Source: Cytophagales bacterium (GTDB lineage: Bacteria; Bacteroidota; Bacteroidia; Cytophagales; Bernardetiaceae). Taken from it: a DNA stretch of 64,000 nt. The stretch covers positions 1-64,000 of the forward strand of contig JAAFJX010000003.1 in the NCBI GenBank assembly GCA_013299045.1, read 5' to 3'. This document shows positions 1-64,000 of the stretch, piece by piece; positions within the stretch are counted from its first letter, which is position 1, and every line of letters begins with the position of its first letter. A program made the position numbers and the translations under genes. The notes beneath the pieces are model-generated. The model saw only the letters and a list, made by a program, of their open reading frames with translations, was not told the DNA's origin and ran no database searches.

Positions 1-1
1 C

Positions 2-55
2 GTTTATGTGCAGAACGGCTCAAAAATAGAGTATTTGCGCTTGAACGTGGAATAA
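2..55 (+). CDS. C-terminal fragment of an unidentified protein
   Basis: The second reading frame is open from the window edge and gives the 17 residues VYVQNGSKIEYLRLNVE before a TAA at 53-55. A strong intrinsic terminator begins about 20 bases after that stop, which supports a real gene end. Too little is visible to name the product, and the rest lies outside the window. Confidence 0.5.
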   Translation, partial: VYVQNGSKIEYLRLNVE

Positions 56-75
56 TCTGTATTAATTTCATTATT

Positions 76-117
76 AAACCTTTACAAAGTTATCCGTGCT
101 CTGTAAAGGTTTTTTTG
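76..117 (+). terminator. Rho-independent terminator
   Basis: Perfect 11-base arms (AAACCTTTACA at 76-86 and its complement at 102-112) enclose a 15-base loop. The hairpin runs straight into a T tract. It lies just after the stop at 53-55 and closes the upstream gene on the plus strand. Confidence 0.85.
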
Positions 118-236
118 ATGCGGAAAACTTATACATATTGACACGACAGTTATTAAAAAATCAAGATATTGTCTATAAGCGCTTTAAATTATGCCTCAAT
201 AACGTGTTTATACCGGCAGGCTAATAACAAAAAAAA

Positions 237-269
237 TTAGGCATTATAAAAAAAATGTATTATGTTTGC
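237..269 (+). promoter_or_regulatory. Putative promoter of sigA (Bacteroidota type)
   Basis: TATGTTTGC at 261-269 matches the Bacteroidota -7 element TAnnTTTG. TTAG at 237-240, 20 bases upstream, is a three-of-four match to the -33 TTTG. Transcription would start near 276, leaving a leader of about 130 bases before the ATG at 406. The weak -33 match keeps confidence moderate. Confidence 0.45.
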
Positions 270-405
270 AGCTTATTTGCGCTAAATCTGTAATTTAGCC
301 ACCGAATATGCGTTTCCCTTTAAGATTGATTCAGTTTCTTGGTCATAAATTCTGGTGTAAAAGGGTTATAAGCTCTGATACATCGCTTAATGCAAGTGTA
401 AGCAA

Positions 406-1269
406 ATGAGACAGCTAAAAATTAGCAAACAGATAACCAACCGCGAAAGCCAGTCGTTAGACAAATACCTACAAGAAATAGGTAAAGTAGATTTGCTTAC
501 GCCCGACGAGGAAGTAGAACTTGCCAAAAGAATTAGAGAAGGCGACCAAGTAGCCTTAGAAAAATTAACTAAAGCCAACCTTCGTTTTGTGGTGTCGGTG
601 GCCAAACAATATCAAAATCAAGGACTTTCGCTCGGCGACCTTATCAATGAAGGTAATTTGGGTCTTATCAAAGCCGCTCAGCGTTTTGACGAAACACGCG
701 GCTTCAAGTTTATTTCTTATGCTGTTTGGTGGATTCGCCAGTCTATCTTGCAGGCTTTGGCGGAACAGTCGCGCATTGTGCGTTTGCCGCTTAACCGTGT
801 GGGTTCTTTGAACAAAATTACCAAGACTTTTTCGGAACTAGAACAAAAATTTGAGCGTGAGCCTTCGGCTGAGGAGCTGGCTGAGGCGCTTGACCTCACG
901 GCTGGCGAGATTATAGACACCATGAAAATTTCGGGCCGTCATGTTTCTATGGACGCTCCCTTTGTGCAAGGTGAGGACAGTACTCTGCTGGACGTTCTGG
1001 AAAACGACTCGGACGAAAAGCCCGATTCAGAACTCATGAATGACTCTTTGCGCAAGGAAGTAAAGCGCGCCCTTTCTACACTTACGCAGCGTGAGGCTGA
1101 TGTAGTGAGCCTATACTTTGGGCTAGATGGGGAGTATCCCATGACACTTGAGGAAATTGGCGAAAAGTTTAACCTCACGCGCGAGCGTGTTCGTCAAATC
1201 AAAGAAAAAGCGATACGCCGCTTACGCCACGTTTCCCGCAGCAAGGCTTTGAAACCATATTTGGGCTAA
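406..1269 (+). CDS. rpoD: RNA polymerase primary sigma factor (SigA/RpoD)
   Basis: This is the housekeeping sigma factor that directs core RNA polymerase to vegetative promoters. At 287 residues it is the short form usual in Bacteroidota, without the long region 1.1 and non-conserved domain of proteobacterial RpoD. Region 1.2 starts near residue 19 ([10 protein letters not shown]). Region 2 carries the [11 protein letters not shown] and [10 protein letters not shown] signatures, and region 4 has the helix-turn-helix [27 protein letters not shown]-type end. The ATG at 406 gives the expected N-terminus ([11 protein letters not shown]), known from other Bacteroidota. A small unknown gene follows 51 bases downstream. 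Confidence 0.97.
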
Positions 1270-1320
1270 AGAGCTATTTACATTTTTGTTACAAAGGAAA
1301 AAATTGGAGTAAAAAAGAAT

Positions 1321-1722
1321 ATGACTACGGACGTACACGTGGCAGCAGCCAAGCTACAAAAAGCTATTGAGGAACATCTGGGCGTAGATGGAGGCGGTCT
1401 TGTTTTTGATTTCAGCCATGAAGCCAATCAAGTAAAATTGAATCTTATTACCGTGAATCCACGTCATAATCAGTCTTTTCTATTTCATACGGAGGTGGGA
1501 ACTGACCGTTTGGACGCGCTAACAAAAATGCTGGACTACCTCAAAAAATACCGCGATAAGGAAAATACATACACCATACAGTGGCGCTCTGGCAAAGCAG
1601 GGGAGTTGCATACGTCCTATTTCCGCGCTAGGCACATTTACGAAGCCTTAGACAAACTCTATTTTGGGCGCGATTTGGCCACCATCACGGTTTATAACGT
1701 AGCGATGAACCCGCAAGCCTAG
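1321..1722 (+). CDS. Conserved-looking small protein of unknown function
   Basis: The gene encodes 133 residues with no signal peptide or membrane segment, so the product is probably cytoplasmic. It is mixed alpha/beta in appearance, with an amphipathic N-terminal helix (AAKLQKAIEEHLG) and a basic, aromatic centre (LDYLKKYRDKENTYTIQWRSG). I do not recognise a family or catalytic motif. It lies between sigA (51 bases upstream) and a permease gene whose ATG begins 7 bases after its stop, so it is probably co-transcribed with the permease. Codon use resembles its neighbours, which supports a real gene. Confidence 0.75.
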   Translation: MTTDVHVAAAKLQKAIEEHLGVDGGGLVFDFSHEANQVKLNLITVNPRHNQSFLFHTEVGTDRLDALTKMLDYLKKYRDKENTYTIQWRSGKAGELHTSYFRARHIYEALDKLYFGRDLATITVYNVAMNPQA

Positions 1723-1729
1723 TGCTACC

Positions 1730-2959
1730 ATGAGCATGGCGCGCTGGATAGCCAGCAGACTGGGGCAAGACAAAAACATGGGCTTTTCAAAGGCCGTAGA
1801 GCGTATTGCCATTGGAAGCATCGCGCTGGGCTTGGCGGTTCTTATTGTGTCGTTTTCTGTCTTTGAGGGTTTTAAGGCGCAACTTACAGATAAGCTCTGC
1901 GACTTTTCGGGGCATTTTCAGTTGGCGGGCTACGATGCCAACGTTAATTTTGACGAAGTAAGACCACTTTCTACGGCCTCTCCCGCTCTTAAGCAGATAG
2001 CTCAAATCCCTCATTTTGCTTTTATGCAGCCTTACAGCAAAAGGGCGGCCTTGCTCAAGTCCGACACCGAGGTTTGCGGCGTTATTTTTAAGGGCTTTGA
2101 TAAGGCTTATGAAGAAAATGCACCACTCAAAAACTATTTGCGGCAAGGGCAGTTCATTCAGTTTCCTGATACAGTCCCTTCTAACGACCTCATTTTGAGC
2201 CAGCATTTAAGCAAAAATTTGAGTCTAAAGTGTGGCGACTCCCTTGTAGCGCATTTTGTAGAGAGCAAAACGACTTCGCGCTACCGCAAAATGCGTGTGG
2301 CGGGTGTTTACCGCAGCAGCCTCGAGGAGTTTGACAACAGCATTGTTTTTTGCGATATGCGCCTTATCCAAAAGCTCAATAACTGGCCAGACACACTAGT
2401 AGGGGGCTTTGAACTCTACTTTGAGAATCTCAACTTGGCAGAGCAACAAACGGATTTGATTCTGGACGAACTTAGCTATACGATGTTGCTTACTTCCGTA
2501 CTGGACGCTTACAGCTACTTTTTTGATTGGTTCAAAATCATTGACAGAAACGTGTTTATATTCCTTTCTATCATTGTTTTTGTGGCTTTGTTCAATATTA
2601 TTTCTGTACTGTTGATTATGATTGTCGAGCGCGTAGAAATGATAGGCATACTCAAAACCATTGGGGCCAGCAACGGGCAGTTGCAGCGTATTTTTTTCTA
2701 TAAAAGCATCAAGTTGATGTATTGGGGGGTGCTTTGGGGCAATCTAATAGGCTTAGCAATCTGCTGGTTACAAGCCTATTTTCAATGGATTCCTATGGAC
2801 GAAGATACCTACTATATGCGGGCAGTTCCTGTTTTGTTGAACTATGCGGTGGTTTTTATTCTGAATATTTTAATTCTTTTTTTGGTACTGTTTATGATTT
2901 TGCTGCCTACTTTTTTGATTAGTTTTATCAAACCTATTCGCGCCATTCGGTTTCAGTAG
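1730..2959 (+). CDS. ABC transporter permease, LolC/LolE (FtsX/MacB) family
   Basis: The protein has 409 residues in the LolC/E architecture. One membrane helix lies near residues 27-47 (IAIGSIALGLAVLIVSF), then comes a large periplasmic domain of about 220 residues, then three C-terminal helices forming the FtsX-like permease domain. The motif ERVEMIGILKTIGASNGQLQRIFF is the coupling region typical of this family. In the Lol system such permeases extract lipoproteins from the inner membrane with an ATPase (LolD), which is not visible here. An alternative ATG six bases downstream (MARWIA) is equally likely as the start. The gene may be co-transcribed with the preceding 133-residue gene. Confidence 0.88.
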   Translation: MSMARWIASRLGQDKNMGFSKAVERIAIGSIALGLAVLIVSFSVFEGFKAQLTDKLCDFSGHFQLAGYDANVNFDEVRPLSTASPALKQIAQIPHFAFMQPYSKRAALLKSDTEVCGVIFKGFDKAYEENAPLKNYLRQGQFIQFPDTVPSNDLILSQHLSKNLSLKCGDSLVAHFVESKTTSRYRKMRVAGVYRSSLEEFDNSIVFCDMRLIQKLNNWPDTLVGGFELYFENLNLAEQQTDLILDELSYTMLLTSVLDAYSYFFDWFKIIDRNVFIFLSIIVFVALFNIISVLLIMIVERVEMIGILKTIGASNGQLQRIFFYKSIKLMYWGVLWGNLIGLAICWLQAYFQWIPMDEDTYYMRAVPVLLNYAVVFILNILILFLVLFMILLPTFLISFIKPIRAIRFQ

Positions 2960-2986
2960 TAGCCACAAACTTTGAGAAGGTCAATT

Positions 2987-4090
2987 ATGCCGCTTGTATC
3001 ATTCCTAAAGCCGCTTTTTAAGCCCAAACGGTGGGCAGATGGTCATTGGCAGACCATTGCGCCAAGCATAAAGCGCAAAATTTCTCTTGAGGATACATCA
3101 CTCCTACATACCCGCGAGCGCATTTATACACCCGATGCCGATTTTCTGGACTTGGACTGGTACACCCAAAAAGAAATGATTTCTGAGCAGCTCGTAGTGG
3201 TTTTGCATGGCCTAGAGGGCAATTCCCAGAGGCATTATGCGCAGGGGCTTATCAGGCATTTTGGCGAAAATGGCTGGGACGCGCTCGGTTACAATTGCCG
3301 CTCCTGTAGCGGAGAAATGAACTGGCAGCCACGCTTTTATCATCATGCTGATTCGGCAGATTTGCATACGGCTGTTCAGCACGTTGTGGCTACCAGAACC
3401 TATAAACAGCTTTTTTTTGTTGGTTTTAGTATGGGTGGCAACATCATTGCCAAGTATTTGGCTGAAATAGGAAGCGGTTTTGCGCCCACTATTCTTGGTG
3501 GTGTGGGTGTTTCTTGTCCTTTTTGGCTGGAAGACTGCGCCATAGCTCTTGAAACTAAACCTAATATGCTTTACAACAGTAAATTCGTGAAGAGTATTGC
3601 TCACAAAGCCATCAGAAAAGCCCAAATCATGCCAGAGCGGTTCAAGGTGAGTGTGCAAAGTTTAGCCCAAGTACGTACCTGCCGTGAGTTTGATGTGCTT
3701 GTAACCGTGCCTTATGGCGGTTTTGATTCTCCTCAGCATTTTTACGAACAAGGCAGCATGGGCACACATATTGAACAGGTAAAAGTGCCATTTTTTTTGT
3801 TGCAAGCACTCAACGACCCTTTTTTGCCGAGCTCTTGCTACCCACAGGACTTGGCCATAAAGCAACCTCATTTCTACTTAGAAATTAGCCAAGAAGGCGG
3901 GCACGTAGGTTTTGAATGTGGTAAAGGCTGGCAGACTTACAGCGAAAAACAGGCTTTAGAGTTTGCTCATGCTTGTTTGAGAGAAGACTTTACGACGCTA
4001 CCGACCAGCCAAACACTCCTTCGTGTTCCGGAGCGTAGTGATAACACATTTTTGGGTGGTTTGCTTACTTTAAAACGGTTGTTTGGCTAA
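2987..4090 (+). CDS. Alpha/beta hydrolase, YheT family
   Basis: This is a 367-residue alpha/beta-hydrolase-fold enzyme of the YheT/UPF0017 group, whose substrates are poorly known (esters or lipids are assumed). The oxyanion-side motif VVVLHGLEGNS lies near residue 70. The nucleophile elbow GFSMGGN places Ser148, followed by a probable acid Asp277 (LNDPFLPS) and His306 (EGGHVGF). I chose the ATG at 2987 because GAGAAGG lies just upstream; a TTG five codons earlier is also in frame. The 3' end overlaps the convergent anti-sigma gene by 26 bases. Confidence 0.9.
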   Translation: MPLVSFLKPLFKPKRWADGHWQTIAPSIKRKISLEDTSLLHTRERIYTPDADFLDLDWYTQKEMISEQLVVVLHGLEGNSQRHYAQGLIRHFGENGWDALGYNCRSCSGEMNWQPRFYHHADSADLHTAVQHVVATRTYKQLFFVGFSMGGNIIAKYLAEIGSGFAPTILGGVGVSCPFWLEDCAIALETKPNMLYNSKFVKSIAHKAIRKAQIMPERFKVSVQSLAQVRTCREFDVLVTVPYGGFDSPQHFYEQGSMGTHIEQVKVPFFLLQALNDPFLPSSCYPQDLAIKQPHFYLEISQEGGHVGFECGKGWQTYSEKQALEFAHACLREDFTTLPTSQTLLRVPERSDNTFLGGLLTLKRLFG

Positions 4091-4709
4091 CTCGCTCCAA
4101 ATCAAAAGTATCTTGGCCTTGTATGAGTAATTTTTGGTCGGTGGCGGGAATTTCTAATAACAAAAAGCCTTTCAGGTCTTTTGTATAAAGGCAAAGGGTA
4201 TCTTGCGCCCAGTTGTAGGCCAAAGTGCTTTTAGATAAAGGCTTATAGAGATAGATAGGTTTGTTGAGTGTGTCGGCCGAAGTGCCTGCAAAGCCCAAGC
4301 TGCTTTCATTTTTGACAACACTCGGTACTTCGGCCAATACGTATAAAACCTCAGCAGCAACACGCCCATTGCTGTTATTTTGATACCATAAGCCCAATAC
4401 AGCCAGCAAAACTGCCGCCGCGGCAGCCCATTGAAAAACGCTTTTTTGCCAAAAATGGACAATTCTAGGCGCTTTTTCCTGCTCAGTTTGCATGGTTTGG
4501 TGAAAGCCCTGCAACTTTTTTTTGAGTTTGTTGCGCTCGTTTTTCTGAAAACCCAACATGATTTGGCGCTCAGTATGAACGGCCTCTTTCAGATGCGCGT
4601 TTTGCGCCACTTCAGCTTCAAACTGCACTTTTTCGGTTGCGCTGAGTCTGTTTTGCAAATAATCGTCTATGCGATTTTGAAAAGGAATGAGCGGGTCTTC
4701 GTGTTCCAT
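4065..4709 (-). CDS. Probable membrane anti-sigma factor
   Basis: This 214-residue protein has a cytoplasmic N-terminal part of about 105 residues, rich in charged helices (IDDYLQNRLSATEKVQFEAEV, ERNKLKKKLQGFHQT). A single membrane helix lies near residues 110-125 (FQWAAAAAVLLAVLGLW), followed by a roughly 90-residue extracytoplasmic region. That is the usual layout of Bacteroidota anti-sigma factors, although no zinc-binding HxxxCxxC is present. It starts 10 bases after the ECF sigma gene, the standard sigma/anti-sigma pairing. The extracytoplasmic part has no recognisable FecR domain, so the signal sensed is unknown. Confidence 0.72.
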   Translation of the reverse strand: MEHEDPLIPFQNRIDDYLQNRLSATEKVQFEAEVAQNAHLKEAVHTERQIMLGFQKNERNKLKKKLQGFHQTMQTEQEKAPRIVHFWQKSVFQWAAAAAVLLAVLGLWYQNNSNGRVAAEVLYVLAEVPSVVKNESSLGFAGTSADTLNKPIYLYKPLSKSTLAYNWAQDTLCLYTKDLKGFLLLEIPATDQKLLIQGQDTFDLERVSQTTVLK

Positions 4710-4719
4710 CTTTTTTTGA

Positions 4720-5265
4720 TTAGTTTTTTTTGAACTGATTTTTTATTTTTTGTAAGCACTTGTATTTGGCAGTTTTGGCGGCATCGGTATTGGCGTAGGC
4801 ATACTGGAGCGCAATATGTTCCATGCTCCATTGTTTGTAGTAAAAAGCTGTGAGGAGGTCTTGGCATCTTTCCGAAAGGCTTTGAATCACTTGCTTGAGC
4901 TTTTCGTAGTCTTCTGGAAGCTCATCGTCTTTTGCTTCCATGAGCCATTGGTGCTCTGCCGCAAGCGTTATTTCTGGCCTATTCTTACTAATGTGCTTGA
5001 GCCATTTGTAACGAAATATTTGCATCAGAAAGCCCGCCGCTGCACCCGTTAGGATAAAATCTGGACTCAAAACCTTTTCATAAAAAAGCAATACTGCATC
5101 TTGATAGACTTCCTGCGCGTCGGCTTCTTGGCCGCTGTTTTGGCGGGCAAAGGCAAGGGCCTGAGGCCAATGCAGCACATAGAATTGTTCGAGGGCTTTT
5201 TCGTCCGTCTGCCTTAGGCGCTCAATAAGTTCGTTGTCAGGCATAGTGGATTTGGATTTGCGCAT
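4720..5265 (-). CDS. ECF-type RNA polymerase sigma factor
   Basis: The gene encodes 181 residues in the sigma-70 ECF layout. Region 2 spans roughly residues 25-90 (ALEQFYVLHWPQALAFARQN, EEAQEVYQDAVLLFYEK-like core). Region 4 lies near residues 125-175 (SLSERCQDLLTAFYYKQWSMEHIALQYAYANTDAAKTAKYKCLQKI), containing the helix-turn-helix. It is followed 10 bases downstream by the putative membrane anti-sigma factor, so it probably responds to a cell-surface signal. The ATG at 5265 is followed by an in-frame ATG at codon 8 (MPDNELIERL), which could also be used. Confidence 0.9.
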   Translation of the reverse strand: MRKSKSTMPDNELIERLRQTDEKALEQFYVLHWPQALAFARQNSGQEADAQEVYQDAVLLFYEKVLSPDFILTGAAAGFLMQIFRYKWLKHISKNRPEITLAAEHQWLMEAKDDELPEDYEKLKQVIQSLSERCQDLLTAFYYKQWSMEHIALQYAYANTDAAKTAKYKCLQKIKNQFKKN

Positions 5266-5404
5266 AAAAGATTTCGTGTATATATGCTAATCAATACAGA
5301 AAGGTAACCAATTTTATAGGAGAAATTCATAAAAAATACGACTCAAGACCACAAAAAAAGAAAGAATTGCTTTATGAGTGCATTTTTTTAGGTCTTTTGT
5401 GGCT

Positions 5405-5434
5405 CAAAGGTATTGATTTTATCCACAGCGATAA
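5405..5434 (-). promoter_or_regulatory. Putative promoter of the ECF sigma/anti-sigma operon
   Basis: On the minus strand TACCTTTG (5412-5405) fits the Bacteroidota -7 element TAnnTTTG. TTTA (5434-5431), 18 bases upstream, approximates the -33 TTTG. The predicted start near 5398 leaves a leader of about 130 bases before the sigma gene at 5265. Confidence 0.4.
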
Positions 5435-5466
5435 AGTTGAATCTTGTTACACAACATATCAAAAAG

Positions 5467-5969
5467 ACAAGCTCTTAATTAACCTCTCTGAGAGATGTCC
5501 GTTTTTAGGAAGCGAATAATTGTACTTTTCCAAGATAGGGGCTTTACTTTTAAAGTATGGCCAACTACGGCTATGATACGGCTATCATACGGCTATGATA
5601 CGGCTATGCTAGGGCTAAGGCAAAATATGACAAAAGCAATTTTTAGGCATCAAGCGGGTTTGCGGCTTTATCTTTTTTTTTGTTATTGAGTAGGTCTGCT
5701 GGCCTGTATTGGCGTTAGAGAGGCGGCGGGTTTAGTGCGTAGCACCGAAGCGAAGCGAAGCCCAAAGACGAACGACCGCGAAGCGGGAACGCCCAAGAAA
5801 TTGTAAAAAAACAATCGTGCGTCTTGACAACTCAAGAGAGCTTAATTTCGTTCACCCCCCGCAACTCTGCGGAAAGGACGGTTTTAATAAACGACTAGTA
5901 GATTTTAAAGATGAAATGCTTGTTTAATTTACTGACAATAAATACTTTAGCTTTATTTCAAGAGAAGAC
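5467..5969 (+). repeat. Dispersed modular repeat, locus 1 (modules B-C-D-E-G)
   Basis: This non-coding block is shared with 54762-55578 (inverted) and 62247-63245. Module B (about 5467-5690) ends in four 11-base tandem units CGGCTATGATA at 5568-5611. Module C (5709-5796) is GC-rich with nested hairpins. A short module D remnant ends near 5848. Module E (5855-5895) contains CCGCAACTCTGCGG. Module G (about 5905-5969) ends in AAGAGAAGAC. Modules A and F are absent. It fills the gap between the sigma gene and the DoxX-like gene. The small open frame at 5495-5689 is not conserved in the other copies (ATG is followed by TAA at 62.4 kb), so I treat the block as non-coding. Confidence 0.85.
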
Positions 5970-5986
5970 AATTTAGTCTGTCGGTT

Positions 5987-6433
5987 TTACTGATTGTCAT
6001 TATTTTTTTTCTCTTGAAAATAGGAAGCAACATAAATTCCTATCAAAATGAAATTACTGATTGTAGAGACTAGGTGCTTGTCAAGATAAATTTGGCGTAC
6101 TAGCACGAGAATCAACGTAAGTAAAAGCACAATAAGCGCCATCTTTTTAAGCTCTGGTGATGCTTTTGGGAGGGCAAGAACAACTACGCCAAGTATCTTT
6201 ATAGCTATGAGGGCATGAGCAAAATAGTCAGGGTATCGGAGGGCTTCTTCCGTATATTGGGCAATAAGTTCAGGCATAAAGAGCCAAGCGCTAATAGGCA
6301 TAACCAGCTCCAGCAAATCAATAAGAATCGTAACTACCCAAAAAAATATGCTGTTGTTTTTCACTGTGGAATGAAGATGCTTTTGTTGTACATACCATGT
6401 TATGATTGGCACGAACCAGCTATTTCTTTCCAA
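5987..6433 (-). CDS. DoxX-like small integral membrane protein
   Basis: The protein has 148 residues and four predicted membrane helices (for example SIFFWVVTILIDLLELVMPISAW and MALIVLLLTLILVLV). The segment IKILGVVVLALPKASPELKKMA matches the KILG...L.P.FP.LKEWA signature of the DoxX-like family, small membrane proteins of unclear biochemical role. The true start is uncertain: the ATG at 6433 gives an unusually polar 25-residue lead, and the GTG at 6364 would give the more typical N-terminus just before helix 1. Repeat locus 1 begins about 20 bases beyond its stop. Confidence 0.7.
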   Translation of the reverse strand: MERNSWFVPIITWYVQQKHLHSTVKNNSIFFWVVTILIDLLELVMPISAWLFMPELIAQYTEEALRYPDYFAHALIAIKILGVVVLALPKASPELKKMALIVLLLTLILVLVRQIYLDKHLVSTISNFILIGIYVASYFQEKKNNDNQ

Positions 6434-6504
6434 CTGTTGGGATACAAAAATTTAGATAGAAAGGGATTGCCTCGCACGTACACAAGAAGAAATATTTTAC
6501 TCAA

Positions 6505-8466
6505 TTATTCAACTTTTTTAAGTACTATTTGCTCGTTGTGCTTGGCGCTTACGAGGTCAAGAAGTGCTCTTAAATAGGTGTAGCTTTCGGCAGCAATCAC
6601 CGGAACTTTTATCTGGAGCTTACTCGTAATCTTGATTTCCGTAGGGGTTTGTGATACGAGGTAGTCAAACTTTGCGCTGCCGTCTGCTATGGCAATCTTA
6701 GCTGTTTTGGGGGCATCTTCCACGATATAGCCCGAAGGAATGCTGAAGGTTATGATATAGATTTCGTCAAAAGTTTCAATAAAGTCCACCGGATACTTAC
6801 GCTCACTGTTCCGCAAGGGGTTTTCTTCATAACCAAAAGTGAGCATGGGGCTAAAGTAAATGCGTTCTTCGTTTACGTCTGCCCAGTTTTCTGTGCTGAG
6901 CTGGCAGTGGCCGTTCAAACTTTCGTGAATTTTATCCTGATTATCAAAAGCGGCATTTTTGATTTGACCATTCGGCCCGAGCAGGTTTTTAAATTCTTTT
7001 TTAAAGAAAGCGTCTGGCTTTTCTTCTTTTAGTCGGCGGCGGTCTGCTACAGCAAACAGGCCTTTTTGGCTCATGCTAACATCTGCAAAAAGCTGATTGT
7101 CTTTTACTTGGCATTTTACATCTATATACTCTACGCTTTTTTGTTTTTGTAAGTCCACCCAGCCCGCAGGTTTTAGGGTGTTGTCTACCAGAAGCCCAAA
7201 GCCGTAGGCGAGGTGGCTTGGCAAAATGCCCGGAGGACGGAGTGGCTCGGCTGTGTCTAGCAAAAGCACGTCCGTACTGCTCAGTTTGGCCTGGACAATG
7301 ACCGTACTGAACTCTGATAGGTTAGGTGAAAAGCTGCTCACACGGCCTCTGTCGTGCTCCGATACCAAAACTGGTGTAGCTTCTATGCCAGCCCCTTGCA
7401 GGAGGTAGGCCAGCAGCATATTTTTTTCGGCTCTGGTTCCTTTTTTATTTTTCAAAATATCTACAAAACTTTGTTCAAGATAAACCCAGCCGTCTTCGGT
7501 GAGGGCGATGTTTTTTGTAACATAATCATAGAGGGCAATCAGTTTGTCTTTGGGGGTATCTTTGCCCTGAATGATTGGGTCGGCCATTTCTTGTGCATTT
7601 TTTTTGTTGCGGAATCTCTCGCCGAAAAGCGTTGCTTCGTTAAGTTTTTCTACGACGGTTTCCCAGGTTGAGGCCAAATCTTTGGCAGTACCGTCATAGT
7701 AACGAACACGGGCAACAGAACTGACCATTTTGTCCATGTAGTCGCGTGGGTTGGGTGTATAAGGCTCTTGACGGAGGGCTGGTACATTTTTCATTATCCA
7801 GCGGTAGTAAGTTACATTCGTACTGCCATCGTTCGTGAGAGAGTTTTCGCTCTTTTCCAAGTCATTGTATCCCTCTTTGGTAAAGGCAAGTTCTAGATTT
7901 GTTGGTATGCTCATACGGAACTCGGAGTGGAGCACCGGATAGGCTGATTGAAAATAAAAATCGTCGATGAGGTGTGTTTCTTCTGATACTTGGTAGGTAT
8001 ATTCAATGATAGAACCTTCCTGCACGTTTGGAATCGTAAACTTTTTGATGCTGCTGGATTTGGTGTCTTTGCTGGTAATGATGTCCGCTTTTTCCATTTT
8101 GGTCTCTGACCAGGTGTTGCCTACTTTGTTGTAAACGATGGCCTTTACGCTGTGCATTTCTACATCTTTGTTATAAAGCCGAACTTCTACGTTGGCCAAA
8201 TCGTAGGCTTCTTTTTTAAGAATTTTGATACGCTGATGAACCATGGTAATTTGCTCAAAGTAAGGCTCATAAGATTTAAAACGAAAAGTTATATTTTTAA
8301 AGTTACACAAAACAACAGCTGCGGCGCTAGAATCTACTTTGCTGAAGTCCATGCTCTTGTCGGACTCTTCTAAGCTGCCAAACTTTATGGGTAGCTTCTG
8401 GGCAAAAACAAAGGAGTAGAGCAGAGTCAGAATGATGCTGAGAAGAATAACAACAGACTTTTTCAT
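6505..8466 (-). CDS. Secreted DUF3857 / transglutaminase-like protein
   Basis: The product has 653 residues with a signal peptide (ILLSIILTLLYSFVFA, cut before QKLP). An N-terminal DUF3857 region covers roughly residues 45-230, with a transglutaminase-like region near residues 280-370 (LIALYDYVTKNIALTEDGW, KKGTRAEKNMLLAYLLQGAGIEATPVLV). In the second motif the usual catalytic Cys of transglutaminases appears replaced (RAEKNM where GDCKD is typical), so enzymatic activity is doubtful. A beta-rich C-terminal domain follows. Such genes often occur in tandem in Bacteroidota. The 3' tail of a lost second copy lies just upstream at 8549-8591. I chose the ATG at 8466 over a TTG two codons earlier. 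Confidence 0.85.
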   Translation of the reverse strand: MKKSVVILLSIILTLLYSFVFAQKLPIKFGSLEESDKSMDFSKVDSSAAAVVLCNFKNITFRFKSYEPYFEQITMVHQRIKILKKEAYDLANVEVRLYNKDVEMHSVKAIVYNKVGNTWSETKMEKADIITSKDTKSSSIKKFTIPNVQEGSIIEYTYQVSEETHLIDDFYFQSAYPVLHSEFRMSIPTNLELAFTKEGYNDLEKSENSLTNDGSTNVTYYRWIMKNVPALRQEPYTPNPRDYMDKMVSSVARVRYYDGTAKDLASTWETVVEKLNEATLFGERFRNKKNAQEMADPIIQGKDTPKDKLIALYDYVTKNIALTEDGWVYLEQSFVDILKNKKGTRAEKNMLLAYLLQGAGIEATPVLVSEHDRGRVSSFSPNLSEFSTVIVQAKLSSTDVLLLDTAEPLRPPGILPSHLAYGFGLLVDNTLKPAGWVDLQKQKSVEYIDVKCQVKDNQLFADVSMSQKGLFAVADRRRLKEEKPDAFFKKEFKNLLGPNGQIKNAAFDNQDKIHESLNGHCQLSTENWADVNEERIYFSPMLTFGYEENPLRNSERKYPVDFIETFDEIYIITFSIPSGYIVEDAPKTAKIAIADGSAKFDYLVSQTPTEIKITSKLQIKVPVIAAESYTYLRALLDLVSAKHNEQIVLKKVE

Positions 8467-8486
8467 AAACAAAAACTTTTAAGACA

Positions 8487-8591
8487 CAAAATTTAGATAG
8501 AAAGAGGGCACTTGCGGATATGCAAGAAAAAACACTTTGCGCAATTATTCAACTTTTTTTGAAAATTATCTGCTCCTTGTGCTTGGCGCTG
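8487..8591 (-). pseudogene. 3' remnant of a second DUF3857 gene
   Basis: The minus strand at 8591-8549 reads SAKHKEQIIFKKS and stop, closely matching the end of the intact neighbour (SAKHNEQIVLKKVE and stop at 6505). The similarity continues past the stop: the AAATTTAGATAGAAAG stretch at 8489-8504 recurs at 6448-6463. About 105 bases are therefore duplicated: the last 14 codons plus the 3' flank. The rest of that second copy is missing; only this tail is left between the intact gene and the restriction helicase. Confidence 0.75.
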
Positions 8592-8592
8592 A

Positions 8593-8639
8593 GTGGCTGC
8601 CTATAACACCCACAGATAGTCGTCGTTTTAGGCAGCCAC
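8593..8639. repeat. Inverted repeat beside the gene remnants
   Basis: GTGGCTGCCTA (8593-8603) is perfectly complementary to TAGGCAGCCAC (8629-8639) across a 25-base loop. It lies between the DUF3857 remnant and the module E fragment. There is no T tract on either side, so it is not a clear terminator. Confidence 0.6.
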
Positions 8640-8640
8640 A

Positions 8641-8680
8641 ACCGCAACTCTGCGGAAAGGACGGTTTTAATAAATGACCG
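8641..8680 (+). repeat. Dispersed modular repeat, locus 2 (module E fragment)
   Basis: The string CCGCAACTCTGCGG at 8642-8655, followed by AAAGGACGGTTTTAATAAA and GAC, matches module E at 5859, 62929 and (inverted) 54872 almost base for base. Only this module is present. Its right edge supplies the last codons and the TAA of the restriction helicase on the opposite strand. Confidence 0.8.
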
Positions 8681-10592
8681 TTTTATGGGAAAAATCTCCG
8701 TCTATGTTCTGAAACACAATCTCACTCAGTTCGTCTGAACTAAATTTTTTGAGCAGTACTTTTTGGTTTTTAAACTTATTGAGTTCAATCAGTTCAAGGT
8801 TTTTAAATTCTCTATAAATTCTGGGGTTCATTTGTGGAATAGGAATATCTAGTGCCTCTAAATCCTTATTGGGGTTTTCTTTGTCCACTTCCACCATGAC
8901 AGACGATTTGCTTCTGGTATCTTTATCCATTGGGCTATACTGAAATTCTACGCCTGCCTCTTTCAGTTCTTCCACAAACTGCAAGAACTTAGATGTTCCA
9001 ACAATCACCAATTTTTCAGGTGTGCCTAGCGAATACATTTTTCTTAAACCTCTACCAATGGCTTGTTCTGGTAGAATCTTAGATTCCGAACGATAAGGGC
9101 GCAGGCCTACAATAGTGCAAACATTTTTCACGTCCCAGCCTTCGCGCAGCATCAGAACTGAAACGACGGCTTTGTAGGGCGAGTGGTCTTTGTCAATATT
9201 GTCTGCTGCTTTGCGTAATTTTTCTAATTCTTCTTTGTCTTTTTTAGACAAGTTCTTTTTTTCTGCTGAACTTTCGCCAGAATCATTGGTATGAATGGTA
9301 AGCACCGAATTTTTCATTTTGGGGTAGCTGGCTTCCAAAAAGGCGGCGGCTTGGTCTGCCTCTTTGGTGCTCATGGTCATAATGAAGAGGATAGGTGTTT
9401 TGTGGTTTTTCAGTTCTTCAAACTGCTGTTCCCATTCCAAATAACCCAAATGAATGTGGTCGCGGTATCTTTCTACGAAATCCGTGCTGTCTTTTTCCTT
9501 AATTTTTTGCCTTGACTCCTCGTCTGGCAGTACGGGGGACTTGACCACGTTCTGCCTAATGGCTTCCACTAAAGGATAATCGCAGATGGTTTGAACAAAA
9601 ATTTTTCCGTCGTTATCTCTTGGCGTTGCCGAATAATCTACTTGCAGGCTTATACTACTGCCTGTTTTCAATTTCAATCTATTGCTGATGTCTTGAATGC
9701 TTTTGAACCAAGCCAAGGCGCTATCGTGTATGTGATGCGCCTCATCATTCAATACCACCAAATCTTTGATTTTATCACTTCTTAAAATTTTACCTAAATC
9801 CAAGCCTTTAGAAGTAGCAGCATCGAGCTTCGGTTTGGGGCCTAGAAGTGTCGTTTCAGGGCTTTTTTCGGGCGCTTCGTTAAAGAAAACACGGTGAATG
9901 TTTGTCAGGAAAATGTTTCCAGATTCTGTTATCGGCTTTAAGTCGTCCTGAATATGCAGGGTTAATTGAAAATCGTTTTTCCAGTCCTTGTCGTCAAAGC
10001 CGTTGTCGGGGATAAAAGGCTCGTCAAAAAACATTTTTAGGCCGTCAAAGTCTTTTCGTAAACGGTTCAAGACAATGATGTTGGGGGCAATGACTAAAAA
10101 GTCTTTAGAGAGCGTGCTGTCTGCCTCATAGCATTTATGGAAATAAGCCCAAACCAAAGTCAAGCCTAGTACTTTTGTTTTACCAGACCCAGTGGCCATT
10201 TTAATGACGTAGCGCGTCCAGTTCTCGTCAAACGTACCCGTACTGACACGACCCGAGGAATCAAACTTCATCAATTCATACTTGTCCTTTGCCTTCGCTA
10301 CCTCATATAAATAAATGATGGACTCAATGGCTTCGCGCTGCGAAAAGAAAAAACGAAAGGTCTTTTGACCGATGGCGTGTTCTTGGTTAAGCCAGAAGTT
10401 CAACAAGGATAGGGACGTTTGGGAGGCACCTTCATAGCCAGTATCGCGCCATTTGGCTACGGCGAGCCTAATTTTATAAACCAAAGGCGGCAGCAATTTT
10501 TCAGATGCGTTCTGAAAAGCGTCCAGTTGGCTTTGTGTGGGTGCCCACCTTTGGTGAGGTGGCAGAATCTCAAAGGGGTCTGATGGGTGCAT
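8667..10592 (-). CDS. Truncated type III-like restriction helicase (Res subunit)
   Basis: This is an SF2 helicase/translocase of the type III restriction (Res) family. Walker A is MATGSGKTKVLGL near residue 130, motif II is NDEAHHIHD, and motif VI is EQAIGRGLRKMY, preceded by REGWDVKNVCTIVGLRPYRS. Family members run to roughly 850-950 residues and end in a PD-(D/E)xK nuclease. Here the frame stops at 641 residues inside repeat module E, shortly after the helicase core, so the nuclease domain is missing. No modification (Mod) gene is adjacent. The ATG at 10592 fits the family N-terminus; a TTG at 10649 would overlap the previous gene. Probably non-functional as a restriction enzyme. Confidence 0.85.
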   Translation of the reverse strand: MHPSDPFEILPPHQRWAPTQSQLDAFQNASEKLLPPLVYKIRLAVAKWRDTGYEGASQTSLSLLNFWLNQEHAIGQKTFRFFFSQREAIESIIYLYEVAKAKDKYELMKFDSSGRVSTGTFDENWTRYVIKMATGSGKTKVLGLTLVWAYFHKCYEADSTLSKDFLVIAPNIIVLNRLRKDFDGLKMFFDEPFIPDNGFDDKDWKNDFQLTLHIQDDLKPITESGNIFLTNIHRVFFNEAPEKSPETTLLGPKPKLDAATSKGLDLGKILRSDKIKDLVVLNDEAHHIHDSALAWFKSIQDISNRLKLKTGSSISLQVDYSATPRDNDGKIFVQTICDYPLVEAIRQNVVKSPVLPDEESRQKIKEKDSTDFVERYRDHIHLGYLEWEQQFEELKNHKTPILFIMTMSTKEADQAAAFLEASYPKMKNSVLTIHTNDSGESSAEKKNLSKKDKEELEKLRKAADNIDKDHSPYKAVVSVLMLREGWDVKNVCTIVGLRPYRSESKILPEQAIGRGLRKMYSLGTPEKLVIVGTSKFLQFVEELKEAGVEFQYSPMDKDTRSKSSVMVEVDKENPNKDLEALDIPIPQMNPRIYREFKNLELIELNKFKNQKVLLKKFSSDELSEIVFQNIDGDFSHKTVIY

Positions 10593-10645
10593 TGCTCTAT
10601 TGTTTCCGATTATTGGTTTGAGTCCATTCAAAAGTGTTTTTCTTC

Positions 10646-12376
10646 TCAAAAATCATAAGGTCGTGTTGCTACATTCAGGCGCACGGCTAGGGTCATCAGC
10701 ACAGAACTCAAATCTAGGCGGTCGTCTATGCTGTTTTTGTTTCGGTAAAGCAAATTGGCATCAAAAAAGAGATTGTGCCTGAACTGATACGAAGCCAAAG
10801 CATTGAAAATAAATACTTTTGCTTTAACGCCCTGCCCAACTTTGTTGCCATATTCCCTGACGTAGGTGGTGTTATCCTTCAGAATATTGCCGCCCCAGTT
10901 CTTGCCGTCGCTGTCTTCGCCAAAAGTCGCCGAAATAATTTTGGACGTAAGCAGCAGTCTTTTGAGAGGCTGGTAGCGGGTTATGAGCAAAAACTCTTTG
11001 AAGTTTGCGCCGAGCGGGTGCGCCAAAGACTGCTTGTAGTGGGCATAATTGGAAAGCTCCTCGTCGTTGAAGTGCGTGTAGGTATAAGGCCGCACGGTGT
11101 TGTATTCGGCCTGAATATCCAAGTTTTTAATGCCAGCCACGTTGATACACTTAGCTCCCAGCTGCACGCCTTGCTTGTTTGCCCACCAGCCCTTGCCCGA
11201 CATAACTTCACTAAGCACGAACTCGTCTAGAACCACTTGCGTATAAACCTGAAAGCGCTTCAAAAAAGAATATTTAGCATCTAAACCCAAAAAAGCATTA
11301 TCTGCCGAACCTAAGTTTTGTTCAATAGAGCGGTAAAAAATAATGGGATTCAAATAACCGAGTTCTAGCGCATCATTCCGCTTATTGTCCTTGCGGCCAT
11401 ACACAACACTTTCAAAAAGCCCTATGTTCAGGTTCGGCAACACGTTGATACTTAGATGGTGATTGACCATGTATTTTTTCGGAAAAACGTTGTTGGCGCG
11501 TTTGGTATCAGCCGTTAGCTGCGCAAAAAGATTGGTATATTGTATTTTCCAAACCTGCGTGCGTAGCTTCAAAAAGAGATAGGGAGCGGCATAATCCGAA
11601 AGCGCCAAAGACCTGAAACCGTGCCCCAAAAAGTGCCTATCGTGGCCAAACTGCGCATGAATAACTTTTGCCATGCGCCAAGTCATGTAGCCGCGTGCCG
11701 TGATAAAGTCCACACCACCATTTCTAAAATCTTTCCAGAAAGCCTCATTAGGCACTACACCCGTGGAGTCAATCACATGGCGGACATACCTAGGAAAACG
11801 GGCTTGCGTTTCGGCAGCATAGGAATAAAAGCCAATTTTTTTTCCGATTGTGCCATAAACCTCCGCCCCCCGCAAATTAATAAAAATAGGGTACTCCCCC
11901 ACAGCAGGGTCTTTGCCAAATTGCCAATGAATGAGCGGGTTCACGTGCAAAGAAAAATTAGGGTCTTTTACACAAAAAAAGTCATTCTTCTTGTTGTAAA
12001 TAGGTGGCACAATTTTGTCCAAGCTGCCTGCCTTTGCTTTGTTAGACCATTCCCAATTGTCCACGGCCAAATACTGTAGGTTAAAAACGTCTGCTCTAGA
12101 CCAACGGATTCGCTCATTGCCCAGTAGGGTATCTACAAAAGCTGCTACGTCTGGCCGAGCAAGCGCACGCACGCTGCCATGAAAGTAAGGACTGAGCTTG
12201 CCGCTATAAATTTCATAGCGGTCAATCAGGTGATTGTAGCTGTTGTCAAGGCTTGTGTAGGAGCTTTGAGCGGATAGATTTTGGCAGAGGAGCAGCAAGG
12301 CCAAAGAAAGTGCGCACTCCAATAGAATCTTTGAACAACAATGGCGCATGGCTAGCAGAATTATTTTATGTTGCAT
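10646..12376 (-). CDS. Outer membrane beta-barrel protein, RemB/Wzi-like
   Basis: About 576 residues with a signal peptide ending near LLLLCQNLSAQ. The body is a beta-barrel with alternating aromatic strands (GEYPIFINLRGAEVYGTIG, KKIGFYSYAAETQARFPRYV, FGHDRHFLGHGFRSLALSD). This pattern fits the Wzi-like capsule assembly superfamily and, within Bacteroidota, proteins annotated as gliding motility RemB. Its position next to sprA, divergently transcribed, supports a motility or surface role, but I cannot separate RemB from other Wzi-like proteins by eye. The ATG at 12376 follows a TTG two codons earlier. An ATG at 12349 would also leave a good signal peptide. It overlaps or abuts the truncated helicase gene downstream. 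Confidence 0.72.
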   Translation of the reverse strand: MQHKIILLAMRHCCSKILLECALSLALLLLCQNLSAQSSYTSLDNSYNHLIDRYEIYSGKLSPYFHGSVRALARPDVAAFVDTLLGNERIRWSRADVFNLQYLAVDNWEWSNKAKAGSLDKIVPPIYNKKNDFFCVKDPNFSLHVNPLIHWQFGKDPAVGEYPIFINLRGAEVYGTIGKKIGFYSYAAETQARFPRYVRHVIDSTGVVPNEAFWKDFRNGGVDFITARGYMTWRMAKVIHAQFGHDRHFLGHGFRSLALSDYAAPYLFLKLRTQVWKIQYTNLFAQLTADTKRANNVFPKKYMVNHHLSINVLPNLNIGLFESVVYGRKDNKRNDALELGYLNPIIFYRSIEQNLGSADNAFLGLDAKYSFLKRFQVYTQVVLDEFVLSEVMSGKGWWANKQGVQLGAKCINVAGIKNLDIQAEYNTVRPYTYTHFNDEELSNYAHYKQSLAHPLGANFKEFLLITRYQPLKRLLLTSKIISATFGEDSDGKNWGGNILKDNTTYVREYGNKVGQGVKAKVFIFNALASYQFRHNLFFDANLLYRNKNSIDDRLDLSSVLMTLAVRLNVATRPYDF

Positions 12377-12648
12377 ATTCAAGAAAAAATACGATTTTTG
12401 GCTAAAAAACGGATTTTGAGGTTTGCAAAACTAAATATTTTTTTGTTGTTTAGCGGTCAGTGCCAATCTTTTTTTATTTTTGTGATTGCTTTAATCTGAA
12501 CAGAGGATTCTAGCCCCCAAACCAGTACTTACTTGCTCAAAAAAATTCTGCTGCCCAAAGAGGATATTCTCAAACGCACAGTTTCCCCACTAGCTTTTTA
12601 CTATTACAAGCCACTACATTGATTTTTTGTAGAACAGTTTTGACAAAA

Positions 12649-15600
12649 ATGACTCAAAAGATATTCCATTCCACACTAATAAGGCTAAGTTTAATTGCAT
12701 TAACCACTCTAGGGCTTTGTTATGGCTACGACTTAGTTGCGCACTCGCCTTTAAGGCCCTTCAAAAGCCCTTTGCCAACACCGCCCGATACGGTTTTGAG
12801 AAAAAAAACCGACACACCGCGCGTAGAAAAGCCCACTAAATTGCTCAAAATAGCGCAAGACCGCTACGGAGACCCTTTTTCGCAGTATGACCAGGTGTCT
12901 GTTTTACAGCTAATGAACGGCCCAAACGCACTCAACTTTAAAATGGAACCCGACTCCAGCGGTAACTTTTACACCATCTTTGAGCGCGTGGGTGAGCTAG
13001 ACTACCGCCCCATTTCTGTCATTTCAAAAGAAGACTTCTTTCGCTGGCGCAATGCCAAAGTAAACCGCGATTATTTTCGCCTCCGCGAACACGCCGACGA
13101 TGCCGTTACAGACAGCACAGGCAGCACGCCCCGCCTCGGCAACAAACGCGATAAATTGATTCCTGACATCAAACTGCCCCCGCTTTTGAGCAGAGTTATT
13201 GGTGGCGATTTGATAGACATTAACCCCACCGGCTCAGTTTTGCTGGACTTTGGCGGCCTTTGGCAGCGCTTGCACAACCCTCAGTTGCCTGTATTTCAGC
13301 AGCGCAATGGTGGTTTTGTTTTTGACCAACGCATTCAGTTTGCGCTGAACGGTAAAATTGGCGACAAAATAAACCTCAATACCAATTTGGATACCAAAGC
13401 CTCTTTCCAGTTCGAAAACTTTTTCAATCAGGGGTATTCGGGCTATGAGGAGGATATTATTCAGCAGCTCCAGTTCGGAAACGTCAGTATGGGTACGTCC
13501 AACTCTTTGATAACGGGTGCGCAAAATATTTTTGGGATTACCTCAAAATTGCGCTTTGGCAAACTCTGGCTGACTACTGTGGCGGCTAACTCGCGCGGTA
13601 CTACGGAAACCATCACGATTCGCAACGGCGCACAAACCAAAAATTTTGAAGTGCGGGCAGATAAATACGAGTTCAACCGCAACTTTTTCTTAGGTCAGTT
13701 TTTTCGCGATAACTACGACCGCTCCCTCGCCACTACGCCTCTTATTACCTCTGGTGTACAAATTACACGCCTAGAAGTTTATGTTACTAACCGCAACAAC
13801 AACACCCAGACGCTCCGTAACGTAGCTGCCTTCTTAGATTTGGGCGAGGGCAGAGCCTTTCGCGCCAGCAATCCCAAAGTAGGCGGGACTCCCGGTGCGC
13901 CAGCCGCTAATGGCAGCAATGCGCTTTTTGAAAACATAAGAAACAACGACCGAGTCCGAGATGCAGACCAAATCCATGCGGAATTAGAGAGCAGCAGTTT
14001 TAATTTACAACGCGGCACAGACCACGAACTCCTCCGTGCGGCACGCCTCCTGACGGCTGCCGAATACACTTTCAACAGCCAGTTGGGTTACATTACGCTC
14101 ATGCAGCCCTTGCGCAACGACGAAATTTTGGCTGTTTCTTACGAATATACCTACAATGGCAAAGTGTATAAAGTGGGCGAAATGACCGAAGATTATCAAA
14201 ATTACCCTGCTGAAAAAAGTTTGATTCTGAAAATGTTGAAGCCTTCAACAATTCGCACAGACTTGCCTTCGTGGGACTTGATGATGAAAAACATTTACCC
14301 TTTGCAGGCCAATCAGCTGATTCCAACCAACTTTCAGTTGCGCGTCGTTTACCGCGACGACGTTTCTGGCCTTGATAACCCAAACTTGCAAGAAGGCATA
14401 CGCACAACCAACATACCGCTGCTCCAAATTATGGGCTTAGACCGTCTAAACCCTAACAGAGACCCTCAAAAAGATGGCAATTTTGACTTCGTGGAGGGCA
14501 TCACCGTAGATAGCAGAAATGCACGTATCATATTTCCTGTTGTAGAGCCTTTTGGCAGAACGCTCAAATCCTTTTTTGAGCCAAACCTAGAGTTAGACTT
14601 AATCAACAAATACGTTTATGGCGAATTGTATAGGCTTACGCAGGCCGATGCGGTTCTGTTCAGCGACAAGAGCAAATTTTTTCTGAAGGGCAGCTATCAG
14701 AGTGGTGCTAACAGCGAAATTATGCTGCCTGGGTTGAATATTGCACCCAATTCGGTGATTGTAAAAGCAGGTAATTCTATTTTGGCGGAAGGTACAGACT
14801 ATACGGTGGACTACCAGTTTGGGCGCGTTCGTATTTTGAACGAGGGGGTTATGAGTTCTGGCAAAGATATTCAAATCCAGTTTGAGCGAGCAGATTTGTT
14901 TAGTTTTCAGCAGCGCACCGTTCTGGGGCTTGAGGCGGAGTACCGCTTGTCCGAAAAAACCAAGTTTACAGGTACAGTCCTGCATTTGAACGAACGCCCT
15001 GTCATTACGCGGATAAACATGGGCAACGAACCTATCCGTAATACACTTTGGGGGCTTACCTACAATACAAAACAAGAATCGGGCTTCCTGACGCGCATGG
15101 TGGATAAAATTCCACTCCTGGACACCAAAGCCAAATCCAACATTGGCTTTAATGCAGAGTTTGCTCAGCTTATACCGGGTGCGAATCGCTTAATCCGTAA
15201 AAATGGCGGCACCTCTTATGTAGATGATTTTGAAAGTACGGAGATTCCCTACGACCTCACGCGCCAGCCTTTGCTCTGGAAGCTCGGCTCTACGCCCATC
15301 AACATGATTAAGCCAGACGACTTCACAAAACTGACCTACAATTACAAAAGGGCGCTTTTGAACTGGTACAGCGTGGACTTCAATTCCTTTTACAACAACG
15401 GCACGGTGGGCTTAGGGCAAGTACCTGCTAATATTCCTGAGTCCCACAAGAAAAATCACTATGTGCGCCTGATTCCTTACAATGAAATTTTTAAAGGACG
15501 AGATGCACAACAAGTTAACTTCCCTGAAAACACGATGGATTTGATTTATTATCCAGATGTGGTAGGGCAGTATAACTATAACCCAGACCTTACCAGCGAT

Positions 15601-18600
15601 GGACTTTTGGCCAATAACCCACGCGACAATTTTGGCGCTATGACCAAAGGCATTACTTATGATGTTGATTTTGATAACATTAACGTCCAATACATAGAGT
15701 TTTGGTTGATGAATCCTTTTATTGGAGGTGCAAATGGCAGCATTGAGCGCGAAGTCAATGGCAGAAAAATTACCACCAACAACACAACTGGCGGCAAACT
15801 TCGCTTTCATTTGGGTAATATTTCTGAAGACGTAATACCAGACTCGCGGCACGGCTTTGAGAACGGCCTGCCTGTAAACGAAGACCAACAAAATTTTGTA
15901 GATACCACCATCTGGGGGCGCGTAACCACCCAGCAGTTCGTAACAGATGCCTTTTCGGCAGAATCAGGCGCAAGAGCCATACAAGATGTTGGCTTGGACG
16001 GCCTCAACAATGCCCAAGAAGCCCAGCAATTTGAGGCTTACCTCAAAAGCGTGCAAGGAAGAGTCAGTACTGATGTATTCAAAAGCCTTCAAAAAGACCC
16101 CTCTCGCGATGATTTTAGATATTATTTGGGCGAAGACCAAAACAAAAATAACGAACTCATACTCCAGCGCTATGCGAAATACAACAACTACGAAAACAAT
16201 TCTCCTGAAGGTACGCTGAATGCCAACGGGACGTTTCCCGACAACGAAGACCTCAACCGCGACAATACGCTGAACGACCTTGAGGGCTATTTTGAATATG
16301 AAATTGACTTGCAACCAGACCAACTTGGGGTAGGGCAAAACCCCTACATCGTTGACCAAGTTACGAACGAAGTCAATGGCGACCAGGTAACTTGGTATCA
16401 GTTCAGGATTCCGATACGCGAAAACTTCAAGAAGTTTGGCAGTATAGATGGCTTCAAGTCCATGCGTTTTTTGCGAACTGTGCTGACGGGCTGGGAAGAG
16501 CCTGTGGCTTTGCGTATGGCCTATTTCCAATTTGTGGGAGCACAGTGGCGGCCTTATTTTACAGGCTTGCAGCAGCCTGGTCTTTACAAACCTTTAGAGC
16601 CTTACAATCCGGTTTTTACGGTGTCGTCCATCAATATAGAAGAAAATGCGCAACCCGATAAAATTGGCGATTTTCCCTACTTAGTACCGCCCGGTTTTCG
16701 GCGAGACGTAGACCCTACTTCCATTGTAGGAGCGCGTTTGAATGAGCAGTCGCTCAAGGTCTGTGTGGAAGGTTTACAGGATACGGACAGTCGCGCTGTT
16801 TTCCGCAATGTGGTTTTTGATTTTATCAACTACAAACGCCTTCAAATGTTTATCCACGCCGACAGCAAAGATGCGTTAGACGGCGAAGTATCAGCGTTTG
16901 TGCGTTTGGGAACTGACTTCAAAGAAAACTATTACGAAATAGAAATTCCTCTCACCATGAGCCAGCCAGGCGCTACCACCGAGCTAGATATTTGGCCAGA
17001 AGCCAATAATTTGGATATAGAGTTTGACCGTCTCATAGACGCAAAAGCTGAACGCAACAACAGGCGTTTGTCTATTAATGTGCCTTACCAAGTACAGATA
17101 GGCAAATACCGCGTTACGGTAGTGGGTAATCCTGACTTGAGCAGCGTGCAAGTCGTTATGCTGGGAGTTCGTAACCCCTTTTCGGCCGATGAACTCCCTA
17201 AATCTGCTTGTTTGTGGTTCAACGAATTGCGTGTGGCGGACTTTAGACGCGAAGGGGGCTGGGCAGCAAATGCACGCTTAACAGCTAATTTGGCTGATTT
17301 TGCCACTGTCAATGCCTCTTTGCGTTACTCCACGCCTTGGTTTGGCGGCTTGCAGAGCAAACTGGCCGAGCGCACCCGCGAGACTTCACTTTATTATGAT
17401 GTGTCTTCAAATATTCAGCTTGATAAAATCTTTTTGAACCGTTTAGGCATTAGCCTGCCTATGTACGTCAGTTATGAAAGAAACCTCATCACACCGCTGT
17501 TTAATCCGCTAGACCCCGACACGCGCCTACAACGAAGTTTGGAGCGTTTTGATACCCAAGCAGAAAAAAATGCTTATAAAGACATCGTAGAGAACCAAAA
17601 TTCGCGGCGAAGCGTTAATTTTACGAATGTCCGAAAAACAAAAGTGAAAGAAAACGCCAAGATGCACTTCTGGGATATTGAAAACTTTACCTTGAATACT
17701 GCTTGGAATCAGACCAAAGCCTCCAATACAAACATGGCAGAGTATCTATTAGAGGATTCGCGTTTGGGCTTGGATTACACTTACACCTTCCAAGAGAAAT
17801 ACTGGGAGCCTTTCAAAAAGAATGAACTGCTCAATTCACCGTATTTAAAATGGTTGCGCGACTTCAACTTGAACTTTACGCCCAGCAATGTGAGCGTTTC
17901 GGGTTTGTTGAACAGGCATTATACCAAAACACAACTTCGTAGCGCCGACCTCAGCACCAACGGCATGACCCCTTTCTACGAAAAGTTCTTTTTGTTTGAC
18001 AGAAATTATGCGGCTCGTTGGCAGCTTACCAAAAAACTTGGGCTGGACTATTCTGCCATTGCCAACTCGGTTATAGACGAACCCGAAGGCGACCGAGAGC
18101 TGAGCGCTAACCGCGACTCCGTTTGGCGAAATATTGCGAAACTAGGCCGTATGAAGACTTATACACAAAACGCAGCCTTCACTTATACACTGCCTTTGGA
18201 CAAGTTTCCGGCTGCCGATTGGATAAATGCGGATTTGCGTTATGCTGCTTCCATGACGTGGAATGCGGGTGCAGTAGGTATCGCGGATTCTATGGGGCAC
18301 GTTCTTGGCAACAGCGCCAACACTACACTGAACGGGCAGTTCAATATGCAAAAGCTCTACGAAAAAAGTCCTTTGCTGAAATCTATGATTTCGCCAAAAA
18401 GCAAAAAAACAACGATTTATAAACAAGAAAAAAAGAAAAGGCTGCAAACTCGCGTGCAAAGGCTGGACGTGAGGCTTAAACGGAACGAGAGCAAGCGCCA
18501 AATCAATAAAGAAAAACGCAAGGCAGACCTCACAGATGCCCTGAAGAAAACCCTGCCCGACAGTGTTACGGAAGTGCCCGTAGAGCCTAATTTCAGCGAT

Positions 18601-20112
18601 TCGCTCTTCAAAGATATTCATCAAAGGCACGATAAACGCAAAACCAAATACGATGAGCGCAAAAAGAAATTGAACGAAAAGATAAAACTCATTAACGAAC
18701 GTCAGAAATCAAAAGCGACCGAAGCGCCAAGGGAAATTAATGCGGCTACTTCTGCCATTGCCAATGCGCTTTTTTCAGTCAAAAAAATCAACTTTAGTTA
18801 TACTGACCAGGCCAACACAAGCGTACCTGGTTATATGCTCACACCTAAGTATATGGGTATGGATGCCAATATGCAGGCACCAGGGCTTGGTTTTGTACTG
18901 GGTGGGCAAGGCCGCCAGCATATTCAAAGAATGATTGATAACCAATGGCTTTCTAAAAGTTTTGCGCAAAATTACCAACTCACCCAGAGCCGAAACCGCA
19001 CCATCACGCTCCGCACCACCATTGAGCCTATCAAATTACTAGTGATTGACCTTGAGGCACAACTTACACAGGGCGATAATTATTCGGAGGTTATTCGTTT
19101 TGATGAAACTAGCGGTGTTTATCAGCAGCAGACTCCTATGCGCAATGGTAATTATAGCATGACCTATCTGTCTTTTCGGACGGCTTTTAGTGGTGATGAC
19201 CGCCGTAATAATTCAAATGTATTCCAGAACATGATTGATTACCGCCGCGTCTTTAAAAGTCAGTTAGATGCTGCCAACTCCAACGGGGAATATACGCTAA
19301 ATGCTCAAGATGTCATGATTCCTTCGTTTTTGGCGGCTTACACAGGGCGCGACCCCAACAAGCTAAAAAATGGGGCATTCCCGCGGATTCCTTTGCCCAA
19401 CTGGAAACTAAACTACACAGGCCTAACCAAAATTCCTGCTCTACAAGAGGTATTTACCACGTTTTCGGTTACGCACGCCTACACGTCGCAGTACAGCATT
19501 GGCAACTACACGTCTTCACTGGTTTACGACCCAAGTTTTGTGAACTTAGACGTAAGCCTTTACAATCTGCCCGAAGCCATCGTAAACCCAGAAACAGGCG
19601 AAATTGTCCCAATTTTTGTTATGAACCAAGTCTCTATTCGTGAGCGTTTTTCACCGCTGATAGGGGTGAATATGCGCACCAAGAGCGACTTTAATATACG
19701 TTTGAACTACAACCGCGAGCGTATGGCTATGCTCAACCTCACGAACGCCGAAATAACCGAACAGCACGCCCAAGACGTTACGGCAGAAGTGGGCTATCGT
19801 AAAAAGGGGGTTACTGTGCCGTTTTCTGGCGGTTACAAGCTGCCCAATGATTTAGACTTCCGAGTAGCCTTTACACTCCGCGACTCTCGGACTGTCCAGC
19901 GGAAAATATCAGATACAAACACGCAGAACAACATCATTACGGCTGGTAACTTTAACTTGCAGTTCCGTCCTACTTTGGCTTATACGGTCAATCAGCGCAT
20001 AAACCTAACGGCTTACTTTGAACGCAATATCAACACACCGCGTATTTCTAATTCCTTCAAAAGAACGAGTACGGCCTTTGGAGTACAAGTGCGGTTTAAT
20101 GTAGCAAATTAG
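12649..20112 (+). CDS. sprA: Gliding motility / type IX secretion protein SprA
   Basis: At 2487 residues this is the size of SprA (Sov), the giant outer membrane beta-barrel that forms the translocation pore of the type IX secretion system. The N-terminus has a short signal-like helix (LSLIALTTLGLCYGYDLV). The characteristic core includes LFENIRNNDRVRDADQI-type strands, NGGTSYVDDFESTEIPYDL (the conserved plug/lateral-gate region) and repeated barrel strands to the C-terminus (FGVQVRFNVAN). A charged Lys/Arg/Glu-rich stretch near residues 1920-2030 is a long insert between strands. The ATG at 12649 is preferred to a TTG ten codons earlier. It is single-gene and divergent from the RemB/Wzi-like gene. 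Confidence 0.96.
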   Translation: MTQKIFHSTLIRLSLIALTTLGLCYGYDLVAHSPLRPFKSPLPTPPDTVLRKKTDTPRVEKPTKLLKIAQDRYGDPFSQYDQVSVLQLMNGPNALNFKMEPDSSGNFYTIFERVGELDYRPISVISKEDFFRWRNAKVNRDYFRLREHADDAVTDSTGSTPRLGNKRDKLIPDIKLPPLLSRVIGGDLIDINPTGSVLLDFGGLWQRLHNPQLPVFQQRNGGFVFDQRIQFALNGKIGDKINLNTNLDTKASFQFENFFNQGYSGYEEDIIQQLQFGNVSMGTSNSLITGAQNIFGITSKLRFGKLWLTTVAANSRGTTETITIRNGAQTKNFEVRADKYEFNRNFFLGQFFRDNYDRSLATTPLITSGVQITRLEVYVTNRNNNTQTLRNVAAFLDLGEGRAFRASNPKVGGTPGAPAANGSNALFENIRNNDRVRDADQIHAELESSSFNLQRGTDHELLRAARLLTAAEYTFNSQLGYITLMQPLRNDEILAVSYEYTYNGKVYKVGEMTEDYQNYPAEKSLILKMLKPSTIRTDLPSWDLMMKNIYPLQANQLIPTNFQLRVVYRDDVSGLDNPNLQEGIRTTNIPLLQIMGLDRLNPNRDPQKDGNFDFVEGITVDSRNARIIFPVVEPFGRTLKSFFEPNLELDLINKYVYGELYRLTQADAVLFSDKSKFFLKGSYQSGANSEIMLPGLNIAPNSVIVKAGNSILAEGTDYTVDYQFGRVRILNEGVMSSGKDIQIQFERADLFSFQQRTVLGLEAEYRLSEKTKFTGTVLHLNERPVITRINMGNEPIRNTLWGLTYNTKQESGFLTRMVDKIPLLDTKAKSNIGFNAEFAQLIPGANRLIRKNGGTSYVDDFESTEIPYDLTRQPLLWKLGSTPINMIKPDDFTKLTYNYKRALLNWYSVDFNSFYNNGTVGLGQVPANIPESHKKNHYVRLIPYNEIFKGRDAQQVNFPENTMDLIYYPDVVGQYNYNPDLTSDGLLANNPRDNFGAMTKGITYDVDFDNINVQYIEFWLMNPFIGGANGSIEREVNGRKITTNNTTGGKLRFHLGNISEDVIPDSRHGFENGLPVNEDQQNFVDTTIWGRVTTQQFVTDAFSAESGARAIQDVGLDGLNNAQEAQQFEAYLKSVQGRVSTDVFKSLQKDPSRDDFRYYLGEDQNKNNELILQRYAKYNNYENNSPEGTLNANGTFPDNEDLNRDNTLNDLEGYFEYEIDLQPDQLGVGQNPYIVDQVTNEVNGDQVTWYQFRIPIRENFKKFGSIDGFKSMRFLRTVLTGWEEPVALRMAYFQFVGAQWRPYFTGLQQPGLYKPLEPYNPVFTVSSINIEENAQPDKIGDFPYLVPPGFRRDVDPTSIVGARLNEQSLKVCVEGLQDTDSRAVFRNVVFDFINYKRLQMFIHADSKDALDGEVSAFVRLGTDFKENYYEIEIPLTMSQPGATTELDIWPEANNLDIEFDRLIDAKAERNNRRLSINVPYQVQIGKYRVTVVGNPDLSSVQVVMLGVRNPFSADELPKSACLWFNELRVADFRREGGWAANARLTANLADFATVNASLRYSTPWFGGLQSKLAERTRETSLYYDVSSNIQLDKIFLNRLGISLPMYVSYERNLITPLFNPLDPDTRLQRSLERFDTQAEKNAYKDIVENQNSRRSVNFTNVRKTKVKENAKMHFWDIENFTLNTAWNQTKASNTNMAEYLLEDSRLGLDYTYTFQEKYWEPFKKNELLNSPYLKWLRDFNLNFTPSNVSVSGLLNRHYTKTQLRSADLSTNGMTPFYEKFFLFDRNYAARWQLTKKLGLDYSAIANSVIDEPEGDRELSANRDSVWRNIAKLGRMKTYTQNAAFTYTLPLDKFPAADWINADLRYAASMTWNAGAVGIADSMGHVLGNSANTTLNGQFNMQKLYEKSPLLKSMISPKSKKTTIYKQEKKKRLQTRVQRLDVRLKRNESKRQINKEKRKADLTDALKKTLPDSVTEVPVEPNFSDSLFKDIHQRHDKRKTKYDERKKKLNEKIKLINERQKSKATEAPREINAATSAIANALFSVKKINFSYTDQANTSVPGYMLTPKYMGMDANMQAPGLGFVLGGQGRQHIQRMIDNQWLSKSFAQNYQLTQSRNRTITLRTTIEPIKLLVIDLEAQLTQGDNYSEVIRFDETSGVYQQQTPMRNGNYSMTYLSFRTAFSGDDRRNNSNVFQNMIDYRRVFKSQLDAANSNGEYTLNAQDVMIPSFLAAYTGRDPNKLKNGAFPRIPLPNWKLNYTGLTKIPALQEVFTTFSVTHAYTSQYSIGNYTSSLVYDPSFVNLDVSLYNLPEAIVNPETGEIVPIFVMNQVSIRERFSPLIGVNMRTKSDFNIRLNYNRERMAMLNLTNAEITEQHAQDVTAEVGYRKKGVTVPFSGGYKLPNDLDFRVAFTLRDSRTVQRKISDTNTQNNIITAGNFNLQFRPTLAYTVNQRINLTAYFERNINTPRISNSFKRTSTAFGVQVRFNVAN

Positions 20113-20247
20113 AGAGAAATAGAAGTACAAACAAGTAGTTGTCTCTGAGAATGTATTGAAAGTGTTTATTCATAACGAATGCCTTAGTGCTTTTCGGGGC
20201 GACTCACTAAAGTCATCTAGCGCTTGACGCTGAGTATGCTTATCTTT

Positions 20248-22104
20248 CTAATAAAGCCTAACAGACAACAAGGTTATGTCGTCGCGTTGTGTTTGGTTGC
20301 CAATATAAGCTTCGATGGCGGCGCTTAGTTCGGCGTGCTGGGTTGGTATATCTAGGGTGGCGTATTGCTGTATCAGCTCTAATAGGCCATAACTCCCAAG
20401 TTTTTTATTTTCTTCGTTGTGTTGGTCTGCTATGCCGTCACTATACAAATAAAAAGTACTTTGAGGAGGTACTATAAAGGTTTGGTTTTCAAAAACTTTG
20501 TCGTGTGAGCGACTCCTTTTGCCGCCGATTGTGCGTTTAGTCCCTCGCAGTTTGGTTGGCACTCCCTCTACAAAGTATATGAGATTACTTTTAGCACCAG
20601 CAAACTGTATTTTAAATTCGTTTTCTGTATGCCACTCAGCACAGCAAAGAGCCAGCTCTAAACCGTCATTGTTTTTGTTTTGCTCTTGATGCAAAGCACT
20701 ACGCAACTCATCATGCAGCATTTCAAGAATAGCCGCCGGCTCATAAATTTTGTTCTGGCCCACAATTTTATTCAATAAACTCAGGCTAATCATGCTCATC
20801 AGTGCGCCAGGAACACCATGACCGGTGCAGTCTCCAACAGCCCAAAAACTCCTCTTTTTTCGGCGATACACCCAATAAAAGTCGCCAGAAACTAAATTTT
20901 TGGGTTTATAAATTGCAAAATACTCACTGAACAACAGCGCAAAATCATCGTTATCGGGCAGAATAGCCTCTTGGATGGTCTGCGCATACCGCATACTATC
21001 GTAGAGTTCTTTTTGTGTTTTAGCAATTTGTTCCGATTGTGCAGAAAGTTCTAAAAATGAGTCGCTGATATGCTTTTGCATATACAAAAAATCTTTTGAA
21101 AGCCTGCCAACTTCGTCTTCGCGCATGATGTCTGGCTGGATAACCTTGCTAAAGCGAGATTTGACGAACTCGTGAATGATTACAGACAGTACCTGAACAG
21201 GTCTAGCCACATTTTTGTTCAGAAGCCAGCCTAAAAATAGGTTGTTGGCCAGTGTAATCAAAAAAATGGTGATGATGGCTATGCGAATGTTGCGTTGTGC
21301 ATTGAGAGATTTATCAATAGCCATCTTTCTGACGTTATTGATGCTTTTATCAAACAAAGCTGCCTCTTGTGCAAGCCTTTGCCGAAGACCAGTTCTGCTT
21401 GTATGCCCAATTTCGTACTCCAATTCGACAATACGCAAAAATTTTGAGCGGTAATTCCGCAAAAGAGTCGAGTAAGTTGCTTTGAGACTATCGTTAGGAT
21501 AAGTGAGTTCTATATGCGACTCAAAATTGCTAAATTCAGCATTGAAACGCTCTATGTATATATTCTCTTTGCGAATAAGAAAGTCTTTTTCATGCCGTCT
21601 TAGCATGAGCACCATCACTTCTTGCCTATCCTCTGCAATAGCGCGCTCTTCAATAAGGTGCGCCAGCTCACGCATCTGTCCTTCAGTGCCATAGCCTTTG
21701 AAACCTCGCTCTAATACTTTGGCCACCAGCTCATTAAAAAAAGCAGCTCGCGTATTCAAATTAGAATCTATACTTGAAAGCAACAGCTTATCCTCAAAAA
21801 AAGACTCTGAAGCGGTGAGTTTTTGTTTGATAGCAAGACATAAATCATTGTATTCTTTGACGATAGTTTCGCCTGGATTTATGTAAAACGCTTCGTTGAT
21901 GGTAGCGTCCAAAAGGAGCTCCTTTTCAAGAATGCTAAGCTGTTTGGTTTTTAGGCTGATGGATTCTATAACCTGTAGGTGTTCACTCACCAAATTGCTT
22001 TCATAAGTGAGCCAAAAAACAACCAATAAGACTGAAACAGTAGCCAACAAATTGACTAACATCAAAGACAGTATTTGGTGTTTCAATGATTTTCGGTAAG
22101 GCAT
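20248..22104 (-). CDS. Membrane-bound SpoIIE-type serine phosphatase
   Basis: 618 residues. Helix 1 lies near residues 15-35 (LMLVNLLATVSVLLVVFWLTY). A long helical periplasmic sensor domain of about 250 residues follows, then helix 2 (IAIITIFLITLANNLFLGWLL), a HAMP-like linker and a C-terminal PP2C-like SpoIIE domain. The metal-binding motifs are KNLVSGDFYWV, AVGDCTGHGVPGALMSMI and YLYSDGIADQHN. Such phosphatases act on phosphoserine of partner regulators; no STAS or anti-sigma partner is adjacent. The ATG at 22104 is chosen because TACTTTGC near 22135 looks like a -7 element, and the upstream TTG start at 22143 would precede it. Convergent with sprA. Confidence 0.88.
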   Translation of the reverse strand: MPYRKSLKHQILSLMLVNLLATVSVLLVVFWLTYESNLVSEHLQVIESISLKTKQLSILEKELLLDATINEAFYINPGETIVKEYNDLCLAIKQKLTASESFFEDKLLLSSIDSNLNTRAAFFNELVAKVLERGFKGYGTEGQMRELAHLIEERAIAEDRQEVMVLMLRRHEKDFLIRKENIYIERFNAEFSNFESHIELTYPNDSLKATYSTLLRNYRSKFLRIVELEYEIGHTSRTGLRQRLAQEAALFDKSINNVRKMAIDKSLNAQRNIRIAIITIFLITLANNLFLGWLLNKNVARPVQVLSVIIHEFVKSRFSKVIQPDIMREDEVGRLSKDFLYMQKHISDSFLELSAQSEQIAKTQKELYDSMRYAQTIQEAILPDNDDFALLFSEYFAIYKPKNLVSGDFYWVYRRKKRSFWAVGDCTGHGVPGALMSMISLSLLNKIVGQNKIYEPAAILEMLHDELRSALHQEQNKNNDGLELALCCAEWHTENEFKIQFAGAKSNLIYFVEGVPTKLRGTKRTIGGKRSRSHDKVFENQTFIVPPQSTFYLYSDGIADQHNEENKKLGSYGLLELIQQYATLDIPTQHAELSAAIEAYIGNQTQRDDITLLSVRLY

Positions 22105-22314
22105 TTTCAAGTGTCTGCTGTATATTGTCGCAAAGTAAGACAACAGACTTCAACTGACAGTAAAGAGCAGGTTACTATACTATGAATTAAACAAAGCTCT
22201 TTAAAAGTTTATCAATCGTTTTCATAAACCTTGATAGCTGATTTTTCTTTTGTTTATATAGTGCTGCCTCTACCAATCTTATTCTTAATGTTTGATTAGA
22301 GTAAAAGCAACAGG

Positions 22315-22356
22315 AAAAGCGCTTGAACCAAATTTTATTTTGGCGCAAGCGCTTTT
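22315..22356 (-). terminator. Rho-independent terminator of yceD-rpmF
   Basis: AAAAGCGCTTG (22315-22325) pairs with CAAGCGCTTTT (22346-22356), 11 bases each, 20 bases beyond the rpmF stop. The arms are flanked by A and T runs so it can act in both directions. Confidence 0.8.
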
Positions 22357-22375
22357 TAGCAAAAGCTGTGTTGTT

Positions 22376-22558
22376 TTAAGCCGTAGCTACTTCAATAACT
22401 TGTTTGCCGCGGTAGTGGCCACAGTCGCCGCAAACATGATGATAACGCATTGCAGCACCGCAATTAGGGCAATCAACAACGGCAGCAGGCTCAAGAACAT
22501 GGTGTGTGCGGCGCTTGTCGCGACGTGTACGAGAAATTTTTCGTTTAGGGTTTGCCAT
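22376..22558 (-). CDS. rpmF: 50S ribosomal protein L32
   Basis: A 60-residue basic protein that starts MANPKRKISRTRRDKRR, the standard L32 N-terminus. A zinc ribbon is formed by Cys30, Cys33, Cys43 and Cys46 (CPNCG...CGDC), so this is the zinc-binding form. It follows yceD by 29 bases, the near-universal yceD-rpmF pair, and is closed by an intrinsic terminator. Confidence 0.97.
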   Translation of the reverse strand: MANPKRKISRTRRDKRRTHHVLEPAAVVDCPNCGAAMRYHHVCGDCGHYRGKQVIEVATA

Positions 22559-22587
22559 GATAATTAATAAAAAAGAGAGTAAATAAA

Positions 22588-23130
22588 TTATTTATTTTTA
22601 AGTTTTTTGAGTGCTGCCCAACGCGGGTCAATCGGCGTTTCGTCGTCAGACTCAGTTTGGGTGTCCTTGTCGGGCTTGCCCGTACTGAAAATGACCCCTG
22701 AATCTGCTTGTGCATCTTCGGCTCGTAAATCGGGGTGAATTTTTCGCATAGGTACTGCAAAACTTACAAATTCTAGCAAATGGGCAGCTACATTGACGCT
22801 GTAGGTGTTACGGAGTATCACAATAAGCTCATCGCTTTCTGCTCTTTTTTCGTCGCCGAATTGATAAATAATTTGCTCCTTTACGCAGACAGGCTCATTG
22901 AAAGGCACAAGCGATTTGTCGCACAGCAATTCAATGTGGCCATCTAAGGCAAATTCTAACCGGATTAAACGTTCGTTCTTCTCAAGATTCACTTGAACCT
23001 TTACAAGCCCTTTTTCTACAATTTGGTTATTGAAATACTGAAAAAAAGCGCTTTCTAGCACATATTCGTATGTATATGAGCCAACGTTTAAGTTCAGAAT
23101 AACAATATCAAATTCCTTGAGGTCTTTCAA
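22588..23130 (-). CDS. YceD/DUF177 family protein (23S rRNA accumulation)
   Basis: 180 residues of the YceD/DUF177 family, associated with 23S rRNA accumulation in bacteria and plastids. The N-terminal part has alternating strands (KEFDIVILNLNVGSYTYEYVL). The middle carries LEFALDGHIELLCDKSL, where the usual CxRCL motif keeps a single Cys. The tail has DPRWAALKKLK, the conserved C-terminal end of the family. It is the first gene of an operon with rpmF and has a near-perfect promoter immediately upstream. Confidence 0.9.
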   Translation of the reverse strand: MKDLKEFDIVILNLNVGSYTYEYVLESAFFQYFNNQIVEKGLVKVQVNLEKNERLIRLEFALDGHIELLCDKSLVPFNEPVCVKEQIIYQFGDEKRAESDELIVILRNTYSVNVAAHLLEFVSFAVPMRKIHPDLRAEDAQADSGVIFSTGKPDKDTQTESDDETPIDPRWAALKKLKNK

Positions 23131-23148
23131 AGCTCAAAATTTTAAGCC

Positions 23149-23180
23149 GCAAAGGTAGAGAATACTTTGGGTTTTACAAA
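23149..23180 (-). promoter_or_regulatory. Promoter of yceD-rpmF (Bacteroidota type)
   Basis: On the minus strand TTTG (23180-23177) is followed by a 19-base spacer and TACCTTTGC (23157-23149). This matches the Bacteroidota consensus TTTG, 19-21 bases, TAnnTTTGC. The start would fall about 10-15 bases before the yceD ATG at 23130. Confidence 0.75.
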
Positions 23181-23290
23181 AAAAATAGCCTTTTTTTGAA
23201 CCAAAAATGCTTTAAAAAACAATAGAGGTCATATAGTTTTATAAAAATGATTTATATTGGCATCAAAACTGGGCTTATCTTGCATCAAAC

Positions 23291-23884
23291 ATGAAAATTG
23301 GTCTTTACTTTGGTTCTTTTAATCCTATTCATGTCGGACATTTGATTATTGGGCAACTTGCCGCAGAGGGCTATGGTCTAGACCAAGTTTGGTTTATACC
23401 TTCGCCACAAAATCCATTCAAGACACAAAAAAATTTACTTTCTGAATATGACAGACTAGAAATGGTACGCCTCGCCATAGCCGGGAATCCGCTTCTTGAC
23501 GTTTGTGATATAGAATATGAACTGCCAAAGCCCAGTTATACGGTGGACACGCTCGCAGCCTTAGCGGTGCAATATCCTGGCTATCAATACACGGTTTTGA
23601 TGGGCGAGGACAATCTGACCCATTTTGGTAAATGGAAACAGGCCGCATTGTTGGTAGAAAAATACCATTTTTTGGTTTTTCCGCGCCCCAAAACTGCCCT
23701 TACGGAATGGCATAACCACCCTGCATTTAAACTCATGCCTAACGTACCGCTTATGGAAATTTCGGCCACGCTTATACGTGAGCGCAGGCAGAAAGGCTAT
23801 GCTATCAGCTACTTAGTGCCGCTGGACGTAGAAAATTATATTCTGATGAACGATTTTTATGCTGAAAAACCAAGCCCGTCTTAG
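23291..23884 (+). CDS. nadD: Nicotinate-nucleotide adenylyltransferase
   Basis: 197 residues. It joins nicotinate mononucleotide to AMP from ATP in NAD synthesis. The nucleotidyltransferase signature GSFNPIHVGH lies at residues 8-17, a conserved SYTVDTL segment lies near residue 81, and the C-terminal ISATLIRERR matches the ISST.IR.R motif that contacts ATP. Length and domain order are normal. The ATG at 23291 directly gives the family N-terminus (MKIGLYFGSFNP). It is divergent from yceD-rpmF, with about 160 bases between. Confidence 0.96.
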   Translation: MKIGLYFGSFNPIHVGHLIIGQLAAEGYGLDQVWFIPSPQNPFKTQKNLLSEYDRLEMVRLAIAGNPLLDVCDIEYELPKPSYTVDTLAALAVQYPGYQYTVLMGEDNLTHFGKWKQAALLVEKYHFLVFPRPKTALTEWHNHPAFKLMPNVPLMEISATLIRERRQKGYAISYLVPLDVENYILMNDFYAEKPSPS

Positions 23885-24027
23885 ATAAATCTTAAATAAA
23901 TATTGAGAAATGAGAGTATTTTAACTCAGAGCTTAACCTTTGAGGTGTCCCCCCCCCTCCCCTCAAATGGCAAGCATAGCCTTCCCAGATTATTTCAAAG
24001 ATAGACCACTCAAAATCTTTATATTCA
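23885..24027. other. Intergenic stretch with a nine-C run
   Basis: No gene seen. Positions 23949-23957 are nine consecutive C residues, followed by TCCCC, in an otherwise AT-rich stretch. It sits just left of repeat locus 3. The minus-strand open frame through here (23892-24125) runs into the repeat and is not credible. Confidence 0.5.
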
Positions 24028-24412
24028 ACGGCCTTTGATAGACTTCTCTTCTCTACTTTTTGCCTTGATGCCGAACTAAAGCGCGAGCTGAAAGTTCCGA
24101 CCGCAGGGCATAGCAAAAAAATCAAGCCTCGTAAAAGGCCAATTTAGATGAAAAATAACTTTTTCATCTAAACCAGCGAATGGCTTTTTCGCCGATTCAA
24201 TCTCTTGCAAAACAGAGTTGCACAGAAAATCTCACCCTCTGACATTTGAGCCATTCGCTTTTGTCTGATGCGAGGCAATGCAGGCCGTAAGAAGCCTTTG
24301 AGATTTTGCCAGTTATTTGACAAAATAGGCCAAAAACTAAGAGATTTTAAAGATGAAATGCTTGTTTAATTTTCTGATAACAAACACCTTAGATATATTT
24401 TAAGGGAAGACT
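24028..24412 (+). repeat. Dispersed modular repeat, locus 3 (modules A-F-G)
   Basis: Module A (24028-24205) matches 55400-55578 (inverted) and 62247-62400. It contains a 13-base-arm hairpin, TTTAGATGAAAAA at 24143-24155 pairing with 24160-24172. Module F (about 24213-24340) matches 62964-63090. Module G (about 24342-24412) ends AAGGGAAGAC as at 63152-63162. Modules B to E are missing, so A joins F directly. No open frame is shared between copies. Confidence 0.85.
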
Positions 24413-24950
24413 CACTAGCTGCACGCTGATGCAACAGCACAGAATTGACTCCCCCTGTGAATTAGAAAGTAGCCGCTTTATTTTTATGATGCAGTGTAAC
24501 CGAAAACACAAACTCTAAGCACCAAACAAAATTTGGTGTGGGCTGGCCGCGCTTTATCTTTTTGAAACTTTGGCCTAAAGAGACTTGCTAAAAAGAATGC
24601 TGAAGGCCGTAAACACCAAAAATAATTCTGTTGATGTAAGTATAAGCATGAAAAAGAATAAAATAAAAGTATTAAAGGATATAAGCCATACATGACGTAA
24701 AGGAAAAATGCGTTTAAAATGAATAGACTATGATTTTGAGGTGAGTAAAAAAAATAATTAAACTTTTTTTTTCGCTTCAAAATAAAGCACTTACCTTTGC
24801 AGCGCTTTAAATCAAGTACCTTTTTAGTACATTTTAACGTCTTCTAATTACAACCATTTTCTTGTTTTTATTACTCTCTATTAGGTATTCACTTTTATTG
24901 AATAAAAATCATACTGATTATCCTTTAGGTCAGCAATCCATTAAAATCTC
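24413..24950. other. Gene-free stretch upstream of the outer membrane protein
   Basis: About 540 bases with no convincing gene. A minus-strand frame (24484-24780, 98 codons, very hydrophobic and Lys/Phe-rich) has no recognisable family and looks like an AT-rich artefact. TACCTTTGC at 24792-24800 resembles a -7 promoter element for the gene at 24951, but no good -33 element is present. Confidence 0.4.
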
Positions 24951-26450
24951 ATGAAACACCTCCTCTTTCTACTACTTTTTTTTCCCTTCCTCGCTTTTGC
25001 CCAAGCAGATAAAGACAAACCCACGCACTACCTCACCTTCAGCAGCGGCCTGAACTTTGGGCACAGGCAGGTGGTTACAAGGTTTCCTAATATGGCGCAT
25101 GAGTACAGAATCGGTAGTTTTAGAACAGCCCTAGCTTTTGGCTGGGAATACAAGCCAAGCCTCAAACGTTCGTATTGTTTTAGTATGCAGCGCTCAGTTA
25201 CTGCTTTCGCGGCGGAGAAATACAAAGTAGTATCAGCAAAAATACCTGCTTATTTAGATGGCTACAGCGGTGAAAACCATATTACCACCCATTCTGCAAG
25301 CGTTTTGCTCAAACAAAAAGTAGGATTCATTCATGTTTTAGGCGGTGTAGGCATAGATTCGCACTATAGACCAGGTTTCCGTTCTGGTGCAGTTATAAAT
25401 GGAATAGACAGCTTTTCTAGGGGTTCCTGGTGGTCTAAGGACAAGCAGTTTCTATACAGTGAAACCGGCTTTAAAGAAGGAGCGGTTATAAACCCATTCT
25501 TATTAATCGGCCTCAACAAAGACATCAAATCAGGTAGAAATGGACGTTTTTCTTTTTCCTTGATTTATCAGCAAGGTTTGCTCATAACACGCCGCCGCCA
25601 ATACAACTACATTGATTTTAGTACTGATGGGGTTCGTTACAGCAGCAAAATGAACTTTCGTGGCTCAAATACACGCTTTATGCTTACCTACTCTCATCAG
25701 ATTGGTAAAAACCGCGTCAAGAGAGGGCCACTCAGAGAGCCTGAAAACCCTAAAAAGTTGCGCAATAAACTCTTCTTTGAGCTGGGTATAGGCACAAATT
25801 ATGCCCTAAAACAAGTTGTTGGCCATCTTGACGACCCATATATCATGAGAAAAGGCTTTAAGCCTTATTCACAATGGCATATAGGACTTAGTTACCAACA
25901 GACTCCTACGTCTCCTTGGGTTTATCAGTTGCTTTATGGGCGTGTAACACCACGTATGTACATGAGCTTGGTATGGAAAACACGTGAGGGCAATAAAGAA
26001 GCTAGTGGTCTTTCTCAATCCATTTCGTACAACTACACTGCTTTTGTTGTGAAGCGCCGTTTGCGCAAAACATGGTGGCTGGAAGGCGGTTTGGCCTTGG
26101 CCACTCATGAAAAATACAGCGACGATGAGCTACTTGGTTATAAACCACAATTTGTAGTTCCTGCGCTTAAATCAGATGGCGACATGGTTTACAGCTTGCG
26201 ACACGAACATTTCAGATACTCCAACCCACAGATTCTATTGGGTATATCAAAGGTTATTCGGTTTGTGAACAGAAACGAACTCTTTTTTAACTTGACCTAC
26301 CAACAGGGTTTATTGAAAGCCCGCGAAATAGGCTATCGTTTTTATTACACAGATTACCCTGATAGTCAATTTGAAGAAACACACATCTTCCGCGGCACCG
26401 TCCTGCGAGCGAGCGTGGGCTACCGCATGAATCTGGCAAAAAAGCGATAG
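24951..26450 (+). CDS. Outer membrane protein with two similar halves
   Basis: 499 residues with a clear signal peptide (LLFLLLFFPFLAFA, cut before QADK). The mature part is Tyr/Phe/Arg-rich with alternating strands, as in beta-barrels. Two halves repeat: NPFLLIGLNKDIKSGRNGRF then IYQQGLLITRRRQYNYIDF and FRGSNTRFMLTYSHQIGKNR in the first correspond to NPQILLGISKVIRFVNRNEL then TYQQGLLKAREIGYRFYYTDY and FRGTVLRASVGYRMNLAKKR in the second. No family is recognised; the function is unknown. The 3' end of the gene is duplicated 94 bases downstream. Confidence 0.75.
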   Translation: MKHLLFLLLFFPFLAFAQADKDKPTHYLTFSSGLNFGHRQVVTRFPNMAHEYRIGSFRTALAFGWEYKPSLKRSYCFSMQRSVTAFAAEKYKVVSAKIPAYLDGYSGENHITTHSASVLLKQKVGFIHVLGGVGIDSHYRPGFRSGAVINGIDSFSRGSWWSKDKQFLYSETGFKEGAVINPFLLIGLNKDIKSGRNGRFSFSLIYQQGLLITRRRQYNYIDFSTDGVRYSSKMNFRGSNTRFMLTYSHQIGKNRVKRGPLREPENPKKLRNKLFFELGIGTNYALKQVVGHLDDPYIMRKGFKPYSQWHIGLSYQQTPTSPWVYQLLYGRVTPRMYMSLVWKTREGNKEASGLSQSISYNYTAFVVKRRLRKTWWLEGGLALATHEKYSDDELLGYKPQFVVPALKSDGDMVYSLRHEHFRYSNPQILLGISKVIRFVNRNELFFNLTYQQGLLKAREIGYRFYYTDYPDSQFEETHIFRGTVLRASVGYRMNLAKKR

Positions 26451-26538
26451 TTGCGCGTTTTAGAATGACATACCCTCATAAGGTTTAAAGGTCTTATGAG
26501 GGTTGTTTTATGGCTACCGCATGAATCTGGCAAAAAAG
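26418..26538. repeat. 27-base exact direct repeat
   Basis: GGCTACCGCATGAATCTGGC plus AAAAAAG occurs at 26418-26444 (inside the end of the outer membrane protein gene) and again at 26512-26538 (non-coding). The terminator hairpin at 26473-26502 lies between the two copies. Sequence outside the 27 bases is not similar. Confidence 0.85.
26473..26510 (+). terminator. Rho-independent terminator
   Basis: CCCTCATAAG (26473-26482) pairs perfectly with CTTATGAGGG (26493-26502) around a 10-base loop, followed by TTGTTTTA. It lies 22 bases after the stop of the outer membrane protein gene. Confidence 0.85.
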
Positions 26539-26659
26539 GTAGATTTGTTTTAAATTGGGTGAATTCACCTTAGTTTTTAGAGATGCGGTAAGATTTTCTC
26601 ACAAAAAAGCATTACTTTTGTGCCTCTTTGGCCAAATGGCTACTAAAGTCCTTTTCTAA

Positions 26660-27382
26660 ATGAAAAACAGCCCTGATTTTGCTTCTTGGATTATTTTTGA
26701 AAGCGAAGACTTTATTGTTGTGAATAAACCGCCCGATGTATCTTCGTTGGACGAACGCTTGGGCACAAATACGAGTGTTCTTAGACTCGGAAAAGTCTAT
26801 CATGCTGACTTACAGCTTTGTCATAGACTGGACAAAGAAACAAGTGGTGTATTAGTGGCCGCCAAGCACCCTGCCGCCTATAGGCATTTGGCAATGGCCT
26901 TTGAGCACCGTGAAGTTATAAAACGCTATCATGCTGTCGCAAAGGGCATACACGCCTTTCATGAAACGATGATAGAACTGCCACTTACCACCACAGCCAA
27001 AGGCATAGCTCAAATAGACTTCCGCGAAGGTAAACCTTCGGCAACGCTCGCTACGACCATAAAAGCCTATAAGCGGCATACGCTCGTGGAATGTGAGCCT
27101 GTAACGGGTCGTTTGCATCAGATACGCATACACATGGCCGCACAAAAAGCACCTCTAGTGGCTGATACACAGTATGGTGGCGAATACCTCTATCTATCGG
27201 AGCTAAAAAGACGCTTCAATATCAAAAAGTTTGAAGAAGAGCAACCTCTCATCAAGCGGGTGGCTCTGCACGCCTTCGGCATTCAGTTTTTAGGCTTGAA
27301 GGGCGAGTTGGTGAACGTAGAAGCGCCTTATCCCAAAGATGTTAAGGCACTTCTGAAACAGTTAGACAATTATGACGTTTAA
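26660..27382 (+). CDS. RluA-family pseudouridine synthase
   Basis: 240 residues. It isomerises uridine to pseudouridine in RNA. The catalytic motif HRLDKETSG gives Asp58, followed by KRYHAVAKG and VTGRLHQIRIHMA, the standard RluA signatures. It lacks an N-terminal S4 domain, as in RluA/TruC-type enzymes, so the target (tRNA or rRNA position) cannot be assigned. TACTTTTG at 26613-26620 may be its -7 promoter element. Monocistronic in appearance. Confidence 0.93.
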   Translation: MKNSPDFASWIIFESEDFIVVNKPPDVSSLDERLGTNTSVLRLGKVYHADLQLCHRLDKETSGVLVAAKHPAAYRHLAMAFEHREVIKRYHAVAKGIHAFHETMIELPLTTTAKGIAQIDFREGKPSATLATTIKAYKRHTLVECEPVTGRLHQIRIHMAAQKAPLVADTQYGGEYLYLSELKRRFNIKKFEEEQPLIKRVALHAFGIQFLGLKGELVNVEAPYPKDVKALLKQLDNYDV

Positions 27383-27480
27383 GAGCCTGAAAGAGCTTTA
27401 CTTTTTCGGTTTCTGTGAAAAGCATAGTACTTGTTTCATTTCATGGAAAATTATTTTCAAATAATAATTGCGGTGTAAGT

Positions 27481-27511
27481 TTTGCAAAACTAATTCGCTT
27501 CGTATTTTTGC
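27481..27511 (+). promoter_or_regulatory. Promoter of topA (Bacteroidota type)
   Basis: TTTG at 27481-27484, an 18-base spacer and TATTTTTGC at 27503-27511 fit the Bacteroidota -33/-7 consensus. The start would be near 27518, about 43 bases before the ATG at 27561. Confidence 0.65.
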
Positions 27512-27560
27512 GGCGTTTTAAGCGAGACACTTCGTGGTAAAATCAAGTAGTCAAACAATT

Positions 27561-30059
27561 ATGTCTAAAAACTTACTCATAGTGGAGTCGCCAGCTAAGG
27601 CAAAAACCATTAGCGGCTATCTGGGGCCAGATTTTGTGGTTAAATCTAGCTTTGGGCACGTGCGCGACCTACCCAAAGGCAACAAAGCCATAGACCTAGA
27701 AAATGGCTTCAAGCCCCATTATGTAGTCATGCCAGACAAAGAGGCTATTATCAAGGAGTTAAAAATCTTGGCAGCAAAAGCTGAATATGTGTGGTTAGCT
27801 ACGGACGAAGACCGTGAAGGAGAAGCCATTTCTTGGCATTTGCAAGAGGTTTTAGAACTGCGCCCAGAACGCACAAGACGCATCGTTTTCCATGAAATTA
27901 CGAAGGCAGCCATACAAAAAGCGGTTCAGAAACCGCGTGTATTGGATATTGACCTTGTTAATGCACAGCAAGCACGCCGTGTGCTAGACCGCATCGTCGG
28001 TTTTGAGCTATCGCCAGTACTCTGGACAAAAATCAGAACAGGGCTTTCGGCGGGGCGCGTTCAATCTGTAGCAGTTCGTATGATAGTGGACAGGGAGCGC
28101 GAAATAGAAAAATTTGTGCCTGAGTCTTTTTTTAAAATAGTTGCCCGTTTTCCGCTAGAAAATGACAAAAATTTGATTGCGGAACTCCCTAAAAAACTGA
28201 ACTTGCCGCAAGATGCAGAAGGTTTTTTGCAGGGGTGCCTAGGCGCTCAGTTTTCTATCCAAAATCTAGAAAAAAAACCTGCCAAGAAAACTCCCTCCGC
28301 GCCTTTTACCACTTCCACCCTCCAGCAAGAAGCCAGCCGTAAGCTCGGTTTTTCGGTGTCCAGGACGATGCGCCTCGCCCAAGACCTTTATGAAGAGGGC
28401 CATATTACCTACATGAGAACAGACTCCACTGTTCTTTCGGAAGAGGCATTGGCCAATGCTGCCGCTGCTATTGCAAACCTTTTTGGTAAACCCTATTTGA
28501 ATACACGTCAGTTTAAGACGAAGTCCGCTTCTGCACAAGAAGCGCACGAAGCCATACGTCCCACGGACTTTGCCATACGAAAAGCGGGTAAAGATGAAGC
28601 CGCTCAAAAGTTGTATGAATTGATATGGCGCAGAACATTAGCCTCACAAATGGCTGATGCTCAGCTAGAAAGAACCATAGCCACGGTAGGAATTTCTACC
28701 TTGAAAGACGTTCTTGTGGCCACTGGTGAAGTTATCATTTTTGACGGCTTTCTGAAGCTCTACATGGACTCTACAGACGACGAAGATGACGAGGAGCAGA
28801 GCAGTATGCTGCCACCTCTCACCATTGGTCAGCACCTTAGGCTTGAGCGAATGAAAGCCACAGAGCGTTTTTCTAAGCCCAAAGCCCGTTATACAGAGGC
28901 AGCTCTCGTTAAAGCCATGGAAGAAGTGGGCATAGGCAGACCCTCTACCTATGCGCCTACTATCTCTACTATTCAAAAACGGGAATATGTGGTTAAAGAA
29001 AGCCGCGATGGAAAAACAAGAGCCTACCTGGAGTATGTTTTGGAAAAAGATAAAATCAAGAAAGAGAAGAAAAGTGAAGTACATGGAGCTGAAAAAAATA
29101 AACTTTTTCCAACAGATATAGGCGCTGTCGTGAACGATTTTTTATTTAAACACTTTCCAAACATCATTGATTTTTCATTCACTGCTAAAGTAGAAAAACA
29201 ATTTGATGAGATTGCTAGCGGTAAAATAGTTTGGAACAGCATGATTGCATCTTTTTACAAGGATTTCCATCCTGCCGTAGAAAACACCAAGGAAACAGCC
29301 GCTTTGGCCTCTGCCTCCACAGCACGTTTGCTAGGAGATGACCCCAAAACAGGCCGCCCCATCACCGCCAAGCTGGGTAGATATGGCGCTTATGTAGAAA
29401 TTGCCAATGAAAAAGAAGGCGAAAAGCCGCAATATGCCAGCCTTAAAAAGGGACAATCTCTCAACAGCATTACGCTAGCCGAAGCACTTGATTTGTTCAA
29501 ACTGCCGCGTGAAGTGGGCTTCTTCGAAGAAAAAATCATCAAAGCTAATATTGGTCGTTTTGGGCCTTATTTACAGCACGATGGCAAGTTTGTGTCGGTA
29601 GGAAAAGAGATAGACCTCTTGAGTATCAATGAAGCAGAAGCCATACAACTCATTATAGCCAAACGCGAAGCAGAAGCACAAAAGCATATCAAAACCTTCT
29701 CTGAAAACCCTGACTTTAAGGTTCTTAATGGCCGCTTTGGCCCCTATATAGCCTATGGAAAAGTCAATTTAAAAATCCCCAAAGGCATGATACCAGAGGA
29801 GCTAACACTTGAAGATTGTATGCGAATAGCTGAAACCGCACCACCTCCTAAAGCCGCGTCTGCATGGAACAAAAAAGCAGTTGCGTCTGCTAAAGTAGCT
29901 ACAAAAACTACCAAGAAGACAAGCAAGACCACAGATGCCTCCAAGTCTGTGGAAAAATCTGCTAAACCCAGCGCGAAAAAAGTTGCGGCTGCTCCCAAAA
30001 GCTCGCCAAAGCCTCCCACCAAAAGCGAAATGCCAAAAAGCCGTAAGGACAAAGTATAA
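27561..30059 (+). CDS. topA: DNA topoisomerase I
   Basis: 832 residues. It relaxes negative supercoils by cutting one strand. The TOPRIM domain covers about residues 1-115 (LLIVESPAKAKTISGYLG, WLATDEDREGEAISWHL). The active-site tyrosine is Tyr284 in ITYMRTDST. The motif GIGRPSTYAPTI follows, then C-terminal repeat domains (GRYGAYVEI, GRFGPYLQ, GRFGPYIAYGKV) of the Bacteroidota type in place of zinc ribbons. The tail after residue 760 is Lys/Ala/Ser-rich and probably binds DNA non-specifically. The ATG at 27561 gives the conserved MSKNLLIVES start; a GTG nine codons earlier is in frame. Confidence 0.97.
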   Translation: MSKNLLIVESPAKAKTISGYLGPDFVVKSSFGHVRDLPKGNKAIDLENGFKPHYVVMPDKEAIIKELKILAAKAEYVWLATDEDREGEAISWHLQEVLELRPERTRRIVFHEITKAAIQKAVQKPRVLDIDLVNAQQARRVLDRIVGFELSPVLWTKIRTGLSAGRVQSVAVRMIVDREREIEKFVPESFFKIVARFPLENDKNLIAELPKKLNLPQDAEGFLQGCLGAQFSIQNLEKKPAKKTPSAPFTTSTLQQEASRKLGFSVSRTMRLAQDLYEEGHITYMRTDSTVLSEEALANAAAAIANLFGKPYLNTRQFKTKSASAQEAHEAIRPTDFAIRKAGKDEAAQKLYELIWRRTLASQMADAQLERTIATVGISTLKDVLVATGEVIIFDGFLKLYMDSTDDEDDEEQSSMLPPLTIGQHLRLERMKATERFSKPKARYTEAALVKAMEEVGIGRPSTYAPTISTIQKREYVVKESRDGKTRAYLEYVLEKDKIKKEKKSEVHGAEKNKLFPTDIGAVVNDFLFKHFPNIIDFSFTAKVEKQFDEIASGKIVWNSMIASFYKDFHPAVENTKETAALASASTARLLGDDPKTGRPITAKLGRYGAYVEIANEKEGEKPQYASLKKGQSLNSITLAEALDLFKLPREVGFFEEKIIKANIGRFGPYLQHDGKFVSVGKEIDLLSINEAEAIQLIIAKREAEAQKHIKTFSENPDFKVLNGRFGPYIAYGKVNLKIPKGMIPEELTLEDCMRIAETAPPPKAASAWNKKAVASAKVATKTTKKTSKTTDASKSVEKSAKPSAKKVAAAPKSSPKPPTKSEMPKSRKDKV

Positions 30060-30061
30060 GT

Positions 30062-30139
30062 ACCTAAGTAGTCACAAAAGCTAAAGGACTTAGGTTCAAT
30101 ATGGAAGCCCTTAACGTCATGCAATGCGTCCGCATGACG
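30062..30139. other. Two inverted repeats after topA
   Basis: ACCTAAGT (30062-30069) pairs with ACTTAGGT (30088-30095), and CGTCATGC (30115-30122) pairs with GCATGACG (30132-30139). Both are perfect eight-base arms directly after the topA stop. Neither has a strong T tract, so termination is likely but not certain. Confidence 0.5.
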
Positions 30140-30209
30140 AAAGTTCTTAAAAAAGATTAAATCTTTAAACAATATTGTATCCTAGCAAGTATCTGAAAGC
30201 AAAATGCGT

Positions 30210-30218
30210 TACTTTTGC
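30210..30218 (+). promoter_or_regulatory. Putative -7 promoter element
   Basis: TACTTTTGC matches TAnnTTTGC and lies 29 bases before the lipoprotein ATG at 30248. No clear TTTG is found 18-21 bases upstream. Confidence 0.4.
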
Positions 30219-30247
30219 ACGCTATTTCAAAGTAACGTGTTTTGACT

Positions 30248-31666
30248 ATGAAAAAATATTTGTTATTAATGTGTTTTGGCCTATTGTTGGCTTCTTGTAC
30301 GTCCGAGAATCCTTTACAAGGCATTTGGGTAGGCATTGATGAAAAAGGTGGAAGCATAGAGTTTAAGCCCAACAACAAGGTGGTCGTCGATGGCATAAGC
30401 GAACGAGAGTACACTTTGAGCGGGAACGATTTGCTTATCAAATGGCTCTCCTTTAACGAGGAATATAAAATTGAAATTCGGGGCAAAGATACCCTTCTTA
30501 TGACAGGGCTTGACAGCCGCCGCCGCTATATGCGCGAAGATGCCATGGGCAGTAAAACTGAGCGTTTTGCTTTGATGATAAAAAAAGATATTTTCAAAAA
30601 GACAAAAACTCAGGTAACCAGCGTTACACTGCGCGAAGTGGACTATGAAAAAGTTAAAGACAGTGTTAATTTTTCAGTAAGCAGCCGCGAAAAAATCAAA
30701 GAGGGTGATAAAATCTATCTGGGCGTGATTGTTATGCCGAACAAAGCACCAATGGATATCATTGTCCGCGAAGGTCGTTCTAAAGATGGGCTTGTAGCGC
30801 CGCTCTGGGAAGAAACCTTCGAGTCTATGGTCAAGGGCATGATCACGGAGTCTATCAAGAAAATTTGTATGAAAGTAGAAATGAAACTTGTTTCGGGTGC
30901 TTCCTATGAAGGTACTGCTACTTTTGAAGACAGCAAGACCATGAATTTCACTTTTGATAGGATGAATGGCTGGCTACCCAAAAAAGACAAAGCCTCCGTG
31001 CAAGTTTTTGTAGAAGCCTACTTCTTAAACCGCTTTGGGTCGCATACCGTCAAAAGTGTGAACTTGGAATCAAAAGATGCTGCCAGTTTGTCTTATACAG
31101 GCGTGGTTGAGTTTAGCAAAGGAGGTAAAGCGGCTGTTTCTATTGACCTAACCAAGAGTTGGCTGCCCCTCGTTCCAACAGACCAAGCCACTGCTGAACT
31201 GATAGCTAAGTACCGTATTACGAAGGATTTATCCCGTATGGCGCAAGTCGTAAAAGCCACGCCAACCAAGAGCACAGGCGAATACGAAGTAGAACTCAAG
31301 CTAGACCGCCTGGAGAGAAACGTACGTATCGTTTTTAATGCCAATCAGGGTTGGTATCCGGTTAATGAGGTGCAGAACCTGTCCGATGTGGTCAAATGTC
31401 AAATGAGCAATGGCTTGGAATCAACCTTTGTTGAAGATGTTAAGCTCACAAAAAAGACTCCTACTGAGTACAGGGGTATAGCTTATTTTTCTAGTAAGGA
31501 TAAAAAAGACATTAAGGTCATCTGCGAAGGCCAAAAATTCACTTGGGAGATTGTCAAAGCTGCTAATGACAAGTCATTCAAGAGCCAACTTCCGCCAGAG
31601 TTACAAAAAGAGCTTAAAAATACTGAGATGCTCAAAAAAGGCGGCCCACGCAACTTGCAAAAATAA
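30248..31666 (+). CDS. Lipoprotein of unknown function
   Basis: 472 residues with a lipoprotein signal (LLMCFGLLLASC, modified Cys17), so the product is membrane-anchored. Residues 24-75 (LQGIWVGIDEKGGSIEFKPN) look like a small lipocalin-like or DUF-type domain that sits at the start of many Bacteroidota lipoproteins. The remainder is beta-rich with three loosely similar segments containing GWLP or GWYP (NGWLPKKDKASVQV, KSWLPLVPTDQATAEL, NQGWYPVNEVQN), suggesting internal repeats of about 95 residues. No enzymatic motif is seen. Probably exported, with a binding or structural role; the function is unknown. Confidence 0.75.
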   Translation: MKKYLLLMCFGLLLASCTSENPLQGIWVGIDEKGGSIEFKPNNKVVVDGISEREYTLSGNDLLIKWLSFNEEYKIEIRGKDTLLMTGLDSRRRYMREDAMGSKTERFALMIKKDIFKKTKTQVTSVTLREVDYEKVKDSVNFSVSSREKIKEGDKIYLGVIVMPNKAPMDIIVREGRSKDGLVAPLWEETFESMVKGMITESIKKICMKVEMKLVSGASYEGTATFEDSKTMNFTFDRMNGWLPKKDKASVQVFVEAYFLNRFGSHTVKSVNLESKDAASLSYTGVVEFSKGGKAAVSIDLTKSWLPLVPTDQATAELIAKYRITKDLSRMAQVVKATPTKSTGEYEVELKLDRLERNVRIVFNANQGWYPVNEVQNLSDVVKCQMSNGLESTFVEDVKLTKKTPTEYRGIAYFSSKDKKDIKVICEGQKFTWEIVKAANDKSFKSQLPPELQKELKNTEMLKKGGPRNLQK

Positions 31667-31781
31667 CAAGCGGAGGCTCGTTCGGCTACTGTTGCTTGGC
31701 GAGCATCTTTTTAGACCAAAACTATCTGTTTTGCACTATCTTTGTAGTCAATAATAAAAGCACATAAACTTTTCATCAATC

Positions 31782-32666
31782 ATGCAAATCCGAACAATAG
31801 TCCAACATTTTTGTTTTTTTACTTTTTTAACGGTTTTATTGGCAACACAGGCCGCCAATGCTCAAAAAGTAGGCGAAAACTATAAAACCGGTGAAATCAG
31901 CTACGTTTATCTTGAACGCGGCCCCGATACACTCAAAGCCCTGCCTACACAAATTGTGAGCTTCTACTTTGAGCTGTATGCCGTTCGTAAAGGCAAGCCA
32001 GACTCACTCCTGAACAGCACACGTGCTATGGGTAATGCACCTGCGGCTGTGCCTGCCATTAATGCGGCTGCTTTAGATAACTTAATGTCTATGTTTGCCA
32101 TCGGCGACAGCGTTAAAGCCATTTTACCAAGCAGCAAATTCCCTCAACTCGGCATGACAGCCGAAGAAAGCGTACGCATTTCATTCCGCGTACTTAAATT
32201 TTATAGCTATGAGGAATATAACACCGAAAGAATGAAGCAACAAGCAGAACTAGAAGCCAAGATAAAAGTGTCGGAAGATGCTTATATGACCCAAGCTCTG
32301 AGCGGGATTCCGAACATACAGCGCACACCCGAAGGGCTTTATTACGTCATAGAACAGGCTGGGGCAGGCGAAAACCCTAAAAAAGGAGACGAGGTAACTG
32401 TGCACTATGAAGGCACACTCCTGCGCGACGGCAAAAAATTTGATTCGTCTTATGACCGTCAGTCGCCTTTTTCTACAAAAATTGGAGTAGGGCAGGTTAT
32501 TAAAGGTTGGGATATGGGCATACCTTTGCTCAAGCCGGGCGGTAAAGCCACTCTGTTTATTCCTTCCTATCTGGCCTATGGCAGTAGAGATATGGGTGAT
32601 ATTCCCGCTTTTTCAACCTTAATTTTCAAGGTTGAACTGCTTTCTATAAAGCCTGCTAATCCGTAA
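31782..32666 (+). CDS. Exported FKBP-type peptidyl-prolyl isomerase
   Basis: 294 residues with a signal peptide (FLTVLLATQAANA, cut before QKVG). The N-terminal 170 residues form a helical or dimerisation region of the FkpA/Mip kind. The C-terminal FKBP domain (about residues 185-290) has VTVHYEGTLLRDGKKFDSSYDR, GVGQVIKGWDMGIPLLKPGGKATLFIPSYLAYG, the substrate pocket motifs. It catalyses proline isomerisation in the periplasm and probably assists folding of exported proteins. DUF1573 and an NadR-like gene follow closely and may be co-transcribed. Confidence 0.92.
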   Translation: MQIRTIVQHFCFFTFLTVLLATQAANAQKVGENYKTGEISYVYLERGPDTLKALPTQIVSFYFELYAVRKGKPDSLLNSTRAMGNAPAAVPAINAAALDNLMSMFAIGDSVKAILPSSKFPQLGMTAEESVRISFRVLKFYSYEEYNTERMKQQAELEAKIKVSEDAYMTQALSGIPNIQRTPEGLYYVIEQAGAGENPKKGDEVTVHYEGTLLRDGKKFDSSYDRQSPFSTKIGVGQVIKGWDMGIPLLKPGGKATLFIPSYLAYGSRDMGDIPAFSTLIFKVELLSIKPANP

Positions 32667-32681
32667 ACAAAACAATTTATA

Positions 32682-33086
32682 ATGTTTATTCTTAGAACCT
32701 TATACGTCTTACTGCCAGTAGCTTTGCTTTTGCTGAGCGCGGCTACTGCAAGTACTAGGCTAGACCGCGTTGGTATTTTGTTTTTCAAGAAGCAAAGCCT
32801 TGATTTTGGAGAGGTTCAGGAAGGAAAGAAAGCCCGTCTTGTTTATGAATGTGTTAATAAAGGCAATTACCCTATTGTCATAAGTCAGGTGCGTGGCAGT
32901 TGTGGCTGTGTAGTAGGCTCATATCCGCGTGAGCCTATTGCACCAGATGAAAAGGCCAAGATTGAGGTTATTTTTGATGCTTCAGGAAAATCTGGCGCTC
33001 AAAAGAAAATCATTACAGTCATTAGCAACGCTGAAAATTCGGAAGTCAAACTGCACTTGAGCGGAATTGTCATTTCAAAAAAATGA
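32682..33086 (+). CDS. Exported DUF1573 protein
   Basis: 134 residues with an N-terminal hydrophobic helix (LYVLLPVALLLLSAATAS). The rest is a DUF1573 (ASH-like immunoglobulin-fold) domain: LDFGEVQEGKKARLVYECVNKGNYPIVIS, then VRGSCGCVVGSYPREPIAP, with the typical SCGC motif and G.....K.I.V.F.S end. It lies 15 bases after the FKBP gene and overlaps the next gene by four bases (ATGA), so the three are probably one operon. The molecular role of DUF1573 is not established. Confidence 0.88.
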   Translation: MFILRTLYVLLPVALLLLSAATASTRLDRVGILFFKKQSLDFGEVQEGKKARLVYECVNKGNYPIVISQVRGSCGCVVGSYPREPIAPDEKAKIEVIFDASGKSGAQKKIITVISNAENSEVKLHLSGIVISKK

Positions 33087-33658
33087 AATGCAAAACCCAC
33101 ACTCCTCCGCTTGTCGTTGCGCTTGTGGGCGGTGAGTCAAGTGGCAAAAGTACACTTGCGGCTACACTGGCCACCTATTTTAACACGGTATGGAGTCCTG
33201 AATTTTTGCGGTCGTACTTGGACAATAAGACAGCCAAAGGTGTAACGCAACCAGATAATTTGGTTAGCAGAAAAGATATAAAACCAATAGCTGAAGGGCA
33301 ATTTGTATGGGAATCCGCTTTGCGGCAAGAAAAAAAGCAAGTGGTTTTTATGGATACCTGCCTGCTCATGACCGACCTCTATACCACACATTATTTTGGC
33401 AGTAGCCCTTTGTACTTAAAAAGGTATTTGAGGCAAAGCCAGTACGATTATTTTTTGTTGCTTGAAAGCGATTTGGAATGGGTGGCAGACTTTCAGCGCG
33501 AATCGGCAGAAGTGAGCCAATATTTTTTTAAGCAAATAAAAACGCGTTTAGAAGAAGAAAACCAGCCTCATGCGTTTGTAAAAGGACAGGGTTCAGAGCG
33601 TTTGGAGTCTGCTCTTAATGCTTTAAGGCTTCGCTTTCCGCATATTTTTCAAGAATAG
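33083..33658 (+). CDS. NadR-like P-loop ATPase
   Basis: 191 residues with Walker A GGESSGKST at residues 16-24 and a kinase-like core (SPEFLRSYLDN, EGQFVWESALRQEKKQVVFMDTCLLMTDLYTTHYFG). This matches the AAA/P-loop domain of NadR-type nicotinamide ribonucleoside kinases. The adenylyltransferase half of full NadR is absent, so it may be a stand-alone ribosylnicotinamide kinase or another small-molecule kinase. The start overlaps the DUF1573 stop (ATGA). The 3' end overlaps the convergent gene at 33615 by 44 bases. Confidence 0.8.
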   Translation: MKCKTHTPPLVVALVGGESSGKSTLAATLATYFNTVWSPEFLRSYLDNKTAKGVTQPDNLVSRKDIKPIAEGQFVWESALRQEKKQVVFMDTCLLMTDLYTTHYFGSSPLYLKRYLRQSQYDYFLLLESDLEWVADFQRESAEVSQYFFKQIKTRLEEENQPHAFVKGQGSERLESALNALRLRFPHIFQE

Positions 33659-34337
33659 GCCAGTCCAGAACCGTCCAGAAGCAAGCACGCAACCCAGCTT
33701 CACGCAGCCCATTGTTCAACCAAGTATTACAAGTAAAAAATAGGCTGTATTTCCCCTCCGACTCAAAAAAGGCATCATTCTGCCAATATGCAGCCCCTTT
33801 TATCTCCTCTACACAACCTTTCACATTGTGTTTCAAACTGTTCTTGATGTATTCCACGAGTTTTAGATACTGTTTTTCACTCACCTTTACAGCTTTACAT
33901 TTTTTGGTGGTTCTCATCTGAGCCAAAAAGGTCAGGTGCATAGCAGAGCGACTCAGATAAGCCATGGCATTGAAAGCCGTTAGTGGATTGAAGTAAAAAG
34001 GACTTTTACTTTCCAGATAATAGGCGCGGTCTCCCCAGCCAAAAGCCACAAAACGATGGTTTTTATGATAGCCAGAACAATCTTTTAGCAAGTTACGCCA
34101 GTCATATTGCGCAGTATGCAAGGGCAGTACAAGGTCCATGTGAAGGCCGTCTGTTTTGATATAGATGGTTATAGGCTTCTGGCTAGCCTCAATAAAGTCA
34201 TCATTGACAGTCCAACTAGAACCAATGGCTAAGAGTAGTCCATACAGCACAAAAAACGCCACTCCCGCGCAAAAGACGTTCTTTACGCATTTTATAACAA
34301 CTTCACGCAGCGAAAAGTCTGGCCAAATTGATTTCAT
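33615..34337 (-). CDS. DUF2459-family membrane-anchored protein
   Basis: 240 residues with one N-terminal membrane helix (CAGVAFFVLYGLLLAIG). The body carries IYIKTDGLHMDLVLPL, FVAFGWGDRAYYLES and the C-terminal FFTCNTWLNNGLREAGL. These are the His, GWGD and CNTW signatures of DUF2459 (a family sometimes annotated as a urease-associated protein), which may have a Cys/His active site. Function is not established. It is preceded at one base by the membrane protein gene at 34339, so the two probably form an operon, and it overlaps the convergent NadR-like gene. Confidence 0.8.
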   Translation of the reverse strand: MKSIWPDFSLREVVIKCVKNVFCAGVAFFVLYGLLLAIGSSWTVNDDFIEASQKPITIYIKTDGLHMDLVLPLHTAQYDWRNLLKDCSGYHKNHRFVAFGWGDRAYYLESKSPFYFNPLTAFNAMAYLSRSAMHLTFLAQMRTTKKCKAVKVSEKQYLKLVEYIKNSLKHNVKGCVEEIKGAAYWQNDAFFESEGKYSLFFTCNTWLNNGLREAGLRACFWTVLDWPILEKYAESEALKH

Positions 34338-34338
34338 T

Positions 34339-35064
34339 CTAAACTTTGTTCTTGCTTTTTTGCAAAAGTAATAACCTTATACTCATTAAATGCACCAAAA
34401 GCACCATAGGAGCAACAAAGGTAGGCAGCCAGCTAAAAGGAAAATATAGAATTCCTCTATTGGGCATTTCAAAGGCAAACTGCTGAAAAGGAGATGGTGC
34501 AGACAAAAGGGCATTGACCATGATATTTATCAGAAGAGCAAGACCTACAATTTGCCACATAAAAAGCGCCCAAAAAGGCATTTTTCCTTTTTTAATACCC
34601 CAGTACGCAACAATGGGTGCGGTTAAACCTGCCAGAATGTCAAAATTTCTACCTTCAAAAGTCATCAGTTCGGGTACGGCCTTATTGAGAAATAAAGCCC
34701 ACAAAACAAGTTCTACTGGTATACGGACTGTATGAAGCCACGTTAAGTCTTCTAAAGATAGGCTATCTATAAAAATTCTACCTCTCGGAGTAGCAAATAA
34801 AGCTATAAAGCACACAGCAAGGGGTAGGATACCCAAAAGGACAATTCTAGGCGGTAGCGCATTAAGAGTATCGCTATAAACGCCCATAAAGGCCAAAACC
34901 GCTTGAGCAAGCAACCAAACGAATAGAGAAATGCCTATTCTGCTAGCCCATTCTGCAATGGTAGCATTCGCTGACCGCTTTATTATACGATAGCAGACAA
35001 AAAAAGTAGCAAAGGTTGTTAGAGTAAAACTTAGCGATACATAAAAAGGGATATTTTCTAACAT
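34339..35064 (-). CDS. Integral membrane protein of unknown function
   Basis: About 241 residues with roughly seven hydrophobic helices (YVSLSFTLTTFATFFVCYRI, IGISLFVWLLAQAVLAFMGVY, IVLLGILPLAVCFIALF, FLPFWALFMWQIVGLALLINIMV and others). I recognise no transporter or enzyme signature. The ATG at 35064 (MLENIPFYV) starts right before helix 1; an ATG at 35121 adds 19 polar residues. Its stop is one base from the start of the DUF2459 gene, and TACTTTTGC at 34370-34362 within its last codons could be an internal promoter for that gene. Confidence 0.65.
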   Translation of the reverse strand: MLENIPFYVSLSFTLTTFATFFVCYRIIKRSANATIAEWASRIGISLFVWLLAQAVLAFMGVYSDTLNALPPRIVLLGILPLAVCFIALFATPRGRIFIDSLSLEDLTWLHTVRIPVELVLWALFLNKAVPELMTFEGRNFDILAGLTAPIVAYWGIKKGKMPFWALFMWQIVGLALLINIMVNALLSAPSPFQQFAFEMPNRGILYFPFSWLPTFVAPMVLLVHLMSIRLLLLQKSKNKV

Positions 35065-35121
35065 AATGCTTTTGGATTTATTGGTTATGAGCGTAATCTT
35101 GGCGAGTATACATTCTTCCAT

Positions 35122-35563
35122 ATTGCGCGCAAATTACACTATAATTTGCTAAAAAAATGGCTGTCGCCATCTTTTTATTTATCTTTGATGTATTAGCGCT
35201 TGTTTATGTTTAATACACTTTAAAGCCAGACAGTAAGCTAGTTACAAAATCTCTTGTTACCATCTTCATATAAAATAAAACAAAAGAGCAGTTTAGACTG
35301 TTTTCTTAAAAGAATGAAATCTGTTTTGCTCGGTTGCCCTCATACAAAAGCGTTCTAATCCAATTGAAATACCCAGCTCCTAGCTTTTATAGTTTACTTT
35401 TTGATAGGCGCTACACCGCTCAATGCAAGAGTCATGCTCAGCGAAACAAGTTCTGCATAAAAAAATAATGATTCCGTTACAGAAATTATTTGGCAGTACG
35501 AAAAATATTTTGCTTTTTTGCCACAATTAAAGGTTTAGTTTACTATCATAATCCGCGAAGTTT
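35122..35563. other. Intergenic region, nothing recognised
   Basis: About 440 AT-rich bases between the divergent membrane protein and receiver genes. No open frame, hairpin or promoter pair could be supported here. Confidence 0.4.
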
Positions 35564-35974
35564 ATGTCTGGAAGAAAATTTTACTCAGTAATGCTTGTTG
35601 ATGACAATGAAATTGATAATCTTATCAATCAGAAAATGTTGGAAGCCACAGGCGTTTGCGAGCGTATATATCTGCATACAGGCGCTAAAAGTGCCATTGA
35701 ATTTTTGAAAAATATTGAAAAAGTAGCTGATGTGAACCCTGAAATCATTCCTGAAGTGATTTTTTTAGATATTGATATGCCACTTATGGACGGTTTTCAG
35801 TTCTTAGACCAGTTTGAACAACTTGGCGACCGCGTCAAGGCCAAAAGTAAAATTGTGATGCTTACATCTTCCATTAATCCGCAGGATGTGAATAGGTCTA
35901 AAAAATCTTCGTATGTCAAAAAATATTTGAACAAACCGCTTACGCAAGATACCCTAAAAAAACTTGATATATAA
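35564..35974 (+). CDS. Stand-alone response regulator receiver
   Basis: 136 residues consisting only of a receiver domain. The acidic pocket is VDDNEIDN near residue 8, the phospho-acceptor is Asp69 in VIFLDIDMPLMDG, and MLTSS and NKPL give the conserved Thr/Ser and Lys. There is no output domain, so it probably acts by protein contact or as a phosphorelay intermediate, as is common in Bacteroidota. No kinase is adjacent; the nearest is the hybrid kinase about 3.3 kb downstream. Confidence 0.92.
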   Translation: MSGRKFYSVMLVDDNEIDNLINQKMLEATGVCERIYLHTGAKSAIEFLKNIEKVADVNPEIIPEVIFLDIDMPLMDGFQFLDQFEQLGDRVKAKSKIVMLTSSINPQDVNRSKKSSYVKKYLNKPLTQDTLKKLDI

Positions 35975-35995
35975 AGTTTTCTTTAGAGAAAGCAA

Positions 35996-36043
35996 AAACC
36001 AAAAGCGGTTTAGATTCAAAAAAATCTAAACCGCTTTTGGTTT
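35996..36043. terminator. Bidirectional terminator with 21-base arms
   Basis: The stretch at 35996-36016 (AAACCAAAAGCGGTTTAGATT without its last base or two in the core) is perfectly complementary to 36023-36043 around a six-base loop. A-rich and T-rich ends serve both directions. It lies between the convergent receiver and accC genes. Confidence 0.92.
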
Positions 36044-36067
36044 CATCGGCAACATGAAATCATAAAC

Positions 36068-37411
36068 CTATATTTTGCTAAAATCAAATGTTTCCAAATA
36101 CTTAGTAGTAAAGTGCCCAGATTTAAAGCCTTCATCGTCCATGAGCTTGAGATGGAAAGGGATAGTTGTTTCTATGCCCTCAATAACAAATTCTGCCAGC
36201 GCTCGCTTCATGCGTACAATTACTTCCTCTCGGCTCTGCCCGGTTACAATCAGCTTTGCAATCATAGAATCATAATTAGGCGGAATTGTATAGCCCGCAT
36301 AAATATGAGAATCCACTCTTACTCCATGCCCTCCGGGTATGTGTAGATGCGTTATCTTACCTGGCGAGGGTCTAAAGCCCTTGCGTGGGTCTTCAGCATT
36401 GATACGACACTCCATTGAGAAGCGCTTTGGATAATAGTTTTTACCGGAAATTGGTATGCCAGCAGCCACCTTGATTTGCTCTTTCACGAGGTCAAAATCT
36501 GTAACTTCTTCTGTAACAGGGTGTTCTACTTGAATACGTGTATTCATTTCCATAAAGTAGAAGTCGCCGTGCTTGTCCACCAAAAACTCTATAGTGCCTG
36601 CACCTTCATAGCGAATAGCTTTAGCACCTTTTATAGCAGCTTCGCCCATACGGTCGCGTAGTTCTTGCGTAACGACAGGCGAGGGGGTTTCTTCTACCAG
36701 TTTCTGGTGGCGGCGCTGTATGGAGCAGTCTCGCTCTGAAAGATGACAGGCCAAGCCTTGACTATCTCCAAAAACTTGAATTTCAATATGACGAGGTTCT
36801 TCAACAAATTTTTCTAAATAGAGTGCGTCGTTGTTGAAAGAGGCTGCCGACTCGCGTTTGGCATCGTCCCATGCTTTGCGGAACTCCTCTGTCGCATTCA
36901 CGACACGCATACCTTTGCCGCCGCCGCCCGCCGTGGCTTTCAATATAACAGGAAAGCCCATCTCCTGAGCCATTTTGAGAGCCTCATCATAGTCTTCAAT
37001 GATACCGTCCGAACCAGGAATAGTAGGCACGCCAGCCTTTTTCATAGTGGCTTTGGCAGTGGCCTTGTCGCCCATATACTGAATCATCTCAGGGCTTGCT
37101 CCAATGAATTTAATGCCGTACTCAGCACATATAGCCGAAAATTTAGCATTTTCGGACAAGAAGCCATAGCCTGGGTGAATCGCATCTGCATTCGTAATTT
37201 CGGCTGCAGCTATAATGCGCGGAATATTGAGGTAGGACTCCGTACTAGGAGCAGGGCCAATACAAACGGCTTCGTCTGCAAAGCGTACGTGCAAACTATC
37301 CTTGTCGGCAGTAGAATAAACAGCTACTGTCCTGATACCCATTTCTTTACAAGTGCGAATGACGCGCAACGCAATTTCGCCGCGGTTAGCAATTAATATT
37401 TTTTTGAACAT
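36068..37411 (-). CDS. accC: Acetyl-CoA carboxylase, biotin carboxylase subunit
   Basis: 447 residues. It carboxylates the biotin on AccB using ATP and bicarbonate, the first step of fatty acid synthesis. The N-terminal domain starts [19 protein letters not shown]. The ATP-grasp glycine loop is [14 protein letters not shown], and the catalytic region is [21 protein letters not shown]. The C-terminal biotin carboxylase domain includes [18 protein letters not shown]. Length and order are typical. It follows accB by 59 bases, the standard accB-accC operon. Confidence 0.97.
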
Positions 37412-37470
37412 GGAGGCAAACTTAAAAGCTGTAAATCATTTTTTTTTACACGCGATACAAACCTACTTGA

Positions 37471-37944
37471 CTAAGCAGGATCTACCAAAAAGAGAGGCTG
37501 GTCATACTCCACCGGGCTGGAGTTTTCTACTAATACTTTAACAACAGTGCCCGAAATATCAGACTCTATTTCGTTAAATAGTTTCATGGCCTCTACAATA
37601 CATACCGTTTGGCCTGCTTTTACTTTGTCTCCAACTTGCACAAAAGACGGCGACTCTGGGTTTGCAGAACGATAAAATGTACCAATCATAGGCGACTTGA
37701 CTATTTTGTAGCGAGACTCGTCCTTGCTAGCTGGAGGAGTGGCGTTTGTGGCCACCACAGGTGCTGCCGATACAACAGGAAGTGGAGCAGCTGCAACAGT
37801 TTTTTCAACTACCTGAACGGTTTGTAGAGCCGCGTCGCTTTGGCGCTTGACTGCCAACTTGAACTCGTCTGTTTCTATGTTTACTTCTGCCAAGCCAGAT
37901 TGCGCTATGAAGCTAATCAAATCTTGTATTTCTTTTGCCTTCAT
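37471..37944 (-). CDS. accB: Acetyl-CoA carboxylase, biotin carboxyl carrier protein
   Basis: 157 residues with an N-terminal helical part (MKAKEIQDLISFIAQSGLAEVNIE), a Pro/Ala/Val-rich linker (residues 45-78) and a C-terminal biotinyl domain. The biotin attachment site is the Lys of EAMKLFNEIESD. AccB carries carboxyl groups between AccC and the carboxyltransferase. It is the first gene of the accB-accC pair on the minus strand. Confidence 0.96.
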   Translation of the reverse strand: MKAKEIQDLISFIAQSGLAEVNIETDEFKLAVKRQSDAALQTVQVVEKTVAAAPLPVVSAAPVVATNATPPASKDESRYKIVKSPMIGTFYRSANPESPSFVQVGDKVKAGQTVCIVEAMKLFNEIESDISGTVVKVLVENSSPVEYDQPLFLVDPA

Positions 37945-38092
37945 ATTGGTAAATAGACATTAATGAATTGAGCCTGCAAGGTATAGAATTTCTAGTTACA
38001 TAATATAAACTGCCCCCTTTTTTTTCAGAGATTTATACAAAAAGGTTACAGCCATATCTTTTTATGGTAGCTGGTATCTGGCAATGTTGCTC

Positions 38093-38947
38093 TTAGTTTT
38101 TGTTGATAAGAACACGATGCGGATACGGAATAATGATACCTTCGCGGTCAAAGCGCTCTTTAATGCTTTTGTTTAAATGACAACCCATATCAAAGGCAGT
38201 GATAGGGTCGCGGCACCAAACGTATGCTCTCAAAAGCATAGCAGACTCCAAAATACGCACCAGTAATACCTCTACCTCATCTTTATTTTTACTTATCTCC
38301 TCGGCGGTGCGATGGTCTATATAGTCGGGGTGCTTCATGGCCTCCTCTTGCATAATGCGTATGGCTTTGTCTATATCGGTGGACAAGTCCACACTAAATT
38401 CTACGTGTTGGCAGGTGTAAGGGTCTTGGATACTTGAGTTTGTTATTTTATCAGCGCTAATGACCGAATTAGGAATCACTAAGCGCCTGTTTTCTAGGCC
38501 GCGCAGTACGGTATGCCGCAGGGTAATATCTTCTACAATACCATATATTCCTGTTACATGAAGAACATCACCCACACGGAAAGGTTTAAAAATGACAATA
38601 AAAATACCGCTTACAATATCCCCAAAGGCTTTTTGAGATGCAAATGCAATAAAGGCTGCAAAAACCCCAGCACCCGCAAAAAGCGTAACGGCTACTGAAC
38701 GGAAAACCGGGATAACATAAATAATGCAGAGAGTTGCTAATAGCCAGATAATGAACGAAATAGTATTTTTTAAAAACTTATATGGGGTTTTATCAATTTG
38801 GTCTCCTTTGGCATCAAGATTATTCACATAATTATCTAAGGCCAATTTAAGAATCCGTGAGATGCTCAAAGCACCCAAAATAATGGTAACAATGCCCACA
38901 ATGGTTCTGTAGTCCAATTCTACGAGTAGTTCTATCATAGCTTTCAA
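38093..38947 (-). CDS. MscS-family mechanosensitive channel
   Basis: 284 residues with three N-terminal helices. The pore-lining helix carries SVAVTLFAGAGVFAAFIAFASQKAFGDIVSGIFIV, the Gly/Ala-packed TM3 of MscS. A beta domain follows (FRVGDVLHVTGIYGIVEDITLRHTVLRGLENRRLVIPNSVI, the conserved MscS core) and then a C-terminal alpha/beta domain. The channel releases solutes during hypo-osmotic shock. It is monocistronic and divergent from the hybrid kinase. Confidence 0.95.
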   Translation of the reverse strand: MKAMIELLVELDYRTIVGIVTIILGALSISRILKLALDNYVNNLDAKGDQIDKTPYKFLKNTISFIIWLLATLCIIYVIPVFRSVAVTLFAGAGVFAAFIAFASQKAFGDIVSGIFIVIFKPFRVGDVLHVTGIYGIVEDITLRHTVLRGLENRRLVIPNSVISADKITNSSIQDPYTCQHVEFSVDLSTDIDKAIRIMQEEAMKHPDYIDHRTAEEISKNKDEVEVLLVRILESAMLLRAYVWCRDPITAFDMGCHLNKSIKERFDREGIIIPYPHRVLINKN

Positions 38948-39294
38948 AAGGTGGTTTGCGGTGCAAATATGGCTGTTTTAGTTTAGCAAAAAAAGTAGTA
39001 TCAAGAAAACCTTTTCTTGAACGCCCTGTTTTTAAACTAGGAGCTAAAACCAAGATGCTTCATGGATAAAAAACAGCTTTGAGCGTTAAAATAGGTACGT
39101 TTGTCCAAAAAAGGGCTTGCCTTGTCCTTTGTGGCAAATTTTTTGAGCGCCATAATCGGGAAGTTTTCCTTTATTCTTCTTAGGGTTTTGAATTAATGCT
39201 TTTTTAGCATTTATTTGGACAAATATTCTGCTTAACAACATACCTGAATCTCTTTTTAAAGAAGTTTAAGGCTCAAAATACGCAAGTAACAATT
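38948..39294. other. Divergent intergenic region
   Basis: About 350 bases between mscS (minus) and the hybrid kinase (plus). CATATTTGC on the minus strand near 38970 is a poor -7 match for mscS. No open frame or hairpin stands out. Confidence 0.35.
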
Positions 39295-42200
39295 ATGCTC
39301 AAGCTGTTTTATAACTTAAAAATTACGCAAAAACTGACACTCAGTTATATCATTGTTTTGATACTGGTGTGCTGGGTTGGTATTTTGGGGCTTCTGGACA
39401 TCAATGACTTGCAAAAAAGTTCAAGAGAAATTTATGAAAAACATTTGATAGGTATTTCGCATATAACTGACATTGCCGAAACCTATCCTATGATTTTGAG
39501 CAAAACCCGCGACATTTTACTAACAGACGACCCCATCAAACAAAACGAGTTTGAACGCGACACCGAAGCCCTAGAGCGGGAGCTCGACGACCTGAACATT
39601 CAACTCAAAAAGACTGTTCAGAGTGGCATAGAGCAAGACTTATACGATAATTATCTGGCCGCCTTAGATGAATTCACCGAAGGCCGAAGCGATATTGCCA
39701 CCTTGGCCATCTCTAAAAATGAGCGCGGTACTTCCATTTCCTTGCTGTACGGAACATTCACGGGGCGAGTTACAAAACTCAAAAAAGCCATAGAAAAACT
39801 GATTAATTACAAACAAGATGCGGCCGCCTTAGCCCAGAAAAACAACGACCTTACGGTAGATGATGCCTATAACACACTCTTTAGGTTTATTTTAGCTGCC
39901 GTTATACTCACCGTTATTATTGCTATTTTTGTATATCGCGACGTTAGCAAGCCGATACAGCAACTCACCCAAAAAGCCAACCGCATTGCCGCAGGCGAAA
40001 TGTCTGTTGAAAAAACGTTTGTTCGCCGCCAAGATGAAGTAGGACAAGTTATTCGCAGTTTTAATGATATGATTGAATATCTGCGCGACATCATGGAGCA
40101 GTCCGAGGCTATTGCCAAAGGAGATTATTCTATACGCATAACAGCACGTAGCGAAAATGACAAGCTAAGCCAAGCCATCAATAAAATGAATAGCACGCTC
40201 CGCGACCAAAACTGGCTCAAAGACGGTGCTAACAATTTGAATGAAGAACTTTCTGGCCACTTCTCGCTTCAGGAAATTGCAGACAAGGCCATTTCCATTT
40301 TGGGCAGATTCTTAGATTCTGGCTTTGCTGTCTTGTACATCTATGATGACCACCGCCGCGCCTTGCGTTTGCTAAGCTCTTATGCCTACACAGAGCGTGA
40401 ACGCGAAAGTAGCTACTTTCGTGTGGGTGAGGGCATTGTAGGGCAAGTGGCGCTAGAAAAAAAGCCTATTCTTCTCAAAAACATTGCGCCCAATAGCCAA
40501 ACATCAGACGTTGCTACTGGCACAACCAGCCGAAAGCCACTGAATACTTACACTTTCCCTTTGCTCTATGAAAAGGAACTCTGTGGGGTTATTGAAATTG
40601 CCTCTCTCGAAACTTTTGATAAGCTCAAACAACTTTTTGTAGAAGATGTAGCGCCTCTCATTGCCTCGCATCTCTACTCCGCCATTCAAAGCGAAAGAAT
40701 ACAAAACCTGTTAGAAACGGCCGAACTGGCCAAAAAAGAAGCACAGGAGCGTGCAAACGAAACAGCAGAGGCCAACGAACAGCTCAAAGCCCAACAGTTT
40801 GCTTTGCAAAAACAATCCGAAGAGCTTCAGCAGCAAGCCGAAGAAATGCAGCAACAGGCCGAAGAGCTTCAGCAAACAAATGAGGAGCTCCAGCAGCAGC
40901 AAGAACTCATGGAAAAACAGTCCAACGAGTTGCAAAAACGAAATATTGACCTAATGGCTCTGAAAAGCTCTCTTGAAAATCAGGCTGATGAACTCACAAG
41001 AGCCAGTAAGTATAAATCCGAGTTCTTGGCCAATATGTCGCATGAACTGCGCACTCCTTTAAATTCTATCATCTTGCTTTCTGATATGCTCAGGCGCAAC
41101 GCACAAGGTAGGTTGGACAGAAAAGACGTACAAAAGGCAAGCATCATTTATCAATCTGGCAACGATTTACTTGGTCTTATCAATGACTTATTGGATATAT
41201 CCAAGATAGAAGCGGGCAAAATGGTTGTTAATATTCATCATTTTCATACCCGCGAACTGAATGAAGAGTTGAGCGGCCTTTTCTCTGAACTCGCCAACCA
41301 GAAAAAGGTGGATTTCATTATTAGAGATGAGCTGAGCACAGAGCTGATGAATGATAAAGACAAAATAGCTCAAGTCCTCAAAAACTTTTTGTCTAATGCC
41401 TTTAAATTCACAAAGAAAGGCTCTGTTACGCTCTCTATCCGAAATTCAGGGAATCCTGACCTACCCGTTCTTATGGGCGTTAGGGATACTGGTATAGGCA
41501 TTCCGCCCGAAAAACAACAACTTATTTTTGAGGCATTCCAGCAGGCAGATGGCTCAGTTTCGCGTGAATTTGGCGGTACAGGCTTAGGCCTTTCTATTGC
41601 TCGCGAAATGACGCGCTTGCTGGGTGGTGAAGTGCATCTCTCCAGCGAGGAAGGCAAGGGTAGCGAATTTTATATCATTCTGCCACGAATGAACGAAGGA
41701 AAGGCACAAATACAAGATAAAAGCATAGATTTTCTCTTTGAGGGGAAGAAAGCGGCCTCAGACCTGCTACAGCAGGCTAAGAATAGGGTAGAAGCGCTGC
41801 CTTTAGAAAATAGTTCACGCGTGCTGAAGCAAGTTGAAATTAGCGACGACCGCGATGCTTGGAAAAAGGGAGACAAGGTCATTGTCATTATTGAGGACAA
41901 TATTGATTACGCCAATAGCCTGGTAGAAATTAGCCGAAGTACTGGCTTTAAGGCCATCATTGCAACCCATGGTGAGCAGGCCATGAAATACCTTAAAAAA
42001 TACAATCCTGTTGGTATCTTAATGGATTTGGGTCTGCCTGACGTGAATGGTGCAGAGCTACTTGAGGACATCAAAAAAATACCAGAGTTTGCACACATTC
42101 CTATCAGCATTGTATCTGCGCGTGATAAAACGCTGGACTTACTCCAGAAAGGCGCGGTGGGCTATTTGCAGAAACCCGTAGAATCAGAAAACGTTAGAGC

Positions 42201-43170
42201 GGCCGTCATCAAGCTAGCTGGTATTAGCGATAAGATAGAGAAGCGTTTGCTTGTTGTTGAAGACGATTTTACACATCAAGAGCTTCTGCTTGAAGTTTTT
42301 GCAAGAGGTGGTATTACGGCAGTTGGCGTTGCATCTGAAAGAGAAGCCATAGAGGCTGTCAATACCAAACTCTATGATGCTGTTATTGTGGACTTACAAC
42401 TCATGCAAGGTTCTGGTTTGGGCTTTTGCCGCTACGTCCGCGAAAACAAATTAGACATTCCTGTTATCATTTATACTGGCCAAGACCTGTCGCGTAAGCA
42501 AATGGAAGAGTTGCGGCTCTATTCCGTGGACATTGTGCTCAAAAAGCCTGACGCGCCCAAAAAACTCTTAGAAAAAGCCTCTATATTTTTGCACCAAGTC
42601 CTTAAAGACATGGAGGAAAAAAGCGAAAAACCAGCCTCTAACGAAGCAGAATTAGACAAAATAAAACCGCAGATAATGCAGCAGGTTGCTGAAACAAACA
42701 ACAATCATGAAAAAGCAACAAGTACTTCAGAGTATACCCACAGCACGGATTGGCAGGGCGAGTCTGAGGCGCAGCTGGAGGCAGAAACATCTGAACTACT
42801 CAAAGACAAAAAAATACTAATTGTGGACGATGACATTCGCAATGTATTCGTTATTACCTCGGCGCTAGAAAACCACGAAGCCTATATTTTGGAGGCTTTG
42901 AATGGCAAAGAGGCTTTGGATATCCTGGAGCGTGAAACTGTTGATTTGATTCTGATGGACATTATGATGCCCGTCATGGACGGTTACGAAACTACTCGTA
43001 ATATCAGACGAATAGAACGCTTCAAGAGTACGCCTATTATTGCCGTTACGGCTAAAGCACAAAAAGAAGACCGTCAAAAGTGTATAGACGCAGGTGCTAG
43101 CGATTACTTAACAAAGCCTGTAGACTATAAAATGTTGCTGCGGCTTATCAAAAAACATCTTAAACTTTAA
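39295..43170 (+). CDS. Hybrid sensor histidine kinase with three receiver domains
   Basis: 1291 residues. Helix 1 is near 13-34. A helical periplasmic sensor of about 160 residues follows, then helix 2 near 199-218 and HAMP segments to about 300. A GAF domain spans about 320-460 (FSLQEIADKAISILGRFLDSGFAVLYIYD). A long Gln/Glu coiled coil (about 485-570) leads to the HisKA domain with His583 (FLANMSHELRTPLN) and a HATPase domain (GTGLGLSIAREM). Three receivers follow with Asp911, Asp1033 and Asp1222. The kinase autophosphorylates and relays phosphate among its receivers; no HPt domain is present. The target is unknown. Confidence 0.95.
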   Translation: MLKLFYNLKITQKLTLSYIIVLILVCWVGILGLLDINDLQKSSREIYEKHLIGISHITDIAETYPMILSKTRDILLTDDPIKQNEFERDTEALERELDDLNIQLKKTVQSGIEQDLYDNYLAALDEFTEGRSDIATLAISKNERGTSISLLYGTFTGRVTKLKKAIEKLINYKQDAAALAQKNNDLTVDDAYNTLFRFILAAVILTVIIAIFVYRDVSKPIQQLTQKANRIAAGEMSVEKTFVRRQDEVGQVIRSFNDMIEYLRDIMEQSEAIAKGDYSIRITARSENDKLSQAINKMNSTLRDQNWLKDGANNLNEELSGHFSLQEIADKAISILGRFLDSGFAVLYIYDDHRRALRLLSSYAYTERERESSYFRVGEGIVGQVALEKKPILLKNIAPNSQTSDVATGTTSRKPLNTYTFPLLYEKELCGVIEIASLETFDKLKQLFVEDVAPLIASHLYSAIQSERIQNLLETAELAKKEAQERANETAEANEQLKAQQFALQKQSEELQQQAEEMQQQAEELQQTNEELQQQQELMEKQSNELQKRNIDLMALKSSLENQADELTRASKYKSEFLANMSHELRTPLNSIILLSDMLRRNAQGRLDRKDVQKASIIYQSGNDLLGLINDLLDISKIEAGKMVVNIHHFHTRELNEELSGLFSELANQKKVDFIIRDELSTELMNDKDKIAQVLKNFLSNAFKFTKKGSVTLSIRNSGNPDLPVLMGVRDTGIGIPPEKQQLIFEAFQQADGSVSREFGGTGLGLSIAREMTRLLGGEVHLSSEEGKGSEFYIILPRMNEGKAQIQDKSIDFLFEGKKAASDLLQQAKNRVEALPLENSSRVLKQVEISDDRDAWKKGDKVIVIIEDNIDYANSLVEISRSTGFKAIIATHGEQAMKYLKKYNPVGILMDLGLPDVNGAELLEDIKKIPEFAHIPISIVSARDKTLDLLQKGAVGYLQKPVESENVRAAVIKLAGISDKIEKRLLVVEDDFTHQELLLEVFARGGITAVGVASEREAIEAVNTKLYDAVIVDLQLMQGSGLGFCRYVRENKLDIPVIIYTGQDLSRKQMEELRLYSVDIVLKKPDAPKKLLEKASIFLHQVLKDMEEKSEKPASNEAELDKIKPQIMQQVAETNNNHEKATSTSEYTHSTDWQGESEAQLEAETSELLKDKKILIVDDDIRNVFVITSALENHEAYILEALNGKEALDILERETVDLILMDIMMPVMDGYETTRNIRRIERFKSTPIIAVTAKAQKEDRQKCIDAGASDYLTKPVDYKMLLRLIKKHLKL

Positions 43171-43203
43171 AATTGCTCAATTTTATACTAAACCAAACCC
43201 AAA

Positions 43204-43740
43204 ATGACTACCCAAGAAATAGATAAATTGCGCTACCCTATCGGTATAGCTGATTTGAGCCAGCCTTATTCCAGATTGGACATTAACCAAAAAATACAGC
43301 AGATAGGTGAATTGCCTACGCGCATCTTGGCTTCGTTGATGCACCTCGATACCACGCAGTATGATGCCCAGTACCGCCCCAATGGCTGGACTGTTCGCCA
43401 AATCGTGCATCACTTGGCAGACAGCCACATGAACGGGTATATCCGCATGAAATCCGCTATGACAGAACCCACGCCAACTATCAAGCCCTATTTAGAAAAT
43501 CTATGGGCTGTAACGCCAGACAATGCCTTGTCTCCGCTTGTTTCTGCTGAGTTGCTTGTGGCTTTGCACGCTCGCTGGAGTTTCTGGCTCGGTACGCTCA
43601 AAGATGAAGATTTTACGAAAGATTATTTTCACCCTGAAGCCAGCAGGCATTATAAACTGTTTGAGTCAGTCAGAATGTATGCTTGGCATGGTCTGCATCA
43701 TCTTGAGCACATCAAAACAGCCGTAGCAAGCTCTAAATAG
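43204..43740 (+). CDS. DinB/YfiT-like putative metal-dependent hydrolase
   Basis: 178 residues, a four-helix-bundle protein of the DinB superfamily, YfiT/BstA-like branch. Three histidine sites suitable for a divalent metal are present: VHHLADSHMNGY near residue 65 and YAWHGLHHLEHIKTA near residue 160. Members include thiol transferases and enzymes of unknown substrate. It lies 33 bases after the hybrid kinase and 28 bases before a TrmH-type methyltransferase gene, so it may share transcription with one or both. Confidence 0.88.
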   Translation: MTTQEIDKLRYPIGIADLSQPYSRLDINQKIQQIGELPTRILASLMHLDTTQYDAQYRPNGWTVRQIVHHLADSHMNGYIRMKSAMTEPTPTIKPYLENLWAVTPDNALSPLVSAELLVALHARWSFWLGTLKDEDFTKDYFHPEASRHYKLFESVRMYAWHGLHHLEHIKTAVASSK

Positions 43741-43768
43741 TCCAATTACTTGGCTTTTCAAAGTGTTT

Positions 43769-44308
43769 ATGCGCCAGTTAAAACTACAAGAGTTACAACG
43801 CGACGCACCTCAGAACGTGCGTGCTAAACCTAAAGTTCCACTCATTTTAATCCTTGAAAACGTCCGAAGTTTGCTGAATGTAGGCGCTATTTTCAGAACT
43901 TCAGACGCATTCTCCATTCAAAAAATTTATCTTTGCGGTATTACAGGGACTCCACCGCACCGTGATATTCAAAAAACCGCACTTGGGGCTACCGAGACCG
44001 TAGAATGGGAGTATGTACAAGATATTGCTATTTTGCTGAAGGAATTAAAAAGTGCAGGCATTAAACTCGGTGCTATAGAACAAACCGACAAGAGCATTAG
44101 CCTACCCCACTTTATGCCCGAAAAAATTTGCGTTTATGCTCTTGTATTGGGCAACGAAGCCGAAGGCGTAAGTGCCGAAAGCCTTGCATTGGTAGATTTT
44201 GCCTTAGAAATTCCACAATTTGGTGCAAAGCATTCTTTGAATGTGGCCGTATGTGCCGGTGTTGTTGGTTGGCACTTTCTGAGCTTCTATTTGAATGAAA
44301 TGCAATAA
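43769..44308 (+). CDS. TrmH/SpoU-family RNA 2'-O-methyltransferase
   Basis: 179 residues, a SPOUT-fold enzyme that methylates ribose 2'-OH in tRNA or rRNA. The three family motifs are present: ENVRSLLNVGAIFRTSDAF (motif 1), LGNEAEGVS (motif 2) and IPQFGAKHSLNVAVCAGVVGW (motif 3, the SAM knot). It lacks an RNA-binding extension, so the target is not assignable. The ATG at 43769 is preferred to a GTG two codons upstream. It converges with lptC across 15 bases. Confidence 0.92.
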   Translation: MRQLKLQELQRDAPQNVRAKPKVPLILILENVRSLLNVGAIFRTSDAFSIQKIYLCGITGTPPHRDIQKTALGATETVEWEYVQDIAILLKELKSAGIKLGAIEQTDKSISLPHFMPEKICVYALVLGNEAEGVSAESLALVDFALEIPQFGAKHSLNVAVCAGVVGWHFLSFYLNEMQ

Positions 44309-44323
44309 TTGCTAGATGTTTTT

Positions 44324-45034
44324 CTACTTTTTGGGGTCGTTGAAACCATCTTTTCGGAACGGTAGTTTTTGCACAATTTTAGTTGGGGCTGATTCTTCTT
44401 CTTTTTTGGGTGGTGTAAGGTCGGGGCTTGTAGGAGCTTGCATGGTGGGCCGGAAATCTGTGCTGTCGCGCACTACGGTATTAGGCCCTGCGCCCTCTAC
44501 TACGTTAAAGATACCTGTTGTTTTCCAAATCTTGTATCGGCTGAAAGTTTCGTTTGAGGTCATGCCTATCCCAAAAATTGTTTCATTTGGTGTTGTAATG
44601 GACAAAGGCTTACTGGTATAAATCTCCTTTTTGCGCTTATCCCAGTGCAACTCTTCGGTATTAACCCGTTGCATTTCAATAAGATTAATAACTTCTACTT
44701 TGCCAAAAGCGCTGTAAGTATCCGTTTCTTTAACATAAATGGCGCTATCTGCCCTAACAACATTAGACTTTGTGCCGTCTGGCTCATAAACGCTTATCTT
44801 TAAGCCTTTAGGGTGCATGACATCACCGTTTTGCTGCACAAGTTGTAGCTTAGACTCCAACTTGATGCGCAGCAAAGCCTCTTCACTATAAAGTGTGTTG
44901 ATTTCTTCAAACATCACCGAAGGCCCAGTATAAGGAATCGGTTTAATTTGTGAAGCTAGCTCAGTTTTTTTGCAGGCTACCAAAGCCAAGCAAACACAGA
45001 AAACTCCCCAAAAACTATAGAAATGTTTTTTCAC
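44324..45034 (-). CDS. lptC: LPS export ABC transporter periplasmic protein LptC
   Basis: 236 residues with a lipoprotein signal (FCVCLALVAC, Cys21) as in Bacteroidota LptC. The OstA/LptC-type beta domain covers about residues 40-180 (YSEEALLRIKLESKLQLVQQNGDVMHPKGLKISVYEPDGTKSN, VIRADSAIYVKETDTYSAFGKVEVIN). It would bridge lipopolysaccharide from the inner membrane to LptA in the periplasm. The C-terminal 55 residues are Pro-rich and outside the domain. ACAAAAATA at 45070-45078 is TATTTTTGT on the minus strand and may be the -7 element. Confidence 0.88.
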   Translation of the reverse strand: MKKHFYSFWGVFCVCLALVACKKTELASQIKPIPYTGPSVMFEEINTLYSEEALLRIKLESKLQLVQQNGDVMHPKGLKISVYEPDGTKSNVVRADSAIYVKETDTYSAFGKVEVINLIEMQRVNTEELHWDKRKKEIYTSKPLSITTPNETIFGIGMTSNETFSRYKIWKTTGIFNVVEGAGPNTVVRDSTDFRPTMQAPTSPDLTPPKKEEESAPTKIVQKLPFRKDGFNDPKK

Positions 45035-45217
45035 AGTAGGTACACAATCAATACATTTGAAACTCGGCTACAAAAATACGCAAATACCATTTTGTTTCAT
45101 GCTTTTAATATCATAAAACAAGTTAAATTTTGGTGCTATCCAATATAAGTACAAGTGCTCGGCGTTGTTTTGATTTGCGCCCTTGCTGGGCCTCCTAGCC
45201 TATATCCAAACTCAAAA

Positions 45218-45247
45218 AAGGCTTGACAAATTTCGTTGCCAAGCCTT
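45218..45247 (-). terminator. Rho-independent terminator of the T9SS-protein operon
   Basis: On the minus strand AAGGCTTG (45247-45240) pairs with CAAGCCTT (45225-45218), followed directly by a TTTT run. It lies 28 bases after the stop of the sorting-domain protein gene. Confidence 0.88.
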
Positions 45248-45274
45248 CCATGTGTTTATTGATGAAGACGAAAC

Positions 45275-47362
45275 CTAACGAATGATTTGCGTCTTTTGCT
45301 GATAAACACCTTTTGAGGTTTCTACACGCACCAAGTAGATACCATTTGGCACGTTATCCAACTTTATGTTTGTTTCAAAAGCATTTTTAACCTTTTTGAG
45401 GTCTTGTTGATACACGACCTGCCCAAGTGTATTCAAAACTTGCAAAGATTTGAATAAGGCAGCTGTACCGTCTGCTTTTATGTTGAAAACACCTTGACTT
45501 GGATTAGGAAATAGCTTTATGCTAATCCGCTCATCTGTATTTTCTCCCAAAATGATAGAAGGACGCACAGTAACCAAATTAGAACTTGTGCCGTATTCAT
45601 AGCTAACTTCACCGTTCAAGTCTGCCAGAACTGGTCGCAAAATGAAAGTATAATTGCGTCCATTCAAAAGACCTGATACTGTAAAATTAGCTTCCTTTGT
45701 TCTACCTGCTTTCAATAACTGAGTAAGACTATCATAACCATAAACGTCATAAGCAGCAATACCTTGCTCAGGTTTAGCAGCATTCCAGCTTAAATAGACT
45801 TTTTCGCTGCCTGGCTCACCTACCAAAACAGGTATGTATGGGTCTTCAAAGCCAATAGGAATAGGTGAGGTTACACGAATCGTATCAAAAACAGTACAAG
45901 GGAACATCTCTACCTGCAAGATGTATTCGCCCGGTGATGTAAATGCTACGCTATCGCCAAAGGCAAAAGGAGCAAATGGATAAGCATCTTGGCGATACCA
46001 TCTATAAATGGTGTCTGAAACTACGTAACCGCTCGAAACAACCGCTCTGAAACCAAGTGGTGTATAAACAGCAGAATCGCCTATGTATCTGGTATCCATT
46101 ACAGGCTCGGTTGATTTCCCTACATTCAATTTAAAAGGGTCAAGCTCTGTTAAAATGATGCTATCACGTTGGGTACAAGGCACAGGCGGAACAGTGCCAG
46201 GGATAAATACAGTGCCTTCCCCCCAATAAAGACCAGGGCCATTGACAACAATAGATTTTCCGGTTGAGCCATCAGACCAAAGATAGCTCTCATAGCCATC
46301 TGGTGCGTTCAGAGTAAATGGGAAAGAGATGCTACCTGTTCCTTTACAGATGATTTGGTCTGGGCCGAAACGAAAGCCTAATGCACCCAAAGCGACGGGT
46401 AAGTCTTCGTCAGCAAGAACATAGGCGTAGGAAATGCTAATTTTTTCTCCTGGTTCTATTGTTCCCAATGAAAAGCCCAGGCCAATCCCGCAGTCACAAA
46501 AAAGGCTAGCGCCCTCAATAACACTACGAGTAGGAGAGCAAGTATGGGCAACAGAGTTGAAATAGCCTTCTATAGGAGCTTGTGTTGTAAAGCAACCAAA
46601 ACTTGCTCTTGAACGGCAATCGCGTGCGCCCAATCCTAAAAAGCAGCCTAAGTTAGACACCGCACGGACAAGCGCATTCTGGTCTCCTGTGCCGCTAGGT
46701 CTGTCCACGACTGTATTGGTAGTATTGAATGAACCACCTGGCCATTGTACATCATTATCTGGATCTACATTACGCGCATAAAAGAGATTGTTCATGGGGG
46801 CAGTAGTGGTGTTTGTAATGTCTACAATGGTTACAATATAGAGAGAGTCTATATAAACATTAGTGGTTTGGCGAACACGCAAACCTGCTGCAGCGCCTAC
46901 GGCTGTAGTGCCTTCCCAGACAACAGTAATGATGCCGGGAGCCATTGTATGCGAAAGAATACCACCGGGAATAGGGCCTGCTGTTACACCAAGACCTGTA
47001 TTGCAAGCTGTGTTCGTATTGATATAAGAAGCGCCATTGGCCTGAATGCCCCAGCCTTCTTCAGGTGTGCCTGGCGTGAAGTAGTCGCCACAAAAATTGG
47101 GTAAAGCCCCAGGGCCAGCAGTTCCCCAGCCATTTTTGGGTGAGTCTGCCACGAAGCCGAATTGTGCAGGTACGTTCGGGTGGTAGCCTAAAGGCGGAGC
47201 TGCATTCGCACCATAAACTCCACAACGATTGATACCCAATTCTACGAAACTACCTTGCATGAAAGCATTTGTACCAACAATTTGGGCGTAAGACGGAGCG
47301 ACTAAGTAAAGTAACCATAGGCTCAGAAGGCCTGTCATTACCAAAATATTATTCTTATTCAT
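45275..47362 (-). CDS. Secreted protein with T9SS type A sorting domain
   Basis: 695 residues. A signal peptide (LLSLWLLYLVAPSYA, cut before QIVG) precedes a Gly/Thr/Asn-rich N-terminal domain of about 320 residues with several Cys pairs. An Ig-like/PKD-like region follows with WSDGSTGKSIVVNGPGLYWGE, then a fibronectin type III-like segment (KVYLSWNAAKPEQGIAAYDVYGYDSL). The C-terminal 80 residues form a type A sorting domain (IKLFPNPSQGVFNI ... IYLVRVETSKGVYQQKTQIIR). It is exported through the type IX system, consistent with sprA at 12.6 kb. The N-terminal domain has no catalytic motif I recognise. A small exported protein gene is 34 bases upstream. Confidence 0.9.
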   Translation of the reverse strand: MNKNNILVMTGLLSLWLLYLVAPSYAQIVGTNAFMQGSFVELGINRCGVYGANAAPPLGYHPNVPAQFGFVADSPKNGWGTAGPGALPNFCGDYFTPGTPEEGWGIQANGASYINTNTACNTGLGVTAGPIPGGILSHTMAPGIITVVWEGTTAVGAAAGLRVRQTTNVYIDSLYIVTIVDITNTTTAPMNNLFYARNVDPDNDVQWPGGSFNTTNTVVDRPSGTGDQNALVRAVSNLGCFLGLGARDCRSRASFGCFTTQAPIEGYFNSVAHTCSPTRSVIEGASLFCDCGIGLGFSLGTIEPGEKISISYAYVLADEDLPVALGALGFRFGPDQIICKGTGSISFPFTLNAPDGYESYLWSDGSTGKSIVVNGPGLYWGEGTVFIPGTVPPVPCTQRDSIILTELDPFKLNVGKSTEPVMDTRYIGDSAVYTPLGFRAVVSSGYVVSDTIYRWYRQDAYPFAPFAFGDSVAFTSPGEYILQVEMFPCTVFDTIRVTSPIPIGFEDPYIPVLVGEPGSEKVYLSWNAAKPEQGIAAYDVYGYDSLTQLLKAGRTKEANFTVSGLLNGRNYTFILRPVLADLNGEVSYEYGTSSNLVTVRPSIILGENTDERISIKLFPNPSQGVFNIKADGTAALFKSLQVLNTLGQVVYQQDLKKVKNAFETNIKLDNVPNGIYLVRVETSKGVYQQKTQIIR

Positions 47363-47396
47363 TAGGATATTTTGGAATTAGTACGATGAAATATTT

Positions 47397-47777
47397 TCAC
47401 AGAATTGAGTTGTAATAGGCCAAATGTGTAGAATTTCTCTCCTCAAAATAGGCATTCCAAGTAGCGACTGTCCATGCAGTTGTATCAGAGCAAGTGATGT
47501 TCAGAGTTATTCTGATAGTCTTTGCCTCAAAATTTAAATCGCTACATTTAACAATGTTGTTATTAAGAATTCTGAAGAATAAATCAGCCTTGTCAGAATT
47601 AGGAAAGTCTAAGCCGCTAAAATTAAGCGTATAACTACTTGTAAGCGTGGAGGCAGGCTCTATCTTAATTTCAATTCCTGAAGCGCTCGGGTTAAGAATC
47701 ATTTGAGCTTTGGCTTCGCCAGCGCATAAAAACCATATAAAGCTCAGCATAAACAATAGGTATATGGTCTTTTTCAT
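47397..47777 (-). CDS. Small exported protein of unknown function
   Basis: 126 residues with a signal peptide (IYLLFMLSFIWFLCAGEAKA). The mature 100 residues appear beta-rich (IEIKIEPASTLTSSYTLNFSG, IRITLNITCSDTTAWTVATWNAYFEE), with two Cys residues that could form one disulphide. No family is recognised. It lies 34 bases before the T9SS sorting-domain protein on the same strand and may be co-transcribed with it. Confidence 0.65.
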   Translation of the reverse strand: MKKTIYLLFMLSFIWFLCAGEAKAQMILNPSASGIEIKIEPASTLTSSYTLNFSGLDFPNSDKADLFFRILNNNIVKCSDLNFEAKTIRITLNITCSDTTAWTVATWNAYFEERNSTHLAYYNSIL

Positions 47778-48015
47778 TGATTAGTCGTTTTTTAGGTACA
47801 GGATTTTAAATTTCCTACACGATTACGTATAGTACCTGCAAATTAAAAACCTTTAAAATACATAAACAAAAAAAAGGATTATTTATAAATCACTTTTGAG
47901 TAAAAAAATAAAATATCGTTTGAGTTAATCTTCTCTAAAAGAACACTTATCAAGATGTATGCAAGGTTAATTGAACAAGCGTATGGGTTATCTCGTACAG
48001 AGCTATTACCAGCGC

Positions 48016-48627
48016 TTAGTTCTTATAGTAAGGTTTAAGAATACTGAGCTGTTGGCTTGAGCAGCGCCCAGACTCTGCTGCAAATTTGGCTATTAGGCGC
48101 AGCAAATCAGGCTCTAGCTCGGTGTTTGGCGCTAGGCTGATTTGCTTACAAATACTAGTCAGGTCTTCTGCCAGATGATTATGACCTAAAAATGGGGGTA
48201 GGTTATGCTCCATAGAAAAGCGCAAATAGCGTATCTCTACATCAATGGGGTCGGCTTTGATGGCAGCAGCCAAATTCTTTGCTGCTTTATTGACCCAGGC
48301 AACTTTGGTGTAAGGATTCCAAACGTGCTTTGCTTTTAGTCCTTCTGTTGCACCTAAATAGGCCAATACAAACGCATTAGCTGGCTTAAATTGCACCAAC
48401 TGCTCGTGTAAATCATCTGTTTTTGAAGCGCTTTCTATGGCGGCAGAATAGAGTTTGCGAATGGCGGATGGGGTCATGCTTTGGGCGGCTGCTTCTGAGA
48501 TAGTTGAGTAGAAAAATACAAAAGATAAAACCAGATATACCCACGTTTGTTTTATGTATTTTAGAGAGTAAAAAGGTCTTTTTGAGCAATACAATACAGC
48601 GGGAATATTTTTTTTGGGAAGAGCCAT
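48016..48627 (-). CDS. Exported or membrane-anchored protein of unknown function
   Basis: 203 residues. A hydrophobic helix near residues 29-48 (WVYLVLSFVFFYSTISEAAAQ) looks like a signal peptide after a long N-terminal extension, so the true start may be internal. The rest is helical with Ala/Leu/Lys-rich segments (RKLYSAAIESASKTDDLHEQLVQF, NKAAKNLAAAIKADPIDVEIRYLR), reminiscent of a TPR-like fold. It follows the TonB-dependent receptor by 26 bases, so the two probably work together, but no function can be named. Confidence 0.65.
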   Translation of the reverse strand: MALPKKNIPAVLYCSKRPFYSLKYIKQTWVYLVLSFVFFYSTISEAAAQSMTPSAIRKLYSAAIESASKTDDLHEQLVQFKPANAFVLAYLGATEGLKAKHVWNPYTKVAWVNKAAKNLAAAIKADPIDVEIRYLRFSMEHNLPPFLGHNHLAEDLTSICKQISLAPNTELEPDLLRLIAKFAAESGRCSSQQLSILKPYYKN

Positions 48628-48653
48628 TATCTGTATCAGTTGAAATAAATCTT

Positions 48654-50987
48654 TTATTTTTTGTGCCCAAACCTAAAGTTATAAGTGATGGCCGGAATAA
48701 TCGGGAAGAGAGATACCTGCTTGGCCTTGAAGCCTGTGGTCTGGTCTGTATCAGGATTCTTAGTCTCCTCAAAATAAACAAAAAACGGATTCATACGACT
48801 ATAGGCGTTATAGACGCTCAACGTAAGGTCAGACTCACCCCAGCGCGGGAAGAAGTGCCATATCAGCCCCAAATCTAAGCGATGATAAGGACGCAGCCTG
48901 AAAGCGTTGCGGTCTGAATATTCAGGAATTACGCCTATTGGTGAACCTGGTATGTCTTGAATCACATAACGGCCAATAGGCAAGGTAATGGCATTTCCTG
49001 TGCCATAAACCCATGTACCACTCAATGTCCAGCGTTTGTTAAACTGGTGCATGATAACCACAGAAGCATCGTGGCGGCGGTCGTAGCGATAGGGAAAGGC
49101 GCGGTTATCGTTCAGGCTAGGAAAACGACGGTAGCTCCAAGAGAGCGTGTAGCCTATCCAACCAGTTGTTTTGCCTCGTTTTTTTTCTAAATAAATTTCA
49201 TTGCCATAAGCCCAACCACGCCCAAAAACAAATTCTTGGTCTAGGTTAGGGTTCACGAAAAGATTTGCGCCATCGCGAAAGTCAATTTGACGTTGCATAT
49301 CTTTGAAATACAACTCATTGGTAAAAAGAAACTTGCCATCGCCAAAGGTAAGACTTATACCAGCAGCTACTTGTTGTGAGATTTGTGGCTTAACGCGCCC
49401 GCTTGAAGGATACCAAATATCAGTGGGCAAGCTGGCTCCAGAGTTGGCCACCAAGTGCATGTATTGAAGCATTCGTGCATAACTTATTTTGGCTGAAAAG
49501 TTGCTCCTAAACGCCCATTTCATAGAAAAACGCGGTTCAAGACCCGCATAGCGTGCCGAATCGTTCAAAAAGCCTGAAACACGTGTGCCTAAATCCAAGC
49601 TCAGTTTTTCATTGACTTTAAATTGGTCATTAAAATAAACTGCTGCCTCTTGTGCCTCATATCTATTGCCTGCATTGAATGATACTGTGCCATCGCTATT
49701 GTTAGCGTTTAGACGGCCAATATCAAAACTATGATGCTCCACCTGCGCGCCAAATTTGATATAGTGTTGTGGATTGGCATAATAATCAAAGTCGCTTTTC
49801 AGACGGAAGTCGCGTACACCTGACCCTATGCTGAATGAAAACACGTCAAACTTATTCGTGATGTTGTATTGGTAGTCTGAAAAAACGAAGGTGTTGTTCA
49901 TAAATAACTTTGGCGAAATAACCCTGTTCCAGCGCACGGTGGAGGTGGCATTGCCCCATCTAAAGTCAAAATTAAAACCTCCTGGTGAATTAAAACCGAA
50001 TACATCGCGCCCAAAATAACCTGAAACAAATATCTTATCGCGCTTGCTCAGTGTGGCGTTGAACTTGAGATTGGCATCATAAAAATAGTAAGCCGGAATC
50101 CTGTTCCAGTCTGGGTTGTTCTTTTGTGCTTCGTTCAAAAGTTCTGTAAACACATCAAAATAAGTACGCCTAACAGCCACAACCAAAGATGCTTTGTCCT
50201 TAACTATTGGAATTTCAAGCGTTAAGCGAGAGGCAATTAGGCCTATACCGCCCTGTGCTGAGAACTTTTTGCGATTGCCCTCTTTTAAGCGAACATCAAC
50301 CACAGACGACAAGCGCCCACCGTACTGTGCCGGAAAATCGCCTTTATAGAGCTGCACGTTACGAACAGCGTCAGAATTAAAAATACTAAAAAAACCGAAC
50401 AAGTGTGCTGCATTATAAACAATGGCCTCGTCTAGCAGTATCAAGTTCTGGTCAGGGCCGCCTCCACGTACATAAAGCCCTGATGTACCTTCCCCGCCCG
50501 ACTGTACGCCCGGTTTAAGTTGGAGGATTTTGATGAGGTCTACTTCCCCAAAAACCACAGGAATCCGACGTGCTTCTTCGGGCGTAAGCTCTACAATAGA
50601 CATCTGTGTATCTTGCACTTTTTCTTGGTAGGATTCGCCAATAACGATTACCTCTTCAAGCATAATCTCATCTAAAAGCGCAACATTCAATACTGTATCT
50701 TTCTGAAAATCAACTGTTAAACTAAAATTTTTGTACCCTACAAATGAAAATTTAACTTGCTGCCTACCTGCTGGAAAAGTTAGAGAATAAAAGCCATACT
50801 CGTTGGCCGCTACGCCCTTGGTTGTTCCTACAAGAGCGCAAGTAGCACCTGTAAGAAACTCACCAGTGAGGGAGTCTCGCACTGTGCCGCTCAGGGTAAT
50901 ATTCGTTCGTTTAGGAGTTATTTGAGCTAGTAGGGAATGACTAGAAAACAGACAAAAAAGGCTGAGTAGTGCTAAGAAGATGCGCAT
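48654..50987 (-). CDS. TonB-dependent outer membrane receptor
   Basis: 777 residues. A signal peptide (LALLSLFCLFSSHSLLA) precedes a carboxypeptidase-regulatory-like domain (residues 28-115, NITLSGTVRDSLTGEFLTGATCALVGTTKG). The plug domain follows (about 120-240), then a 22-strand barrel. The plug shows LYVRGGGPDQNLILLDEAIVYNAAHLFGFFSIFNSDAVRNVQLYKG, with the YGGRLSSVVDVRLKEG segment. Ligand unknown; no SusD partner, so it is not a standard SusCD glycan system. A small exported protein gene follows at 26 bases. The terminal aromatic strand (IPAITYNFRFGHKK) is complete. Confidence 0.93.
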   Translation of the reverse strand: MRIFLALLSLFCLFSSHSLLAQITPKRTNITLSGTVRDSLTGEFLTGATCALVGTTKGVAANEYGFYSLTFPAGRQQVKFSFVGYKNFSLTVDFQKDTVLNVALLDEIMLEEVIVIGESYQEKVQDTQMSIVELTPEEARRIPVVFGEVDLIKILQLKPGVQSGGEGTSGLYVRGGGPDQNLILLDEAIVYNAAHLFGFFSIFNSDAVRNVQLYKGDFPAQYGGRLSSVVDVRLKEGNRKKFSAQGGIGLIASRLTLEIPIVKDKASLVVAVRRTYFDVFTELLNEAQKNNPDWNRIPAYYFYDANLKFNATLSKRDKIFVSGYFGRDVFGFNSPGGFNFDFRWGNATSTVRWNRVISPKLFMNNTFVFSDYQYNITNKFDVFSFSIGSGVRDFRLKSDFDYYANPQHYIKFGAQVEHHSFDIGRLNANNSDGTVSFNAGNRYEAQEAAVYFNDQFKVNEKLSLDLGTRVSGFLNDSARYAGLEPRFSMKWAFRSNFSAKISYARMLQYMHLVANSGASLPTDIWYPSSGRVKPQISQQVAAGISLTFGDGKFLFTNELYFKDMQRQIDFRDGANLFVNPNLDQEFVFGRGWAYGNEIYLEKKRGKTTGWIGYTLSWSYRRFPSLNDNRAFPYRYDRRHDASVVIMHQFNKRWTLSGTWVYGTGNAITLPIGRYVIQDIPGSPIGVIPEYSDRNAFRLRPYHRLDLGLIWHFFPRWGESDLTLSVYNAYSRMNPFFVYFEETKNPDTDQTTGFKAKQVSLFPIIPAITYNFRFGHKK

Positions 50988-51141
50988 TTAGGTTCTGAAG
51001 TGCTATTTGCAGTCTTTTTGCCAAGTAGGGGCTACTCTGCTAAAGGCTACGGAGTTGGATTGTATGGAAAGTGAAGTAAAAAAACTTCGTAAGCAAAGGA
51101 TATTTAGCATCTTGGCTTTTCTATCAAAAAAGTGATGCCTT

Positions 51142-51567
51142 TTATAGTAAACCTACTTCGCGTGAAAAGTGCAGAGATGCCACTTCTAAACCGCAGTTTA
51201 AGTATAAACGGTGAGCGTCTTTTCGCTGAAAACCTGAGTCTAATGATAAGTTATCGTAACCATTTTCTTTTGCATACTTTTTTAAATAATCCATCAAAAG
51301 TGCAGCATAGCCCTTTTTGCGGTGTGCGGAATGCGTGGCCAAATCATCAATGTAAAGCGTTTTGCCGCTAAACAAGAAGTTCAGTGTACGAAAACCAGCC
51401 ACCGAGTAGGCCAGTTTATCATCGCCAACATAGATGGCTTCATAGCCTTCCACAAAAAGTTGGGGCAGCATAGTACGTAAGCGCGTGGGGGTTAGATGAG
51501 GGCGCAGCTCCAAAAGAGCAGGAATCAGCTTATCAATGTCGGCAGTGGTGGCGTGTAATACGTTCAT
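51142..51567 (-). CDS. GNAT-family N-acetyltransferase
   Basis: 141 residues with the GCN5-related fold: a helical start (ADIDKLIPALLELRPHLTP), the V....G....L.D.A motif (YIDDLATHSAHRKKGYAALLMDYLKKYAKENGY) containing the acetyl-CoA loop RKKGYA, and a C-terminal strand (SLDSGFQRKDAHRLYLNCGLE). Substrate unknown. The ATG at 51567 gives the expected short N-terminus; upstream codons to 51612 are in frame but unlikely. Monocistronic in appearance. Confidence 0.9.
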   Translation of the reverse strand: MNVLHATTADIDKLIPALLELRPHLTPTRLRTMLPQLFVEGYEAIYVGDDKLAYSVAGFRTLNFLFSGKTLYIDDLATHSAHRKKGYAALLMDYLKKYAKENGYDNLSLDSGFQRKDAHRLYLNCGLEVASLHFSREVGLL

Positions 51568-51744
51568 TGAGCGTGTTTTTTCGGTTAAGAAGAATATTGC
51601 AGCAAATTTCAAAATTTTCTTGTATTATTCAAGTGAATGGTATAAATTTAGCACTGGTTTATATAAAAAAGTCATTCTTTTTTCTTTAAAAGGAACTCAA
51701 AAGCATTAATAACCAATTATTTACTATTTTTAACTGAAAGTTTG

Positions 51745-52251
51745 ATGAGAATCTGTACGACACCACGCCTTGTTGTCTTTTTGGTTTATGCTTTTCTAAT
51801 GCTATACGCACAGAGTCTTTTAGCAAATGATAAGATGAATGCTCTACGTGAACGTGTAGCGGCTATTCTTGCTCATACAGAGGCTTTTCCGCTCACGGAT
51901 TGCTCCGAGGCGCGTCTATTACTGGAAGCCAATAACTTGGAGGTAACAGAAGGAGCAGAGGCTTGTATTTTAGATGAGTACACCCACTTTTGGGCGCTCA
52001 AAGTAAGCTACAAAACAGAAACAGGCACTGACTGCATGATATGTACGTTTGACTACGATGGACTCCTTTTAGATAAAATTCAAATACCTGTTTATGAAGT
52101 ATTTGCTCAGAATAATTCAAACAAAACAGTTCTGATTGACGACGGACTAACCATTAAAACCAGCTTCATAGATATCAAAAACCCGCTCCGAACTTGCTAC
52201 AAAGCCTTGTTTCAAATACAAAACAGCGGTGAAATTACGGAAGTTAAGTAG
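51745..52251 (+). CDS. Exported protein of unknown function
   Basis: 168 residues with a signal peptide (LVVFLVYAFLMLYAQSLLA). The mature part has four Cys residues (LTDCSEARLLLEANNLEVTEGAEACI, GTDCMICTFDYDGLLL), suggesting disulphides. No family recognised. The ATG at 51745 follows a TTG in frame. It lies 17 bases before the PP2C-like phosphatase gene, so the two are probably co-transcribed; whether the products interact cannot be inferred since one is exported and the other cytoplasmic. Confidence 0.7.
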   Translation: MRICTTPRLVVFLVYAFLMLYAQSLLANDKMNALRERVAAILAHTEAFPLTDCSEARLLLEANNLEVTEGAEACILDEYTHFWALKVSYKTETGTDCMICTFDYDGLLLDKIQIPVYEVFAQNNSNKTVLIDDGLTIKTSFIDIKNPLRTCYKALFQIQNSGEITEVK

Positions 52252-52268
52252 CCTTAAAGTTCTTAAAG

Positions 52269-53003
52269 ATGTTTAAAACCAATACTTACACGCTGCTCAA
52301 AAGAGGGCAGTCTCACCCCAGTTGCTGCGAGGACGCACTATGGGCTGCTGAATGGCAGGGGCTTTGTGTTGGTGCAGTGTCTGATGGCTGCTCTAGTGGC
52401 GTGCGCTCGCATTTTGCCTCAGCGCTTACCATAAAAATTTTGCAAATGGCTCTCAAAAAGCAAGCGATAAGCCATGATAAAGAGAATTTAGCCTACTTGG
52501 GTGCAAAATGGATAGCCGATTTCTACGAAGGCATGGCCGCAGCAAGTGCATTTTTAGAACTTGAACAACAGGAACTTCTAGCAACCCTTATGGTCGCTAT
52601 CATGAATCCTCAAACACAAAAAGCATGGATTCTAGCGCTTGGAGACGGTCTTTGGGCAGTTAATGAACAAATTGAAGAAATCAATCAAGATAATCAGCCG
52701 CACTATCCTATTTATGACCTCGAGAATCCCCATTTTCAGGCTTATGAATGGGCACTTAGCAATGGGAAAAACCTTACGGAGGTACAAAACTTAGCCATTT
52801 CTACAGACGGTGTAGCCTCTTTTCTTTCAGCAACAAATACAAATGTTACTAGCTTAGAACCAATCAGTTATATGCTGACAGATAGCCATTTGGCACACCT
52901 CAACCAAATGTTACAGCGTAAGTATAACATTTTGAACACCCAGCACAAGCTATCTGCTTTTGACGACGTGGGTATAGTGCGGTTTATGCTGCAAAAATAT
53001 TAA
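52269..53003 (+). CDS. PP2C-like serine/threonine protein phosphatase
   Basis: 244 residues, stand-alone PP2C domain without membrane helix. Metal-binding motifs are CCEDALWAAEW, VGAVSDGCSSGVRSH and ALGDGLWAVNE, and the C-terminal FDDVGIVRFML matches the DD.T/V signature. The first Cys pair (HPSCCED) replaces the usual NED start of PP2Cs, so metal ligation is slightly atypical. It dephosphorylates phosphoserine or phosphothreonine; no cognate kinase is in view. It converges with bioD across 20 bases. Confidence 0.85.
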   Translation: MFKTNTYTLLKRGQSHPSCCEDALWAAEWQGLCVGAVSDGCSSGVRSHFASALTIKILQMALKKQAISHDKENLAYLGAKWIADFYEGMAAASAFLELEQQELLATLMVAIMNPQTQKAWILALGDGLWAVNEQIEEINQDNQPHYPIYDLENPHFQAYEWALSNGKNLTEVQNLAISTDGVASFLSATNTNVTSLEPISYMLTDSHLAHLNQMLQRKYNILNTQHKLSAFDDVGIVRFMLQKY

Positions 53004-53023
53004 CTTTGAACGAAACGCTCATC

Positions 53024-53653
53024 TCAAAATACTTCTTCTACCAAACGCCTGCGCAGCAAATCAATATGAGTCTGTAACGTGGCCGTGCTAAAAGAAGTTA
53101 ATTGTGGCAAATGATACAGTTGTTTTAGGGAGCTGTTTTTCAGGATAATATCTGGTGTTGGGCTGCCCGCTTCTTGGTTAAAAACAACATAGCGACATGG
53201 TATTTGTTGCTTTTCTAACTCTCTTATACTCAGCAAAGTATGATTAATGCTGCCCAAATAAATATTGGCAACAAGTATGACCTCAGCCTGAAATTTTTTG
53301 GCCAAATCAATAACAAAATCGCCGCTTTTATTGAGCGGAACAAGCAAGCCCCCAGCTCCTTCAATGACAAGCGGCTTATCATGTGCTGGGCACTCAAAGT
53401 CGCTTAGTTTTATGACAACATTCTCTTTCTGAGCAGCCAAATGTGGTGAAGCAGGCATCTGCAATGCGTATCTCTCCTGATGTACGTGTACGTGAGGCAC
53501 AAGCCTGCGTACTGTGTCTGCATCAGTAGGAATGCCCGCTTGCACAGGCTTCCAATAGTCCGCATTCATAGCGGCAGCCAAAAGAGCCGCAAAAATAGTT
53601 TTTCCACTGTCTGTAGAAATTCCTGTAACAAAATAGCGTTTAGGCGACTGCAT
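53024..53653 (-). CDS. bioD: Dethiobiotin synthetase
   Basis: 209 residues. It closes the ureido ring of dethiobiotin from DAPA, CO2 and ATP in biotin synthesis. The P-loop is TGISTDSGKT (Lys18), followed by KPVQAG (DAPA and carbamate site) and EGAGGLLVPL. It lies 6 bases after the Wza-like lipoprotein gene, an unusual partner, and no other bio genes are visible. In the same window accB supplies a biotin acceptor. Confidence 0.95.
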   Translation of the reverse strand: MQSPKRYFVTGISTDSGKTIFAALLAAAMNADYWKPVQAGIPTDADTVRRLVPHVHVHQERYALQMPASPHLAAQKENVVIKLSDFECPAHDKPLVIEGAGGLLVPLNKSGDFVIDLAKKFQAEVILVANIYLGSINHTLLSIRELEKQQIPCRYVVFNQEAGSPTPDIILKNSSLKQLYHLPQLTSFSTATLQTHIDLLRRRLVEEVF

Positions 53654-53659
53654 AAATAA

Positions 53660-54481
53660 TCAGCGAGGTTGGCTTAAAAGCACCAAGAGCGTCAAGATAA
53701 GCGAGGCAATACCTGTAATAGAGCCAATGACGCTGTTGGCTACAAAAACCGCATCTTGTGGCTTTCTATAATGGTCTAGCACAATGATATCGCCTGGTAT
53801 AAGCACTGTTTCGGCCTGTTTGAGGCTGCTCCAATCGCTCAAATTAACCACCATGAGCTGGGGGTCGCCCTCGTCATAGCCTCTAATAATTTTAACAGCG
53901 TCATAACGACTTGCTTTTGTAATTTCGGCGGGCACAAGCGCCAAAAATTCAAAAATAGAAATGTTTTCATCTTCTAGCGTAATGACCTTGCCCCCTGAAA
54001 GACCACCAAAAACAGTTATTCTCTTATTCAAAAATCTTACTTTTATATAAGGGTCGGTATAGAACTTTGAATAACGTTTACGCAATAGGCTATCAATTTG
54101 AGAAATCGTTTTGTCTAGTACATACACACTGTCTATCATTGGCAAATGCAACTGCCCATTTTCATTGACTTGATATTTAACTACTTTCTCAGATACTTCT
54201 ATTGTGTTGTTCTTTGGTTCGTAGCGTTCGCCTGTAGGCACATCGCTGTAAGGGTCAATCAAAATTTCACCCTTATTAGCCTGAACGTCAATGGCTAAGT
54301 AATCAAATTTTTTAACGCGGTAGTTCTTTTGAACATCTGCCACTCGTGCTTTGAAAGCCGCATTGGAGAAATTTTCATCTGTTTGTAGCAACCGAGTAGT
54401 GCGCCAAGGGTCTCCGCAGGAGCTTAAAACCGAAATAAGTAGCGGAAAAAAGGCTATTCTAAGCAAGAATTTAGCAGTCAT
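53660..54481 (-). CDS. Polysaccharide export (Wza/SLBB-like) lipoprotein
   Basis: 273 residues with a lipoprotein signal (FPLLISVLSSCGD). A poly_export domain covers about residues 55-135 (VKKFDYLAIDVQANKGEILIDP, KYQVNENGQLHLPMIDSVYVLDKTISQIDSLLRKRYSKFYTDPYIKVRFLNKRITVFGG), followed by an SLBB-like segment (VITLEDENISIFEFLALVPAEITKASRYDAVKIIRG) and a C-terminal membrane helix (SVIGSITGIASLILTLLVLLS). It would form part of an outer membrane polysaccharide channel. No other capsule genes are adjacent. Confidence 0.9.
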   Translation of the reverse strand: MTAKFLLRIAFFPLLISVLSSCGDPWRTTRLLQTDENFSNAAFKARVADVQKNYRVKKFDYLAIDVQANKGEILIDPYSDVPTGERYEPKNNTIEVSEKVVKYQVNENGQLHLPMIDSVYVLDKTISQIDSLLRKRYSKFYTDPYIKVRFLNKRITVFGGLSGGKVITLEDENISIFEFLALVPAEITKASRYDAVKIIRGYDEGDPQLMVVNLSDWSSLKQAETVLIPGDIIVLDHYRKPQDAVFVANSVIGSITGIASLILTLLVLLSQPR

Positions 54482-54761
54482 TGAGAATGTTTTTTGTATT
54501 TTCGTGCAATATTAATGCTAAAAAAGTCGTTGTGCGAAAATCTTTTACTTTATTCTGTAAAAATATAGTTTTGAATATCTTGATACATCTTTGTCTTCAT
54601 GTTTTTTGTCATAAAGTCAATACTCCCCAAAAAATGACAGTACAAAACTGCTCCCAGCATCTAACTTTATTATTGGCCGATGAGTCTATTAGAGTTCATT
54701 AAAGACTATCAAAATACTTTTGATGTTTATGACAAATAAAACAAACATTCAGGTCTATTTA
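54482..54761. other. AT-rich gap, no gene
   Basis: About 280 bases upstream of the Wza-like gene with no supported gene. A 73-codon plus-strand frame starting at TTG (54481) shows no family features. The promoter of the Wza-like gene should lie here but no clear TTTG/TAnnTTTG pair is evident. Confidence 0.35.
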
Positions 54762-55578
54762 GTCGTCGCTTAAAATACATCTAAGCTGTTTGTTATCAGT
54801 AAATTAAATAAGCGTTTTATCTTCAAAATATCTTAGTTGTTTATTAAAACCGTGCTTTCCGCAGAGTTGCGGAGGTTTTTAGACGAAAGCAGCCTCTTAA
54901 ATTAACCTCTCTTGAGTCGTCAAAAAGCCCTTTTTGAGTTTTTTAAGTTCTAATTGCCCTCTTTTCACTTTTGTAGAGGCCATCTTCTCGCGTTTTCAAA
55001 TAACTTTTTGCCAAATGCCTTATATCTAATTTTTTGACTAATGATTGTTTTTCTACAATTTATTGGGCGTTCCCGCTTCGCGGTCGTTCGTCTTTGGGCT
55101 TCGCTTCGCTTCGGTGCTACGCACTAAACCCGCCGCCTCTCTAACGCAAATACAGGCCAATAGACATACTCAATAACAAAAAAAGGATAAAGTCGCAAAC
55201 CCGCTTGATGCCTAAAAATTACTTTTGTCCTATTTTGCCTCAGCCATAGGATAGCCGTATCATAGCCGTATCATAGCCGTATGATAGCCGTAGTTGGCCA
55301 TACTTTAAAAGTAAAGCCTCTATCTTAGAAAAGTACAATTATTCGCTTCCTAAAACTCACATCTCTCAGAGAGGTTAATTAAGAGCTTGTTTTGTAAGAG
55401 ATTGAATCAGAGAAAAAGCCATTCGCTGGTTTAGATGAAAAAAGGTTCTTTTTTCATCTAAATTGGCCTTTTGCGAGGCTTGATTTTTTTGCTATGCCCT
55501 ATGGTCGGAACTTTCAGCTCGCGCTTCGGTTCTGCATCAAGGCAAAAAGTAGAGAAGAGAAGTCTATCAAAGGCCGTC
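54762..55578 (-). repeat. Dispersed modular repeat, locus 4 (A-B-C-D-E-G, inverted)
   Basis: An inverted copy in which modules read from high to low coordinates: A (about 55578-55395, hairpin arms 55430-55443 and 55449-55462), B (about 55390-55160, tandem 11-base units around 55249-55291), C (about 55150-55062, GC-rich), D (about 55060-54890), E (54872-54841, CCGCAACTCTGCGG core) and G (about 54838-54762). Module F is missing. The order equals that of the plus-strand copies. It fills the gap between the Wza-like gene and the propeller-like gene. Confidence 0.85.
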
Positions 55579-55672
55579 AAGGTGTTCCCAAAATAGGCAA
55601 GCTATCCTCCTTAAATTTAGCTTACATCTATTGAATGTACTTTTTAAGGAACGACTATTTATTTTAAGACAA

Positions 55673-56473
55673 TTAATATAATTTATAACGCTTTATTTTA
55701 TTCTTATAAGTTAAAAATAAATTATTGTTTAATATACAAAAAGTATAAAAATTATCTTTAAAATCTATTTCTAATAAAATGTTTTCTTGAAAGTTATCTA
55801 AATAATTTATTTTGACTATGTTATTATTTAAATTATAAATAATATTTTCTTTAGCAAAAACTAGTTTATTTTCATTAATATTCTTTATTTTATTAAGATA
55901 ACTTCCATATTGGTTAAATAATAAAACATTTCCATTACTTAGCAAGACAAACAATATATTATTTTTTTCTTTTAAATCAATAACTTCTTCATCATTTTCA
56001 ATCAAATTTTCTAAAGAAAATACATTCAATACTTGATTATTTTGAGTATTAATTTTTTTTATAGTAAATGTAGTATTGTCATAAATCCATAATAAAAAAT
56101 CTGAAGAGCGAGTTAATAAACTGATATTACTAAATTTTTTAAAATCAAGAAAAATACATTGTTCGTTAGTAAGGAATCTGTTTAAAAAACATAGTTGATT
56201 TAGTTCTTTTTGATAGATTAATAATTGAAACGCATTATCAATTTCTAAAGACGTGATGCTTCTTTGCTGTAAACTTGAATAAGACTTCAAAACATTCAGG
56301 TTAGAATCTAACTGAAAAAGTGCTCCAGTTTCATCAGTAGCATACAGAAAGCATTGTTCGTCTGTTACCAAATGTGTAATGGGGTGAACAAAAGCCACTA
56401 CAGTATCAGGCGGGGAAGTAGCCAAGGCAACATGATAGCTAGTGCAGAAAAACAAGAAAAAGGAAAAGAGCAT
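55673..56473 (-). CDS. Exported AT-rich beta-propeller-like protein
   Basis: 266 residues with a signal peptide (FSFFLFFCTSYHVALA). The rest is a run of short repeated blades of the form hydrophobic strand, turn, hydrophobic strand (CFLYATDETGALFQLDSNLNVL, NILFVLLSNGNVLLFNQYGSYL, NIIYNLNNNIVKINYLD), the look of a beta-propeller. The second half is extremely rich in Asn, Lys, Ile and Leu, and the DNA of 55673-56220 is far more AT-rich than its neighbours, a sign of relaxed selection or foreign origin. The ATG at 56473 is 7 bases after the baseplate-gene stop. Function unknown. Confidence 0.7.
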   Translation of the reverse strand: MLFSFFLFFCTSYHVALATSPPDTVVAFVHPITHLVTDEQCFLYATDETGALFQLDSNLNVLKSYSSLQQRSITSLEIDNAFQLLIYQKELNQLCFLNRFLTNEQCIFLDFKKFSNISLLTRSSDFLLWIYDNTTFTIKKINTQNNQVLNVFSLENLIENDEEVIDLKEKNNILFVLLSNGNVLLFNQYGSYLNKIKNINENKLVFAKENIIYNLNNNIVKINYLDNFQENILLEIDFKDNFYTFCILNNNLFLTYKNKIKRYKLY

Positions 56474-56480
56474 GAGATGG

Positions 56481-59400
56481 TTAGCTACCTATAATAAAAT
56501 CCTCTGCAACACGGAGTGTGCCTACCCCAGCACGTATTGGCATAACCTCGCGCTCCTCATCTATGAGCCTAAAACTATTCTCTGCCGCTGGGGTCAGCAC
56601 GCACCAAGGATGGGTAGCAGTCATGAGGTCGTAACTCCCGCTGTTGGGGTCGGCGGTGTCGGTCAGTTGATAAACGTCTGTTTTTTCTACCCCTACTTTT
56701 ACTAAGGAAAACTCCGTAACAAAGTCCACGTATGGCAAATAATTGATAAAACTGAGCAAATCTGAGCGCAGAACAGCCTCGCCAAGCTGCGCGCCCTTGT
56801 GGAAAGGTGGCAGCCAAGAACAGAGATAGTCTCGCACATCTTGATTCAGCTTTTGCAAATAGAGGCCGTTATTTTTGCCATAATTGAACTTGACACTAGC
56901 AAATACTCGCACACGCTCGTAAGTAGGATTCCTGACATCTAGATTTACAAAAGGCGAGGTGCGGGCTTTCAAAAAATCTTTGATTTCGTAAAGTAGGCTA
57001 TTACTTGCCATCGGCTCATAAGGGTCTAGAGCAGTCTGTGGGTCTGCAATGAGTAAAACCATGATGCAAGAGGGGTCTTTTATACCTCTGCGCTCAGAAG
57101 TATGCGCCAAACAACGCACTTTGTATATCTGTGGAAAACGGTCTAAAATCATGCGTTCATAGTCCCAGACTGTTACAGCTCTATTTTTATGCCGCAAACG
57201 TTCGGCGACCCGTGTGTTAAAGGCAACGGTATCTTCCACGGCCTTGCCGCCAAAAGAGGGGAATGGTTGCAGCACAGCCTGAATACCAGGCAGGGCAACC
57301 GTAGCGCCCAAAATACTATGAGCGGGCAGAGGCTCAAAACTGGTTTCACTATAGAGGGCAGCTGTGGCTTTCAGTACTTGCGCGCGTGTAAAAAGTATTT
57401 TGGCTGCTTCTGCTACATTCTTCACAGCCGATACCCTAAACCACTGTAAACCAGTTGGTAAAATTTGATGCTCGTGCCCAATGTCGCTAGGTGTTTGTAT
57501 CGTGATGATGCCTGTTTCAAGCAAGGACTTCGTTGTATCTTCTATGAGTTGCTTACGGCTCAGGGTTATCCACTGGTCGTCAAGAAGATAATGCCATTCT
57601 AACTCTGGCGGCTCTTCGTCTGAGGTGGTTGTAAAGTCATCAATAAGTTGAAGAAGGATATTAACAACTTGGTGCGGATTAAGCTGTTCAAAGCCAATGT
57701 GTAGTGCGCCTTCATAGTTGAATTGTGGTACAAGCGATAAGTTAGCAAGGGCATCTTCTTCATTAACTTTTCTGTTTCCAAAAGGAAAAATTCTATAAAA
57801 ATCGCAGGGATGCTCTTGGCTGTCTGAACCAATCTGGCTGGTAGCACCCGCCTCATAGTCCAAACTAATACCTTGTATCATAGGTGTATAGGGTGGATTA
57901 GGCGTAGGGGCTGCCGTACTATTAAATTTGAGAAAAGAACGTTTAGAGTTTTGTATAGTAATTTCAGCAAGGGCAGAGGGGTAGCGGTCGTGCGCGAAGC
58001 CAAAATATGGTGCGGCCAGTTCTAGTTTTAAAAAGCCGCGCATAGAAGTACTTGTAAATTCAGGCTCTTTTAATAAATCATTGTAATTGGGTGAAATTTT
58101 AATTCTTTGAATATCAATATTTTTCAATGTATTGCTGGCTACAAGTGTTCCCTTGGGTGTAACAACTGCATCGCTGGTATAGCGTGTTTCGGTGCTGAAG
58201 AGCTTAAATACTTGCGGTGCTTCTTCGGGTGCCCATCTACCACTACTCAAAATGCTCAGCGTAGCTTCAAAAACAGTATTGTCTATCGGCAGAGTATATT
58301 GTTCATAATGACCAGCAAAGCCGCTTTTATGACGTGGTAAGTCAAACCAGTTCAAATTAATATGAAGGCTGCTCAGTGGCTTACAAGTTACTTCATTGTT
58401 GCCAATAAGCAAATACGAACCTACTGTTGGTAAAGGCCCAAACGCCTGAAAAGGGCTGCTCGCATTCAAACGGCCTGCCTGCGAGTAAACCTGTAAGTTG
58501 CGCACTCCTTGCACCTTCGTATGAATACTGACTTGCAGAGGTTTGAGTGGCGCTAACAGATTATAGGCATATACAAAAGCCTGATTGTTCAAATTAAAAC
58601 AGACCAAAGGGAAACGGCTCTCCCAACGTTCATGAATAGTGGCTTCGGCAGCAACGAGCGGTGGGTCGTCTGGCCCTAGTTCAAACGTAAAGGTGAGCAG
58701 GCTTGCTTTGCTATCTTTTGTTACGACATAGCGTTCAATGGTCATAAATCCATGAGGAACGGCTACTCTTATAGTAAAGGCATTTAGAAATATTTTAAGA
58801 AAAAGCTCTTCGCGACGTGTTTTTGTTTTGGCGCTTATAGCATTAATGATGGCTTCCAGTTTGGTGAATGATTCTGGCTCAAAGGCAATGCTAATAGCAA
58901 TTTCGCGAGCGCCTTCGCTGAGAGTAAACAGAGGCGATGCAAAGGCAAAGCCCAGAGCAGCATCTTGCATATTGCGCTCGCTTGCCCCTTTTGAAGATTG
59001 GTCTTCGCCAAAAATTGCAATGGGCTGTTTGCTTTGTTCTTTCAAAACAGTATCTAAACTACACGCATACATACCTCCTACCCAAAAAGGCTGGTCATCA
59101 ACTTCGTGTAGGGTATCGCCAGCGGCTATATAGTGTGCAAAAAGATGCTTAATTTTTGCATGGCTCAAGAATGCAGTTTGTTCTGTTGTATAGGGTGTTT
59201 CTTTGCGATTGTCATCAGAAGAAGCCATGAAGTGTGTCCCTTCTGGCACAATAGCTTGTTTGGTATGTGGGTTTAATTCAAAAAACAGAAAAACATGGTC
59301 GTCTGTGGCTGGTCTTGGTCGCTGCTGCAAAACAGACCTGTAATAGTAGTTTAAATGCTCGGTACGCAAACTGTTGAGGCTTTCCTTGACTTCCTCAAAA

Positions 59401-60191
59401 ACGCTCAAAAAGGATTTTAAGAGTGCAATATGTGGCTTATGGTTACTTTGCCCCGCGGTTTGCTCAAAATACTGCATGGCCTGCCTGCTCCAATATTTAA
59501 AGGTGTCTGATAGCAGGTTAAATGATGCAACAGTGGCTGCTGTTAGTTCAATCCACATTTCGTCAAGCTCCTCTGTTGAGGCTTCTAGCTCTGCTGTACC
59601 GTCTGAAAGAAGCGGCGCGGGCTTTTTATAGTAAGCCCAGCCAGGATTTTGAAGAATATCAGTTAGGTCGCCTTTGATTTTTAACACGTTTTCAAGCATA
59701 CTGATTCTGCTTCGGAGCTGGTCTAGCTCTCCCTGCATGGTGCTTTCAAGCGTGAGGCTCATTTCGCTGCGGCGGCTATTGTCCAAAAGGCCGCTCACTC
59801 CTTGTTTGTCAAGTGCGTAGAGCCAAGCATCAAAACGCCCAAAAAGTTCACGCAGTACGTACAAGAGTCCTTTGTAATGCTTGATTTTTGCTTGCGGTTG
59901 CTTGAATAACTGCATACGCAATAAATGATAGTGAAACTCTTTGTCGCATTTTGGCAAATCAAAATGAGCAATATCTGCCCATATTACAAGCTCTGAATTA
60001 AAGAACGTCTGCCAATTCCCACTTTCTTGATTGTTATTGTCATAAAACTTTACAAAAGCTGCTAACTCACGAACATAAGAAAGAAGAAATGGAGTTCCAC
60101 GCTCGTCAATTTTGACATAATCGGGATTAAAGGCTGTAAAAGCGCGTTGTTTTTGACTTGTTCCTTGCATTACCAAAAAATTAATGGCCAA
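56481..60191 (-). CDS. Baseplate J/gp47-like protein of a contractile injection system
   Basis: 1236 residues, the size and shape of the large Afp11/Cis11 baseplate component of extracellular contractile injection systems. The N-terminal motif YVKIDERGTPFLLSYVRELAAFVKFYDNNN and the C-terminal baseplate-J-like core (FNTRVAERLRHKNRAVTVWDYERMILDRFPQIYKVRCLAHT, SPFVNLDVRNPTYERVRVFASVKF, YVDFVTEF) match that family as I recall it. It would contribute to the wedge that triggers sheath contraction. No sheath, tube, spike or ATPase gene is in view; it sits between a sulfhydrylase gene and an AT-rich gene, so it is either the edge of a split cluster or a solitary copy. Frame intact. Confidence 0.82.
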   Translation of the reverse strand: MAINFLVMQGTSQKQRAFTAFNPDYVKIDERGTPFLLSYVRELAAFVKFYDNNNQESGNWQTFFNSELVIWADIAHFDLPKCDKEFHYHLLRMQLFKQPQAKIKHYKGLLYVLRELFGRFDAWLYALDKQGVSGLLDNSRRSEMSLTLESTMQGELDQLRSRISMLENVLKIKGDLTDILQNPGWAYYKKPAPLLSDGTAELEASTEELDEMWIELTAATVASFNLLSDTFKYWSRQAMQYFEQTAGQSNHKPHIALLKSFLSVFEEVKESLNSLRTEHLNYYYRSVLQQRPRPATDDHVFLFFELNPHTKQAIVPEGTHFMASSDDNRKETPYTTEQTAFLSHAKIKHLFAHYIAAGDTLHEVDDQPFWVGGMYACSLDTVLKEQSKQPIAIFGEDQSSKGASERNMQDAALGFAFASPLFTLSEGAREIAISIAFEPESFTKLEAIINAISAKTKTRREELFLKIFLNAFTIRVAVPHGFMTIERYVVTKDSKASLLTFTFELGPDDPPLVAAEATIHERWESRFPLVCFNLNNQAFVYAYNLLAPLKPLQVSIHTKVQGVRNLQVYSQAGRLNASSPFQAFGPLPTVGSYLLIGNNEVTCKPLSSLHINLNWFDLPRHKSGFAGHYEQYTLPIDNTVFEATLSILSSGRWAPEEAPQVFKLFSTETRYTSDAVVTPKGTLVASNTLKNIDIQRIKISPNYNDLLKEPEFTSTSMRGFLKLELAAPYFGFAHDRYPSALAEITIQNSKRSFLKFNSTAAPTPNPPYTPMIQGISLDYEAGATSQIGSDSQEHPCDFYRIFPFGNRKVNEEDALANLSLVPQFNYEGALHIGFEQLNPHQVVNILLQLIDDFTTTSDEEPPELEWHYLLDDQWITLSRKQLIEDTTKSLLETGIITIQTPSDIGHEHQILPTGLQWFRVSAVKNVAEAAKILFTRAQVLKATAALYSETSFEPLPAHSILGATVALPGIQAVLQPFPSFGGKAVEDTVAFNTRVAERLRHKNRAVTVWDYERMILDRFPQIYKVRCLAHTSERRGIKDPSCIMVLLIADPQTALDPYEPMASNSLLYEIKDFLKARTSPFVNLDVRNPTYERVRVFASVKFNYGKNNGLYLQKLNQDVRDYLCSWLPPFHKGAQLGEAVLRSDLLSFINYLPYVDFVTEFSLVKVGVEKTDVYQLTDTADPNSGSYDLMTATHPWCVLTPAAENSFRLIDEEREVMPIRAGVGTLRVAEDFIIGS

Positions 60192-60244
60192 TTATATAAA
60201 ATTAATCCCAATAATTCAAATACAAAGGGCTTTTCTTTGGAACA

Positions 60245-60295
60245 AAAGAGAAATACAGCCTTTAGATAGTCTTTGCACTTGCTGTATTTCTCTTT
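60245..60295 (-). terminator. Rho-independent terminator of the sulfhydrylase gene
   Basis: AAAGAGAAATACAGC (60245-60259) is perfectly complementary to 60281-60295 with a 21-base loop; on the minus strand TTTTG follows. It lies 20 bases after the stop at 60315 and separates the sulfhydrylase from the baseplate gene. Confidence 0.88.
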
Positions 60296-60314
60296 ACGCT
60301 AGGGCTATGTTTTG

Positions 60315-61649
<1,335 letters not shown>

Positions 61650-61759
61650 TTATAAATGAAACAAGGGAGAAAGATTGTTAAAAGCAATATAAAGCAGCCC
61701 CAAAAGCTAAAAGAGCTCGTCAGGACGCAAAGCATCGTGGTCTTAAAGACCAAGTGCAG

Positions 61760-61823
61760 AGCAACTAAGAATTGAGAGAGGAGAATAAATTGCTAACAAC
61801 AACAACAACAAGGAGTTGCTAGC
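61760..61823 (-). promoter_or_regulatory. Mutually exclusive hairpins, candidate attenuator of metY
   Basis: On the minus strand GCTAGCAAC (61823-61815) can pair over nine bases (one G-U) with GTTGTTAGC (61800-61792), which covers the last Cys codons and stop of the leader ORF. The same 5' arm can instead pair with AGTTGCT (61766-61760) using AGCAACT (61820-61814). A ribosome waiting at the Cys codons would block the first stem and free the arm for the second. No obvious intrinsic terminator follows, so the way the choice affects expression is open. Confidence 0.55.
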
Positions 61824-61894
61824 CCAAAGAGCCATAAGCTCAAAAAAGGATTGGTAGAGCGAATAGAAAAGGGAGCTTGTGCAGAGTTTTGCAT
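61793..61894 (-). CDS. Leader peptide ending in five cysteines
   Basis: A 33-codon frame starting at ATG (61894) ends with LWLFGLATPCCCCC and TAG (61793-61795); the Cys codons are five consecutive TGT at 61796-61810. It lies upstream of metY in the transcript predicted from the promoter at 62078-62110. A run of codons for the end-product amino acid just before the stop, inside a stem-loop, is the hallmark of transcription or translation attenuation leaders. Cysteine is the logical signal for a sulfur assimilation gene. No Shine-Dalgarno-like sequence is seen, as is usual in Bacteroidota. Too short for standard gene callers. Confidence 0.7.
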   Translation of the reverse strand: MQNSAQAPFSIRSTNPFLSLWLFGLATPCCCCC

Positions 61895-62077
61895 GACTTT
61901 TTTTAAGTTTATAGTTCCTAAATCAGTTAGGCAGGAATTAACACCTTTCGCGGCCAGTATTTATTGCGTAGGTTGTTAGTCGTTCTTTGAGCCTGTTCTC
62001 TCCCGACTTCTTTATAAGCCAAAAAACTCTGAATAAGTGCTACAAAAAGCAACACGGTCAATACAGATTTTGACGGC

Positions 62078-62110
62078 GCAAAGTAAACAACATAAAAGCT
62101 ATACTCCAAA
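62078..62110 (-). promoter_or_regulatory. Putative promoter of the metY leader transcript
   Basis: On the minus strand TTTG (62110-62107), a 21-base spacer and TACTTTGC (62085-62078) approximate the Bacteroidota promoter, with one base fewer in the -7 core. The transcript would have a leader of about 430 bases before the metY ATG at 61634, enclosing the Cys-rich ORF. The 60-codon frame at 61927-62109 begins inside this promoter and is rejected. Confidence 0.5.
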
Positions 62111-62246
62111 TTTTTTTGCGTTTTTTTAGTTTAGTGCTCTCTTATTAACCAGCCTTCCCTTAAAAGTCTGCATAAGAACAAGCACATCAATTGATTGATA
62201 TGATTCATCTGCTTCAGGAACACCCTCATGATTTTGGGTGGCTTTT

Positions 62247-63245
62247 TCTCTCTACTTTTGCCTTGATGCAGAACTGAAGCGCGAGCTGAAAGTTCCGACC
62301 GTAGGGCATAGCAAAAAAATCAAGCCTCGCAAAAGGCCAATTTAGATGAAAAAAAACTTTTTCATCTAAACCAGCGAATGGCTTTTTCTTGGATTCACTC
62401 TCTCACAAAACAAGCTCTTAATTAACCTCTCTGAGAGATGTAAGTTTTGGAAAGCGAATAATTGTATTTTTCTAAGATAGAGGCTTTACTTTTAAAGTAC
62501 GGCCAACTACGGCTATCATACGGCTATGATACGGCTATGATACGGCTATCCTATGGCTGAGGCAAAATAGGACAAAAGCAATTTTTAGGCATCAAGCGGG
62601 TTTGCGACTTTATTCTTTTTTTTGTTATTGAGTACGTCTATTGGCCTGTATTTGCGTTAGAGAGGCGGCGGGTTTAGTGCGTAGCACCGAAGCGAAGCGC
62701 AGCCCAAAGACGAACGACCGCGAAGCGGGAACGCCCAATAAATTGTAGAAAAACAATCATTAGTCAAAAAGTTAGATATAAGGCATTTGGCAAAAAGTTA
62801 TTTGAAAACGCGAGAAAATGGCCTCTACAAGGGACAAAAGAGGGCAATTAGAACTTAAAAAACTCAAAAAGGGCTTTTTGACGACTCAAGAGAGGTTAAT
62901 TTAAGAGCTTGCTTTCGTTCAAAAACCTCCGCAACTCTGCGGAAAGGACGATTTTAATAAACGACAGAGTTGCACAGAAAATCTCACTCTCTGACCTTTG
63001 AGCCATTCGCTTTTGTCTGATGCGAGGCATGGCAGGCCGTAAGAAGCTCTTGAGGTTTTACCAGTTTTTGACAAAATAGGCTAAAATCTAAGATGTTTTA
63101 AAGATGAAATTCTTGTTTAATTTACTGACAATAAATACCTTAGATGTTTTTAAGGGAAGACTATCTACAAGGTGCAAAAGAGAGCAATTAGACCTCACAA
63201 AACTCAAAAAGGGCTTTTCGACGACTCAAGAGAGATTAATTTAGC
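62247..63245 (+). repeat. Dispersed modular repeat, locus 5 (all modules A-G)
   Basis: The fullest copy: A (62247-62400, hairpin arms 62341-62353 and 62358-62370), B (about 62404-62640, tandem 11-base units 62510-62557), C (about 62650-62750), D (about 62755-62905), E (62925-62963), F (62964-63090), G (about 63092-63162). A second copy of the last part of D follows at 63164-63243, so D flanks E-F-G as a direct repeat of about 80 bases. It fills the gap between the metY leader and the cryptochrome gene, whose stop codon is about 15 bases away. Confidence 0.88.
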
Positions 63246-63257
63246 GGCTATTTATGG

Positions 63258-64000
63258 CTAATCCAGCCAGTGTTGGACGTAAAGCCCATCGGGGTCATAC
63301 AAAGCAGCTTGGCGTGGAATATTAAAGTAGCGGTCTTCGCGTGGGTCTTTGCCTACACCCGCTACATACTGCCAGTTGCACCAGTTGCTGGTGGTGTCAT
63401 AGTCGAGGAGCATCGTCTCAAAAAATTCAGCTCCCCAGCGCCAATCAACTTTTAAGTCCTTAACCAAGTAGCTTGCTACATTCTGCCTTCCTCGGTTAGA
63501 CATGAAGCCCGTTTCGGCAAGTTCACGCATATTGGCATTGATAAAAGGCTGCTGGCATTGTCCTTGGCACCAATCGCGGAAGTCTTTTAGACTATTTTTG
63601 TATGTCTTGGGGTTTTTGTGGGCCATCAAACCATTTTTATAGAAAATTCTTTGCTCATACTTCATGCCCACAAATTTGAAATAATCGCGCCAGAGTAGTT
63701 CAAAAAATAACCAGTAGGTAGAATCATTTTTAAGAATTTGCTTTTCAAAGCGCTGTATCTCCTCATATACGTAAACAGGCGAGAGCGCACCAAGCGCTAG
63801 ATAAGGCGAAAACTTTGAGGAATAGGCTTCGCCTAAAAGGCCATTGCGCGTTTCTTTATAACAGCTAAGGTGTTGGGTGTCCCAAAAATAATGTTTAAGA
63901 CGCAAAAGTGCGTGGGTTTCGCCGCCCACGAAAGGCAGAACTGCTTTAGGACTGTGGGGTAGGCTTTCTTGAGGACAATACTGGTGTTTGCTCAAAAAAT
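63258..64000 (-). CDS. DASH-type cryptochrome/photolyase, C-terminal part
   Basis: The frame is open to the window edge; about 247 residues of an expected 430-480 are visible, so the N-terminal half lies outside. Family features are GGETHALLRLKHYFWD, LLGEAYSSKFSPYLALGALSPVYVYEEI, WLFFELLWRDYFKFVGMKY, and FINANMRELAETGFMSNRGRQNVASYLVKDLKVDWRWGAEFFE with DYDTTSNWCNWQYVAGVGKDPREDRYFN, the FAD-binding domain of Cry-DASH proteins. These repair UV lesions in single-stranded DNA or act as light sensors. The last codons approach repeat locus 5. Confidence 0.93.
   Translation of the reverse strand, partial: FLSKHQYCPQESLPHSPKAVLPFVGGETHALLRLKHYFWDTQHLSCYKETRNGLLGEAYSSKFSPYLALGALSPVYVYEEIQRFEKQILKNDSTYWLFFELLWRDYFKFVGMKYEQRIFYKNGLMAHKNPKTYKNSLKDFRDWCQGQCQQPFINANMRELAETGFMSNRGRQNVASYLVKDLKVDWRWGAEFFETMLLDYDTTSNWCNWQYVAGVGKDPREDRYFNIPRQAALYDPDGLYVQHWLD

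Follow-up and report, generated by a model that had tools for sequence, protein, structure and literature searches.

A SAM-I riboswitch and a cysteine-rich leader ORF in series before metY of Bacteroidota, a candidate two-input sulfur gauge

The window, a stretch of 64,000 nucleotides from a Cytophagales bacterium of the family Bernardetiaceae, carries the gene metY on its minus strand, preceded by a leader ORF that ends in five cysteine codons and, further upstream, by an aptamer that scores as a SAM-I riboswitch (Table 1). The last base of the aptamer lies 11 nt upstream of the ATG of the leader ORF, metY follows 271 nt downstream of the aptamer on the same strand, and 158 nt separate the stop codon of the ORF from the ATG of metY. 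An earlier note on this DNA had described a 33-codon ORF with five TGT codons before TAG, had named the downstream gene metY and had read the whole as a candidate cysteine attenuator with alternative hairpins. The ORF is confirmed, as is the gene by a TIGR01326 match over the cut-off, and the Cys-run leader peptide does belong to metY, being kept in relatives. The alternative hairpins and a classical attenuator with an intrinsic terminator were not borne out, and the riboswitch and an enrichment in methionine had been missed.

Table 1. Features of the metY locus in the window, and the second SAM aptamer of the same genome
Feature	Position	Strand	Remarks
Candidate -7 promoter element TTACTTTG	62086-62079	minus	One mismatch to TAHHTTTG; starts 66 nt before the aptamer
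SAM-I riboswitch aptamer (Rfam RF00162)	62020-61906	minus	62.3 bits (gathering cut-off 44.4); model 1-108 of 108
Aptamer helix P1, 3' strand, TATAAACT	61906-61913	minus	Pairs with 62013-62020 (GGCTTATA), one C-A mismatch
Leader ORF (uORF)	61894-61793	minus	ATG start, 33 codons, MQNSAQAPFSIRSTNPFLSLWLFGLATPCCCCC*; counterpart in 90 of 103 metY leaders
5' arm of the stem of the earlier note, GCTAGCAAC	61823-61815	minus	Pairs with GTTGTTAGC (61800-61792)
Five TGT (Cys) codons	61810-61796	minus	Directly 5' of TAG (61795-61793); run conserved
Small hairpin TGGTCTTTAAGACCA	61738-61752	minus	Downstream of the ORF; may correspond to the post-ORF hairpin of relatives
metY, O-acetylhomoserine aminocarboxypropyltransferase / O-acetylhomoserine sulfhydrylase	60315-61634	minus	TIGR01326, 659.2 bits (cut-off 495.1)
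Second SAM aptamer of the genome	C28:34355-34458 (L001:1501-1604)		72 bits; upstream of cysH and cysD (both over cut-off)

By its score and by the methionine gene that it precedes, the aptamer is a member of the SAM-I (S-box) riboswitch class. Two features distinguish it from the usual riboswitch of this class: no ordinary intrinsic-terminator platform was found behind the aptamer here, and helix P1 borders directly on the start of a conserved leader ORF rather than on that of the gene. A loose-threshold Rfam search returned, beyond SAM, only chance-level matches, with two snoRNA matches and one plastid match below their cut-offs. The cysteine run of the window is also a perfect 3-base repeat, a 17-nt AAC microsatellite at 61795-61811, so that taken alone it could be due to chance; judged by comparison with relatives, it is more than chance. 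As a SAM-I riboswitch stands ahead of the Cys ORF, the arrangement would constitute a two-input device.

Relatives were drawn from two sources, namely 80 named metY loci, which are the best 80 of at least 555 relatives confirmed by scan, and the aptamers of related genomes, of which 72 of 99 (summed) were read, the two of the own genome included. Rfam found a SAM aptamer in 73 of the best 80 named loci (17, 20, 20 and 16 per 20) and none in L082, L085, L086, L142, L146, L151 and L158; the upstream sequence amounts to merely 67, 397 and 131 nt in L085, L142 and L146, respectively. Protein motifs identify metY in 31 of the 72 genome loci. Once one exact duplicate (L008 = L160) was dropped, 103 metY leaders with an aptamer remained (73 + 30). 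These were judged by the first ATG after the aptamer, with the frame not chosen, and by the presence of at least three cysteines in the last ten codons. Such an ORF is present in 90 of the 103 leaders, while dinucleotide-shuffled leaders (first 220 nt, 200 sets) yielded on average 0.81 and never more than 4 per set. Of the 86 clusters of similar leaders, 74 consist only of leaders that pass, which argues that the conservation is not due to relatedness. The earlier note had itself made its reading depend on conservation of the cysteine run, and the run is conserved; in the same-genus locus L033, for example, the peptide ends in CCCCC directly before the stop.

The 90 ORFs measure 27-59 codons (median 40), with a cysteine run that varies in length from 1 to 9 and a final cysteine that is the last codon in 60 of them. 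Cysteine makes up 48.4% of the last ten residues against 2.8% of the rest, and methionine 10.5% against 1.7%. The runs comprise 315 TGT and 161 TGC codons, and since both are used in 80 of 90 ORFs, the runs are not one inherited microsatellite. In the last eight codons of 22 pairs of relatives, 60, 54 and 76 changes fall at codon positions 1, 2 and 3, with 25 synonymous and 74 other codon changes; third positions change only slightly more often, and the count thus agrees only weakly with the codon usage. The 13 leaders that lack three cysteines by the first-ATG rule are a mixed group: in L114 and L150 a Cys ORF is present from another ATG, L024, L104, L119 and L154 have two cysteines each, the Cys run of L071 lies in a frame that lacks an ATG, and L011, L031, L032, L047, L060 and L066 have no Cys run at all. 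Judging from these last six, the peptide is absent behind a minority of metY aptamers.

The leader ORF is tied to the gene that follows. In 140 aptamers from related genomes within the order and class (72 + 30 + 38), with genes sorted by protein motifs, an ORF starting within 15 nt of the aptamer and holding at least two cysteines in its last ten codons stands before 30 of 38 metY genes, none of 52 metH genes and 6 of 50 other genes. Aptamer and Cys ORF are also found outside the own order, before metY in L198, L205, L208 and L219 and in L202 before a gene that is metX by nearest family, below cut-off; the ORF of L226 ends Met-rich with two cysteines, and that of L189 has two. Other neighbours of Cys ORFs are an O-succinylhomoserine sulfhydrylase in L053 (by nearest family, just below cut-off), a cysteine desulfurase in L064 (by nearest family, below cut-off) and, in L058 and L061, an ATP-grasp protein followed by an SfnG-like monooxygenase (below the SfnG cut-off). 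In the own genome, the second SAM aptamer is followed after 9 nt by a 35-codon ORF that ends in HCCRY, so that by its sequence the sulfate-assimilation operon cysH-cysD is under the same kind of leader. As part of the two-input reading, the pair of aptamer and leader thus appears to recur before cysH-cysD, metX, a sulfhydrylase, a cysteine desulfurase and an SfnG-like monooxygenase. L039 (G007) has a SAM aptamer and an ORF ending in VMCWCCCC without an adjoining sulfur gene; its next long gene, 465 nt away, encodes an 851-residue fibronectin/PA14 protein. When the own genome was scanned for four Cys codons plus a stop, nine matches were obtained, five of them copies of one repeat. Apart from the window locus, none of the nine resembles the leader of a sulfur gene, the remaining matches lying inside open frames of other genes or without a sulfur gene. 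The sequence TGCTGCTGCTGTTAG occurs five times on C11, C52 and C66 of this genome, apparently as one repeated segment.

Bacteroidota ribosomes do not use Shine-Dalgarno sites. In Flavobacterium johnsoniae, as far as the consulted part of the report goes, initiation is favoured by A at -3, -6, -12 and -13 and disfavoured by structure between -20 and +20 (PMC6847099). The leader ORFs have A at -3 in 66%, at -6 in 74%, at -12 in 70%, at -13 in 61% and at -14 in 73% of cases, and AAA as the second codon in 58 of 90; by sequence, the leader ORF has a Bacteroidota-type start that matches these positive determinants. The spacing to the aptamer is tight, the distance from the aptamer end to the ATG being 1-14 nt in 97 of 103 leaders. 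Five of the six outliers (L034, L036, L038, L040 and L041) have a TATAAA-type P1 end just 5' of the ATG, and in these the aptamer end seems to have been placed too early. In 88 of the 97 leaders, positions -12 and -13 lie inside the last 8 nt of the aptamer, that is, in the 3' strand of P1; in the window, this strand doubles as the upstream half of the start region of the leader ORF. Across the leaders, the predicted mean unpaired probability of positions -14 to -11 is 0.12 with P1 forced and 0.76 without the P1 5' strand. The window copy, whose P1 has a C-A mismatch and whose ATG offset is 11, shows the opposite trend (0.50 with P1, 0.28 without), so that no closing by P1 is predicted for it. 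Four loci of one genus (g15; L025, L027, L057 and L061) carry a different SAM aptamer end, TATAAAAA, followed directly by the shared letters CAAGTTGCCGTGG. In one Sphingobacteriaceae genome, the metY SAM aptamer has a cobalamin riboswitch (L132:730-928, minus strand, 110 bits) as its back-to-back neighbour.

A transcript that starts downstream of 61793 had been named as an observation that would speak against a leader, and an upstream start is likely. An exact match to TAHHTTTG, described as the Bacteroidota -7 promoter element in the consulted part of PMC6847099, is present in 47 of 103 loci in the 80 nt that precede the aptamer, while only 1 of 103 has it between the ORF stop and metY. Of 61 occurrences within 200 nt upstream of the aptamer, 41 sit 50-69 nt before it, and the one-mismatch element of the window has the same spacing as the exact matches in relatives. 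Aptamer, leader ORF and metY are thus likely, by these motifs, to share one transcript that starts upstream of the aptamer.

The metabolism encoded in the own genome, which is 99.8% complete, gives the two inputs a possible meaning. Cystathionine beta-synthase (519.7, cut-off 510.25) and an enzyme of the cystathionine gamma-synthase/lyase family (529.9, cut-off 513) are present, while in this genome no CysK-family match exceeds its cut-off (the best, 316.6 of 344.15, being the same beta-synthase gene) and neither does any CysE match (35.9 of 210.65). By this gene content, cysteine would be made from the homocysteine of MetY, which probably feeds both methionine/SAM and, by reverse transsulfuration, cysteine. 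Two gauges on metY would be explained by this double use of homocysteine.

Taken together, the arrangement that we favour is a SAM-I riboswitch joined in series with a leader peptide for sulfur amino acids, both in front of metY, and we consider it reasonably probable that the two work as follows. Transcription would start about 50 nt upstream of the aptamer. With SAM bound, P1 would be closed and the A-rich half of the start region hidden; since the P1 3' strand is the upstream half of that region, ribosomes could not start on the leader ORF. When SAM is low, P1 would open and the ORF of 27-59 codons would be translated up to the Cys (or Cys and Met) codons before the stop, at which the ribosome would stall if charged tRNA-Cys is scarce. 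Translation of the ORF, and above all a ribosome halted at its end, would let transcription run on into metY; without translation, the leader transcript would be cut short, most likely by Rho. That the whole is a two-input sulfur gauge, in which the SAM riboswitch targets the start codon of the leader and the peptide counts charged tRNA for cysteine (mainly) and methionine, we regard as having slightly better than an even chance. If so, metY would be fully on solely when SAM and cysteine are both short.

A classical attenuator along the lines of the earlier note, in which alternative hairpins and an intrinsic terminator are switched by stalling at Cys codons without SAM, is very unlikely. The pairings of the note do exist in the letters of the window, where the inner part of GCTAGCAAC can alternatively pair with AGTTGCT (61766-61760), but they are not conserved in relatives. 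Over the 135 nt from 61760 to 61894, the predicted fold is somewhat more stable than in shuffled sequence (z -2.27), a level reached by 6 of 200 shuffles. Pairing of the Cys run with downstream sequence did not hold up as the switch (longest helix 6.79 versus 6.44 in shuffles; 7 of 90 at p of 0.07 or less) and was rejected as a common mechanism, with a mean duplex z of -0.58 and 10 of 90 below -2; it is striking in single families (L103, L113, L118) but not general. Terminator-like sites after the ORF stop number 6 in 90 leaders against 3.6 in shuffles. A strict scan of whole leaders, which counts for an attenuator, gave 5 of 90 against 1.7, and so does a hairpin followed by a T-rich stretch before the ORF stop, present by a lax rule in 24 of 90 leaders against 5.5 in shuffles. 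This excess persists when the run is kept and the body alone shuffled (24 versus 8.0, maximum 12, 30 sets). Of these hairpins, seen for example in L010, L038, L040 and L041, 18 end within 40 nt of the stop, mostly just 5' of the T-rich Cys run, but TTTT follows in only 4 of the 24. The possibility that the excess reflects the aptamer's own hairpin was ruled out, no stem beginning in the aptamer; the hairpin ahead of the Cys run may represent a second RNA signal, one that overlaps the Met/Cys codons. As the tests for a terminator and for Cys-run pairing gave these results, and with a SAM aptamer present, the leader was not filed as a classical attenuator. It is extremely improbable that the SAM riboswitch alone matters and that the Cys ORF arose by chance from a TGT/AAC microsatellite. 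The perfect 3-base repeat of the window would suit such an origin, but 90 of 103 leaders against 0.81 in shuffles, the mixed TGT and TGC codons in 80 of 90 runs and the 0 of 52 before metH argue strongly against it.

A reading of opposite sign, in which translation of the ORF to its stop represses metY by breaking or making a downstream fold and the two inputs are not simply additive, is unlikely, although it has structure on its side. The 80 nt after the ORF stop are on average more structured than shuffles (mean z -1.55, with values below -2 in 26 of 90); the ORF body (z 0.03) and the metY start region (+0.49) are not. In the window copy, the corresponding stretch, 61700-61796, does not exceed chance (z -0.84), which speaks against the favoured reading for this copy. 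Folding of 18 of the 20 Pedobacter-group leaders (L107 and L124 were left out as divergent) showed one invariant hairpin after the stop and a next hairpin with compensating changes, which fill 23 cells versus 9.7 in shuffles (0 of 500) with a score of 0.258 versus 0.125 (0 of 500); the number of pairs with a compensating change, 5 versus 3.9, is ordinary (120 of 500). By eye, and uncounted, a hairpin with a pyrimidine-rich loop recurs after the stop of Mucilaginibacter leaders. A precedent exists in Mycobacterium tuberculosis, where, according to the consulted part of the report, the metE uORF suppresses its gene and ppe2, by contrast, depends on its uORF (PMC11260477). If SAM closes the start of the ORF, repression by ORF translation would switch metY on at plentiful SAM, the reverse of the SAM-I norm. 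At SAM-I riboswitches before methionine genes, plentiful SAM does not turn the gene on. Finally, the Cys/Met end could act as an arrest peptide or small effector that binds a metal, sulfide or a thiol-reactive signal in or outside the ribosome and does not gauge tRNA-Cys. Cysteine and methionine are metal ligands, and patterns such as CICMCCCC recur in Mucilaginibacter, but the peptide body differs even between close relatives (L002, L033), the run length varies from 1 to 9, the peptide has no Pfam match and the genes nearby are sulfur genes; we consider this quite improbable.

For the riboswitch and leader peptide in series, the step that would stop the transcript was narrowed by elimination. 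Hiding of the metY start site is disfavoured because the start region is not structured, and stop-start coupling or a reinitiating uORF because the stop lies at least 87 nt from the metY ATG, the distance over the 90 loci being 87-695 nt with a median of 132.5. The lack of a common intrinsic terminator, the open metY start and the distant stop leave Rho-type premature termination as what would be the best remaining candidate, with Rho present in the own genome. The signs from composition are mixed: the ORF body is rich in C and poor in G (25.2% versus 13.1%), the density of YC after the stop equals that of shuffles (0.137 versus 0.140), and metY itself has more C than G in 83 of 90.

Both halves of the arrangement are known separately, and their fusion in series was not found described. 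In the open-licence literature, no description of a SAM riboswitch with a Cys leader peptide in Bacteroidota was found, one elsewhere being possible; for a SAM riboswitch with Bacteroidetes metY, only other riboswitch work turned up there, and for S-box attenuation none. The Cys ORFs of Canestrari 2020 are, by the title, said to be leaderless, unlike the leader ORF here. According to the consulted part of Seliverstov 2005 (PMC1262725), cysteine leader peptides of Actinobacteria are short ORFs with a Cys run near the stop, upstream of sulfur genes, and those of Mycobacterium have no conserved terminator hairpin. The leader here is alike in the Cys run, the sulfur gene downstream and the lack of a conserved terminator hairpin, and differs from what that part of the source describes in phylum and gene, in its place behind a SAM riboswitch and in its enrichment in Met codons. 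Tandem Cys codons are shared with the uORFC-8-2 motif before cysS of Rhodobacterales, which has two Cys codons at about 14-15 and a terminator stem and for which, unlike for the metY leader, the consulted part of the source mentions no riboswitch (PMC8632094). The ppe2 B12 riboswitch of M. tuberculosis resembles the proposed arrangement in that a riboswitch controls a leader ORF needed for the gene; in the part of the report consulted, its uORF overlaps the gene start (stop-start) and no amino-acid run is reported, unlike the stop at least 87 nt from the gene and the Cys run here (PMC11260477). The metA SAM-II riboswitch of Sinorhizobium meliloti acts on translation and has a further element downstream, both of which are proposed or found here too, but it is of another aptamer class, and the consulted part of the source does not mention a Cys run for metA (PMC9373788).

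The fusion of riboswitch and leader is conserved in at least two orders of Bacteroidota. If the proposed mechanism is true, it would show how a riboswitch can act in a phylum without Shine-Dalgarno sites, by hiding the A-rich start region, it would extend amino-acid leader peptides to Bacteroidota, and it would provide a natural logic gate that reads the end product and an intermediate of a pathway. It further predicts that short ORFs, unannotated to date, are translated behind metY-type SAM aptamers in the group, for example in Pedobacter and Mucilaginibacter.

Two minor observations concern the surroundings of the locus. An 11-base tandem repeat, TACGGCTATGA and its complement, forms three arrays in the window (5566-5617, 55251-55292 and 62508-62558), one of which lies about 490 nt upstream of the aptamer. 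Beyond it, positions 63258-63998 hold a partial gene for a DASH-family cryptochrome, cut by the end of the window.
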